The notes beneath the pieces are model-generated. The model did not search any database and was not told the origin of the DNA. It saw nothing but the letters and a program-made list of their open reading frames with translations. A DNA stretch of 48,395 nucleotides from Alphaproteobacteria bacterium (lineage in GTDB: Bacteria; Pseudomonadota; Alphaproteobacteria; Rhodospirillales; Rhodospirillaceae). A program made the position numbers and the translations under genes. The stretch spans positions 1 to 48,395 of the forward strand of contig JAURPI010000041.1 in assembly GCA_030835385.1 (NCBI GenBank). The letters are read 5' to 3'. Each line of letters begins with the position of its first letter. Within the stretch, counting starts at the first letter, position 1. Below are positions 1-48,395 of this stretch, one piece after another.

Positions 1-1
1 A

Positions 2-904
<903 letters not shown>

Positions 905-912
905 GACCCAAG

Positions 913-1689
913 ATGTTCAAGCCCATCGACGATTTATCCGGTTGTCGTATCCTTATTTCCAATGACGACGGCATCAACGCGCCTGGTCTCCAGGTGCTGG
1001 AAAAGATCGCGCGGACCTTGAGCGACGACATTTGGGTGGTTGCACCAGCGCACGAGCAAAGTGGGGCGGGGCACTCTTTGACGCTTCACCACCCGCTGCG
1101 TCCAACCCAGCTAGGTGAGAAACGTTTCATGGTCGATGGCACGCCGACAGACTGTGTGCTCGTTGCAGGTCAGCACCTCATGCCTGATCGTGCGCCAGAC
1201 TTGGTGCTCTCCGGCATTAATATGGGTGCGAACCTAGGCGAAGACGTGCACTACTCCGGCACCGTGGCGGCCGCCCTAGAGGCGACATTGCAAGACATCC
1301 CTGCCATCGCCTTCAGCCAACTGATGAGCGGAAGTCCCCGGTGGGATACGGCAGAGCATTTTACAGCTGATCTCATTCGCTCAGTTTGTAGATCAGGTTG
1401 GGGCCGTAATACGCTGATAAATATAAACTTTCCGGACCTTCCAGTAGATGAAATTAAGGGGGTTCGGTTGGCTCGCCAGGGCAAGCACAAACTGGGTGAT
1501 GACCTGGTTGTTCGAGAAGACCCGCGCGGCAAACCGTACATCTGGATTGGTGCCCCACGCATATCGGACACTCGCGATGAAGGCACAGACCTCAATGTGA
1601 CTGCTGCGGGGTACGTATCTATTACGCCACTCTGCGTCGATCTCACGGATCATGACGCGTTATCCAGCCTTAAACAGTTGCTCGAATGA
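913..1689 (+). CDS. surE: 5'/3'-nucleotidase SurE
   Basis: Metal-dependent survival-protein phosphatase acting on nucleoside monophosphates, 258 aa, the usual family length. The metal site is visible near the N-terminus as ISNDDGINAPGL. It is followed by APAHEQSGAGHSLT, DGTPTDCV and SGINMGANLGEDVHYSGTV, all hallmark SurE blocks. Its stop overlaps the next start as ATGA at 1686-1689, so SurE and Pcm are translationally coupled, a pairing that recurs widely in Proteobacteria. The chosen ATG at 913 lies 8 bp after the serS stop. Confidence 0.97.
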   Translation: MFKPIDDLSGCRILISNDDGINAPGLQVLEKIARTLSDDIWVVAPAHEQSGAGHSLTLHHPLRPTQLGEKRFMVDGTPTDCVLVAGQHLMPDRAPDLVLSGINMGANLGEDVHYSGTVAAALEATLQDIPAIAFSQLMSGSPRWDTAEHFTADLIRSVCRSGWGRNTLININFPDLPVDEIKGVRLARQGKHKLGDDLVVREDPRGKPYIWIGAPRISDTRDEGTDLNVTAAGYVSITPLCVDLTDHDALSSLKQLLE

Positions 1690-2339
1690 GTCAGGAGTCC
1701 CGGCGTATTAGGTTGATTATGGATCTTCGGAACTCCGGGGTGACTGAAACCGCTGTGCTGTCTGCGATGGAGCGGATTCCAAGGGAGAATTTCGTCGAAG
1801 AGTCTTTTCTTGACCAGGCGTGGGCCAACCGGGCGTTGCCTATCTCATGCGGCCAGACGATCAGTCAGCCTTTGGTCGTGGGGCTTATGACCCAAGCGCT
1901 TGAGCTAACAGACCGTCACCGGGTCTTGGAAATCGGGACAGGGTCTGGTTATCAGGCGGCAATCCTGTCTCGTCTGTGTCGCCGGCTTTACACAATTGAA
2001 CGTCATAGCGATCTGTTGGCCGTTGCAGAAAGCAGATTTACGGCCATGTCGCTGCACAACATCACCACTCAGGCTGGCGACGGCTGGAAAGGTTGGCCTC
2101 GGCAGGCTCCATTTGATCGTATCCTTGTGACTGCTGCTGCACCGGTCGTGCCTCAGGACTTGGTCGCGCAACTGTCCGATGACGGCGGTATTATGGTGCT
2201 GCCGGTCGGAGATGCGTCATCTCCAGATCAAATGGTCGTACGAGTGACAAAAACAGGTACTCAATTGAATTCCGAACAGCTCTTTCTTGTTCGATTTGTC
2301 CCCCTTGTGGAGGGGGTGGCAGACGAGGCCGAAGGCTGA
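1686..2339 (+). CDS. pcm: Protein-L-isoaspartate O-methyltransferase
   Basis: Methylates L-isoaspartyl residues of aged proteins with SAM, starting their repair; cytoplasmic. At 217 aa it has normal length. The SAM-binding loop is VLEIGTGSGYQAAILS near residue 80, and the substrate-side G-D-G-W-K-G-W and P-F-D-R-I-L-V-T-A-A-A-P blocks follow. The N-terminal R-E-N-F-V segment and the C-Q/G-Q-T-I-S-Q-P region are typical of the family. The start overlaps the surE stop by four bases. It is a cytosolic methyltransferase and unrelated to the exported methyltransferase-like array at the right end of the window. Confidence 0.96.
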   Translation: MSQESRRIRLIMDLRNSGVTETAVLSAMERIPRENFVEESFLDQAWANRALPISCGQTISQPLVVGLMTQALELTDRHRVLEIGTGSGYQAAILSRLCRRLYTIERHSDLLAVAESRFTAMSLHNITTQAGDGWKGWPRQAPFDRILVTAAAPVVPQDLVAQLSDDGGIMVLPVGDASSPDQMVVRVTKTGTQLNSEQLFLVRFVPLVEGVADEAEG

Positions 2340-2439
2340 AGTACCCGCTAGCAGAGACCAGCTACCGTGATTGGCTCTGGCTTTGGGGTTTTCCTGTTCT
2401 TCTTGCGGAACCTGTAATCGGTTCGTATCGTTCCCCGAT

Positions 2440-3381
2440 ATGAACGCTAATCTCTTCAAATATCTTAGCTGCGTGGCTGTTTTGGCTACTTTTTCGGCTT
2501 GTGCGCCCAGCTTCAATCCGCCGCCGGGCTATCGCGGGGGGTATTTGTCCGGGGACATTCCGCAGATGGTGACAGTGCACCGGGGGGACAGCGTCTATCT
2601 TATCGCGCGCCGGTTTGGTGTGCCTATGAAGGCTATCATTGAAAACAACAGGCTGAGCCCACCTTACATTCTCTACCCGGGACAAGTACTCAAGCTTGAT
2701 GCTCCGGCAATCCACGTGGTTCAGCGCGGTGACAGTCTGTACGCGATTTCACGCCGTTATGGCGTCGACATGCGGGCATTGGCCCAGAAAAACGGCTTGC
2801 GATCTCCGTATACGATCTTTCCAGGTCAGCAGATGCGTGTCCCTGGGTCTTTCGTTACGGCTGCTACCAGCGGGACTACTGTGCCGTCCCCGCGTCCCAA
2901 TCAGTCAACGCAGCCCAAACGAGGACCGTCGAGCACGGCACCGGTCGCCTCAGCACCGCCACCAGCGGCTCCACCTCCACCGCCTGCACGGGCTGGGAGC
3001 CGATTTGTTTGGCCGGTTGAGGGAAAAATATTGGCCAAGTACGGGCCGTCAGGCAAAGGCCTTCACAATGACGGCATCAATATAGCCGTTGCCAAAGGTG
3101 AATCGGTCAAAGCGGCAGAGAACGGTATTGTGGCTTATTCCGGGAATGAGCTTCAAGGCTTTGGAAACCTATTGCTCGTGAAGCATGCCGACGGGTGGAT
3201 GACAGCCTATGCTCACAACGATGAGCTGTTGGTAAAACGGGGGGAGCAGGTTAAGCGGGGGCAGATCATCTCGCGAGCCGGAAGCTCTGGAAATGTTCGA
3301 ACCTCTCAACTGCATTTTGAATTGCGGCGTGGCACGAAAGCCGTCGATCCCTTGAAATACCTTGCGTCAGTGCGAAGTTAA
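2440..3381 (+). CDS. NlpD-like lipoprotein: two LysM domains plus degenerate M23 domain
   Basis: Probable outer-membrane lipoprotein that regulates or performs peptidoglycan cleavage at division. I place the start at ATG 2440 (313 aa) because it opens a lipoprotein signal peptide ending in T-F-S-A-C; a TTG at 2371 in the same frame would bury that signal. Two LysM modules follow (about residues 40-85 and 90-135, each with a G-D-S-x-Y-x-I-x-R-R core). A proline-rich linker (about 150-190) precedes a LytM/M23 domain. The zinc ligands look degraded: the usual H-x-x-x-D reads H-N-D-G-I-N, and the usual H-x-H reads Q-L-H. This matches non-hydrolytic NlpD/EnvC-type amidase activators rather than active endopeptidases. 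It sits downstream of pcm, a common alphaproteobacterial location. The enzymatic state is inferred from residues only. Confidence 0.9.
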   Translation: MNANLFKYLSCVAVLATFSACAPSFNPPPGYRGGYLSGDIPQMVTVHRGDSVYLIARRFGVPMKAIIENNRLSPPYILYPGQVLKLDAPAIHVVQRGDSLYAISRRYGVDMRALAQKNGLRSPYTIFPGQQMRVPGSFVTAATSGTTVPSPRPNQSTQPKRGPSSTAPVASAPPPAAPPPPPARAGSRFVWPVEGKILAKYGPSGKGLHNDGINIAVAKGESVKAAENGIVAYSGNELQGFGNLLLVKHADGWMTAYAHNDELLVKRGEQVKRGQIISRAGSSGNVRTSQLHFELRRGTKAVDPLKYLASVRS

Positions 3382-3482
3382 GCCGTTCGCCGTCTGACCG
3401 CACGGCTTCGCAACAGGGCTGACTTTTTGGCGCTTGGGTGCCACAGTTAAACCTAGAGTTTTGTATGGAAGGGAGACCTGCA

Positions 3483-5030
3483 ATGGCCGGTGACATAAAG
3501 CATTCTATTTTGAATCCAACTGTAACCAAGCGCACATTTTTGGCCGGCTCTGTGGCGTCTTTGGCGCTGAGTGCGCAACCTTTCGGTATTCGTCAAGCGA
3601 TTGCCCAGACAGCGGAATGGGACCTTATCGTAGTCGGAGGCGGAACAGCTGGTATGCCTGCTGCTCTTTTTGCCGCGGATCGAGGCGCCCGCGTTCTGGT
3701 TATCGATAAAGCCCCGCAGCTTGGGGGCACAATGGATCGGTCCAGCGGCCAAGTCGCAGCGGCGGGGACTGTTTGGCAGAAAGAGCAGGGGATCGAAGAC
3801 TCCCCTGATGCTCACTATGACGACGTAATGCGGATCAACCGCAATACCTCTGATCCAGTGTTAACCCGGCTTCTGGTCGACAACGCCGCAGACACACTGA
3901 ATTGGTTTGCCGCTAGGGGCTTTACCGTGATGGACCACCACCCCGTCATGGGCGGTGGTCACGAACCCTTCACTACGCGCCGTTACCAGTGGAGCCCCGA
4001 CCGGGCCCAGGCCTTCCAGAACATTATGGAGCCCCTACTGCTCAAGGCCCAGGCAGACGGTCGCGTCAAAGTCCTCACCGACACCGGGGCCGTTGACCTG
4101 GTTCAGGACGACAGTGGCGCGGTCCGCGGCGTCGTCACTGTGAATGACACTGGAGAGCGGGTGGATTACCGCGCCAAGAACGTGCTGCTGACCAGTGGTG
4201 GGTGCATGTCTAATCCCCGCATGTTCGAAGATCTGCACGGCTTACCGCTGTTCTGCGAGGTCGCGTACCCGTATAGCCAAGGGCAGGGCATCACCCTCGG
4301 TCTCGGAGCTGGCGGTTATGTGCGTGGCGGCGACAAGTACGCCACGCTATTTGGGACCATTCTTGAAAGTGAGTATTTTCCGGCACCCGCGATCGGCAGC
4401 GCGTCGTTGTCTCCGCAGCGGCGCCCTCCCTGGGAAGTGTTCGTCAATGTGCACGGCAAGCGTTTTGTCCGGGAAGACCACCCCAGTGTTGCTCATCGGG
4501 AATACACTCTGGGTCTTCAGCCTGGTCATCGTCATTGGGCGATTTTTGATCAAGAGATACTCGATACCGCGCCGCCGTTTATTCCGCGCTGGTCCCGAGA
4601 AAAGCTCGATGACGCGTTTATCGATCACCCGATGTTCGCTAAGGCTGAAACGCTTGGTGAACTGGGTGTTAAGGCTGGGGTTAATCCTTACAACCTTGAG
4701 CGGGAAATTAGCGCCTATAACGATGGTGTGCTTTACGGCAAACCCGATGCCATGGGGCGTGAACATCGTCCACTGGCCGTTGGTAAAGGACCGTTCTACG
4801 CCATTCGGTTGCAGGGGTGGAACGTGATGTCCTATGCGGGATTGGGTGTAGATGGCCAATTGCGCGTGACGCGGAGTGATGGAAGCCCCATTCCCAACCT
4901 CTATGCCGCAGGCGAAGTTACCGGTAACGCAACAACGTCTGGCCATGCGCTCACTAATGGCATGGGTGTGACACCGGCTTTGACCTTTGGCCGTCTATTG
5001 GGGCAGAGGATCATCCCCTTTACGGCTTAG
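3483..5030 (+). CDS. Exported FAD-dependent oxidoreductase, fumarate reductase/3-ketosteroid dehydrogenase superfamily (copy 1)
   Basis: Flavoprotein of about 515 aa. The start at ATG 3483 is preceded by a strong GGAAGGGAG ribosome site; a GTG at 3438 is in frame but less convincing. The N-terminus carries a Tat-like signal with K-R in place of R-R (TKRTFLAG), a hydrophobic stretch and a possible cut near A-I-A-Q. The FAD-binding Rossmann motif is LIVVGGGTAGMPAALFAADR, and a C-terminal G-E-V-T-G-N-A-T-T-S-G-H-A block closes the flavin site. The substrate is unknown. A paralogue at 43600-45165 shares the H-Y-D-D-V-M, D-H-H-P-V, R-P-P-W-E and T-P-A-[LI]-T-F-G-[RK]-L-L-G blocks and the same K-R signal. 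The gene interrupts an otherwise typical M23-ATPase-yajC order, suggesting insertion. Confidence 0.85.
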   Translation: MAGDIKHSILNPTVTKRTFLAGSVASLALSAQPFGIRQAIAQTAEWDLIVVGGGTAGMPAALFAADRGARVLVIDKAPQLGGTMDRSSGQVAAAGTVWQKEQGIEDSPDAHYDDVMRINRNTSDPVLTRLLVDNAADTLNWFAARGFTVMDHHPVMGGGHEPFTTRRYQWSPDRAQAFQNIMEPLLLKAQADGRVKVLTDTGAVDLVQDDSGAVRGVVTVNDTGERVDYRAKNVLLTSGGCMSNPRMFEDLHGLPLFCEVAYPYSQGQGITLGLGAGGYVRGGDKYATLFGTILESEYFPAPAIGSASLSPQRRPPWEVFVNVHGKRFVREDHPSVAHREYTLGLQPGHRHWAIFDQEILDTAPPFIPRWSREKLDDAFIDHPMFAKAETLGELGVKAGVNPYNLEREISAYNDGVLYGKPDAMGREHRPLAVGKGPFYAIRLQGWNVMSYAGLGVDGQLRVTRSDGSPIPNLYAAGEVTGNATTSGHALTNGMGVTPALTFGRLLGQRIIPFTA

Positions 5031-5037
5031 TGAGAGA

Positions 5038-5922
5038 TTAGTCGGGCAGGCTGATTTTTATCCCCTGCTCCCCGGCGATATGCTGGATAAACTGCCAAGC
5101 GACCCGGCCAGACCGGGATCCGCGCGTGACTGTCCATTCCTTGGCTTTAGCGTGGAAGGCGTCATTTTCCATGGAAATGCCTATCGACGCGGCATAGCCC
5201 TCGACGATGGCAAAATAGGTGTCTTGGTCTAAATGATGAAACCCTAGCCAAAGGCCAAACCGATCGGACAAGGAAACCTTTTCCTCGACGGTTTCGCTGC
5301 GGTGGATGGATGTGGCCCGTTCGTTCTCGATCATGCCCCGCGCCATCATGTGACGACGATTTGACGTTGCGTAAAAAACCACGTTTTCCGGGCGCCCCTC
5401 TATTCCGCCTTCAAGTACTGCTTTAAGAGCTTTGTAGCTATCGTCCATGCCTTCAAAGGTCAGGTCATCGCAAAAAACGACGCAGCGACGGGACTGATTT
5501 CGAAGAATATCGAGGAGGTGTGGAAGCGTGGTTATGTCTTCTCTGTGAATCTCTACAAGGACCAATCGGCCATCAATAGATTGCGTGCTATTTATTTTAG
5601 CATGAACCGCTTTCACCAAAGAGCTTTTTCCGGTCCCGCGTGCCCCCCAAAGCAAAGCGTTGTTTGACGGCAAACCGTCTGTGTGGTTCTGAGTGTTGCT
5701 CAAGAGGGCTTTGGCCTGGCTCTCAATCCCTTTGAGCAGGCCAAATGGCACTCTATTGACCTTGGGCACGGGTTTGAGCCCGCCAGACCCCGGGTCCCAG
5801 ACGAAAGCATCAGCGCTGTTTATCGCAGTTTTTGGTCGCGGATCTGGCGCAATTCGGTCCAGGGCATCAGCAATGCGACCAAGCTGTGTCTCAACATTTT
5901 CGCTCAAATCACCTTTTGTCAC
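5038..5922 (-). CDS. DUF815-type AAA+ ATP-binding protein
   Basis: Cytoplasmic P-loop ATPase of 294 aa, a family recurrently found next to yajC in Alphaproteobacteria; the biological role is not established. Walker A is GARGTGKSSL near residue 95, Walker B is VVFCDDLTF, and a sensor-1-like segment reads ATSNRRHMM. The N-terminal 60 residues look like a helical leader. It is convergent with the flavoprotein gene, with only a 7-bp gap, and divergent from yajC across about 140 bp. Start ATG at 5922. Family assignment is by motif and context. Confidence 0.85.
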   Translation of the reverse strand: MTKGDLSENVETQLGRIADALDRIAPDPRPKTAINSADAFVWDPGSGGLKPVPKVNRVPFGLLKGIESQAKALLSNTQNHTDGLPSNNALLWGARGTGKSSLVKAVHAKINSTQSIDGRLVLVEIHREDITTLPHLLDILRNQSRRCVVFCDDLTFEGMDDSYKALKAVLEGGIEGRPENVVFYATSNRRHMMARGMIENERATSIHRSETVEEKVSLSDRFGLWLGFHHLDQDTYFAIVEGYAASIGISMENDAFHAKAKEWTVTRGSRSGRVAWQFIQHIAGEQGIKISLPD

Positions 5923-5998
5923 CTAACTGGACCCTAACCTCTTGATTGCTTGTGGAACGCTACCAAATCAAAACCTGGCCGCAAGGGTTGAAGATCGT

Positions 5999-6026
5999 TT
6001 GCATCCCTCATGCGCCTGGGTATAGT
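5999..6026 (+). promoter_or_regulatory. Putative sigma-70-type promoter for yajC-secDF
   Basis: TTGCAT (5999-6004) and TATAGT (6021-6026) are separated by 16 bp and lie about 35 bp upstream of the yajC start, in the divergent gap with the ATPase gene. Assigned by eye from consensus match and position only. Confidence 0.4.
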
Positions 6027-6060
6027 CCGCCCAATTCTATCTGAACCAGGGGATTCCTGA

Positions 6061-6408
6061 ATGTTTATTGCGCCAGCCTACGCACAGGCCGCCGGGGGAG
6101 CGGGTGCCGGAAATGCATTTTCCGCGTTTATCCCCATTATTCTGATTTTTGTCGTGTTTTATTTCCTTCTAATTCGGCCGCAACAAAAGCGGATGAAGGA
6201 CCACCAAGCCATGCTAAACGCCGTGCGGCGTGGGGACAAAGTGGTGACCAATGGCGGTATTGTTGGAACTGTCACCAAGGTCTTGACTGAAGAACGCGAG
6301 CTTATGATTGAAATAGCGGAGAATGTCCGCATTCGTGTGAAACAAGACATGCTTTCGAGCGTCGTAAGCAAGACGGACCCTGTCCCGGCAAACGACGATA
6401 AAGATTAA
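6061..6408 (+). CDS. yajC: Preprotein translocase subunit YajC
   Basis: Small inner-membrane accessory subunit of the SecDF-YajC complex, 115 aa. It has one transmembrane segment (about residues 20-42) followed by the hallmark FLLIRPQQKRMKDHQAML. A basic/acidic cytoplasmic domain contains G-D-K-V-V-T-N-G-G-I-V-G. The N-terminal alanine- and glycine-rich segment before the membrane helix is typical of alphaproteobacterial YajC. secDF follows after 67 bp, so the two are probably co-transcribed. Confidence 0.96.
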   Translation: MFIAPAYAQAAGGAGAGNAFSAFIPIILIFVVFYFLLIRPQQKRMKDHQAMLNAVRRGDKVVTNGGIVGTVTKVLTEERELMIEIAENVRIRVKQDMLSSVVSKTDPVPANDDKD

Positions 6409-6475
6409 GTGACAACGAACGAAAAGGTCTGGGGTTGATGAGGCTTTCTTTAGGCCCGCAACCCGGGGTGCTGCC

Positions 6476-9016
6476 ATGTTAGAATTCGGCCGCGGAAAAA
6501 TCATAACCGTACTTCTCGTCGCCATTTTCGGCTTTGTCTTTGCTGCGCCGAACTTGATGACCGGGACGAATAAAGAAGATCTTCCGAGCTGGTGGCAGCC
6601 GGTCAATCTTGGCCTTGATCTCCGTGGTGGATCATATTTGCTGATGGAGGTCGGCATTGACGCGGTTCGCCTTGAGCAGTTCACCGACCTTCAAGAAAGT
6701 ACCCGTCAGTCTCTAAGAGACGCGAAAATCGGCTATCGAAATCTTGCGGTGCGGGGCGAAGCCGTCACTTTGGCTTTGCCAGACCCCACCCAGATTCCCG
6801 ACGCGCGGAGAGCGATCGCAGCGGCAGTTCCTGATGTTCAGTTTGAAAACCAAGAGGGTGGGAGACTGCGCATCACGCTTTCTGAGCAAGTTCTGCTAGA
6901 TCGCCAACTCGCAGCAGTCACCCAATCCATCGAAATCGTCCGGCGTCGTGTTGACGAATTTGGAACGTCAGAAGCAAGCATTCAACGTCAGGGCGCGGAC
7001 CGCATTATCGTCGAGCTCCCAGGGATCGATGATCCCCAGCGTGTAGTTGACCTGATTGGTCGTACGGCAAAACTCAACTTTCACATGATGGCGCCGGGCT
7101 TTGCCGGAGCCGTTGGCAGTGTTCAAGATATTCCGGCAGGTTCCATTGCTGTTCCGGCAGCAGACGGGTCTGGAGGATTTTATGTGGTTCAACGTCGCAT
7201 ATCTGTGCCTGGTGAAATGCTGGTCGATTCCCAGCCTAGTTTTCAAGATGGGCAACCTGTTGTTTCGTTCCGGTTTAACACCCAGGGCGGCAGAAGATTT
7301 GGCGCAGTTACGTCTCAAAACGTCGGGCAAAACCTGGCTATTTTGTTAGACGGAGAGGTCATCAGTGCGCCTCGAATTCGATCTGCCATTGTTGGCGGTA
7401 GTGGCATTATTGAAGGCGGCTTTACGGTCCAAGGTGCACAGGATTTGGCACTGCTTCTGCGCGCAGGTGCGCTCCCAGCACCGCTTAAGGTGCTTGAGGA
7501 ACGTAGTGTCGGTCCTGGTCTCGGCGCGGACTCAATTGAAGCCGGTGAGTTTGCGAGCGTCCTGGGTTTGATTTTGGTCGCGATCTTCATGGTCATGGTC
7601 TACGGCCTATTCGGTGTTTTCTCCGTCGTCGCACTCGTAGTGAATTTGGTGCTGATTCTTGGCGCTTTGAGTGTTATCGGAGCGACGCTAACCCTACCGG
7701 GTATCGCGGGGATCGTTCTTACGGTGGGTATGGCCGTTGATGCGAATGTACTCATTTACGAACGCATGCGAGAGGAAGCCAAGACAGGGCGAACTTTGTT
7801 TAACGCTCTTGATTCCGGATTTAAGCAAGCCTTTAAAACAATTATCGATTCCAACTTAACCACGCTGATCGCGGCACTCCTGCTGTTCTGGTTTGGCAGT
7901 GGTCCGGTTAAAGGCTTCGCCGTGACATTGGGCTTGGGGATCATTTCAACATTGTTCACGGCCACGATGGTTTCTCGCCTAATCATCATTACTTGGGTCC
8001 GTCGTACGAAACCACAGAACCTTCCTATTTCTCCCTCTGAGGGAAATAAGAAAGGGCTGTTCACGCCGCTTATTAGCGCGATGCCACAGGATTTCAATTT
8101 TGACTTTATCGGTAAACGTCAAATTGCCGGCGTTTTCTCAGTCATTCTCATTGCTGTATCAATAGGATCGTTTGCTGTTCAGCGTCTAAATTTTGGTATC
8201 GATTTTGCTGGCGGAATTCTCATGGAGGTGCGGGCAGATCAACCTGTTGAAGTGAGTGCGGTGCGTGCACAGGTAGGTGGGCTTGGACTCGGCGATGTCT
8301 CGATTACAACGTTTGGTGAAGCTGGTCGCGACCTCCTCATTCGAATTCAGAAGCAAGAAGGTGATGATGAAGCCCAGGCAACGGCCTTGTCTTTGGTGCG
8401 TGAAACACTTGGCGATACATACGAATACCGCCGGACAGAATTGGTAGGTCCTAAGGTTGGACAAGAGCTGATCTTGGATGGAGCCTTAGCAGTTGCATTG
8501 GCGCTTCTGGCGATTTGTGTCTACATCTGGTTCCGGTTCGAGTGGCAGTTTGCTGCTGGTGCGACCCTGGCCCTAACTCATGACGTGTTAGCGACCATTG
8601 GAATGTTCTCGATTTTTCAGATGGAGTTTAACCTAACAACTGTCGCGGCAGTGCTGACGATTGCGGGGTATTCTATTAACGATACGGTGGTGGCCTACGA
8701 CCGCGTGCGCGAGCAGTTGCGGAAGTTTAAGAAACTACCTTTGCCAGAACTCGTGAACATGGCTGTAAATAGGGTTCTGTCTCGAACCTTGTTGACCAGT
8801 TTCACAACACTGCTTGCGGTTACGGCGCTCTCTGTTTTTGGTGGCGAGGTGTTGCGCGGCTTTAGTATCGCGCTGATGTGGGGCGTTGTGATTGGTACAT
8901 ACTCGTCAATCTATGTTGCCATGCCAGTGCTGATCTACTTCGACCTTCGACATGAGGATCTTGAAGGCGGAGCGGCACCAAATTTGGCCCAGGTGCCAGA
9001 ACACGAGCGGACTTAA
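6476..9016 (+). CDS. secDF: Protein translocase subunit SecDF (SecD and SecF fused)
   Basis: Proton-driven membrane component that pulls Sec substrates out on the periplasmic side. It is one 846-aa protein. Residues 1 to about 515 are SecD: a first transmembrane helix, LGLDLRGGSYLLMEV, a periplasmic P1 region, and a six-helix RND-like bundle with V-G-M-A-V-D-A-N-V-L-I-Y-E-R. Residues from about 540 to the end are SecF, beginning D-F-I-G-K-R, with LNFGIDFAGGILMEV and I-A-G-Y-S-I-N-D-T-V-V-A-Y-D-R-V-R-E. Both halves keep the expected D in their membrane motif. The fusion occurs in some alphaproteobacterial lineages while others have separate genes. No frameshift or stop separates the halves. 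Confidence 0.97.
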   Translation: MLEFGRGKIITVLLVAIFGFVFAAPNLMTGTNKEDLPSWWQPVNLGLDLRGGSYLLMEVGIDAVRLEQFTDLQESTRQSLRDAKIGYRNLAVRGEAVTLALPDPTQIPDARRAIAAAVPDVQFENQEGGRLRITLSEQVLLDRQLAAVTQSIEIVRRRVDEFGTSEASIQRQGADRIIVELPGIDDPQRVVDLIGRTAKLNFHMMAPGFAGAVGSVQDIPAGSIAVPAADGSGGFYVVQRRISVPGEMLVDSQPSFQDGQPVVSFRFNTQGGRRFGAVTSQNVGQNLAILLDGEVISAPRIRSAIVGGSGIIEGGFTVQGAQDLALLLRAGALPAPLKVLEERSVGPGLGADSIEAGEFASVLGLILVAIFMVMVYGLFGVFSVVALVVNLVLILGALSVIGATLTLPGIAGIVLTVGMAVDANVLIYERMREEAKTGRTLFNALDSGFKQAFKTIIDSNLTTLIAALLLFWFGSGPVKGFAVTLGLGIISTLFTATMVSRLIIITWVRRTKPQNLPISPSEGNKKGLFTPLISAMPQDFNFDFIGKRQIAGVFSVILIAVSIGSFAVQRLNFGIDFAGGILMEVRADQPVEVSAVRAQVGGLGLGDVSITTFGEAGRDLLIRIQKQEGDDEAQATALSLVRETLGDTYEYRRTELVGPKVGQELILDGALAVALALLAICVYIWFRFEWQFAAGATLALTHDVLATIGMFSIFQMEFNLTTVAAVLTIAGYSINDTVVAYDRVREQLRKFKKLPLPELVNMAVNRVLSRTLLTSFTTLLAVTALSVFGGEVLRGFSIALMWGVVIGTYSSIYVAMPVLIYFDLRHEDLEGGAAPNLAQVPEHERT

Positions 9017-9035
9017 CTCAAGTCCTGGGTGCGCA

Positions 9036-9419
9036 ATGGATTTAACCCGGATCGCGCCGACTGATCGACAGCACATTCAGAAGTATAGTCCTGTTGGGTT
9101 TACAGTTTCGGGTGTGCAGTTGGCGGGACCTGTCCTCGTGTTCCCTCATGAATCCTTGTCGTGGAAGGCTGACGCGCCAAACAACCTTCTGCCAAAAGAT
9201 GTTTCAGCGATAATTGAGCGTGCCGGGGAACTGGACCTGTGTTTATTGGGCTGCGGAAACCGTATGACCCAGGTGGATACATCTGTTCGTCAAGTTCTGA
9301 AGGATGCCGGCGTTGGAATTGAACCAATGGACACAGGCGCTGCATGCCGCACGTTCAATGTTTTGTTAGCTGAGGGCAGGGCAGTCATGGCTGCGGTGTT
9401 TCCGCCTTCCGCACCTTAG
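9036..9419 (+). CDS. Mth938-like domain protein (DUF498/NDUFAF3-like)
   Basis: Small soluble protein of 127 aa in the Mth938/NDUFAF3 fold; the mitochondrial relative assists complex I assembly, while the bacterial role is unproven. ATG 9036 opens the conserved domain directly; a longer in-frame start at 8952 would overlap the end of secDF and add a non-conserved leader. Recognisable blocks are Y-S-P-V-G-F-T-V-S-G-V, a central L-L-G-C-G-N-R-M and a C-terminal M-D-T-G-A-A-C-R-T-F-N-V-L-L-A-E-G-R. The position right after secF/secDF is conserved in Alphaproteobacteria. It ends just before a strong hairpin terminator. Confidence 0.88.
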   Translation: MDLTRIAPTDRQHIQKYSPVGFTVSGVQLAGPVLVFPHESLSWKADAPNNLLPKDVSAIIERAGELDLCLLGCGNRMTQVDTSVRQVLKDAGVGIEPMDTGAACRTFNVLLAEGRAVMAAVFPPSAP

Positions 9420-9433
9420 TCATGCAGACAAAA

Positions 9434-9459
9434 AAAGGGACCGGCGAACCGGTCCCTTT
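9434..9459. terminator. Bidirectional intrinsic terminator
   Basis: A perfect 11-bp stem, AAAGGGACCGG and its complement, encloses a CGAA tetraloop. A-rich sequence lies on the left and a T run on the right. It sits exactly between the convergent Mth938-like gene and the reverse-strand PuuD-like gene and can serve both. Confidence 0.9.
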
Positions 9460-9483
9460 GTCGAAGGTGTTTGTTTAGTTGAC

Positions 9484-10059
9484 CTAGACGAAGTTCTGCT
9501 GCGCAACCATGCAAAAGAGCATCGGAATAGAGAGCAATGTGTTTGTTCGTGAGAACAGCATTGCTGTCCGTGCGGCTTTCGCTTTTGTGTCTGCATCCGC
9601 TTCGACAATACCAAGGGCTTTCTTCTGGTTCGGCCAAATTACGAACCAGACGTTGAACCACATAATGGTACCAAGCCACATGCCAATACCGATGATCGTG
9701 CCGTTGCCACTGAGAGTAATGGCTTCGATGAGGTAGCCGCTGATCATGGCAAGGATAAGTCCGGTAATAATGGTCGCCATTGCGCCCCAGCGGAACCAGA
9801 ACAGAGCAGCTGGTGCAATGACCTTGCCGATTGCTGGTTTCTGATCATCAGGAATGTTGGGCATGTTCGGAATTTGAACAAAGTTGAAATACCACAACAG
9901 GCCAATCCACATCACACCGCTCAAAACATGGAGCCAGCGGAATAGGAAATTCCAGAAAAGCATGTCGTAGCTGGTGTCGCCAATTAGCAAAAAGACCAGA
10001 ACAACCAGCACAAATCCGCTGATGATAGTTCTGGGCAAAGACTGAAGGATTGCAGCCAT
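9484..10059 (-). CDS. Membrane protein related to the urate hydroxylase PuuD N-terminal domain
   Basis: Integral membrane protein of 191 aa with about five hydrophobic segments. The start at ATG 10059 is chosen because a GGGGAG ribosome site sits just upstream; an in-frame start at 10104 has none. Histidine and tryptophan-rich motifs typical of the Urate_ox_N membrane domain are visible, such as RWLHVLSGVMWIGLLWYFNF and a late M-W-F-N-V-W-F-V-I-W-P-N-Q-K. Full PuuD proteins carry an additional C-terminal cytochrome c domain, which is absent here, so urate oxidation cannot be assumed. It ends near the bidirectional terminator and appears monocistronic. Family call is moderately firm; function is open. 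Confidence 0.72.
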   Translation of the reverse strand: MAAILQSLPRTIISGFVLVVLVFLLIGDTSYDMLFWNFLFRWLHVLSGVMWIGLLWYFNFVQIPNMPNIPDDQKPAIGKVIAPAALFWFRWGAMATIITGLILAMISGYLIEAITLSGNGTIIGIGMWLGTIMWFNVWFVIWPNQKKALGIVEADADTKAKAARTAMLFSRTNTLLSIPMLFCMVAQQNFV

Positions 10060-10174
10060 CTTTCTCCCCTTTATTGAAACGGAGGGGAAGTCGATCGAAC
10101 TCACCCCCTCACACGAGCGCTATCTTAATCATTTTGCAGTGCTCCGCAACGCAGGGCGATTGGAAATCAATAGT

Positions 10175-11428
10175 TTAAGGCAGATTCTGAGCGAGTTCAG
10201 CGACTTTTACGCCACTTCTAACCGCACTTTCCAAGGTGCAGGGCAACCCCGTATCAACCCAATCGCCAGCTAGAAATAGGTTCTCAGTGTTGGTTCTGGG
10301 TCCTGGTCTGTTGATCGCGAATGCCGGGTCTTGGAGCGGGGTCGCCCGGCGCTCGATAATGACCCGATTGGGAGGGGTTAAGCTGTCCGAAAGATCTAAA
10401 GCCATGCGAACGTCTGGCCACAGCTTTTCGGCAATGACGTCGTGTTCCATGCGGGCAAGCTCTTGATCGGCGCTGACCGTGACACTGATCAAGCCGTGTC
10501 TGCAAAACAACCATTGCGAAGTTCCCCCGACGATTCCGATCATCGCGGGTGTCGCGTCAGCTGTATCTACCTTGTAATGAACGTTCACAATTGACGATGG
10601 CTCTGGATTAAATGCTTCATCAAGGAAAGGTTTGGTGACCGGAGCCCACGGAGTAACGGCAAGTGCGACAGACTCACCGTCTGAGATTTCAATCTTTTCT
10701 GATCTCGTTTGCAACTCAATGACACGGGCATTGTCTGTGCCAATGCTAACGGGTGCATCAAAATAGATGGGTGCACCGGCTGATTCTAAGAATTTTAACG
10801 CTGGGTCGATGAATGTCTGCTGCAGAGATGTTTTGGGCACGTAGCTCCGCAAGCCACCACGCCACGTCGTCATAGTTTGGCGAAGGGCTTTGCCGAGTAT
10901 GTGGGCACTCGCGGAACTCGGTGGCGTGTTCATGACCGCCGTCGTTAAAGGTTCCCAGAAAGTGCGCCAGGCCGCTCCTGTTTGAGAGAGCGTAGCGTCT
11001 ACAGTTTCACTTTTATCCGCAGCTAGTAGTGAGAGACCCTTGACATAATCTTTAGCGGTTGTGTCGGGAGCGCGGCGAGCCCTGTCAAAAATCCATTTAG
11101 GAAAGAGGCCTGCGTTTGGGCGCAATGTCCAATGTGCTTTGTTTTCCAAGTCTAAAAACGGTATTTCGCCTGTGTGTTCGACAGGAACTAACTCTTCTTC
11201 TGCGCCAATCGTAGCGAGGTATTTAAATACAGCTGGGTTAGCGCCAAGAATCGCATGGCTGCCATTGTCTATCGTTGTGTTGAGTTGTGAGTCGAAAAAA
11301 GACCTACACCGCCCACCAGCGTGTTTGGCAGATTCGTACACAACGACTTTACGCCCTGCTTGCGTTGCAGAAACTGCGCAGGCCAAGCCGGCCACACCCG
11401 CACCGATGACATGAAGGGTGCCCGTCAT
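10175..11428 (-). CDS. hpnE: Hydroxysqualene dehydroxylase HpnE (squalene-forming FAD enzyme)
   Basis: Last enzyme of the HpnCDE route that makes squalene, the hopanoid precursor, from farnesyl diphosphate. The protein is 417 aa with an N-terminal FAD-binding motif VIGAGVAGLACAVSATQAGR, followed by G-G-R-C-R-S-F and D-N-G-S-H-A-I-L-G. The C-terminal flavin block is N-L-F-L-A-G-D-W-V-D-T-G-L-P-C-T-L-E-S-A-V. Its ATG overlaps the hpnD stop by four bases (11425-11428), so the two are coupled. Identification rests on family motifs and the diagnostic hpnC-hpnD-hpnE order; carotenoid desaturases are the nearest alternative but do not fit this context. No shc (hopene cyclase) gene is in the window. 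Confidence 0.93.
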   Translation of the reverse strand: MTGTLHVIGAGVAGLACAVSATQAGRKVVVYESAKHAGGRCRSFFDSQLNTTIDNGSHAILGANPAVFKYLATIGAEEELVPVEHTGEIPFLDLENKAHWTLRPNAGLFPKWIFDRARRAPDTTAKDYVKGLSLLAADKSETVDATLSQTGAAWRTFWEPLTTAVMNTPPSSASAHILGKALRQTMTTWRGGLRSYVPKTSLQQTFIDPALKFLESAGAPIYFDAPVSIGTDNARVIELQTRSEKIEISDGESVALAVTPWAPVTKPFLDEAFNPEPSSIVNVHYKVDTADATPAMIGIVGGTSQWLFCRHGLISVTVSADQELARMEHDVIAEKLWPDVRMALDLSDSLTPPNRVIIERRATPLQDPAFAINRPGPRTNTENLFLAGDWVDTGLPCTLESAVRSGVKVAELAQNLP

Positions 11429-12273
11429 GGACAGCTCAGATAAGCAGTAAAAAAGTGTAGCAATTTTTCAATTTTAGATAGACGAACGCGTTTTCCACCG
11501 GGCTGGACTCCGGCGGCCTGAACTTTTCCAAACAACGCCTCATAGGATCGCAGCATAATCCAAGCTGGTCGAAGTGTTCTCTCGGCATTGATTGGCCACA
11601 TGCCGTGAGCGTCGGCGAACCGTTTCTCCGCTCGTCGGAATACCGGGTCGCATGCTTGGGCAAAATTGCGATCGGTTAGGACCTCTGCAGGGTGCCTTGT
11701 GTCTATCTTTGCCGCGCTCAACGCTTCTTCAGGTATGTAGAGCCGTCCAATCTTTGCGTCTTCGCCAATATCTCTAAGAATATTGGACAATTGCAGCGCT
11801 TCACCAGTGGCCGCAGCAAATGAATTGGCGGCATCACCGCGCCATCCCCAAATTGAGAGGCATAATTCGCCGACTGCACCAGCGACCTGTCCGCAATACG
11901 CTTCAAGTGCAGCCCAGGTCGGCGCGACGATTGGTCCGTTTACGTCAGCTTCCATCCCTGCGATCAGAGCGAGGAAGGGCTCTTGAGGTAGACTGAACCG
12001 GTCAATCACTTCTGCGAGACCGATGGAAAGCGATTCATAACCTTCGATTGTTCCGCCGTTCAACAACCACGATCGCCAGCTCTCAAGAGCTGCACGTTTT
12101 GCTGACGGTGTTTCTTCACCATCTGCGATATCGTCGATAGTGTGGGCGAATGCGTAAAGGGCGAACAGCGCCTGTCTTTGTGGCAGGTCTTGAAGCCGCA
12201 TGGCCCAATAAAATGATGACTTTGATGACCGCACTTGGCGGGCGATATCCACATGTATTGCGTCTTGTGTCAT
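11425..12273 (-). CDS. hpnD: Presqualene diphosphate synthase HpnD
   Basis: Condenses two farnesyl diphosphates to presqualene diphosphate. I place the start at ATG 12273 (282 aa) because it overlaps the hpnC stop as ATGA (12270-12273); an in-frame start at 12318 would lie inside hpnC. Both aspartate-rich Mg-diphosphate motifs are intact: YAFAHTIDDIADGEE and LQLSNILRDIGEDAKIGRLY. It is co-transcribed with hpnC upstream and hpnE downstream. Confidence 0.94.
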   Translation of the reverse strand: MTQDAIHVDIARQVRSSKSSFYWAMRLQDLPQRQALFALYAFAHTIDDIADGEETPSAKRAALESWRSWLLNGGTIEGYESLSIGLAEVIDRFSLPQEPFLALIAGMEADVNGPIVAPTWAALEAYCGQVAGAVGELCLSIWGWRGDAANSFAAATGEALQLSNILRDIGEDAKIGRLYIPEEALSAAKIDTRHPAEVLTDRNFAQACDPVFRRAEKRFADAHGMWPINAERTLRPAWIMLRSYEALFGKVQAAGVQPGGKRVRLSKIEKLLHFFTAYLSCP

Positions 12274-13103
12274 AGCCGGAGCAACCTGATCAATCCACGC
12301 GTGACGGCATACGCCCAATCCAAAGGGGTAAGTGAAACTGTATTACTAATTGGATTGTTTCGTCTTAGCCGGCGAGATAATCGCTTCGCTAAAGCTACGC
12401 AAATCGTTGCTTCGGCGGCGAGGCCACGATGATGGATTAGGTTTGGTAGATTGGAAGCTGACGCGATTAGCGCATCGGTATTGTCTAAAACGCGGTCCAA
12501 AACGGTTCTCATTTCAGGGCTTATCGTTTCACGTCCCAATCCGTCAATTGTTTCGCCTGCTCCACCAATCCAATCGGTCGGAATATATACGCGCTGCAGT
12601 GTTTGCCAGTCCTTTGATGAATCTTGAACGTGGTTAAGGGCTTGTAAGGCGCAACACAGCGCATCAGATTCTGGTACACCATTTTTTTCCTCGTGGAGCG
12701 CCAGCAAGAACCGACCAACCGGACAGGCGGAGTACTGACAATAATTAATTAGATCTGCCCAAGTTCGGCAGGGATTGTTGTCAGCGTCCCAAAGAAACGC
12801 TTCCAATAGGCCGCTTGCTAAACTCAGTTCGAGGCCGCGTTGGGTCAGGTGATTTCCCAAGGAAAGAGCAGCTGCCATTTCTTCCGAGTTCTCAGAGTCT
12901 TTCAATTCAGCTCTGGCCAGAGCGCTTTTCATAGCGAAGAGGCGGTCTTTTTTAGTTTCTGGGGTTAAGTCGGGAGAATCAGCGATATCGTCCGCAAGTC
13001 GCGCAAACCTATAGTAGGCATGCACCGTAGCGCGCAATCGGCGCGGAATGAGCAAGCTTCCCACCGGGAAATTTTCGTCGCGTCTGATTTTTTGTTTGGT
13101 CAT
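12270..13103 (-). CDS. hpnC: Hydroxysqualene synthase HpnC
   Basis: Second enzyme of the HpnCDE route, converting presqualene diphosphate to hydroxysqualene. The first aspartate motif is YRFARLADDIADSPD. The second is LNHVQDSSKDWQTLQRVYIP, the divergent form expected of HpnC. ATG 13103 (277 aa) is preferred since it starts close to the conserved R-D-E-N-F-P-V-G segment; a start at 13184 would overlap the divergent gene at 13171 and add 27 non-conserved residues. Neither start has a strong ribosome site, so the start is uncertain. First gene of the hpnCDE operon. Confidence 0.92.
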   Translation of the reverse strand: MTKQKIRRDENFPVGSLLIPRRLRATVHAYYRFARLADDIADSPDLTPETKKDRLFAMKSALARAELKDSENSEEMAAALSLGNHLTQRGLELSLASGLLEAFLWDADNNPCRTWADLINYCQYSACPVGRFLLALHEEKNGVPESDALCCALQALNHVQDSSKDWQTLQRVYIPTDWIGGAGETIDGLGRETISPEMRTVLDRVLDNTDALIASASNLPNLIHHRGLAAEATICVALAKRLSRRLRRNNPISNTVSLTPLDWAYAVTRGLIRLLRL

Positions 13104-13170
13104 GAATGTGTGCAATGGACGAGAGTGGAGAGGTAGTGTAGGCGAGGATGGAAACCTGGGCCAGAGACGG

Positions 13171-14022
13171 ATGCCAACGGACAAATCTCTTTCTTATGCG
13201 GCGGACCTTGTAAAGCGGTATGACCGCGATCGGTTTCTAACTGCGTTATTTGCGCCAGTGGGTGTCCGCGAGCGCCTACTGACGCTTTATGCATTTAACG
13301 TTGAGATTGCCCGCATTCGCGAGACGATAACTGAACCTATGATCGGGCAAATGCGTCTCCAGTGGTGGCGTGATGTTTTTACCTCTATTTCTGCTGGTGA
13401 TGGCCCGCCGAAAGGGCACCCGGTGGCCGAGCCCCTGGCTGCCCTCATTGAAACGCAGTCGCTGCCGCTTGAACCGTTCCTGGCCGTGCTGGACGCCCGC
13501 GAGCAGGATTTGTCCGAAGACCCACCGGCCAAACTGAGCGACCTTGTCGCGTATTGTCGAGGGTCTTCGGCCGGAATAGCGACGCTTGGTTTGCAGACTC
13601 TTGGTGTGTCGGATGATCAGTCCCTTCAAACAGCTGACAATGTTGCAACCGGTTGGGTACTCACCGGGATTTCTCGCGCGGCGCGTTTTCTCGCGCTCGC
13701 CGGGCGGGTGATGTTGCCTCTTGAGAGCATGCAGAAACAAGGTCTGGTCCTGCAGGACCTACAGAATCCAGAAAGCGCTGGGGCCTCTTCGAGTGTCATT
13801 TCGGAAGTATGCGATGCCGCGCGAAATCATTTGGCTGCCGCGCGGCAGAATAAAAATGCTGTTGATCTGAAAGGGCTGCCGGTCTTTTTGCTTGCGACGC
13901 TCGCCGACTCATATCTAAGTGGATTAGAACGCGCCGAATATAATATCTACGATACGAACGTGATCCGACAGCGTCCAGCGATAGCGCGTGTATGGTGGAA
14001 CAATTGGCGCAAACGGTTTTAA
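13171..14022 (+). CDS. Squalene/phytoene synthase-fold protein, probably non-catalytic (NDUFAF6-like)
   Basis: Protein of 283 aa in the trans-isoprenyl diphosphate synthase head-to-head fold. The N-terminal Y-D-R-D-R-F-L-T-A-L-F-A-P and M-R-L-Q-W-W-R-D-V segments are typical of the NDUFAF6-like branch. Where active synthases have D-D-x-x-D, this protein has E-I-A-R-I-R-E. The second aspartate motif is replaced by a W-V-L-T-G-I-S-R-A-A-R stretch. It is therefore unlikely to bind Mg-diphosphate. Mitochondrial NDUFAF6 is a complex I assembly factor, but a bacterial role is not established. ATG 13171 is selected over 13048 because the earlier start lies inside divergent hpnC. It is divergent from hpnC across 67 bp and ends 1 bp before trmFO on the opposite strand. 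Confidence 0.82.
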   Translation: MPTDKSLSYAADLVKRYDRDRFLTALFAPVGVRERLLTLYAFNVEIARIRETITEPMIGQMRLQWWRDVFTSISAGDGPPKGHPVAEPLAALIETQSLPLEPFLAVLDAREQDLSEDPPAKLSDLVAYCRGSSAGIATLGLQTLGVSDDQSLQTADNVATGWVLTGISRAARFLALAGRVMLPLESMQKQGLVLQDLQNPESAGASSSVISEVCDAARNHLAAARQNKNAVDLKGLPVFLLATLADSYLSGLERAEYNIYDTNVIRQRPAIARVWWNNWRKRF

Positions 14023-14023
14023 T

Positions 14024-15400
14024 CTATCCAGCAGCTTGGGTGCCGTTTTCAAGCCAGTTTTGAAGATCTCGTTTAGCCCGGGCAGCGTAGGCTCCTTTGC
14101 GATCCCGACCTTTAAGGCGACGTCCATTTTCCCTCAGTCCCTCTGGGCCTTCGAGATCAGGAAACAGTCCAAAGTTCACATTCATTGGCTGATAAGTGTC
14201 TTCAAGGGCACCGCCAGTAATGTGACCAAGTAGGGCACCCATGGACGTTGTCGGTGGTGGTGATACGAAGGTCTGACCAGTACGCTCTGCCGCAGCGAAT
14301 CGCCCGACCAACAATCCGATAGCTGCGCTTTCGATATACCCCTCACATCCGGTGATTTGCCCAGCAAATCGTAGACGCGGCATAGCTTTAAGACGGAATG
14401 TTTCGTCGAGCAGACGAGGGGAGTTGAGGAAGGTGTTGCGGTGTATACCACCGAGCCTTACGAACTCTGCTTTTTCAAGACCGGGGATCATACGGAAAGT
14501 GTCTTTTTGAGCCCCGTACTTCAGCTTAGTCTGGAAACCTACGAGATTGTACAGCGTGCCCAGAGCATTGTCTTGGCGCAGTTGCACGATCGCCCATGCT
14601 TTCGTTTGTGGGTCATGGGGGTTGGTTAAGCCAACGGGTTTCATTGGGCCGAACCGCAAGGTCTCGCGACCCCGTTCAGCCATCACTTCGATGGGAAGGC
14701 AGCCTTCAAAATATGGTGTGTTCTTTTCCCATTCTTTGAATTCTGTTTTTTCTCCTGCGATTAATGCGTCCATGAACGCGTTGTACTGGGTTTGATCCAT
14801 CGGACAGTTGACGTAGTCGGACCCTTCGCCTTTGTCATAGCGTGATTGAAACCAAGCTTTGTCAAAATCGATGCTGTCTTTGGTGACAATAGGTGCGATG
14901 GCGTCAAAAAACGCGAGGGACTCTTCGCCGGTGATTTTGCATACTGCGTCGCTCAAAGCCGGCGAGGTAAGGGGACCAGTAGCAATGATAACGCTGGACC
15001 AATCGTCAGGCGGGAGACCGTCAATCTCACCTCGCTCGATTGTAATCAGGGGTACATTTTCAATCGCCGCCTGAACAGCTTGTGCAAAGCCATCTCGATC
15101 AACGGCAAGCGCTGAGCCGGCCGGCACACGATGGGTATCGCCACATTTCAGAATAAGCGAGTCCATGGCTCGCATTTCGTGATGGAGTAGTCCAACGGCG
15201 TTATAATCTGCGTCATCCGAGCGAAAAGAATTTGAGCAAACCAACTCGGCAAGACGATCGGTCTGATGCGCATTCGTCATTTTAACAGGTCGCATTTCGT
15301 GCAGAATAACGGGGACGCCTGCTCGGGTGATCTGCCAAGCAGCTTCCGAGCCTGCTAGGCCGCCGCCGATAATATGGATTGGTTCGATAGAACTTGTCAT
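14024..15400 (-). CDS. trmFO: Methylenetetrahydrofolate--tRNA-(uracil-5-)-methyltransferase TrmFO
   Basis: FAD- and folate-dependent enzyme that makes 5-methyluridine at position 54 of tRNA; cytoplasmic, 458 aa, usual length. The FAD motif is [20 protein letters not shown]. The catalytic-cysteine region [11 protein letters not shown] is followed by the second key cysteine in [11 protein letters not shown]. The C-terminal family block [17 protein letters not shown] is present. It is convergent with the NDUFAF6-like gene and divergent from the DUF4170 gene. Confidence 0.97.
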
Positions 15401-15460
15401 GGCGGGGGCATACCGGGACCGGTCGCACCTGTCCAGGGGGTATAAGCCGTCGGTTCTCTA

Positions 15461-15513
15461 CCCACTAAGAGTGGGGTGTTTGTCTCTCACCAAGGACAAG
15501 GTAAAGTGAGAGA
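15461..15513 (+). promoter_or_regulatory. Two hairpins in the 5' leader of the DUF4170 gene; the second covers its ribosome site
   Basis: First hairpin: CCCACT / AGTGGG around an AAG loop (15461-15475). Second: TCTCTCAC (15483-15490) pairs perfectly with GTGAGAGA (15506-15513) across a 15-nt loop. The right arm holds the only purine-rich ribosome-binding sequence before the ATG at 15515, so folding would hide it. Whether this regulates translation is an inference. Confidence 0.45.
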
Positions 15514-15514
15514 T

Positions 15515-15907
15515 ATGGCGGTACAGAAATTTTTTGTGGTCGGCGGCGAATATGCTGACACCACCTTTCAAGACATAGCAGATGGCGGTGAGTCAGAGGT
15601 CCATGGCCCGTTTTTAGAACCTGATGCCAAGGACTTTTGGCGGTCTATAACGGCGAAAACCGTCGATAACGCCATGGTGCGTTATGTATTGAAGGCAGAA
15701 GAAGAAGTTAACGGAGAAATATACTGGGTGGTCGGCGGTGAGTACGCAGACACGACGTTTAAATCTCCCGCCAGCGGTAAAGCGATACAAGCCTATGGGC
15801 CTTTTCACAAGACCGATGCTCTCGAGTACTGGCGCAGTATCACCGGTAAGACCGTGGATGATGCCTTGGTTCGGTATGATATCCGTGAGAATTGGGGTGA
15901 CCGCTGA
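15515..15907 (+). CDS. Tandem-repeat DUF4170 protein
   Basis: Protein of 130 aa made of two copies of a domain of about 65 residues. Each copy begins V-V-G-G-E-Y-A-D-T-T-F and ends with W-R-S-I-T-[AG]-K-T-V-D-[ND]-A-[ML]-V-R-Y. I recognise the unit as DUF4170, a small alphaproteobacterial family usually present as a single domain; its function is unknown. No signal peptide or membrane segment is visible. ATG 15515 is chosen over 15476 because it starts one residue group before the first repeat. It is divergent from trmFO, and its leader carries two hairpins. Confidence 0.82.
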   Translation: MAVQKFFVVGGEYADTTFQDIADGGESEVHGPFLEPDAKDFWRSITAKTVDNAMVRYVLKAEEEVNGEIYWVVGGEYADTTFKSPASGKAIQAYGPFHKTDALEYWRSITGKTVDDALVRYDIRENWGDR

Positions 15908-15984
15908 CGCGGCCAAACGTGTAGACCGAGTGTAGGGGTGTTTAGCCCGCGCAGGTTTTTTTAGCCGAGCGAGCTTCTCTATCT

Positions 15985-17238
15985 TTATGAGATTAACCCG
16001 ATGACCGCGCCGGTAAGTCCCGTGGCCAGGTTTCCGGCGATCCATGCTTTCATTCCGAGGTGTAGTGCGACGCTGCGATTGTTGGGTGCGAGTGTTCCGA
16101 TCACCGAGACCAACATTCCGACGCTGGCGAGATTGGCGAAGCCGCACAAGGCATAGGTCATAATCAGAGTCGACCGTGAAGAGAGGATGTCCGGATCAAG
16201 TCCTGCCAGGGCTTGGTAAGCGACAAATTCGTTGAGCACAGCTTTGGTGCCCATAAGTTGGCTTGCGGCAATGACTTCGCTCGGAGGAATACCAAAAAGC
16301 AAAACAATGGGTGCAAAAATCCAGCCGAATAGGCGATCAATGGTGAGTGCCGCTCCAGCCACATCGGGCAGGAGTCCGAGTATTTGATCGCCGAGAGAAA
16401 CGAACGCGAAGACAACAATGAGAATAGCGATAATCGCAAGGTATAGCTTCATGCCATCCATGGTGCCTTGCACAACGGCATCGAGACTGCTGTCGTAGGA
16501 TAGGTCTTCGGTCGCTTCCTGTTCATTCATAGTTGATGTGTTGCCCGGTATCATGATCCGAGCAACCAGCAATGCGGCAGGTAGAGAAATAACAGATGCG
16601 GTAACGATATGGCTGGTTGCACCTGGCAACAAGGGTTCTAAGATCGTGGCGTAGAGGACAAGAACCACACCGGAGACTGTTGCGAGTCCTGCAGTCATGA
16701 CAGCAAAGAGGTCCGCGCGATTTAGTTTGTTGAGAACACCGCGAATAAACAACGGCGACTCAACCACGCCAAAAAAAAGATTTGCAGCGGACCCCAAGCT
16801 GACGCCGCCTCCTAAACCCAGGCTTTTCTGCAAGGACTTTGACAGCCAGCGGATGAGGGCGGGAATTATGTTCCAATGCCAGAATAATGCCGCAAGAGCG
16901 GAAACTACAATGACAATAGGTAGTATTTGAAAGGCGACGATTACAGATGTTCCGTCACCTGGAACCGGGAAGGGGGAGGGTCCGCCACCGGCATACCCAA
17001 ATACAAAAGCGGCACCCTCACGTGTGGCTTGGTCTGTGGCCGCAACCCCTTTGCTTAAGACCGATAAGGCTGCCCAGACAAACGGAATTTCGAGGATGAG
17101 CAAGGCGATGACGACTTGGATGGCCAACGCAAGCCCGACCCATCGAAAGGATACCGCTTTCCTGTCTTCGCTCATCAGCCAGGCTAGTCCGATAAGACCT
17201 GCCATGCCTGCAAGGCTATGTAGCAATGTGAGTATCAC
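15985..17238 (-). CDS. Concentrative nucleoside transporter (CNT/NupC family)
   Basis: Inner-membrane cation-coupled nucleoside importer, 417 aa with about nine to ten hydrophobic helices. Family landmarks include F-V-F-G-Y-A-G-G-G, G-G-V-S-L-G-S-A-A-N-L-F-F-G-V-V-E-S-P-L-F-I-R and the late G-F-A-N-L-A-S-V-G-M-L. The E-S-P motif used in substrate binding is intact. It lies 13 bp downstream of the DoxX gene on the same strand, so the three reverse genes from 18371 to 15985 probably share a transcript. Nucleoside preference cannot be read from sequence. Confidence 0.93.
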   Translation of the reverse strand: MILTLLHSLAGMAGLIGLAWLMSEDRKAVSFRWVGLALAIQVVIALLILEIPFVWAALSVLSKGVAATDQATREGAAFVFGYAGGGPSPFPVPGDGTSVIVAFQILPIVIVVSALAALFWHWNIIPALIRWLSKSLQKSLGLGGGVSLGSAANLFFGVVESPLFIRGVLNKLNRADLFAVMTAGLATVSGVVLVLYATILEPLLPGATSHIVTASVISLPAALLVARIMIPGNTSTMNEQEATEDLSYDSSLDAVVQGTMDGMKLYLAIIAILIVVFAFVSLGDQILGLLPDVAGAALTIDRLFGWIFAPIVLLFGIPPSEVIAASQLMGTKAVLNEFVAYQALAGLDPDILSSRSTLIMTYALCGFANLASVGMLVSVIGTLAPNNRSVALHLGMKAWIAGNLATGLTGAVIGLIS

Positions 17239-17251
17239 GATAACAGTGCGA

Positions 17252-17794
17252 TCATTTGCTCAGTAACCACGCATGGTGTGGAAATTTCTGCCGCAGAAGA
17301 CCGTCAAATCCAAGCCAATGCCCTGATGGGTATACAATGAATATGATATTGAGAATGAAAAACGGCAGGAGCGACGCATCGTAGTAACCGCCGATCGCGA
17401 GATTAAACAAAATGAAAAAACCGCCGAAGCTAGAAAGGCGCGTCGCGATTCCGAAAATCAATCCTAGTCCAACAGCAATCTCTCCTACTGTTACGATCCA
17501 CGCGATCAACGGATAAAGTGGAAGTGCAAAATCAGTTAAGTATAGGTACGCGAAAGAAGATGGATTGAGTTCGGTTAGTCTCTGGAGGAAAACTTTTTCT
17601 AAGAGGTCGCTGTTAAGCCATCCTTTGAAAAGCTTGTTTATTCCGGCAAGCAAGAAGAAGAGGCCAAAGAGAAAACGGAATAGCAAGTTCAACAGAATAC
17701 CGACAAACTTTCCGGGATGTGCCTTAATCCAATTGCTAGACCATGAGAACGCTTTCTCTTCTCTCTGTATGGAATTATGAGTCACGTCATTCAT
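17252..17794 (-). CDS. DoxX-family membrane protein
   Basis: Inner-membrane protein of 180 aa with four predicted helices; the core has F-L-L-A-G-I-N-K-L-F and a V-G-E-I-A-V-G-L-G-L-I-F-G-I-A-T-R motif typical of DoxX. DoxX proteins have been tied to thiosulfate/quinone chemistry and oxidative-stress complexes, but no specific role is implied here. The start at 17794 is one base after the stop of the upstream exported protein (TAA-G-ATG), indicating coupling; an in-frame ATG at 17809 overlaps that gene. Confidence 0.82.
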   Translation of the reverse strand: MNDVTHNSIQREEKAFSWSSNWIKAHPGKFVGILLNLLFRFLFGLFFLLAGINKLFKGWLNSDLLEKVFLQRLTELNPSSFAYLYLTDFALPLYPLIAWIVTVGEIAVGLGLIFGIATRLSSFGGFFILFNLAIGGYYDASLLPFFILNIIFIVYPSGHWLGFDGLLRQKFPHHAWLLSK

Positions 17795-17795
17795 C

Positions 17796-18371
17796 TTACA
17801 TATTCTCATCTTCGAGGGCAGTCTCCCACGGACTGTTGTTTTCAATCATCGCCATGGATTCGGGGATACCTAATCGACTGCAACTTCCAATAGTAGCTCC
17901 GTCATTCGCAAACCACGCCAATGTATTGCGGTTAATGCGCGTGCCATCAATGTCAATCGTGGCATCTGCGACACTGAGATAAGCTGTGACTGGAGTAGTC
18001 ACATTTGGCTGTTCAATAGGGGTGAACTTGAAGACCGTGGCTGGCCGCTTTTCGCTGGTCACGGGATCAAACCACTTGGCAAAATAATCCCATATGGTTG
18101 CGATCTGTCCCCAAAATGTTTTTGTTTCAAAGTAATAGAGGGTGAACGCCGGAGCATTGGACGTTGTGGGTTGCTCTGCCGAGCATTGAACATAGGCCTC
18201 ACACATGGTGCACAGTTCACCAAACTGGCTCATCAACAGGGGGTAGTCGGCCCAATCCGGTGTAGCCATGGAGTCTGCGGCATCTTGAGCAAAAGGCTCG
18301 GTGACCGGAGGTCCAAGGACGATGGTAAAGACCAGCGTCCAGGCTGCGATCGCTCCCCTAAAACATGACAT
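17796..18371 (-). CDS. Exported protein of unknown function, upstream of DoxX
   Basis: Protein of 191 aa that I do not recognise. It has an N-terminal signal peptide (hydrophobic residues about 5-22, cut probably before Q-D-A-A-D). A short cysteine cluster reads ELCTMCEAYVQCS around residues 50-65, and one further cysteine sits near residue 170. The rest looks like a beta-rich globular domain. Coupling to the DoxX gene suggests a periplasmic partner of that membrane protein, but this is inference. No metal- or heme-binding C-x-x-C-H is present. Confidence 0.8.
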   Translation of the reverse strand: MSCFRGAIAAWTLVFTIVLGPPVTEPFAQDAADSMATPDWADYPLLMSQFGELCTMCEAYVQCSAEQPTTSNAPAFTLYYFETKTFWGQIATIWDYFAKWFDPVTSEKRPATVFKFTPIEQPNVTTPVTAYLSVADATIDIDGTRINRNTLAWFANDGATIGSCSRLGIPESMAMIENNSPWETALEDENM

Positions 18372-18440
18372 GGCTGACTGTGTCTCCCCCGCCTATAGTA
18401 TGGCAATTAGATCAAATCGCGACAGGAAGGGACACATAAA

Positions 18441-19532
18441 ATGGCACTGCTCTGGAAAGCTACAGCGATGCAGACCAACAACGTTATCGTCAACGCAGCG
18501 AAAACCCGCGAAGAGGCGATGGCGATCGTCGACAAAAGCATCGGCCGTTGGGAAGAATTGATTACTTGGGCGGCCGGGCGTGGTGGCGGCATGAAAAATC
18601 TTGTCGTTTTCCCTGAGTTCAATCTGCAAGGCTTTCCCCTTGGAGAGACGTCAGAGGAATGGATCAAGAAAGCGTGCTTCCAGATTCCAGGTTGCGCGCC
18701 GGTCGAGCGTCTTCAAAAAATTGCCCAGAAGTTTGGAATTTATCTAGGCGCCAATGCCTATGAAGCGCCCCCCGAATGGCCAGGGCGCTACTTTAACTGT
18801 TCTTTCCTGATTGATCCGTCGGGGGATGTCATCCTCAAGTATCGCCGAATCTCGACGGCGCAGGCGGCCTCGCCACATGACGTGCTTGATGAGTATCTCG
18901 ATAAGCATGGGATCGAGGGGCTTTTCCCAGTGGCCAAAACAGAGATCGGTAATATATCGATGATGCCTTGTGGTGAGATTTTATGGCCCGAGACCTCGCG
19001 GTGCTTGATGCTGCGCGGTGCTGAGGTGATTTTGCATCCGACGTCTGATCACGGCCGCTCGGAAAACATGGCGTGGGAATCTGCGAAGCGCGTGCGGGCC
19101 GCTGAGAATATGGTTTACTTCGTCTCGGCGAACGCTGGAAAGATTATCGGGGCTCCACCGAATGATACTCATGCGGGAAATTCGAAGATTATCGATTTCC
19201 AAGGACAGCTTATGGCCGAGAGTGGCGTTGCCGGTGAGTCGATTAACGCGTCAACGGTTATCGACATGGATGCCTTGCGTCGAGCGCGGTGCACGCCGAC
19301 AGGACCGTTTGGTGTGAACCGATTGGCGCGACTAAGATCAGAAGCCTATTCGCCAGTGTTTAACGACGCCGCATTTTATCCGGTCAATCTCTGGGCGGAT
19401 AAACCCATGGACTCTAAGCAACGTATCCAAGATGCTTTGATCGACGTGATAAAGAAAAAGGTCGAAGACGAGACATTCAACCCGCCCTCGAAAGGGCAGG
19501 CGCTAGAAGGGTATGATCTTTGGGGAAGTTGA
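18441..19532 (+). CDS. Carbon-nitrogen hydrolase (nitrilase superfamily) with altered catalytic lysine
   Basis: Protein of 363 aa in the nitrilase/amidase superfamily, no signal peptide. The triad glutamate is E59 in VVFPEFNLQGFP. The nucleophile is probably C177 in I-S-M-M-P-C-G-E-I-L-W-P-E. The catalytic lysine normally sits in a Y-R-K motif; here it reads L-K-Y-R-R-I-S, so position 136 is arginine. Other members act on amides, nitriles or carbamoyl groups; the substrate here is unknown. It is followed by a Tat-exported DUF1838 gene with a 16-bp gap, suggesting an operon. The AAGGGACAC ribosome region precedes ATG 18441. Confidence 0.85.
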   Translation: MALLWKATAMQTNNVIVNAAKTREEAMAIVDKSIGRWEELITWAAGRGGGMKNLVVFPEFNLQGFPLGETSEEWIKKACFQIPGCAPVERLQKIAQKFGIYLGANAYEAPPEWPGRYFNCSFLIDPSGDVILKYRRISTAQAASPHDVLDEYLDKHGIEGLFPVAKTEIGNISMMPCGEILWPETSRCLMLRGAEVILHPTSDHGRSENMAWESAKRVRAAENMVYFVSANAGKIIGAPPNDTHAGNSKIIDFQGQLMAESGVAGESINASTVIDMDALRRARCTPTGPFGVNRLARLRSEAYSPVFNDAAFYPVNLWADKPMDSKQRIQDALIDVIKKKVEDETFNPPSKGQALEGYDLWGS

Positions 19533-19548
19533 TATTGTGGGGGAACCG

Positions 19549-20400
19549 ATGAAAAGACGCACATTGATTGCAGGGATGGCAGGCCTAGCGGCCACCCCGA
19601 TAATTGGCCGGTCTCCCGCAGCGGCCTTGCCTGAGGTCTTGGACCCGACAGATCGCGCACATCTCGGCTTACTGCAAAAGAAACTCATTTACTCGACGGA
19701 TGACCGACCACTAATATGGTGGATTCGTGGAAACAAATATGGATCTATCAATGGCGCCTTGACGCCTTTGTGGACTCTCAATGTGGTACTGTTCAAAGCG
19801 GTGTCTCACAATGAGGATGGGACCTTCGATGTAAAATCGATGGAAATCGTCTACAAAACAAATGTTGAGACAGATGAGCCCTTGAGCAAATGGCGAAACC
19901 CTTACAACGGCGAAGTCTATGACGAAGAGCCTTTGATTATGGGGCCACTCTCGCGAGGGTTCACCAATGAAGGACCAGTCAGCCAATCAGAACTTCCCGG
20001 GGCTAGCATTCAGCGGCAGGGACACCTAGGGCCCGCTGAGATAGCCGGCGACGACGTTTGGTTGATCTCAGATGCAAACGTGGTGGTGGATCGGGAAGGG
20101 CAGCGAAGGTTTCGTGCCAACGATCTGTCGACCTACCACGGTAAGGTCTCGAATGTTTTGAATCCTGATCTTCCCAGTGCGCCATCAACAATGACTGTCC
20201 ATATCATTCAAAGCTGGCATCCGTGGATGAATATGGGGGATCGTGAAGGCACTTTGGTGACCCGTATCAGTGGCGCAAAGTGCTTTACCATTGAGGATAT
20301 CCACCCGCGTATTCTGACGATGGTGAAGGAGCACCACCCCAAGATCGCCAAAGACTTTGTTGCGCGCCTGAATGGTCCGCCGGAAAACTTTGACCGATAG
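19549..20400 (+). CDS. Tat-exported DUF1838 protein
   Basis: Protein of 283 aa. ATG 19549 follows a G-rich ribosome site and opens a twin-arginine signal (M-K-R-R-T-L-I-A-G, then A-A-T-P-I-I-G-R-S-P-A-A-A). The mature part resembles the DUF1838 family, with L-I-Y-S-T-D-D-R-P-L-I-W-W-I-R-G-N-K-Y-G near its start and Q-S-W-H-P-W-M-N-M-G-D-R-E-G near its end. Function is unknown; the Tat signal implies folding (possibly with a cofactor) before export. An in-frame start at 19513 would overlap the nitrilase-like gene and mask the signal. Confidence 0.8.
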   Translation: MKRRTLIAGMAGLAATPIIGRSPAAALPEVLDPTDRAHLGLLQKKLIYSTDDRPLIWWIRGNKYGSINGALTPLWTLNVVLFKAVSHNEDGTFDVKSMEIVYKTNVETDEPLSKWRNPYNGEVYDEEPLIMGPLSRGFTNEGPVSQSELPGASIQRQGHLGPAEIAGDDVWLISDANVVVDREGQRRFRANDLSTYHGKVSNVLNPDLPSAPSTMTVHIIQSWHPWMNMGDREGTLVTRISGAKCFTIEDIHPRILTMVKEHHPKIAKDFVARLNGPPENFDR

Positions 20401-20506
20401 AAAATCGTTGATTTAAAGCGGGTTATTCAATGTTACCCCAATCACCTTTGACCAGTGGGTCTGACGTGATTGGATATGAATTACAAAAACCCAGAGGAGA
20501 CGTGTG

Positions 20507-21127
20507 ATGATTAGAGCCGCATCTATTTTTGCCGCCACCAGTTTTGCACTGACCTTCGGAGGACCAGCGCAAGCGGACACTTCAGCGTTGTGTCCAACCC
20601 CAGACCAGGCCATCGAAGTGCAGGCGGTCTACAAAGTGAGTTCAGGCGCGCGCCTTGTTCCAGCGATGGCAGCACGTCAACTTGATCCTGAGGTCGTTAT
20701 CGCAAGCGCCATGCCCGCGGTTGAAATCGTAGGGACCAGTGCAGAAAGCTTTGAAGAAACCTGGACGTCAGTGACCAAATGGGAAAAAGCGTTCACGCAC
20801 ATCATCAAAGAGGGTGATGTATTCGAAATCGATGGTGCGGTTCCACAGGGAAAGAAGTCAGAGCGGAGCAACTACTTCAATTTGGATATTGATGCCCCGT
20901 TCGGGGGTCATATACGCAATGATCAGATGTCTGCGATTTATGCCTTGGCTTTACCTGGCCGCGGCGGTTCTGTTGCGCGTTCGATCCATTTCTTCGACCA
21001 ATAAGGCGTGACCGCGTTCAGTGTGGTTATGGGCGGTGAAGCCGGCAATCCTGACGAGGCGGATATCAAGCGATTTGACGAGACGATGGCTTTGGTCAAA
21101 TCCATGGGACCTATTTGCCCCGAGTGA
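20507..21127 (+). pseudogene. Exported HutX/ChuX-like heme-utilization protein, interrupted by in-frame TAA
   Basis: The first reading segment (ATG 20507, GAGGAG ribosome site) gives a 165-aa protein with a clear signal peptide ending A-Q-A-D. Its second half resembles the HutX/ChuX heme-carrier fold: N-Y-F-N-L-D-I-D-A-P-F-G-G-H-I-R, then A-R-S-I-H-F-F-D-Q. A TAA at 21002-21004 stops it there. The same frame continues for 40 more sense codons, starting G-V-T-A-F-S-V-V-M-G-G-E and ending at TGA 21125-21127. In the family, F-F-D-x-x-G is followed by exactly such a strand, so the stop most likely splits a gene of about 206 residues. A sequencing error or a viable truncated product cannot be excluded. 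Its known relatives are cytoplasmic; a signal peptide is unusual. Confidence 0.7.
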
Positions 21128-21288
21128 TGATCGCAATGCCTAGGTTTCTGCAGGCTGTTTTAAACTGGGGCATTTGACCGGCGAGATCGTTACACCCCGG
21201 AAGTTATAAAAACGGCGCCAAAACGGCGTTATATGTCCATTTTCAGTCGGTTTTCCGCTGATTCCCGTTCGGTTTTGATCCGAGAGTT

Positions 21289-21322
21289 TTGAAATAAAAT
21301 TACTCAGCTGATTAATCAGCTG
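21289..21322. promoter_or_regulatory. Perfect 18-bp palindrome overlapping a putative promoter
   Basis: CAGCTGATTAATCAGCTG at 21305-21322 equals its own reverse complement over all 18 bases. A TTGAAA (21289-21294) and TAATCA (21313-21318) 18 bp apart could form a weak promoter whose -10 lies inside the palindrome, as for a repressor operator. It is 62 bp upstream of the small acidic ORF at 21385. A 9-bp direct repeat AAAACGGCG occurs at 21209-21217 and 21220-21228. Confidence 0.4.
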
Positions 21323-21384
21323 TTTACCTTCCCCGCGCACGCTCCCTGGTGTGAGGTATGAATTAGCTCCTGGGAGCAAAGGCT

Positions 21385-21543
21385 ATGTTAGATCCATTTA
21401 ACACTGAAGAAGGTCCAGGCCGGGCTTACATCGACATCGACGCTGAACTCGATACTTTTGAGTTTGACGAAGAAGTTGTGCTTGATGCTGTAGACTTCAA
21501 TTTTGCCCTCGGTCGCCCGACCGAAATGGACTTCGCAGACTAG
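21385..21543 (+). CDS. Very acidic 52-aa protein, unknown
   Basis: ATG 21385 follows a GGAG ribosome site at 8-nt spacing and opens 52 codons ending at TAG 21541-21543. The peptide starts M-L-D-P-F-N-T-E-E-G and has about 16 acidic residues against two arginines and no lysine or cysteine. Its C-terminal half reads F-E-F-D-E-E-V-V-L-D-A-V-D-F-N-F. I do not recognise it. An unexplained palindromic site lies just upstream, and the convergent helicase gene begins 58 bp downstream. Strong net negative charge could suit a nucleic-acid mimic or protein-binding peptide, but that is speculation. No modification or export genes are nearby to suggest a peptide natural product. Confidence 0.55.
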   Translation: MLDPFNTEEGPGRAYIDIDAELDTFEFDEEVVLDAVDFNFALGRPTEMDFAD

Positions 21544-21601
21544 CTACGCGTTTCGGCGTACCCGTTCTCGGGTCCGCTCTAAAACTTGAGTTAGATGCGC
21601 G

Positions 21602-23056
21602 TTAGGCAGCAGCCCGCTTGATTTGCGGTTGCCCGGAGCGTTTCCGTCTACGGCGGCGTTTTTGTTTGGCTTCGCCGCCACCGTCATCTTTTCTATTCCC
21701 GTCTGACTTTCCAGAGCTAGAGGTCTGCCAGGGCTTCTTCTCGTTGCCTTTGGCCTCATTGCCTTGGTCACCCTTCTTTTGGCCCTTGCGGTGGCTTTTG
21801 GTGGGCTTTTTCTTGCCAAATTTCTTGCCGGACTTTGGTCCGTTTTTACGGGCATGCTTCGCCGGTGGCAGTGTTGAACCGCCAGTAAGGCTTTTGCCGA
21901 TAAGGCGTTCAATATCTCTCAAGAGATGCCGTTCACTGCTATCGCACAAGGAAATAGCCACGCCTTCATTGCCAGCCCGGCCTGTGCGGCCAATGCGGTG
22001 AACGTAGGCATCTGGCTGATCCGGCATGTCGTAGTTGATAACGTGAGTCACATCATCAATATCAAGGCCGCGAGCTGCAACGTCGGTTGCGACGAGAACC
22101 TGTAAGTGCCCACGTTGAAAGGCTTCCAGAGCCTTCTTGCGGGCGTTCTGAGATTTATTGCCATGGATCGCTACAGCTTTAACGCCGCCTTTATGCAACT
22201 GGCCGTCAAGCCGGTTGGCGCCATGCTTGGTCCGGGTAAAGACAATCGCTTTGTAGATGCCGTTATCGAGTAACTCGAGGAGCGTTTTAACTTTCGCCGG
22301 GCGATCAACAAACATGATTTCTTGCTTAACGGTGTCGGCCGTTGTGGACTCTGGAGACACATCGACACGCATGGGATTGCGAAGCAGCGTGTGGGCCAGT
22401 TTCGCGACTGCGGGGGCCATGGTGGCAGAAAACAAGAGAGTTTGGCGCTCGGTAGGCAGCTTTGCCGCGATTTTGCGGATATCTGGAATAAATCCCATGT
22501 CGAGCATGCGGTCGGCTTCATCAAGAACAAAGGCCTCAACCTCATCTAGGCACACGCGGCCCTGATTGATGAGATCAAGCAAGCGACCAGGAGTGGCGAC
22601 GAGAACATCGACACCGCGGGCCATGGCTTTGATTTGACCCTGTGAGTTGACGCCGCCAAAGATCGTCGTGCGCCGCACATTAAGATAACGACCATAGGCG
22701 CCGAAAGACTCATGAATCTGGCTCGCCAGTTCACGGGTTGGGCTTAGAACAAGGATGCGCGCGCATTTAGACGAGACAGCAGCCGGCTTGTCATAAAGAT
22801 GCTGGAGCAAAGGCAGGGCAAAGGCTGCCGTCTTACCAGTGCCCGTTTGGGCGCAGCCGATTAGATCCCGTCCATCGAGTAGGATAGGGATAGCTTTTTG
22901 TTGAATAGGTGTTGGTGTGACGTAGCCGTCGGCGCTCAGTGCTCGCTGTAGGGGCTCAATCAGGGCCAGATCAGAAAACGTTTCATGTGGTTTAGATGTC
23001 AAAACAATATCTTTCTTCGTTTTTAAGCCTGGGCCACCTTCCGCTGGCCAGGTCAA
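21602..23056 (-). CDS. DEAD-box ATP-dependent RNA helicase (RhlE-like)
   Basis: RNA helicase of up to 484 aa. All core motifs are visible: Q motif P-T-P-I-Q-Q-K-A-I, Walker [25 protein letters not shown] and the final [10 protein letters not shown]. From about residue 400 the tail is lysine- and arginine-rich, consistent with RNA binding. No ATG lies at the expected start; TTG 23056 gives the longest form and TTG 23002 is a plausible alternative closer to the conserved F-S-D-L-A-L segment, so the start is uncertain. Role is probably ribosome assembly or RNA turnover, including in the cold, by family analogy. Confidence 0.93.
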
Positions 23057-23385
23057 ATGTAATAGGCGCCGCCTCTATAAAAACGCGCACGACCGCCGTC
23101 CGGCATAAGGCCGGACGCCAAGGTGATCGCCACTAAGACAGGCGTCAGCTTCTATCGGACTGTAGGTGAAAGAGCGGGTCAACCGATGACCGGGACCAAC
23201 GCAGGCATTAACAAGCCGACTGGAAGGATGGAGAATATATGGGCCTCGTTTCCTTAAAAGTCAATGAACTGAAGAAAACACGCCAGGGCAACACCATCGT
23301 TTACTCGAAAAGGTGAGTGGCGAATGGATCCCATATTTGATTTTGCTCAGTGCTATGGCATCGCCGGTGTGGGATTCTGATAGCT
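23057..23385. other. Non-coding stretch between helicase and permease remnant
   Basis: No convincing gene. A hairpin with an 8-bp stem, CGTCCGGC / GCCGGACG, and an ATAAG loop sits at 23097-23117, upstream of the helicase on the reverse strand; it lacks a T tract. A 25-codon ORF at 23239-23316 has a good GGAG ribosome site but no recognisable product; it could be a leader peptide or a remnant. The rest shows nothing I can assign. Confidence 0.5.
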
Positions 23386-24567
23386 ATGACAGATCATAAT
23401 GAACTCAAGCGAACCCTGACGCTCGGACCCGTCGTTCTTTACGGCGTGGGGACGGTCTTAGGCGCCGGAATCTACGTTCTTATGGGAGAGGTGGCTTGCG
23501 TTGCTGGCATTTGGGCACCGTTGTCTTTTGGCATTGCTGCGGTACTGGCGGCCTTAACGGGACTGACGTTTGCGGAGTTTTCGAACCGATTTCCGGTAAG
23601 TGCCGGAGAGGTTGTATATGTTAAACAAGCTTTCAAGTATCAGCGGCTTTCCCAGGCCGTCGCTTTGTTTGTTGCGCTAACCGGAATCGTTTCCAGTGCA
23701 ACAATGATTAACGGGTTTTCTGGTTATTTCCGCGAATTTGGTTCGGTGCCAGATGTTCTCCTTGTACCGATACTATGCGCGTTACTCGGCGCTCTCGCGG
23801 CGTGGGGTATCGCACAGTCCGTCGCAGTAGCTTCGGTAATAACGTTGGCTGAGGTTGCCTGTTTAATCGCGGTCATTGTCGTTTCTCTACCAGACGCCAT
23901 GAATGGCACGGGTTCAGTCTGGCCGACCACGGCTGACGCTCTCGAATTATTCACCAATACAGTCATGTGGGCTGGAATTCTATCCGGTGTAGGTATTGCT
24001 TTTTATGCGTTCATCGGTTTCGAAGACATGGTCAATGTTGCGGAAGAGGTCAGAGACGTCCGTCGGGTGCTGCCAATAGAGATTATGGTCGGAAATGACG
24101 CTCCGCTAGGGACCGTGTTTGCAAAGTCGACAGGGCGGGCCGCGACCGAGATTAGTGTGATCGCGTTACTCGCGGTAATTTACGGCGCACTGATTCAGGT
24201 GGTCATGGCGGCGCGGGTGCTCCACGGCGCATCAAGAAATAACTGGCTACCACCTATTTTTAGTCGAATTAATCTTCGGACTCAGACACCTGTAGTGGCT
24301 ACTGTTTTAGTCGCCGTCGGTGTTCTTGTTTTTGCATTGTAGCTTCCGCTAGGAACACTTGCGCGTCTTACGTCATTGTTCATTCTTATAAACTTCACAC
24401 TGGTGAATGTTGCCCTGGTGGGTATCAAGATGCGCGATGAACAAGAACTCCCGCTCGAGTCACCTGATGTCGAGGTCATGTATCGCGTACCGCTATGGGT
24501 GCCGATCTCCGGGGCAGGGGCTAGCGCTGTTTTTGGTGTGGTCAATCTCTTGGCGCTATCGCGTTAG
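23386..24567 (+). pseudogene. APC-family amino-acid permease, broken by in-frame TAG and an apparent internal deletion
   Basis: The first segment starts at ATG 23386 and shows the APC N-terminus: L-T-L-G-P-V-V-L-Y-G-V-G-T-V-L-G-A-G-I-Y-type helix 1, then further helices. After a normal Y-A-F-I-G-F-E-D-M-V-N-V-A-E-E-V block the sequence jumps from L-P-I-E-I-M to V-G-N-D-A-P-L-G, where intact relatives have an additional transmembrane helix and loop; about 40 residues appear lost in frame. A TAG at 24340-24342 then stops translation. The same frame continues for 74 sense codons to TAG 24565-24567 and encodes the last two helices, including G-T-L-A-R-L-T-S-L-F-I-L-I-N-F-T. Two independent lesions make it a likely non-functional transporter. 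Confidence 0.85.
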
Positions 24568-24624
24568 CATTGCAAATAGTAGCGGGCAGTTGCTGAAACT
24601 AAGCAGCTCTATTTTTTTAGCGAG

Positions 24625-25566
24625 CTACTCCAGGTCTCGGGCCACCCGAAAGCCGAATAGATGATATGACGTGGGTTCTGGGTCGCGGCCTCTAAAACTG
24701 CGCTCCTGTCGTAACAGTCTGCTGCGCCAACTGCCGCTGCGTATAGCGCGCTTCTCGCATGCGCCTTCTACCTCGTACGCGCTGCCGTCGACAGGTTGGT
24801 CAGGGTAGAGGACAGGAGAGCAATCTTGTGTCCACTCCCAAACATTGCCGATCGTGTCATGTACCCCATAGACATTTGGTTTGAATTGACCGACGGCGGC
24901 GACCATCGCGTATCCATCGGCGCATGGCGCCGCCATATCCATACTGGTGCCACTACCTGCAATGAGACCGGGGTCAGCGGCAGCTGTCTGATCAAGGACA
25001 TTGCCGTATTCGCAAACCTTTGAATCGTCGTCACCCCAGAACCACTTTGTGTCGACACCGCCACGGGCGACGTATTCCCATTCGGCCTCCGACAGGAGCC
25101 GATATCGCTCACCCGTTTGTTCGCTGAGCCAGTTCACATAGTCCTGCGCTTCTGTCCAATACACACAAACAATGGGATCGTTCTCTGCTATGGGTCGGTC
25201 GTAGTCTGGGTCTTCCCAGGTTTGGCCAAAGCGCCGGCGGTCGCCCCCCCAGACGCGGCAATCAGATGCTTGATGCCCGGTGTCTGCTACAAAAGCCCGC
25301 CACTCACCGACTGTGACCTCGTATTTTCCGGCCGCGAACGGCTTTGAAATTGTGACAGTGCGAATGGGACCGCGAGGCCGCATTTCGCCGGCGCGCATGG
25401 GGTCAATGAAGTCTGAGCCCATTTCAAAAGTACCTGGTGGAATGACCACCATTTCGGGGCAAGTCTCGCAGTCTTTAAAAGCTGGCGCCGGAGATTGGGC
25501 TTGAGGGGTTGTGGCGAAAACTAAGCACAACGCGGTTAATGCGGTGCAATATCCCAGTTTGGTCAT
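24625..25566 (-). CDS. Exported SUMF1-fold (FGE-sulfatase domain) protein A
   Basis: Protein of 313 aa with a signal peptide (cut near Q-A-Q). The mature N-terminus carries F-K-D-C-E-T-C-P-E-M-V-V-I-P-P-G-T-F-E-M-G, the usual opening of SUMF1 domains preceded by a D-C-x-x-C-P-E-M motif. G-K-Y-E-V-T, S-E-A-E-W-E-Y-V-A-R-G-G and G-N-V-W-E-W follow in family order. The C-terminal region reads I-R-S-G-S-W-R-S-R-L-L-R-Q and has no catalytic cysteine pair, so it is not a sulfatase-activating formylglycine enzyme. It has eight cysteines positioned as in paralogues at 25750 and 38859, which suggests disulfides. Divergent from copy B across 183 bp. Confidence 0.86.
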   Translation of the reverse strand: MTKLGYCTALTALCLVFATTPQAQSPAPAFKDCETCPEMVVIPPGTFEMGSDFIDPMRAGEMRPRGPIRTVTISKPFAAGKYEVTVGEWRAFVADTGHQASDCRVWGGDRRRFGQTWEDPDYDRPIAENDPIVCVYWTEAQDYVNWLSEQTGERYRLLSEAEWEYVARGGVDTKWFWGDDDSKVCEYGNVLDQTAAADPGLIAGSGTSMDMAAPCADGYAMVAAVGQFKPNVYGVHDTIGNVWEWTQDCSPVLYPDQPVDGSAYEVEGACEKRAIRSGSWRSRLLRQERSFRGRDPEPTSYHLFGFRVARDLE

Positions 25567-25749
25567 AGGAGCTAACTCTCATTGTTCATGCTGTCGAGCA
25601 ACACTACCGCGAGACGGGCCGTGGAGCATACGTCTAAGTCGCGGCTACATTCACCGCGCGGACGTTAGGCTAAGGCAGATTATTCACGCTTTGCACTTCG
25701 CCGGGCCTGATCGTAGGCTCTCAGTCAGATTATTGCTGGGAGGTAGCAA

Positions 25750-26706
25750 ATGGTTCGTTGTTCGTATTTAGGGTTATTGGTAGTTATGACAGTCGCGGGG
25801 TCGGCTATTGCTGCTGAACATTACCGTCCGGGTACATCCTTTAAGGATTGCGAGACTTGCCCCGAAATGGTGGTGCTGCCCTCCGGCACATTCATGATGG
25901 GATCAACGGCAGAAGAAACAACCAAAGCAGAGGTGCGCGCAGATGCAGCAGAGCGTGAACAACCCAAGCATGCGGTTACTCTCGCCAAACCATTCGCTAT
26001 TGGAAAGTACGAAGTCACCCTGGCTGAGTACCGTGCTTTTGTAGAGGCCACCAATCGTCCAGACCCAGATCGTTGCATTACTTGGACCGAGGCGACGGAT
26101 ACGTGGGGCGAAGTCGAAGGGGCGTCATGGCAGAACGCTGGGTTCTATCAAGGTGAGAATCATCCCGTAGGGTGCTTAGACCTCAAAGATGTGCGTGACT
26201 ACAGCGCGTGGTTGTCAGAAATCACTGGCGAACGGTATCGCGTCCCAAGTGAAGCGGAATGGGAATATGCAGCGCGTGGCGGTACGGCAACAAATCAATC
26301 CTGGGGCGACACGATGGAAGACATGTGTCGTTTTGCCAACGCCTCGGATCTTACGAGAGCAGATGTCCATAAAGGTGTACGCGATACGCCAACACGGTTT
26401 TTCGAATGTCGCGATGGTTACGTCTACACAGCACCGGTGGGGTCCTTTCCGCCGAATGCTTATGGCTTGTATGACATGGTCGGCAACATCTGGGAGTGGG
26501 TGGAGGATTGCTTCATCATTGGGTACGACGGTGCGCCGTCTGACGGCTCTGTGCGATACGATCCCAACAATTGCGATCGACTTATCGTACGCGGAGGAGG
26601 GTGGTATGCCCGCAACTGGTTTATGCGACCGGCGGGCCGTAGTCGAGAATATCCCGAATATCGCTCAACTACTTTAGGATTGAGGGTGGTTCGGGAGCTT
26701 GATTAA
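25750..26706 (+). CDS. Exported SUMF1-fold protein B
   Basis: Protein of 318 aa with a signal peptide (cut near A-I-A-A-E). The mature start has F-K-D-C-E-T-C-P-E-M-V-V-L-P-S-G-T-F-M-M-G, nearly the same as copy A. It shares G-K-Y-E-V-T-L-A-E-Y-R-A-F, S-E-A-E-W-E-Y-A-A-R-G-G and G-N-I-W-E-W. The C-terminal block I-V-R-G-G-G-W-Y-A-R-N-W-F lacks the FGE cysteines. A good G-G-G-A-G-G-T ribosome sequence precedes the ATG. Cellular role unknown; the fold in other families binds or modifies small molecules or proteins. Head-to-head arrangement with copy A suggests local duplication. Confidence 0.86.
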   Translation: MVRCSYLGLLVVMTVAGSAIAAEHYRPGTSFKDCETCPEMVVLPSGTFMMGSTAEETTKAEVRADAAEREQPKHAVTLAKPFAIGKYEVTLAEYRAFVEATNRPDPDRCITWTEATDTWGEVEGASWQNAGFYQGENHPVGCLDLKDVRDYSAWLSEITGERYRVPSEAEWEYAARGGTATNQSWGDTMEDMCRFANASDLTRADVHKGVRDTPTRFFECRDGYVYTAPVGSFPPNAYGLYDMVGNIWEWVEDCFIIGYDGAPSDGSVRYDPNNCDRLIVRGGGWYARNWFMRPAGRSREYPEYRSTTLGLRVVRELD

Positions 26707-26814
26707 TACCAACCCGCCAAATTGTGCTTTTTCACTTTAGTTTTGAGTCAATAATGAGGGTAGAATAGACACCTATACTGTTCTTTCTTTTGTTAATGCG
26801 CTGGAACAGTGATC

Positions 26815-27204
26815 ATGAGCGGTTCAAGCTTACTGTCAGATAGAGCCAGCACAAAAGTCCTCAACCGTGAGCCTTTCGGACCTGACACGGCCATTTTTAA
26901 GGAGGGGGATCGTGGTAAAAAAGCATATGTCGTTACGCGCGGCACTGACGACATTGTAACCAAAGGCATAGACGGCAAACTCAAGAAACTAACATCCTTC
27001 AAAGAAGGAGAGATGTTTGGCGAGATGAGCCTGCTAAACGGCGAAAAAAGGTCGGCGCACGCAATTACTAAAGAGGGTTGTGAAATTTTGGTCGTCGAGC
27101 AGAAGGTTATCAAAGAAAAACTGGACGCCTCAGACCCTTTTATCAAGTTCTGGATAGAGTTTTTAAGCGAGCGTATTCGGGATATGTCGAAGCGCGTGAG
27201 TTGA
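26815..27204 (+). CDS. Stand-alone cyclic-nucleotide-binding-domain protein
   Basis: Protein of about 129 aa composed of one CRP-like beta-roll: F-K-E-G-D-R-G-K-K-A-Y-V-V, then G-E-M-F-G-E-M-S-L-L-N-G-E-K-R-S-A-H-A. The G-E-M-S-L/R-S-A core matches the phosphate-binding cassette of cyclic-nucleotide domains. No DNA-binding helix-turn-helix follows; the protein ends in a short helical tail. It could act as a binding module for a partner. Ligand unknown. ATG 26815 is assumed; a GTG two codons earlier is also in frame. Confidence 0.82.
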   Translation: MSGSSLLSDRASTKVLNREPFGPDTAIFKEGDRGKKAYVVTRGTDDIVTKGIDGKLKKLTSFKEGEMFGEMSLLNGEKRSAHAITKEGCEILVVEQKVIKEKLDASDPFIKFWIEFLSERIRDMSKRVS

Positions 27205-27268
27205 TCCCGGCCCATGGGCGGGGTAAACGGCATCATTAGATGTCGCACTCTAGACAGGCGGTTGCCCT

Positions 27269-28339
27269 ATGGCTCGCAATCCAGGTAGACAAAAGAACAG
27301 AAACATAGAAGCAACAGAACAAGTTTCGGTTGAGGTGCCGCCTTCTATGCCGCGCCCGGCTGTGTTGATGATCTTGGCTGTTCTTCTTCTGACTTTCGGA
27401 CTTACTGTGGGCGTTGTTATCGACGTAGTGTCCCGTCCTGAACCTACCGTGGTAAGAGAAACTGCGTCGACACAAACGCGATCGCGCCCCAACAGAAATG
27501 TTCCGCCACCAAGGATTGAAGCTCCGAAAGCGCCTTCTATCTTCGATGTTCCGGACAGCAACAAGACAATTGAAAGCGATGGGGGTGAAGAGACTCGTCA
27601 GGCTATTCCTGTACTCTCTCCGCTAGCTTTGAATTCCGCACCCATTGAAGTGCCGCCGGACTGGCCAGTGGTAGCCATAGTTATTGACGACATGGGATTG
27701 CACAAAAGGCGGGCTAGAAAAGTTCTGTCGTTGCCAGGTCCGCTTACTCTGTCATATTTGACCTATGCCAATGATCTAAACGCCCAGGCTCAAGCCGCCA
27801 TTGATGCAGGACATGAAGTGATGGCGCATATCCCAATGGAACCGTTGGGTAACGCGGACCCGGGTCCTGGGGCGTTGATGTCAGGGGGCAGTCCTGCGGA
27901 TCTACGCGCGCAGTTGAATACCTATCTTGATAATTGGACCGGCTATGTTGGCATTAACAATCACATGGGTAGCAAGCTAACGTCTGACCGGGCGGCTATG
28001 GACGTGGTGATGGTAGAGTTAAAAAGCCGTGGCCTGATGTGGCTTGACTCTCGGACAGATTCATCCACGGTTGGAGAAATAGCGGCCAGCGCTCTAGGTG
28101 TGCCTCATATCGGTCGCGACGTTTTTCTCGATAATGAAGACAATGAAGAGGCGATTACGGCGCAGTTGGCCAAAGTCGAGTCCATTGCTCGCCGTAAAGG
28201 TTTCGCCGTGGCAATTGGTCACCCTCGGGATGCAACTGTGACAGCCTTGGCTAAGTGGATGGCAACACTGAATGATAAGGGAATTGCCCTGGTGCCAGTG
28301 ACAGAAGCGCTTCGTCGCCGAACCGAAAAGCGCGGCTAG
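27269..28339 (+). CDS. Divergent polysaccharide deacetylase family protein (YibQ-like)
   Basis: Protein of 356 aa with a short basic N-terminus and one membrane anchor (about residues 30-52), followed by a proline- and threonine-rich linker. The catalytic-like domain begins W-P-V-V-A-I-V-I-D-D-M-G-L and includes H-E-V-M-A-H-I-P-M-E-P and N-N-H-M-G-S. Members of this family resemble carbohydrate esterase family 4 deacetylases but their substrate is unproven. It is convergent with trpE, ends only 3 bp from it and is probably exported and anchored in the periplasm. Confidence 0.9.
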   Translation: MARNPGRQKNRNIEATEQVSVEVPPSMPRPAVLMILAVLLLTFGLTVGVVIDVVSRPEPTVVRETASTQTRSRPNRNVPPPRIEAPKAPSIFDVPDSNKTIESDGGEETRQAIPVLSPLALNSAPIEVPPDWPVVAIVIDDMGLHKRRARKVLSLPGPLTLSYLTYANDLNAQAQAAIDAGHEVMAHIPMEPLGNADPGPGALMSGGSPADLRAQLNTYLDNWTGYVGINNHMGSKLTSDRAAMDVVMVELKSRGLMWLDSRTDSSTVGEIAASALGVPHIGRDVFLDNEDNEEAITAQLAKVESIARRKGFAVAIGHPRDATVTALAKWMATLNDKGIALVPVTEALRRRTEKRG

Positions 28340-28342
28340 ACT

Positions 28343-29851
28343 TTATCCGTTGCTGCTGTATCGACCCGCTTCGTTGGCGGCGCGGATGATCGCCATCGCT
28401 TTGTTTTGACTCTCTTGAAACTCTGCTTCGGGGTCTGAGTCTGCGACGATGCCCCCACCGGCCTGAACGATTAATTCTCGATCTTTAACCAAGGCCGTGC
28501 GTAGGGCGATGCAGGTGTCCAGGTCACCATTGGCCGCGATGTAACCGATTGCACCTCCATAGAAACTCCGGCGCTCAGGTTCCAACTCGTCAATAATTTC
28601 CATGGCACGCACTTTTGGTGCGCCAGAAACTGTGCCTGCCGGAAATCCAGCCATGAGGGCATCCATTGCGTCGTAGTCGGGGCTAAGGTCGCCATCAACA
28701 TTTGAAACGATGTGCATAACGTGGCTGTAGTATTCAATCACCATTTCTTCAGTGACATCGACTGTGCCGGTACGTGTGACCCGTCCGACATCGTTGCGAC
28801 CGAGGTCAAGTAGCATCAAGTGCTCGGCGAGTTCTTTGGGGTCTTCGAGCAAATTTTTTGCATGCTGTTCGTCTTCTATCTTAGTTGCGCCGCGTGGACG
28901 AGTTCCAGCGATTGGTCGTATGGTTACCTTTCCGTCACGCACCCGCACAAGGATTTCCGGGCTTGATCCAACAATGGAAAAGCCATCGAAGCTCAAAAAG
29001 AAAAGAAAAGGAGAGGGGTTTAAGCGGCGCAGAGATCGATAGAGAGAAAAAGGCGGGTGAATGAACGGCCGCCGCAATCGCTGCGAGGGTACTACCTGAA
29101 AGATGTCACCGGCCAACACATACTCTTTCGCCTTGTCGACCATGGCGTGGTAGCCACTACGACCGACATTGGAGATCGGTTCGATAATGTCGTCTGCGTC
29201 GCTCGCTCCCGAAACTGGACGGTGGGTTAGCGGACGGTCCAATGTATCGATAACAGATTGCAAACAAGCCGTTGCTTCTGTGTAGGCCTGCTCTGCGCTC
29301 GTTCCGTCGGTTGGTCGAACGGGTGTGACCACAGTCATCGTGTCGGCAATGGAGTCAAAAATTACCATTACGGTGGGCCGCATGAACAGACCCTCGGGTA
29401 TGCCGATGGTATCTGGGTTGTCGTTCGGAATATCTTCGATCAACCGGATTGTGTCGTAGCCCATATAACCAATAAGCCCCGCCGCCATAGGGGGGAGTTC
29501 CGACGGCAGATCAATCCGAGACTCCGCGACTAAGTCTCGCAAGGAGTCTAAAGTCTGAGTGTCACAGGCAACGAAGGTTGTGTGGGCGCCAGAAGGATCT
29601 CTGCTAATTTCGGCTGACTGACCGTCGCATTTCCATACAAGGTCGGGTTTCAACGAAATGAATGAATAGCGTCCGCGGGTTGCTCCGCCTTCAACGGACT
29701 CTAACAATGAAACATAGTTTTGCTCAGTGCCGAGTTTGATCGTGGCTGAGACTGGAGTGTCCAAATCGGACACAAGCGTTGTCCACGCAACCTGCGCCTG
29801 TCCGGCGTTATAGGTGTCGGAAAATTCCGAGAGGGCGGGAGAAACGTCCAT
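28343..29851 (-). CDS. trpE: Anthranilate synthase component I
   Basis: Converts chorismate to anthranilate for tryptophan synthesis, 502 aa. Hallmarks include F-Q-V-V-P-S-Q-R, R-P-I-A-G-T-R-P-R-G, the D-L-G-R-N-D-V-G-R-V block, Y-S-H-V-M-H-I-V-S-N-V and the late Y-G-G-A-I-G-Y-I. It lies 26 bp downstream of ppiD on the same strand and is probably co-transcribed with it. trpG is not in the window, since the next gene is convergent. The tryptophan-binding L-L-E-S region (here S-L-L-E-S) near the N-terminus suggests feedback inhibition by analogy. Confidence 0.96.
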   Translation of the reverse strand: MDVSPALSEFSDTYNAGQAQVAWTTLVSDLDTPVSATIKLGTEQNYVSLLESVEGGATRGRYSFISLKPDLVWKCDGQSAEISRDPSGAHTTFVACDTQTLDSLRDLVAESRIDLPSELPPMAAGLIGYMGYDTIRLIEDIPNDNPDTIGIPEGLFMRPTVMVIFDSIADTMTVVTPVRPTDGTSAEQAYTEATACLQSVIDTLDRPLTHRPVSGASDADDIIEPISNVGRSGYHAMVDKAKEYVLAGDIFQVVPSQRLRRPFIHPPFSLYRSLRRLNPSPFLFFLSFDGFSIVGSSPEILVRVRDGKVTIRPIAGTRPRGATKIEDEQHAKNLLEDPKELAEHLMLLDLGRNDVGRVTRTGTVDVTEEMVIEYYSHVMHIVSNVDGDLSPDYDAMDALMAGFPAGTVSGAPKVRAMEIIDELEPERRSFYGGAIGYIAANGDLDTCIALRTALVKDRELIVQAGGGIVADSDPEAEFQESQNKAMAIIRAANEAGRYSSNG

Positions 29852-29877
29852 GATCGCGTACCACTTGGCTCCGGACC

Positions 29878-31785
29878 TTACTGAGGAATGAGTTCGTCGA
29901 TGGCTTCTCGATTGAGAACAACATTGAACTCACGAGTCACGGACTGAGTGAAGCCGGCGACGAGATCATTGGACAGGGAGGAACTCACTGCGCCAGCGAC
30001 CTGTTCGCGAATTTGTTCAAGTTCTGCAGCATCGGGCGGCAATATCTCGTTAAGTTTGGCAACGATGTGTCCACCGGCGACACGTGCTTGGACAACATCA
30101 CCCGTATCAGCTTCAAAGAGACGTTCCATGAGAGCCGGGCTAACCAAACGGGCTGGAATAATTGAGCCTATGATTAAGCTATCGCCAAATCGTGTGACCG
30201 GGCCAAGTTTCGCAAACTCTATGTCATCTCTATCGGTCGCAAGGTCAGGCAGTTTGACTGACGGTCCAATGTCATCAAGAAGAGACTCAGCCGTCGTCAA
30301 AGTCGCGGCGCTCCGCGCTTGTTGTTCCCAAAGTGTCCAAACTTCCGCTGCGACCCGCTCATAAGGTTTCGGCGCCGGCTCAATAACGGAGGCGACCCTT
30401 AGAATGTAGGCGTACTCTTCGGTTTCCACCAACTGAGATTCAAGACCTGCTGGCGTGCTAAAACTCAAGCGAATAAAGCGATCTTGGTCAACCGAGAAAG
30501 CCAGGCGCGCGCCGGTGTAGTCGCGGCCGTCGCGATCCATCGTTTTAAAGTAGATGCGGTTGTATCCAGGTGTTTCTGCGATTTCTGTCATGGGCGTGCC
30601 CGCAGCCAGCTGATCTTCTAGATAGATTGTGGCTTCGTACATCTCGTCAAACGCGCGGTCGCTCACGATGAAGTCGATAATTTCTGAGCGCACAACGGGG
30701 AGCGCCTTAATGCTGCCCGTAGTCAGGTCCGTAATCTCGAACAGATGCCAACCAAAATCAGATTGTACAGGTGCCCCAATGCCTTTCTCGTTCTGCTCGA
30801 AAATCGATGACAGATCAAAACCGAGATCCGAGTTGGCTCTAAGTTCACCCAAGTCGATTGGAGCTCCCATGCCCGTCCGGTCACCAAGTTCAACCAGAGT
30901 GTCGCCTTCCTGAATCTGATCGAAGGCTGCCTGGGCGTCTAACTCTGTGCTAAATATAAGTTGACGCACGGTCCGGGTGGGCTGGGTCCGGTAGCGGTCT
31001 ATGTTTTCATCATAGAACGTCTGAATCTCGTCGTCGGTTATGCTTTCCGGCGGGACAAGATCTGTCGGCCGGATCACAACTGCTTCGACTTCACGATATT
31101 CTGGTGCCGTAAATGCGCTAATGTTTTCGTCATACACGCTACGAAGAGCGGTTTCGTCGGGCTCTTCGTCAATCTGCACAGCTTCGTCAGCAACATAGAG
31201 GACGTCGGCACTGCGTTGCTCAGCTCTATACTGGAAGAGCGCATCGACCATTGCGGTTGGTGCGCCTGCGTTGGAGGCGATCGGCTGAAACATGATTTGG
31301 CGGGTCACATCACTACGGACGAGATCGACAAACGCTTGTTGTGTCAGATTGTTGCTGGCCAACACACTATTTAGAAGAATCTGATTAAAATTGCCGGTCT
31401 CATCTATAAAAGCATCTTGCTGCATCACGGCACGACGCAAGATGGAATCCGGCACGTTGATTCCCATTTCACGCGCGGCCATATCGAGGGTTGCCCGTTC
31501 GCTGAGTTCAGCAATCAGATTATTCATGATTCCCAGGTCGGCAGCATCTTTGGCTGTGAAATCAGGACCAATCGCGTTGCGGAGTTGGTCGACTTCGTCA
31601 TTGAATCGCCGCTGTAGCTCTTCGGCCCGGACTTCGACTTGATCGACCTTAATTACAACATTGGGATCGACAGCCGGGTTGATGGCATCGCCTACCCCCC
31701 AGACAGCGAAGCTCAGCATCAAGATTCCGAGGAATCCTTTAAGCAACCAGCTTTCTTTAACGGCTTGTTGTAACCCCTGGATCAT
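29878..31785 (-). CDS. PpiD/SurA-type membrane-anchored peptidyl-prolyl isomerase
   Basis: Protein of 635 aa with an N-terminal transmembrane anchor (about residues 15-35) followed by a SurA_N-like helical domain and a parvulin-like PPIase region. It reads W-G-V-G-D-A-I-N-P near the membrane exit, as in PpiD. It is likely a periplasmic folding chaperone close to the Sec translocon. The position upstream of trpE and divergent from tpiA is conserved in many Alphaproteobacteria. An AAGAGG ribosome site precedes ATG 31785. Confidence 0.92.
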   Translation of the reverse strand: MIQGLQQAVKESWLLKGFLGILMLSFAVWGVGDAINPAVDPNVVIKVDQVEVRAEELQRRFNDEVDQLRNAIGPDFTAKDAADLGIMNNLIAELSERATLDMAAREMGINVPDSILRRAVMQQDAFIDETGNFNQILLNSVLASNNLTQQAFVDLVRSDVTRQIMFQPIASNAGAPTAMVDALFQYRAEQRSADVLYVADEAVQIDEEPDETALRSVYDENISAFTAPEYREVEAVVIRPTDLVPPESITDDEIQTFYDENIDRYRTQPTRTVRQLIFSTELDAQAAFDQIQEGDTLVELGDRTGMGAPIDLGELRANSDLGFDLSSIFEQNEKGIGAPVQSDFGWHLFEITDLTTGSIKALPVVRSEIIDFIVSDRAFDEMYEATIYLEDQLAAGTPMTEIAETPGYNRIYFKTMDRDGRDYTGARLAFSVDQDRFIRLSFSTPAGLESQLVETEEYAYILRVASVIEPAPKPYERVAAEVWTLWEQQARSAATLTTAESLLDDIGPSVKLPDLATDRDDIEFAKLGPVTRFGDSLIIGSIIPARLVSPALMERLFEADTGDVVQARVAGGHIVAKLNEILPPDAAELEQIREQVAGAVSSSLSNDLVAGFTQSVTREFNVVLNREAIDELIPQ

Positions 31786-32010
31786 GTCTTGCCTCTTTTG
31801 GGTTCAGTAATCGATGAAGCCGAGCGTCCGCAGGACCAATGCCATCGGCTTCGTATTCTTGACTGCGGGTTTTACGCGTCAACATGAGGCCGGGCAAGCC
31901 TTTGCGGCATATGCGACCTATTGTCCGGCTGGCTAGAAACAACTGGTGGCCTATGATAGCAAACGAAGCGGGGGGCATTAGACCCCAGGCTAAGGATAGG
32001 TGGGTGTTTT

Positions 32011-32754
32011 ATGGCTAAGCTCATAGCGGGCAATTGGAAAATGAACGGTCTTATGGCCAGCAGTCACGCTTTGGCAAGCGGTTTGGCCGAAAAGGTTAAG
32101 GCGAAACCGGATCGCGCCGACGTAGCGATTTGCCCTCAAGGACCATTGATCAAAGATGCTCTTGCAGCAGTGAGTGGAAGTCCCATTTCTGTTGGGGGGC
32201 AGGATTGCCACGCGAGTGAATCTGGGGCCCATACGGGCGATACCAGCGCTGCCCTCCTAGCCGACCTAGGGTGTTCCTGCGTTATAGTCGGCCACTCAGA
32301 GAGGCGGGCTGATCACGGCGAAACCAGTGAACAGGTCAAAAGCAAAGCTGAAGCCGCCTTGAAAGCGGGCTTGGTGGCCATCGTATGTGTCGGTGAAACT
32401 GAGGCGGAACGAGATGCTGGGCAGACAGAAACAGTGGTAGGACAGCAGATTGACGGCTCCTTGCCAGAGGGCGGAACGCCCCAGACTGTCGTAATTGCCT
32501 ATGAGCCTGTCTGGGCGATTGGCACTGGCCGAACACCCTCTTTGGAAGAAATCGGAGCTGTTCACGCCTTTGTCCGCAGCCGGGCTCAAGAAAGTCAAGG
32601 CCTGGGGGATGGGCTGAGGATTTTATATGGTGGATCAGTAAAACCCGGCAATGCCGCAGATATCCTAGCGATTCCGGGTGTTGATGGTGCCTTGGTGGGG
32701 GGCGCTAGCCTGACAGTCGGAGACTTCTGGGGAATCATTGAAAATTGCCCCTAG
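32011..32754 (+). CDS. tpiA: Triose-phosphate isomerase
   Basis: Interconverts dihydroxyacetone phosphate and glyceraldehyde 3-phosphate in glycolysis, 247 aa. The catalytic lysine is in A-G-N-W-K-M-N, the histidine in V-I-V-G-H-S-E-R-R, the glutamate in [11 protein letters not shown]. Phosphate-binding Y-G-G-S-V is also present. First gene of a rightward run with secG, pyrG, kdsA and eno. Divergent from ppiD across 225 bp. Confidence 0.98.
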
Positions 32755-32837
32755 CGAAGACATATAAAGATGACTAAAACCCCTGTCCTTAAGGCGGATT
32801 AAGCCCCGTTCACCATTCACTGCGACCTAGAGTTCCC

Positions 32838-33179
32838 ATGGAAACTGTTCTGCTTGTCATACATTTGCTGATCGCCATCGTCATGATCGGTATGATTCTT
32901 CTTCAGAAAAGTGAGGGCGGGGCCATGGGCGGCGGCTTAACCGGTGGCGCATCGGTTACAGGGATGGCGCAGTCGCAAAGCCGCGCTACACCGATTACCC
33001 GGACAACCACCATCCTGGGTATATGCTTTTTTGCCACCAGTCTTGGTTTGGCTCTGCTTGCTAAGCCTCAGGATGCACCTACATCGATCTTTGAGACGCT
33101 ACCGGTAGAGGAAGGCTTAGGAGAGATTCCTATCGTGCCTGTGGTGCCGACTGTCCCAAGTGTTCCGGTAGATCAATAA
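32838..33179 (+). CDS. secG: Preprotein translocase subunit SecG
   Basis: Small inner-membrane subunit of SecYEG, 113 aa, two membrane helices (about 3-22 and 55-75). Its glycine-rich loop reads L-Q-K-S-E-G-G-A-M-G-G-G, the family signature. The C-terminal tail is proline- and valine-rich. It follows tpiA, a typical alphaproteobacterial order. Confidence 0.95.
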   Translation: METVLLVIHLLIAIVMIGMILLQKSEGGAMGGGLTGGASVTGMAQSQSRATPITRTTTILGICFFATSLGLALLAKPQDAPTSIFETLPVEEGLGEIPIVPVVPTVPSVPVDQ

Positions 33180-33273
33180 GACAAACCTGACAAATGACCG
33201 ACCGCTATAGGACCCGCGCTCAAAATAGTAGCCCGGGCTCCCACCTCTGTGCTTGCAGACCCGAAAAATGTAG

Positions 33274-34917
<1,644 letters not shown>

Positions 34918-34944
34918 CCGCCCTACCGAAAGAACAGTTCGGAC

Positions 34945-35802
34945 ATGAGCAAGACTGCACAGTCACAACGCCACGTTCCCGTTGGATATTCCACCTTGGG
35001 CAACGATCTCCCATTTGTTGTGATCGCCGGGCCGTGCCAGATTGAGAGTCGAGAGCATGCCCTTGAGGTTTCGAGCGCACTAAAAGAGATGGGCGAGTCC
35101 GCCGGGGTGCCAATCATTTATAAGAGCTCTTATGACAAAGCTAACCGGACCAGTGTTTCGGGGACCCGAGGACTAGGGTTAGATAAATCCCTTCAAGTTT
35201 TAGCAGATGTGAAGGCTGAGACCGGTCTGCCAATACTCACGGATGTACATGAAAAAGAGCATTGTCTTCCTGTTTCAGAAGTAGTCGACGTAATGCAAAT
35301 TCCAGCTTTTCTTTGTCGCCAAACGGATTTGCTGTTAGCGGCGGGTGAAACGGGTGCGGTGATAAATATTAAGAAGGGCCAATTTCTGGCCCCATGGGAC
35401 ATGAAAAATGTTGCGGCGAAAGTCGCGTCGACCGGTAACGAAAACATCATACTGACAGAACGCGGGACATCCTTTGGTTACAATACTCTAGTCACTGACA
35501 TGCTGGCGTTCCCGCAAATGGCGCAGACCGGCTATCCCATCGTCATTGATGCCACGCACGCGGTACAGCAGCCTGGCGGTAAAGGCACGAGTTCAGGTGG
35601 GAACCGGAAATTTGCCCCGGTGATTGCTCGGGCTGCTGTTGCGGTAGGTGTGGCAGCAGTATTTATGGAGACACATCCAGACCCAGAAAACACAACGTCG
35701 TCCGATGGGCCCAATATGGTTTTTCTGAGAGACATGCCTGAAATTTTGTTAATGCTCAAAGAGTTCGATACGTTGGCAAAGGCCAATCCCGTAGAAATAT
35801 AA
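34945..35802 (+). CDS. kdsA: 3-deoxy-8-phosphooctulonate synthase (KDO-8-P synthase)
   Basis: Condenses phosphoenolpyruvate with arabinose 5-phosphate for the KDO of lipopolysaccharide, 285 aa. The hallmark segments are V-I-A-G-P-C-Q-I-E-S, Y-K-S-S-Y-D-K-A-N-R-T-S, and F-G-Y-N-T-L-V-T-D-M. This implies a Gram-negative outer membrane. The enolase gene follows 30 bp later. Confidence 0.97.
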   Translation: MSKTAQSQRHVPVGYSTLGNDLPFVVIAGPCQIESREHALEVSSALKEMGESAGVPIIYKSSYDKANRTSVSGTRGLGLDKSLQVLADVKAETGLPILTDVHEKEHCLPVSEVVDVMQIPAFLCRQTDLLLAAGETGAVINIKKGQFLAPWDMKNVAAKVASTGNENIILTERGTSFGYNTLVTDMLAFPQMAQTGYPIVIDATHAVQQPGGKGTSSGGNRKFAPVIARAAVAVGVAAVFMETHPDPENTTSSDGPNMVFLRDMPEILLMLKEFDTLAKANPVEI

Positions 35803-37119
<1,317 letters not shown>

Positions 37120-37139
37120 ATGGTGGCAGTACCCGGTAC

Positions 37140-38843
37140 TTGAATGTGACGACACAGGACATCATCAATCAGGCGCTGTCTTTTCATAAACAGGGGGACC
37201 TTGATCGCGCCGCTAGTTTATATCGCACTGTATTAGATGGTGATCCAAAAGCGCTGACAGCGCTTCATATGCTGGGCGTCATAGATCGCGATGCCGGCCG
37301 CACGAAAGAGGCGATATCATTGCTGTCGTCGGCTCATGAGGTCGCACCCAAAAATGCAGAAGTTTGTTTTGATTTAGGGCTGGTCCTGCTCCAGACGGGA
37401 CAACAAAAGGTCGCTGTTGAAGCGTTAAGCCTCGCGGTTAATCTTAACCCCGATCAGGCTGCGGGATGGCATCACCTCGGTCGTCTCCATCGAAAACAAT
37501 GCGAGCCGGAGAAAGCGGAACAGTGCTTCCAAAAGTCTTATGAGCTTACAGCAGGTAACCCCGCTTCTGTAATCGAACTCGCAAAAGCAGAGGCAGTCCT
37601 AGGGAAGTTCGAAGATGCGCGATCTCGCCTCGAAGTGTTGCTTGCTGCCGAAGCAGATAATCCAGATTACCTGGCTGTTTTCGCGCAAATATTGTGGCAG
37701 TCAGGTGATCTGGACGGGGCGCTGGTTGCAATCAACCGTGCGATAGAAATAAAGGGCGGCAACCGTAAGTATTATTTCGTTTTGCTGGGCATGCTTGAAG
37801 AGAAGGCCGAAGACGAAAAAATTGCAAAACTATATGAAGAGATGGGGCAACGTTGGCCAGACGATTACCTGGTGCAGCGGAATCAAGCCGAGCATTACTT
37901 TGCCCGTTGTAAATACGATGAAGCATGGCAGTTATATCGACATAGCCACCGCCGTTTAGGATCAAATGGCCGCAATCTAAAAACCGAAGTGCCGGGTTGG
38001 GCTGGCGAGCCTATTGAAGGTCGACGCCTTGTGCTGACCATGGACCAAGGGCTAGGGGAGCAACTTCTCTTTCTGCGCTTTATTCCTGAAATTGCTGCTA
38101 AGGCTGATGTGTTGGCGGTTGAACTTGACAGGCGTTTAATTGCTTTTGCGCAGCGATCCTTACCGGAGGTTCATTTCGTTCCCCGGGTCAAACCCACTCA
38201 TCCAGATGTCTTAGATGATTCGGCCGACTTTCACGGTGTGCTTGGTGATTTTGGTCAAGTGCTGCGGAAAAGTGCGGACGACTTTAGTAAATCCCCACCA
38301 AAGCTGACGGCTGATCCTGACAAAGTGGCTTATTGGAACAAGAGAATTCGCGCTGCGGCCGGGAGTGACCCGGTCATAGGATTGAGCCATGCGAGTGAGA
38401 AATCTATCATGGCAATGGAAAAGAGCATCGGCTTAAGTCAGCTTAATGGCCTGAGCGCCTTTGACGGGGTGAAATTTCTCAACCTTCAGTATGGTGACTC
38501 GCGTGAGCGACTAAATGAGTGGGCAGATGATATCGGAATCCCTTTGTTGGATTTTCCAGAGACTGATCCGACCAAAGATATTGATGATCACGCTGCTTTG
38601 ATCAAGGCAACAGACCTGGTGGTGAGTGTCAGTACTGCCACCGCTCATTTTTCAGCCGCGATGGGTCACCCAACGTGGGTTCTTCTGCCCTATGCTCAGG
38701 CGCATTTCTTGTACTGGTCGGGTGGAGAAGAGACCTCTATTTGGTATCCGACGGTTACGACCCTAACCCCGAAACCGGGGGAAGGCTGGCAATTCGTTAT
38801 CGACCGCTTGGCTGATGCGATACAGACCCTGAAAAAACCATAG
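37140..38843 (+). CDS. TPR-repeat protein with glycosyltransferase-like C-terminal domain
   Basis: Protein of 567 aa. Residues 1 to about 245 hold a series of tetratricopeptide repeats, with units such as A-L-S-F-H-K-Q-G-D-L-D-R-A-A-S-L-Y-R. The C-terminal half (about 275-567) includes L-T-M-D-Q-G-L-G-E-Q-L-L-F-L-R-F and V-S-V-S-T-A-T-A-H-F-S-A-A-M-G, typical of TPR proteins with a GT9/ADP-heptosyltransferase-like fold. No signal is visible. The start is TTG 37140 or GTG 37146; neither has a strong ribosome site. Substrate unknown. Confidence 0.85.
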   Translation: MNVTTQDIINQALSFHKQGDLDRAASLYRTVLDGDPKALTALHMLGVIDRDAGRTKEAISLLSSAHEVAPKNAEVCFDLGLVLLQTGQQKVAVEALSLAVNLNPDQAAGWHHLGRLHRKQCEPEKAEQCFQKSYELTAGNPASVIELAKAEAVLGKFEDARSRLEVLLAAEADNPDYLAVFAQILWQSGDLDGALVAINRAIEIKGGNRKYYFVLLGMLEEKAEDEKIAKLYEEMGQRWPDDYLVQRNQAEHYFARCKYDEAWQLYRHSHRRLGSNGRNLKTEVPGWAGEPIEGRRLVLTMDQGLGEQLLFLRFIPEIAAKADVLAVELDRRLIAFAQRSLPEVHFVPRVKPTHPDVLDDSADFHGVLGDFGQVLRKSADDFSKSPPKLTADPDKVAYWNKRIRAAAGSDPVIGLSHASEKSIMAMEKSIGLSQLNGLSAFDGVKFLNLQYGDSRERLNEWADDIGIPLLDFPETDPTKDIDDHAALIKATDLVVSVSTATAHFSAAMGHPTWVLLPYAQAHFLYWSGGEETSIWYPTVTTLTPKPGEGWQFVIDRLADAIQTLKKP

Positions 38844-38858
38844 CCGATCAAGGTCGGC

Positions 38859-39779
38859 TTACATGCTCGGTTCTATTTCCCGAACAAGCCTAAAACCGAG
38901 TGAGTAGACTGCGATGTGGGGTGAGGGGGCTTTGCTACGGTTTGCGGCCCTCAAATGTCCAGGAAAGATGTTGCTAAAACCGCCACCGCGATCCAATACG
39001 GCGTTGCAAGTACCGCCATGGCCCCAGGCGGAGCCATCTGTCGGCGCATCAACGAAAGAGTCTCGATAGCAATCAGCCATCCATTCCCAGACATTGCCTA
39101 TGGTGTCATACAAGCCGAACCCATTTGGGCGGTATGAGCCAACTGGAGCAGTGCCAAACCCAACTCCATCATCACAGTTCACCGCGTTCCATTGAGGCAC
39201 CTCGGCTTTGGCGCTTCGGTCTGACACATTTGCGTATTCGCAGGCATTATCTGCACCACCTGGAAAAGAATAGGCGGCTTGGGTGCCACCGCGTATTGCG
39301 TATTCCCACTCGGCTTCCGCTGGCAAACGATACGTGTGTCCGGTCTTCTGGGTCAGCCAGTCGGCGTATGCGACGGCATCCCACCAACTGACACAAACCA
39401 TCGGATGATCATCTGATACGCCGTAATCGGGATCGAGCCAGGAATTGGCATCTTCAAATGCGAGCCGGGTTTCATTCCATATCAAGCACCTAGCATTGCC
39501 CCAATGACCAGTCTCGTTGACGAACGCCGCGAATTGTTTTCGGGTGACTTCATATTTTCCGATTGCGAAAGGATTGGCGATTGTGACCGTCCGAACAGGT
39601 CCTTCATCACCGCCTCGGTCACCTTCATCTTCGGGTGCCCCCATATCGAATTGCCCTGCTGGGATAACGACCATCTCGGGGCAGTCAGAACAATCACGGA
39701 TGGTGTCACCCGCAACCCTCGGACCACTCGCGCAAGCGGCAAGCAGAGGTAGAACAATTGTGCAGATAGCGAATCGCAT
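38859..39779 (-). CDS. SUMF1-fold lipoprotein C
   Basis: Protein of 306 aa with a lipoprotein signal ending L-L-A-A-C. The mature start reads I-R-D-C-S-D-C-P-E-M-V-V-I-P-A-G-Q-F-D-M-G; then G-K-Y-E-V-T-R-K-Q-F-A-A-F, A-E-A-E-W-E-Y-A-I-R-G-G and G-N-V-W-E-W. Like copies A and B it lacks the FGE active-site cysteines but keeps eight cysteines in matching places. Its start overlaps the SnoaL-like gene stop by one base (TAATG), so it is probably translated by coupling and may belong to the thiC transcript. Confidence 0.87.
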   Translation of the reverse strand: MRFAICTIVLPLLAACASGPRVAGDTIRDCSDCPEMVVIPAGQFDMGAPEDEGDRGGDEGPVRTVTIANPFAIGKYEVTRKQFAAFVNETGHWGNARCLIWNETRLAFEDANSWLDPDYGVSDDHPMVCVSWWDAVAYADWLTQKTGHTYRLPAEAEWEYAIRGGTQAAYSFPGGADNACEYANVSDRSAKAEVPQWNAVNCDDGVGFGTAPVGSYRPNGFGLYDTIGNVWEWMADCYRDSFVDAPTDGSAWGHGGTCNAVLDRGGGFSNIFPGHLRAANRSKAPSPHIAVYSLGFRLVREIEPSM

Positions 39780-40318
39780 TAGGGAGACAAGTGATCGACG
39801 AGCCGTTTTTCCAGATGAGGGAGGGCTCCAATGGCGCCATTATCGATATCAAGGAGCACTTTCCAGCCGTCGGCAGTCATCTCTAACAAGGCAATATAGC
39901 GGCCGTTGAACGGTTCGCCGACTTGTTCGCCGGTTTCTTGATCAATCACCATCGATGCAAAGTCACACAGGATATAGGCCCAGTCGCCAATATCATCGCT
40001 GTTCACTTCCATCTCGAGCATGTTAGAGAGGATGTAGGGCTTTTGTGTTGATGCAAAGGCTTTGCACCAGCTTTCCTCGAGCGCTTCGCGACCGACGATT
40101 TTCATGCGCTGGGTGTGCGCGACCCTTAGGCGTTCAAGGTAATCGTTGATAGAGCCTTCTAAATCTCCCTCATTGAGTCGCTTGACGGTTTCATCGTGGA
40201 ACGCCTGAAAGGAGTCACACTGCTCTTCAGTGCCACCGCGCCGTTGTTGTTCGGAGTTTGCCGAAACCGAAATGACTAAGGCTATGAGTACAAAGACTGC
40301 GCTAAGTATGCTCTGCAT
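39779..40318 (-). CDS. Exported SnoaL/DUF4440-like protein
   Basis: Protein of 179 aa starting at ATG 40318. A signal peptide covers about residues 1-22, ending near V-S-A-N-S. The remainder looks like an NTF2/SnoaL-type alpha+beta barrel with a helical start Q-A-F-H-D-E-T-V-K-R-L-N-E-G-D-L and a final D-G-W-K-V-L-L-D-I-D. No ligand or enzymatic residue can be assigned. A longer frame from 40504 would overlap thiC and encode only arginine-rich nonsense. thiC ends 14 bp upstream, so both probably share the thiamine-controlled transcript. Confidence 0.72.
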   Translation of the reverse strand: MQSILSAVFVLIALVISVSANSEQQRRGGTEEQCDSFQAFHDETVKRLNEGDLEGSINDYLERLRVAHTQRMKIVGREALEESWCKAFASTQKPYILSNMLEMEVNSDDIGDWAYILCDFASMVIDQETGEQVGEPFNGRYIALLEMTADGWKVLLDIDNGAIGALPHLEKRLVDHLSP

Positions 40319-40332
40319 GACCTTCAGTCCTA

Positions 40333-42358
<2,026 letters not shown>

Positions 42359-42369
42359 TTGGTGCGTTG

Positions 42370-42398
42370 ACCTTAGGGCTGGGGTGAAGGTGGGTCAA
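42370..42398 (-). promoter_or_regulatory. Putative thiC promoter with overlapping 9-bp inverted repeat
   Basis: On the reverse strand TTGACC (42398-42393) and TAAGGT (42375-42370) are 17 bp apart, placing transcription start near the beginning of the riboswitch. A perfect inverted repeat, GCGTTGACC at 42364-42372 and GGTCAACGC at 42393-42401, overlaps both boxes and might be an operator. Confidence 0.5.
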
Positions 42399-42526
42399 CG
42401 CAAAGCACCCGGATATTCGACCAATTTCAGGCTTTCGCGCTTCTGGTGAACGGGAAAAGTGATCCCTCTTTTTATCTACCGCGTAAAATTCTATATATTC
42501 CGTACAAATTTTAAGGAGATTAAGCC

Positions 42527-42748
42527 ATGGAACCCAACGTTAACGCCATAGACAGAGTAGTCCGCATCCTCGTAGGAGCGGGTCTCGCTGCAATTCCCTT
42601 CGTCATTCCAACCAATGGGGACTGGGTTCGACAGTTGATGGAAGTTGTTGCCGGGTTGCTCGGCTTGTCGCTCGTTGCTTCAGGCGTACTGGCCTACTGC
42701 TGGATTTACAACATGCTTGGCATTAACACCTGCAAGCAAACCACCTAA
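42527..42748 (+). CDS. DUF2892 (YgaP-like transmembrane domain) protein
   Basis: Small membrane protein of 73 aa with two hydrophobic segments. N-terminal N-V-N-A-I-D-R-V-V-R-I-L-V-G and the final L-G-I-N-T-C-K are typical of DUF2892, in which the C-terminal cysteine-containing tail is conserved. A strong AAGGAG ribosome site precedes ATG 42527. Function unknown; related domains sit on rhodanese-like proteins. Divergent from thiC. Confidence 0.88.
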   Translation: MEPNVNAIDRVVRILVGAGLAAIPFVIPTNGDWVRQLMEVVAGLLGLSLVASGVLAYCWIYNMLGINTCKQTT

Positions 42749-42750
42749 GT

Positions 42751-42887
42751 CGCGCGAGACGTTTACCTCGCAGTGTTGTGTTTGGTGCAGCTTTGGGTGC
42801 GGTCTTTCTTGGAGAGGCTTTCGGTCGACGACGCGTTTTGCAGCAGTGATCATTGCGGTTGGAGCCATAGCATTAAAGTCTGCATAA
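42751..42887 (+). pseudogene. 3' remnant of an EamA/DMT-type transporter
   Basis: One frame reads F-G-A-A-L-G-A-V-F-L-G-E-A-F-G-R-R-R-V-L before a stop. The next frame continues A-A-V-I-I-A-V-G-A-I-A-L-K-S-A and ends at TAA 42885-42887. Together they form the last two helices of a DMT/EamA transporter (G-A-V-F-L-G-E is typical), joined by adding one base near 42840. The 5' part of the gene is absent; the DUF2892 gene occupies its place. It looks like a decayed fragment. Confidence 0.55.
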
Positions 42888-42891
42888 CGCG

Positions 42892-43581
42892 CTAATCGCG
42901 GACACTAAGCTCAACGAGATCGTAAATCTTCTCACCTTCAGGATAGGTCATGCGAATAGGGATGAAGTCATCCAACGTCGTCCACATGCATAAAGTTTTA
43001 CCGTCACGCACCGGCCAATCGAAGCGATGGCAGTGGAAGGTACCGGCGTCCACGTTCAGTTCTTCTTCACCCCGGTAATGATAGGCGTATGTCCGAGGCA
43101 ACAAAATTGGACCAGAGCTACCGTCAGATAACGGCGATGAATTAAAGCAATTGTCGATCACCTGAGGTTTGTGAGTCAGCTCTGGTTTGATATGCGCCAG
43201 CTTCCAAATATCTGAGCATATGGGATGACTACCAAATGCATTGGCTGGTTTTTCGAGGGCTATACGTTGGCTAAAGCGCCCTTCGTTGATCGTGTATCCT
43301 TCGCCCTCTGCTGTGGTTGGCGTAAAGCGAAACCAGCCGCTACCCAGGGGGCGGTTTTCTTCGGCAATGCGGACATAGCATTCGATCGGGCGCCAGTCGG
43401 AGCCGACTGTGTACGTCACATCCCGGGTCAGTCCCAAGTTATCGAATTCGCACAGAACACGTAACGTGCGCAGGCCATCGGCCTGGATACTGACGCTAAA
43501 AATTTCACGACCGAACTGAGTTTGCGGCTGTCCGTTCGGGTTCAGGCAGTAGGAGACCTGCCCATTGATTAACCGTGCCAT
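42892..43581 (-). CDS. Unknown 229-aa protein paired with flavoprotein copy 2
   Basis: I do not recognise the family. The protein has no signal peptide or membrane helix and appears beta-rich. Visible points are I-D-N-C-F-N-S-S-P-L-S-D-G, F-H-C-H-R-F-D-W-P-V, and a final D-D-F-I-P-I-R-M-T-Y-P. It starts 18 bp after the flavoprotein stop on the same strand, so it is probably co-transcribed with it. A cytoplasmic role linked to the flavoprotein's substrate is possible but unsupported by motif. Confidence 0.8.
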   Translation of the reverse strand: MARLINGQVSYCLNPNGQPQTQFGREIFSVSIQADGLRTLRVLCEFDNLGLTRDVTYTVGSDWRPIECYVRIAEENRPLGSGWFRFTPTTAEGEGYTINEGRFSQRIALEKPANAFGSHPICSDIWKLAHIKPELTHKPQVIDNCFNSSPLSDGSSGPILLPRTYAYHYRGEEELNVDAGTFHCHRFDWPVRDGKTLCMWTTLDDFIPIRMTYPEGEKIYDLVELSVRD

Positions 43582-43599
43582 TGCTATGACTAGAGAATT

Positions 43600-45165
43600 C
43601 TAAACATCAAACTCCAAAATCCGTTCGCCCAGCAATTTGCCGAAGGTGATGGCTGGTGTGACCAACATGCCACCACAGATAGCACGACCTGACGTCGCTC
43701 CGGTTCCGAGCAATTCACCGGCTGCGTAAAGCCCGCCAATTGGTGTGCCATCCTGTTTTATGACCTGAAGGTCCTTGTTGACGGCAATACCGGCGAATGT
43801 GGTGAGGAACCAACTTTGTGTTCGAATGCCGTAATACGGTCCTTTCTCGATGGACAAAGGCATATGAGTGCGGCCAAGAGCGTCTTTGCCACTTGCCTGG
43901 GCGATATTGTATTCGGAGACCGTGCTGGACAGACCATCGGCGTCTACACCCATTTTCTCGGCCAACTCTTCCACAGAGTCAGCCTTGAAAAAGTTGTGGT
44001 ACCCCTGGCTAAAGGCCTCAGCGACGTCATCTGGATCCATCATACCCATAAATCCACCTGAAATGAGTTTGGGCGCTTTGGTATGTATTTCGTGATCCCA
44101 GACCATCCAACATTCTTCGCCTGGCTGCTCTGCCAAGGCCTCTTCGTAGGCGGCGTGACTTAGAATATCTTCCTGAAGGAAGCGCTTGCCCTTTGCATCG
44201 ACAATAATTTCCCAGGGCGGCCGATCTCCGGGGAAGTGACGAGCGACAGCGACCATGGGAGAAGGATAGTCTTCATCCCCAAGAATAGCGCCGAACAGCG
44301 GTAGGTGGTTCTCGCCATAGCGGACATAGCCGCCTACAGATGTGCCGAGCGTAATGCCGGCTCCCTGACTATAGGGATAGGACACGTCTGAATAATCTGG
44401 TGCGCCTTCTAATTCCTCGAACATTTCGGCATTTGATGCGTAGCCACCGCTTGTGAGAACCACGTTCTTGCCCATGAACTTGTCAGTCTTGCCATCTGCG
44501 TCGACAGTGCTAACACCGACGACCTGCCCGCCATCATCTTGGATGAGATCGCTGACCTCTGTGCTCGTTTTGATCGTGACGGCACCAGAGGCTATCAGTG
44601 GCTCAAGTTTTTCTTCAAACAGCGCCAAAATGCCCATACCGCCTTCTTTGTGCCAAGCGTAGCGGGCGTGACTGTAAGGCTCGTGGGTAGTGCCGGTCAC
44701 CGGATGATGGTCGTAGACCTCAAATCCATTGTCCGTCAGCCAATCAAATGCTTCAGCGGCATTCTCAGTCGCCAGCCGCAGGATATCCGGATCAGCCGTG
44801 TTACCGCTGATCTTCATAACGTCGTCGTAGTGGGATTGAGGACTATCCTCGGTAATGCCTTTGGATTTTTGCAGCTTTGTTCCAGCGGCGCTCATTTGGC
44901 CAGTTGAGAGAAAGAGGGTACCGCCGATAACCGGAGCGGCCTCAACGATAAGAACTTTGGCGTTCCGTTGGCCCGCGAAGATCGCAGCAGGAAGACCGGC
45001 GGTTCCGCCGCCGACAATAATGACGTCCCAAACGTCTTCCGCGTCCGACGCATCTGAGCAGCCTCCTATGCCAATACTTGCGGCTACGGCGCTTGCCGCA
45101 GAGAGGAATTGCCGTTTGGACAGTTTTTGCGTCAGAGGACTCCAGAAATGGGTCTTTTTCGTCAT
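43600..45165 (-). CDS. Exported FAD-dependent oxidoreductase (copy 2)
   Basis: Protein of 521 aa. The N-terminus has a Tat-like K-R signal (S-K-R-Q-F-L-S-A) followed by a hydrophobic stretch with a possible lipobox at G-I-G-G-C. The FAD motif is VIIVGGGTAGLPAAIFAGQR; closing flavin block G-E-L-L-G-T-G-A-T-S-G-R-A. It shares many blocks with copy 1 at 3483-5030, including D-H-H-P-V and R-P-P-W-E. Substrate unknown: the fold includes fumarate and urocanate reductases and 3-ketosteroid dehydrogenases. It is divergent from the methyltransferase-like array across 238 bp and precedes the unknown gene at 43581. Confidence 0.86.
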   Translation of the reverse strand: MTKKTHFWSPLTQKLSKRQFLSAASAVAASIGIGGCSDASDAEDVWDVIIVGGGTAGLPAAIFAGQRNAKVLIVEAAPVIGGTLFLSTGQMSAAGTKLQKSKGITEDSPQSHYDDVMKISGNTADPDILRLATENAAEAFDWLTDNGFEVYDHHPVTGTTHEPYSHARYAWHKEGGMGILALFEEKLEPLIASGAVTIKTSTEVSDLIQDDGGQVVGVSTVDADGKTDKFMGKNVVLTSGGYASNAEMFEELEGAPDYSDVSYPYSQGAGITLGTSVGGYVRYGENHLPLFGAILGDEDYPSPMVAVARHFPGDRPPWEIIVDAKGKRFLQEDILSHAAYEEALAEQPGEECWMVWDHEIHTKAPKLISGGFMGMMDPDDVAEAFSQGYHNFFKADSVEELAEKMGVDADGLSSTVSEYNIAQASGKDALGRTHMPLSIEKGPYYGIRTQSWFLTTFAGIAVNKDLQVIKQDGTPIGGLYAAGELLGTGATSGRAICGGMLVTPAITFGKLLGERILEFDV

Positions 45166-45403
45166 GGCCTATCTCCCGTTATTCTTTCCGCGACTTTAGC
45201 GCAGAGTTTGAGGCACGCATAGCACTGGAAGAGGAGGCGAACTCAACGCCCGTGTTATGACCACCGGATCAAGCACTGGCATAAATTGATGCAGAAATGC
45301 TGGATTTTAGGGTGGACTGAGCGCACAGTTGATTCCGCTATATCCTTGTTAGACTGTTACCCCTGCGGCAAATCCTACCGCGACTGGTCCAAGGAGTTCG
45401 GCC

Positions 45404-46585
45404 ATGACCATAGAAATGAGTAACCGGCGCAGATTCTTGCTCGGGACGTCTGCTGCCGCCGCTGTTGCTTTACCTTCTTTGAAAGCGATTGCTGAAACCG
45501 CCAGTTGGGATGTCGAGTGGCGCGGAACGACAGGAATATTTGAGCGCTTACCGACGCTAGATGAAGAGAACGGGCAGGACTTCTACCGCGGTTTTCGTTA
45601 TTGGATAAATCGAGATTTAATCTCAGCAGCACGCCGTAGAGCGTTGGAAATATTGGAAGAAAACGGCATTGCCCCTGATGCAATAATTCCCATGGAGCAG
45701 GTGATGGCTCTGATGGAAAAAGACCACATCATGGGTATGAGTGTGCTGGCCTGGGAAAATACACAGCAAGCTATGTGGGGCCGAGTACAGGATCTGTACC
45801 ACGAGAATGCCGATCTATATTTGGGCGAGTTGGAGGCGACAGCCAAACTTGGTCCGGGCACTTTGGAACTGAGTCCTGACCTAGAGATTCCTCAGTACGC
45901 CAGTTATGAAATACACCTTCAGCCCGGAGGGTATGTGGGTGATCCGTTTGCTGGCTATATCTATGTCCACGGCGAAAATGTGGTGTTTAGAAACGGCAAC
46001 TATCAGGACGATGCCCAGGTTAGCTTGGCGCGCCGGGTTCCAGGGCCAAAAGATGGCCGCATTGAACGAGTTTTGGAGCAGGGCTGCAGTTCAGGGCAGT
46101 TTACCCTGGCTCTGAAGAATAAATGGCCGCAGGCGGAAGTCTGGGGCACAGACGTGGCCGCACCGATGATTCGTTACGCTCATATGCGGTCAGTCGAACT
46201 GGGACTGGAAACTCATTATCTTCAGGAACTGAACGAAGACAGCCAGTTCCCGGATGATCATTTCGATGTGGTGACCAACAACCTCCTGTTTCATGAGGTT
46301 CCAGCGAAAATAGCTCGCGGAATTATTGAGGAAGCCTTCCGAACACTAAGACCTGGCGGGGTTTTCTACCCCATTGATTTGTTCACCGGTAATCCGCCGA
46401 ATGAGACTGCATTTGGCAAATTTTGGGCTTGGCGGGATTATCGATGGAATGAAGAAGTTTGGCGGATGGAATACACAGCGCTTGATATGGCGGCCGAGAT
46501 GAAACGAACCGGCTTTATTGTGGAACAAGGTCCTGCGGCCCGGCGCGGCACCAAAGGCAATATTATGGGAACTAAGCCCGCTTAG
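45404..46585 (+). CDS. Twin-arginine-signal SAM-methyltransferase-like protein 1
   Basis: Protein of 393 aa; AAGGAG lies 7 bp before the ATG. Residues 1-31 form a Tat signal: S-N-R-R-R-F-L-L, an alanine-rich core and cut site A-I-A. Residues about 40-205 are a conserved N-terminal region I do not recognise, with F-E-R-L-P-T-L-D and E-I-H-L-Q-P-G-G-Y-V-G-D-P. From about 218 a class I methyltransferase fold begins: V-L-E-Q-G-C-S-S-G-Q-F-T (SAM loop), the acidic D250 after strand 2, F-D-V-V-T-N-N-L-L-F-H-E and L-R-P-G-G-V-F-Y. Ends M-G-T-K-P-A. First of three tandem copies; 24 bp to the next. Confidence 0.88.
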   Translation: MTIEMSNRRRFLLGTSAAAAVALPSLKAIAETASWDVEWRGTTGIFERLPTLDEENGQDFYRGFRYWINRDLISAARRRALEILEENGIAPDAIIPMEQVMALMEKDHIMGMSVLAWENTQQAMWGRVQDLYHENADLYLGELEATAKLGPGTLELSPDLEIPQYASYEIHLQPGGYVGDPFAGYIYVHGENVVFRNGNYQDDAQVSLARRVPGPKDGRIERVLEQGCSSGQFTLALKNKWPQAEVWGTDVAAPMIRYAHMRSVELGLETHYLQELNEDSQFPDDHFDVVTNNLLFHEVPAKIARGIIEEAFRTLRPGGVFYPIDLFTGNPPNETAFGKFWAWRDYRWNEEVWRMEYTALDMAAEMKRTGFIVEQGPAARRGTKGNIMGTKPA

Positions 46586-46609
46586 ATCCGGCTTTAGAGG
46601 AATAGCGAA

Positions 46610-47797
46610 ATGCTTAATCGAAGAACTCTGTTTCAGGCTTCAACAACGATTGGTGGCGCCGTTGCCGCTTTGTTTGGTGCCCGCAAAGCACACGCAGCAC
46701 TACCCACAGCTGCTGATGTCGAGCCGAGAGGGACAGATCGCCGTTTAGAGCGCCTGCCGACATTGGAAGCGGAAAGCAGAGAAGACTTTCTTACGCGCTT
46801 TCGGACCTGGGTGAATAGCGATGTGCGCCGCGCCGCAGCAGCGCGGGGCGACAAAATTATGCGGGAGAAGGGCCTCGACCCCCGTGGCGACATGACCTAC
46901 GAGGAGGCGGTTTCTCACCTCGAACACGACCATATCGTAGGGCTGAGTGGTCGTGCATGGATTAGCGCCCAGCAGATCATGTGGAAAAATCTGCAGGATG
47001 AATTTTACAACAACGCAGATGCCTATCTCGCCGAAATGGAAGCGGCGGATAACAGGGGGCCGGGCAAACTTGAATTAAACCCAGATATGGAGATACCGCT
47101 TTACTGCAAGCATGAAATTCATATGCAACCAGGCGGTTATGTTGGCGACCCACTGGGTGGTTACGTCTACCATTACGGCACCAATAACTTCTGGGAAGGC
47201 CGCAACAGCCAGGACGAAATGGACACTCAGCTGGCTAAAGCTGTGCCTGTGCCGAAGGATGGTAAAATTCAACGTATCCTACATATGGGCTGTAGTTCTG
47301 GGCAGTTAACACTTCGTCTGAAGGAACTCTATCCAGCCGCAGAGGTTTGGGGAGTCGATGTTGGCGGTCCCATGGTTCGTTACGCGCACATGCGAGGTGT
47401 CGACCTTGGCGTTGAAGCAAACTTCCGCCAAGCCTTGGCAGAAGATACGGGTTTCCCCGATGGTCATTTCGATATCGTTACATCGTTCTTATTATTCCAC
47501 GAGGTCAGCTCGGAGGGAGCTGAAGCTATTATTAACGAAGGCTATCGCCTCTTGCGGCCGGGTGGGGTGTTTTACTCCCGTGACCAGAACGATTGGTCCA
47601 AGTTGCCGAATTCATCGGCGTTCCAATTATACCAACGCTATTGGATTAACCGCTGGAACCACGAGGTCTGGCAGCGGGAGCACCGTGCTAATGACTATCC
47701 TAAGCTGCTAGAGCAGGCTGGGTTTATGGTTAGCTCACCTCGCCAAGGCAGAAGCGCCAGGTCTCAGGCCTCGTTGATGGGAACAAAACCGGCCTAA
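46610..47797 (+). CDS. Twin-arginine-signal SAM-methyltransferase-like protein 2
   Basis: Protein of 395 aa with signal M-L-N-R-R-T-L-F-Q, a hydrophobic core and cut site A-H-A. It shares R-L-E-R-L-P-T-L-E, A-D-N-R-G-P-G-K-L-E-L-N-P-D-M and E-I-H-M-Q-P-G-G-Y-V-G-D-P with copy 1. The SAM loop reads L-H-M-G-C-S-S-G-Q-L-T with an acidic V-D-V after strand 2; F-D-I-V-T-S-F-L-L-F-H-E and L-R-P-G-G-V-F-Y follow. It also ends M-G-T-K-P-A. Intergenic distance to copy 3 is 114 bp and contains two hairpins. Substrate and location of action are unknown. Confidence 0.88.
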   Translation: MLNRRTLFQASTTIGGAVAALFGARKAHAALPTAADVEPRGTDRRLERLPTLEAESREDFLTRFRTWVNSDVRRAAAARGDKIMREKGLDPRGDMTYEEAVSHLEHDHIVGLSGRAWISAQQIMWKNLQDEFYNNADAYLAEMEAADNRGPGKLELNPDMEIPLYCKHEIHMQPGGYVGDPLGGYVYHYGTNNFWEGRNSQDEMDTQLAKAVPVPKDGKIQRILHMGCSSGQLTLRLKELYPAAEVWGVDVGGPMVRYAHMRGVDLGVEANFRQALAEDTGFPDGHFDIVTSFLLFHEVSSEGAEAIINEGYRLLRPGGVFYSRDQNDWSKLPNSSAFQLYQRYWINRWNHEVWQREHRANDYPKLLEQAGFMVSSPRQGRSARSQASLMGTKPA

Positions 47798-47798
47798 T

Positions 47799-47844
47799 CC
47801 ATACTTTCAGTGTATGGGCACGTCCCTCACTTGTATTGGACGTG
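47799..47844. promoter_or_regulatory. Two inverted repeats between methyltransferase-like copies 2 and 3
   Basis: CCATAC / GTATGG with a 7-nt loop lies at 47799-47817, directly after the copy 2 stop. CACGTCC / GGACGTG with a 12-nt loop lies at 47819-47844. Neither has a clear T tract, so attenuation, RNA processing or an operator are all possible. Confidence 0.4.
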
Positions 47845-47911
47845 AGTTTGTAAGCCCTTATATTTTGGGTGCGTGTCCGGTAGCGGGACGGGGAACTTTT
47901 GAGAGGTCTTC

Positions 47912-48395
47912 ATGCTTGATCGACGCAATTTATTCTCTGCGCTGACCGTATTTGCGTCCGCGATTGGGAGCATTTTTGGCAGCCGTGAGGCGAATGCCGC
48001 AAAGCCCAGCTTTAAGGGGGATTTGGACCCACGTGGGACTGTAGGTCGCCTCGAACGATTGCCGACATTGGATCTAGAAAGCCAACAAGATTTTCTAACC
48101 GGATTCCGAAAGGACATGGGGCGAGCTTTTCGTCGTGCAGGGTCGCAGCGAATGGTAGCGTTATTTGAGGCAAAGGGGCTGGATGCATTTTCCGATCCGT
48201 CTATGGAGACCATACTTGAGATCGCTGAGAATGATCACATCCTCGGAATGCACGTACGGACCTGGGTGAGCATGCAGCAGTTCACATGGAGCACAATTCA
48301 AGAGGTGCTTTATCGAGATCCCGAAAAATATCTGGCTGAGCTAGAAGCCGCTGACAACGCGGGACCGGGAACCTTAGAACTCAACCCAGACATGG
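47912..48395 (+). CDS. Twin-arginine-signal methyltransferase-like protein 3, partial (runs off window)
   Basis: An open frame from ATG 47912 (GAGAGG ribosome site) to the window edge gives 161 residues. Signal M-L-D-R-R-N-L-F-S with cut site A-N-A is followed by R-L-E-R-L-P-T-L-D, E-N-D-H-I-L-G-M and A-D-N-A-G-P-G-T-L-E-L-N-P-D-M, matching copies 1 and 2. The methyltransferase region would lie beyond the window, so its presence is inferred. Confidence 0.85.
   Translation, partial: MLDRRNLFSALTVFASAIGSIFGSREANAAKPSFKGDLDPRGTVGRLERLPTLDLESQQDFLTGFRKDMGRAFRRAGSQRMVALFEAKGLDAFSDPSMETILEIAENDHILGMHVRTWVSMQQFTWSTIQEVLYRDPEKYLAELEAADNAGPGTLELNPDM

Follow-up and report, generated by a model that had tools for sequence, protein, structure and literature searches.

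Three neighbouring paralogues at positions 45404-48395 of the window (the whole 48,395 bp stretch of alphaproteobacterial DNA that was analysed) each comprise a twin-arginine (RR) leader, an A-x-A motif and an N-terminal domain, and the two complete copies carry a class I SAM-methyltransferase domain at the C-terminus. Judged from their leader sequences, copies 1–3 are probably exported by the Tat pathway. Our favored explanation as a whole, to which we assign somewhat less than an even chance, is that folded copies are exported with SAM or SAH bound as a prosthetic group. The copies would fold in the cytoplasm, be recognized as Tat substrates by their RR leaders, pass the inner membrane in the folded state, and then lose the leader at A-x-A. 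SAM or SAH would most likely be bound before export and retained, like NADP in the glucose-fructose oxidoreductase (GFOR) of Zymomonas, and the exported enzyme might then shuttle methyl groups between compounds outside, or use the bound sulfonium unspent. We infer export itself, the bound cofactor, the reaction and its substrates; the leader and its inheritance, the conserved site, the N-terminal domain and a small partner protein are seen in silico. If these proteins are exported, enzymes with a SAM fold would be present, in many copies per genome, outside the compartment in which SAM is made, and it would become testable whether a bacterium holds bound, reusable SAM or has repurposed a common methyltransferase fold.

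The array and its gene family

The three paralogues described in the initial annotation are all present, as open reading frames 45404-46585, 46610-47797 and 47912-48394. Copy 1 (P0001; 45404..46585, forward strand) is complete and encodes 393 amino acids. Its Tat-type leader (M1-A30, NRRRFLLG..KAIA; 45404..45493, forward strand) appears by eye to be cut after AIA; translation from an alternative ATG at 45416 would shorten the n-region. An N-terminal domain defined by alignments and without a family match (residues 40-215; 45521..46048, forward strand) is followed by the methyltransferase domain (46049..46582, forward strand; Pfam PF13649, E 2.4e-17). Over 358 tree columns, copy 1 is 99% identical to L031:6795-7976, from a close relative.

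Copy 2 (P0002; 46610..47797, forward strand) is likewise complete, with 395 amino acids, a Tat-type leader (M1-A29, NRRTLFQA..KAHA; 46610..46696, forward strand; cut after AHA, judged by eye), an N-terminal domain containing EIHMQPGGYVGDP that is mostly helical in the predicted model (residues 40-215; 46727..47254, forward strand), and a methyltransferase domain (47255..47794, forward strand) identified both by PF13649 (E 2.9e-19) and by Foldseek against the PDB. The structure prediction for this copy reached a pLDDT of 86.1 and a pTM of 0.85, with residues 1-34, which include the leader, below a pLDDT of 50.

The contig ends after residue 161 of copy 3 (47912..48394, forward strand), and the gene continues at G000:C47:1-705; each half is 94.4% identical to copy 3 of L031. 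Its leader (DRRNLFSA..EANA; 47912..47998, forward strand) would be cut after ANA, again judged by eye. The description of an array of three is thus correct within the window, but contig C47 carries the second half of copy 3 and then one more family copy, and L031 has five family genes in a row.

The genome holds about 47 family genes, 13 of them with leaders; the N-terminal block is shared by its 34 family genes that lack a leader and is not special to the exported-type copies. A small, leaderless protein (∼115 amino acids) adjoins 23 of 48 family stretches and is found in exactly 11 of 41 related genomes, namely those with an expanded family. None of these 23 stretches belongs to the window array. 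The N-terminal domain and the small partner, two protein families for which we found no name, occur together in environmental alphaproteobacteria, on sphingomonad plasmids and in a Stenotrophomonas. On the sphingomonad plasmid pJE1, for example, WP_087573421 shows no leader, has the same N-terminal and methyltransferase domains, and is adjoined by the small protein WP_087573420; the two records are annotated only as a class I SAM-dependent methyltransferase and a hypothetical protein. We propose that the leader copies descend from a leaderless family through a single leader gain, and that this ancestral family was most likely a cytoplasmic two-gene enzyme consisting of the methyltransferase and the ∼115-residue partner.

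Export-type leaders and their inheritance

Family rows were collected at E ≤1e-15 for open reading frames of this genome and E ≤1e-20 for others, giving 102 rows and omitting weaker, generic methyltransferase matches. Eight of these (fragments, out-of-frame extensions and one row open at one end) were omitted from the tree; the tree includes L048, whose 5' end is open, but the residue-conservation counts do not. The published TatP motif (as quoted in PMC6085387), followed by at least 12 uncharged residues, is found in 43 of 45 leader rows and 1 of 49 leaderless rows, and in 18 of 494 other genes from the fetched parts of this genome. Because the row labels were themselves assigned by an RR pattern, the fair controls are the background rate of 18/494 and a tree built without the leader. 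A Lys or Arg occurs within 8 residues past the uncharged stretch in 39 of the 43 rule-meeting leader rows.

In the tree of mature residues (36 onward), one 52-row clade (quick search, with SH-aLRT 99 as the sole support measure) contains all 45 leader rows; its remaining rows are six without a leader and one whose 5' end is open. The leader state changes four times on this tree (at least three of these forced by well-supported branches), against a mean of 31 when shuffled, and we read the four changes as one gain and three losses. The leader is an inherited trait: of the 51 rows in this clade that could be assessed, 45 carry it, which argues against chance RR pairs. Scores against the Pfam TAT_signal model are weak, with 4 of 45 members of A1 matching at E ≤1 (best 0.007), copy 1 scoring 15.2 bits against a cut-off of 22.7, and copy 2 not listed; these scores are what an origin of the leaders by chance or annotation artefact has in its favor. 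The model is short and insensitive. Given the background rate and the inheritance within one clade, we rejected chance RR pairs, and regard such an origin as strongly disfavored and extremely improbable. The leaders thus appear to be of export type, as had been annotated. The genome contains one match to TatC (E 4.6e-72). One leader copy of this genome, L078:10349, has GR in place of RR.

Among the 44 leader rows that satisfy the rule, 41 show an A-x-A motif; the motif was also read from the sequence in each of the three array copies. Ala, Gly, Ser and Thr are abundant in the uncharged stretch. The leader evolves faster than the mature part (dN 0.043-0.304 versus 0.005-0.070 in the same four pairs), with RR kept. 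For the mature part, dN/dS is 0.031-0.069 (three pairs), in line with the favored explanation; the value of 1.15 for the leader of copy 2 versus L031 (few sites) counts against it, and comparisons versus L032 are saturated. The A-x-A motif, the composition of the uncharged stretch and the retention of RR in a faster-changing leader speak against the suggestion in the initial annotation that the signal acts as an uncleaved anchor and, more generally, against the proteins working in the cytoplasm or at its membrane face with the leader as an anchor or targeting remnant. That explanation would have a SAM supply at hand, and it gains from the leaderless sisters encoded directly 3' of leader copies at L037, L039, L040, L041 and this genome's L073 (gaps of 1-26 nt, depending on start choice), and from the partner beside 5 of the 13 leader copies of this genome, which is leaderless wherever its start is readable. 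Since leaderless sisters exist, this protein body can be of use with no leader, which counts against the favored explanation. Nonetheless, we consider an anchor or remnant unlikely.

The same gene pairs could reflect a different arrangement, compatible with Tat export of cofactor-loaded copies, in which a leader copy, its leaderless sister and/or the small partner assemble into a complex in the cytoplasm and pass the membrane jointly on one leader. A leaderless protein is encoded beside a leader-bearing one for some leader copies, the partner lies within 1 kb of 5 of the 13 leader copies of this genome, and PaoABC (PMC4273604) offers a precedent for such hitchhiking. No match to the small partner is found on C31 or C47, however, the contigs of the window array; the complex is a candidate, and we rate this route as improbable, on a par with the anchor.

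Leader copies are not enriched in Tat-leader neighbors: 5 of 119 neighboring genes (one of them copy 3) meet the rule, versus 7 of 187 near leaderless copies, under a rule that missed some leaders. The notion of 'Tat neighborhoods' was accordingly dropped. Cysteines average 1.5 per chain in leader rows (45 rows), 1.5 in the leaderless sisters (6) and 3.7 in other leaderless rows (43); since the sisters equal the leader rows, low cysteine content may be clade history rather than a sign of the periplasm.

The SAM site and the N-terminal domain

The class I methyltransferase fold assigned earlier to the two complete copies is confirmed: over residues 223-319 each exceeds the Pfam cut-off for Methyltransf_25 (E 2.4e-17 for copy 1, 2.9e-19 for copy 2), every one of the 45 A1 members matches PF13649 at E ≤1, and Foldseek returned class I methyltransferase folds in the PDB for the copy 2 model. 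Class I methyltransferases of the UbiE/Methyltransf_25 type (PF13649, PF08241) share this C-terminal fold, the motif I glycines and the motif II acid; the array family differs from them by its helical N-terminal domain of ∼180 residues, which has no match, by the RR leader in one clade, and by a histidine in copy 2.

Copies 1 and 2 both have the motif I glycine loop and the motif II acid. The G-C-S-S-G loop had been annotated as apparently intact, and so it is in both, but in copy 2 motif I (ILHMGCSSG, residues 223-231; 47276..47302, forward strand) has His225 at a position that is Asp or Glu in 88 of 93 rows. The corresponding residue is Glu in copy 1 and Glu in the remainder of copy 3 on C47 (ILEVG). 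Five of the 45 leader rows lack this acid, four with His225 (copy 2 included) and one with Val225, which could mean weaker SAM binding in these proteins. H171, D288, H297 and E298 do not vary in any of the 93 rows (45 with leaders, 6 leaderless sisters and 42 further leaderless ones), all of which also have Asp or Glu as the motif II acid. All 45 leader rows thus keep that acid; Gly is likewise found at G227 in all 45, and at G231 in 42 of them. Constraint on the putative SAM site thus looks much alike with and without a leader, the copy 2 histidine excepted.

The N-terminal region, which could not be assigned at first reading, still has no known family. For residues 40-205, no family in Pfam or NCBIfam passed its cut-off or scored credibly, and the N-terminal part available for copy 3 has no match in either collection. 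A profile search of PDB sequences gave 5 matches at E ≤10, the best (E 0.036) being a short chain of pre-mRNA-processing factor 40, which we took as chance. The predicted model of the domain (pLDDT 83.5; from residue 17 it consists of helices alone) was compared with PDB folds, and none of 64 matches at E ≤10 reached E 0.001. A family with an established cytoplasmic role covering this block was accordingly not found in Pfam, NCBIfam or the PDB.

Foldseek aligned Rv2258c (5f8e), DsyB (7wdq), SgvM (8rxf) and RedM (8tjj) over nearly the whole length of the copy 2 model. Because TM-scores were 0.38-0.41 (query length) and rmsd values 15-19 Å, we read these structures as corresponding in the methyltransferase half only. 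The N-terminal domain of DsyB, Rv2258c and SgvM is a winged helix. No matching domain was seen in the array family, judged by its model and the fold search.

SAM supply and a candidate bound cofactor

The puzzle raised by the initial annotation, how methyltransferases of exported type would obtain SAM, stands. For SAM synthetase, AdoHcyase (SAH hydrolase) and the PNP/UDP-phosphorylase family the genome has a single match apiece, none with a leader at its likely start as judged by eye, which weakens the earlier suggestion of a SAM source outside the cytoplasm. It likewise counts against a free periplasmic SAM pool, fed by uptake or efflux and supporting normal enzyme turnover, which we think very unlikely even though several SDR proteins, with cofactors of the cytoplasm, seem to carry export leaders in the same genome (L159, L163, L164, L079:9995, L089:7542 and L078:14130).

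In view of the strong constraint on the SAM site, and with no exported SAM-cycle enzyme among the three families searched, we think SAM or SAH bound before export is the most likely solution. Zymomonas GFOR and its kin are likewise enzymes with an RR leader that depend on a cofactor of cytoplasmic origin; their fold and cofactor differ from those of the array family, and the NADP of GFOR is not known to dissociate. The Tat signal of GFOR is cleaved off during export (PMC4628093), and, according to the title of Halbig 1999 (cited in PMC6708511), efficient export of NADP-containing GFOR requires the RR motif and a structural signal that cofactor binding induces. No exported SAM methyltransferase was reported in the titles and abstract openings searched, a scope that mostly excludes subscription papers.

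The same facts about SAM supply, its synthesis in the cytoplasm and the lack of an exported SAM-cycle enzyme in the three families searched, would also suit exported proteins that no longer use SAM, such as a periplasmic binding protein, lyase or isomerase with the old architecture, and the five leader rows with His225 or Val225 point the same way. Retention of the motif II acid and of the motif I glycines in the leader rows, at a level much like that of leaderless rows, speaks against such a role, which we hold to be doubtful while giving it some weight. The broadest version of the bound-cofactor reading, in which SAM or SAH is a permanent prosthetic group of periplasmic enzymes transferring methyl groups from one extracellular compound to another, and nucleotide-cofactor enzymes (SDR/NADP-binding proteins with leaders) are exported more widely in this lineage, seems to us fairly unlikely.

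Pfam and NCBIfam scans of neighboring genes covered selected genes (10 + 4). The divergent neighbor of the array is an FAD flavoprotein (43600..45165, reverse strand) near the flavocytochrome c subfamily (225.5 bits against a cut-off of 285.45); it bears a leader too (KR, possible lipobox), and also adjoins the array in L031 and L032. Of the 8 flavoproteins in cluster 6, 6 are encoded no more than two genes away from a row of the leader clade; they lie in the window, L031, L032, L043, L051 and L084. This association is suggestive only: the window, L031 and L032 loci are orthologous, leaving about four independent loci. In L043 the neighbor is a leaderless sister.

Export-type leaders and their inheritance

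Leaders were scored with a rule of our own and with the published TatP motif, neither of which is a trained predictor. Our rule selected 44 of 45 leader rows (aligned family members that begin with a twin-arginine-type leader), none of 49 leaderless rows and 32 of 495 background genes, copy 3 of the window itself being one of the 32. The TatP motif, taken together with at least 12 uncharged residues, selected 43 of 45, 1 of 49 and 18 of 494 other genes from the window and fetched parts of the same genome. Because the leader labels were assigned by the RR pattern, independent evidence comes from the background rate and from a tree, and from nothing else. That tree (94 rows, residues 36 onward, quick IQ-TREE search, SH-aLRT support only) has a clade (support 99) that unites every one of the 45 leader rows with six rows that lack a leader and one whose 5' end is open. 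Four changes of leader state suffice, at least three being forced by well-supported branches, and we interpret them as a single gain and three losses. One leader-clade copy (L078:10349–11557, on contig C6) carries GR instead of RR; the substitution could be tolerated, could mean that export has been lost, or could be an error in the sequence.

In the four pairs that were compared, the leader has diverged more quickly than the mature part; the dN/dS of the mature part is 0.031–0.069 in three pairs, and the fourth pair is saturated. TatC is present in the genome, and Pfam TAT_signal gave weak matches only, in 4 of 45 members.

Leaderless sisters (leaderless rows inside the leader clade) lie directly downstream of a leader copy at L073:10289–11413 (own genome), L039:9206–10339, L040:9203–10327, L041:9218–10330 and L037:3024–4142. 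Measured from the leader copy's stop codon to the sister's ATG, the distance is 1 nt in L037, 14 nt in L040, L041 and L073, and 5 or 26 nt in L039, according to which start is taken. The sisters look real, since this gap leaves no room for a leader.

Domains, SAM site and the cofactor question

The structure model of copy 2 has a mean pLDDT of 86.1 and a pTM of 0.85, with residues 1–34 below 50, and both Pfam and Foldseek identify its C-terminal half as a class I methyltransferase. The N-terminal part, which includes the E-I-H-x-Q-P-G-G-Y block, is largely helical when modelled alone (pLDDT 83.5, pTM 0.72). The initial annotation had been unable to assign this region, and our searches bear it out: Pfam and NCBIfam hold no family for it, the best PDB sequence-profile match has an E-value of 0.036, and none of 64 PDB matches in a fold search passed E 0.001.

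In the N-terminal part, H171 is invariant in 93 of 93 rows, leaderless ones included. Near the SAM site, D288, H297 and E298 are likewise invariant (93/93), and the acidic position of motif II holds Asp or Glu in 93/93. At motif I the acid is Asp or Glu in 40/45 leader, 6/6 sister and 42/42 other leaderless rows, with His replacing it in copy 2, its orthologs in the Rhodospirillaceae relatives L031 and L032 and one L032 paralogue, and Val in L034. A role outside the cell interior that does not involve SAM is possible, if unlikely.

An explanation has to square an inherited export-type leader and a conserved SAM site with a SAM cycle that is cytoplasmic and with the existence of leaderless kin. 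The genome gave one match apiece for AdoHcyase, the PNP family and SAM synthetase, with no leader seen by eye at the likely start, and therefore no SAM cycle outside is visible among these families. That the proteins work at the cytoplasmic face strikes us as unlikely. PMC6708511 describes Tat as transporting folded, cofactor-containing proteins, and the glucose-fructose oxidoreductase of Zymomonas (GFOR) is exported with NADP according to the title of Halbig 1999, cited there. By analogy with GFOR we favour, as an inference, the interpretation that SAM or SAH would be bound before export and then kept by the exported protein. Among the titles, beginnings of abstracts and passages surveyed in the literature, none described a SAM methyltransferase that is exported.

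The same genome encodes further proteins of cytoplasmic-cofactor families with apparent export leaders. Among the best 30 of 58 SDR matches, L159, L163 and L164 have Sec- or Tat-like leaders by eye, and a rule picked L078:14130–14909, L079:9995–10879 and L089:7542–8615 in the fetched stretches; the SDR-family leaders precede the NAD(P)-binding motif. If these and related leader proteins are truly exported, the question extends beyond methyltransferases. An NADP-oxidoreductase-like protein with an apparent leader is also encoded in this genome at L089:8628–9389, and another is at L046:4644–5432.

The array and the spread of the family

Copies 1 (45404–46585) and 2 (46610–47797) are complete, and copy 3 (47912–48394) is broken off by the end of contig C31, which is the window, in an assembly of 3.28 Mb, 47 contigs and 99.58% completeness. 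The start of contig C47 supplies its missing half, both pieces being 94.4% identical to copy 3 of L031, where the array comprises five genes in a row. Copy 2 is 95% identical to its relative in L031 and 86% to that in L032, both Rhodospirillaceae MAGs and the nearest named records found. The next copy on C47 groups with L031 copy 5 in the tree; no row of our genome pairs with L031 copy 4, whose counterpart was therefore lost or not assembled.

Divergent from the array, at 43600–45165, is a flavocytochrome-c-like FAD protein with a KR-type leader, kept in L031 and L032; a second, likewise with a KR-type leader, is at 3438–5030. Three formylglycine-enzyme-like proteins (SUMF1-type, by eye) with export-type starts are encoded at 24625–25566, 25750–26706 and 38859–39779, and their cluster has 15 members across 8 fetched loci. 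A Rieske oxygenase (L031:15408–16595; vanillate O-demethylase C-terminal domain by Pfam, for the L031 gene only) lies within several kb of leader copies, and its cluster recurs at L032:14620–15792 and L036:2231–3397.

With copy 2 as query the genome gave 49 matches. One on C36 (E 3.2e-4) was read as an unrelated methyltransferase and excluded, leaving 48 family stretches, and as two are halves of copy 3, there are 47 genes: 13 leader-bearing (12 RR, one GR) and 34 leaderless. Contigs C28 and C22 open with the same partner-gene end (1–134 in each; 44-residue translation identical), and the edges of C1 and C2 (3–119 in each) score alike, judged from scores. Repeats of the family therefore appear to interrupt the assembly, and the true number of copies may be higher.

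The expansion is patchy over 41 genomes, own included: it is present in 11, the other 30 having 0–5 weak matches (best E 3.6e-8). All seven genomes of the same genus have at least 43–46 matches each, no more than 46 candidates being scored, and four others of the same family (G007, G009, G011 and G022) have 23, at least 46, 34 and at least 46, respectively. Another alphaproteobacterial family has 17–67 matches to copy 2 in four genomes. An RR leader was seen in 1 of 36 ORFs (L108 of G139) from 30 fetched loci in ten genomes, the 36 including overlapping, truncated or over-long frames as well as generic methyltransferases. The N-terminal-domain profile had matches in 25 of the 385 alphaproteobacterial genomes sampled and in 4 of 398 of a phylum sample, own included in both. 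These surveys scored up to 9 and 8 candidates per genome, respectively, and show presence, their copy numbers not being counts.

A small partner protein

A protein of ~115 residues is encoded beside many family members, with 25 members in 23 fetched loci (for example L092:10474–10833 and L084:9468–9824) and one on Sphingomonas plasmid pJE1 (L168:10152–10511). Two members scanned against Pfam and two against NCBIfam gave no match, and those read have no leader. The fold is known, the N-terminal domain and the partner have no assigned family, and the compartment would be unexpected. Hitchhiking, in which leader proteins would be exported together with sister or partner, we consider improbable; it is compatible with export of bound SAM or SAH, and the probabilities of these readings overlap.

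In our genome 24 of 29 partner-profile matches have a family member within 1 kb, versus ~5% of the genome that near; the other five are on C14 (a contig without a family member), on C32 (14 kb off) and, for three, at contig edges. Of the 13 leader copies, 5 have the partner within 1 kb, as do 18 of the 35 leaderless rows. The two contigs that carry the window array, C31 and C47, show no match to its profile. It occurs in 11 of the 41 genomes, the same 11 that have the expanded methyltransferase family. The two genes are neighbours in Stenotrophomonas ginsengisoli (L055) as well, and on the plasmid stretches L168–L171, which come from pJE1, one Sphingobium plasmid and two Novosphingobium plasmids; the pair therefore looks like an old two-gene unit. 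Annotation is absent from three of five plasmid stretches fetched; on pJE1 the neighbours (an MFS transporter, a TonB receptor, dehydrogenases, MmgE/PrpD, FAD oxidoreductases and hydantoinase-type genes) look catabolic.
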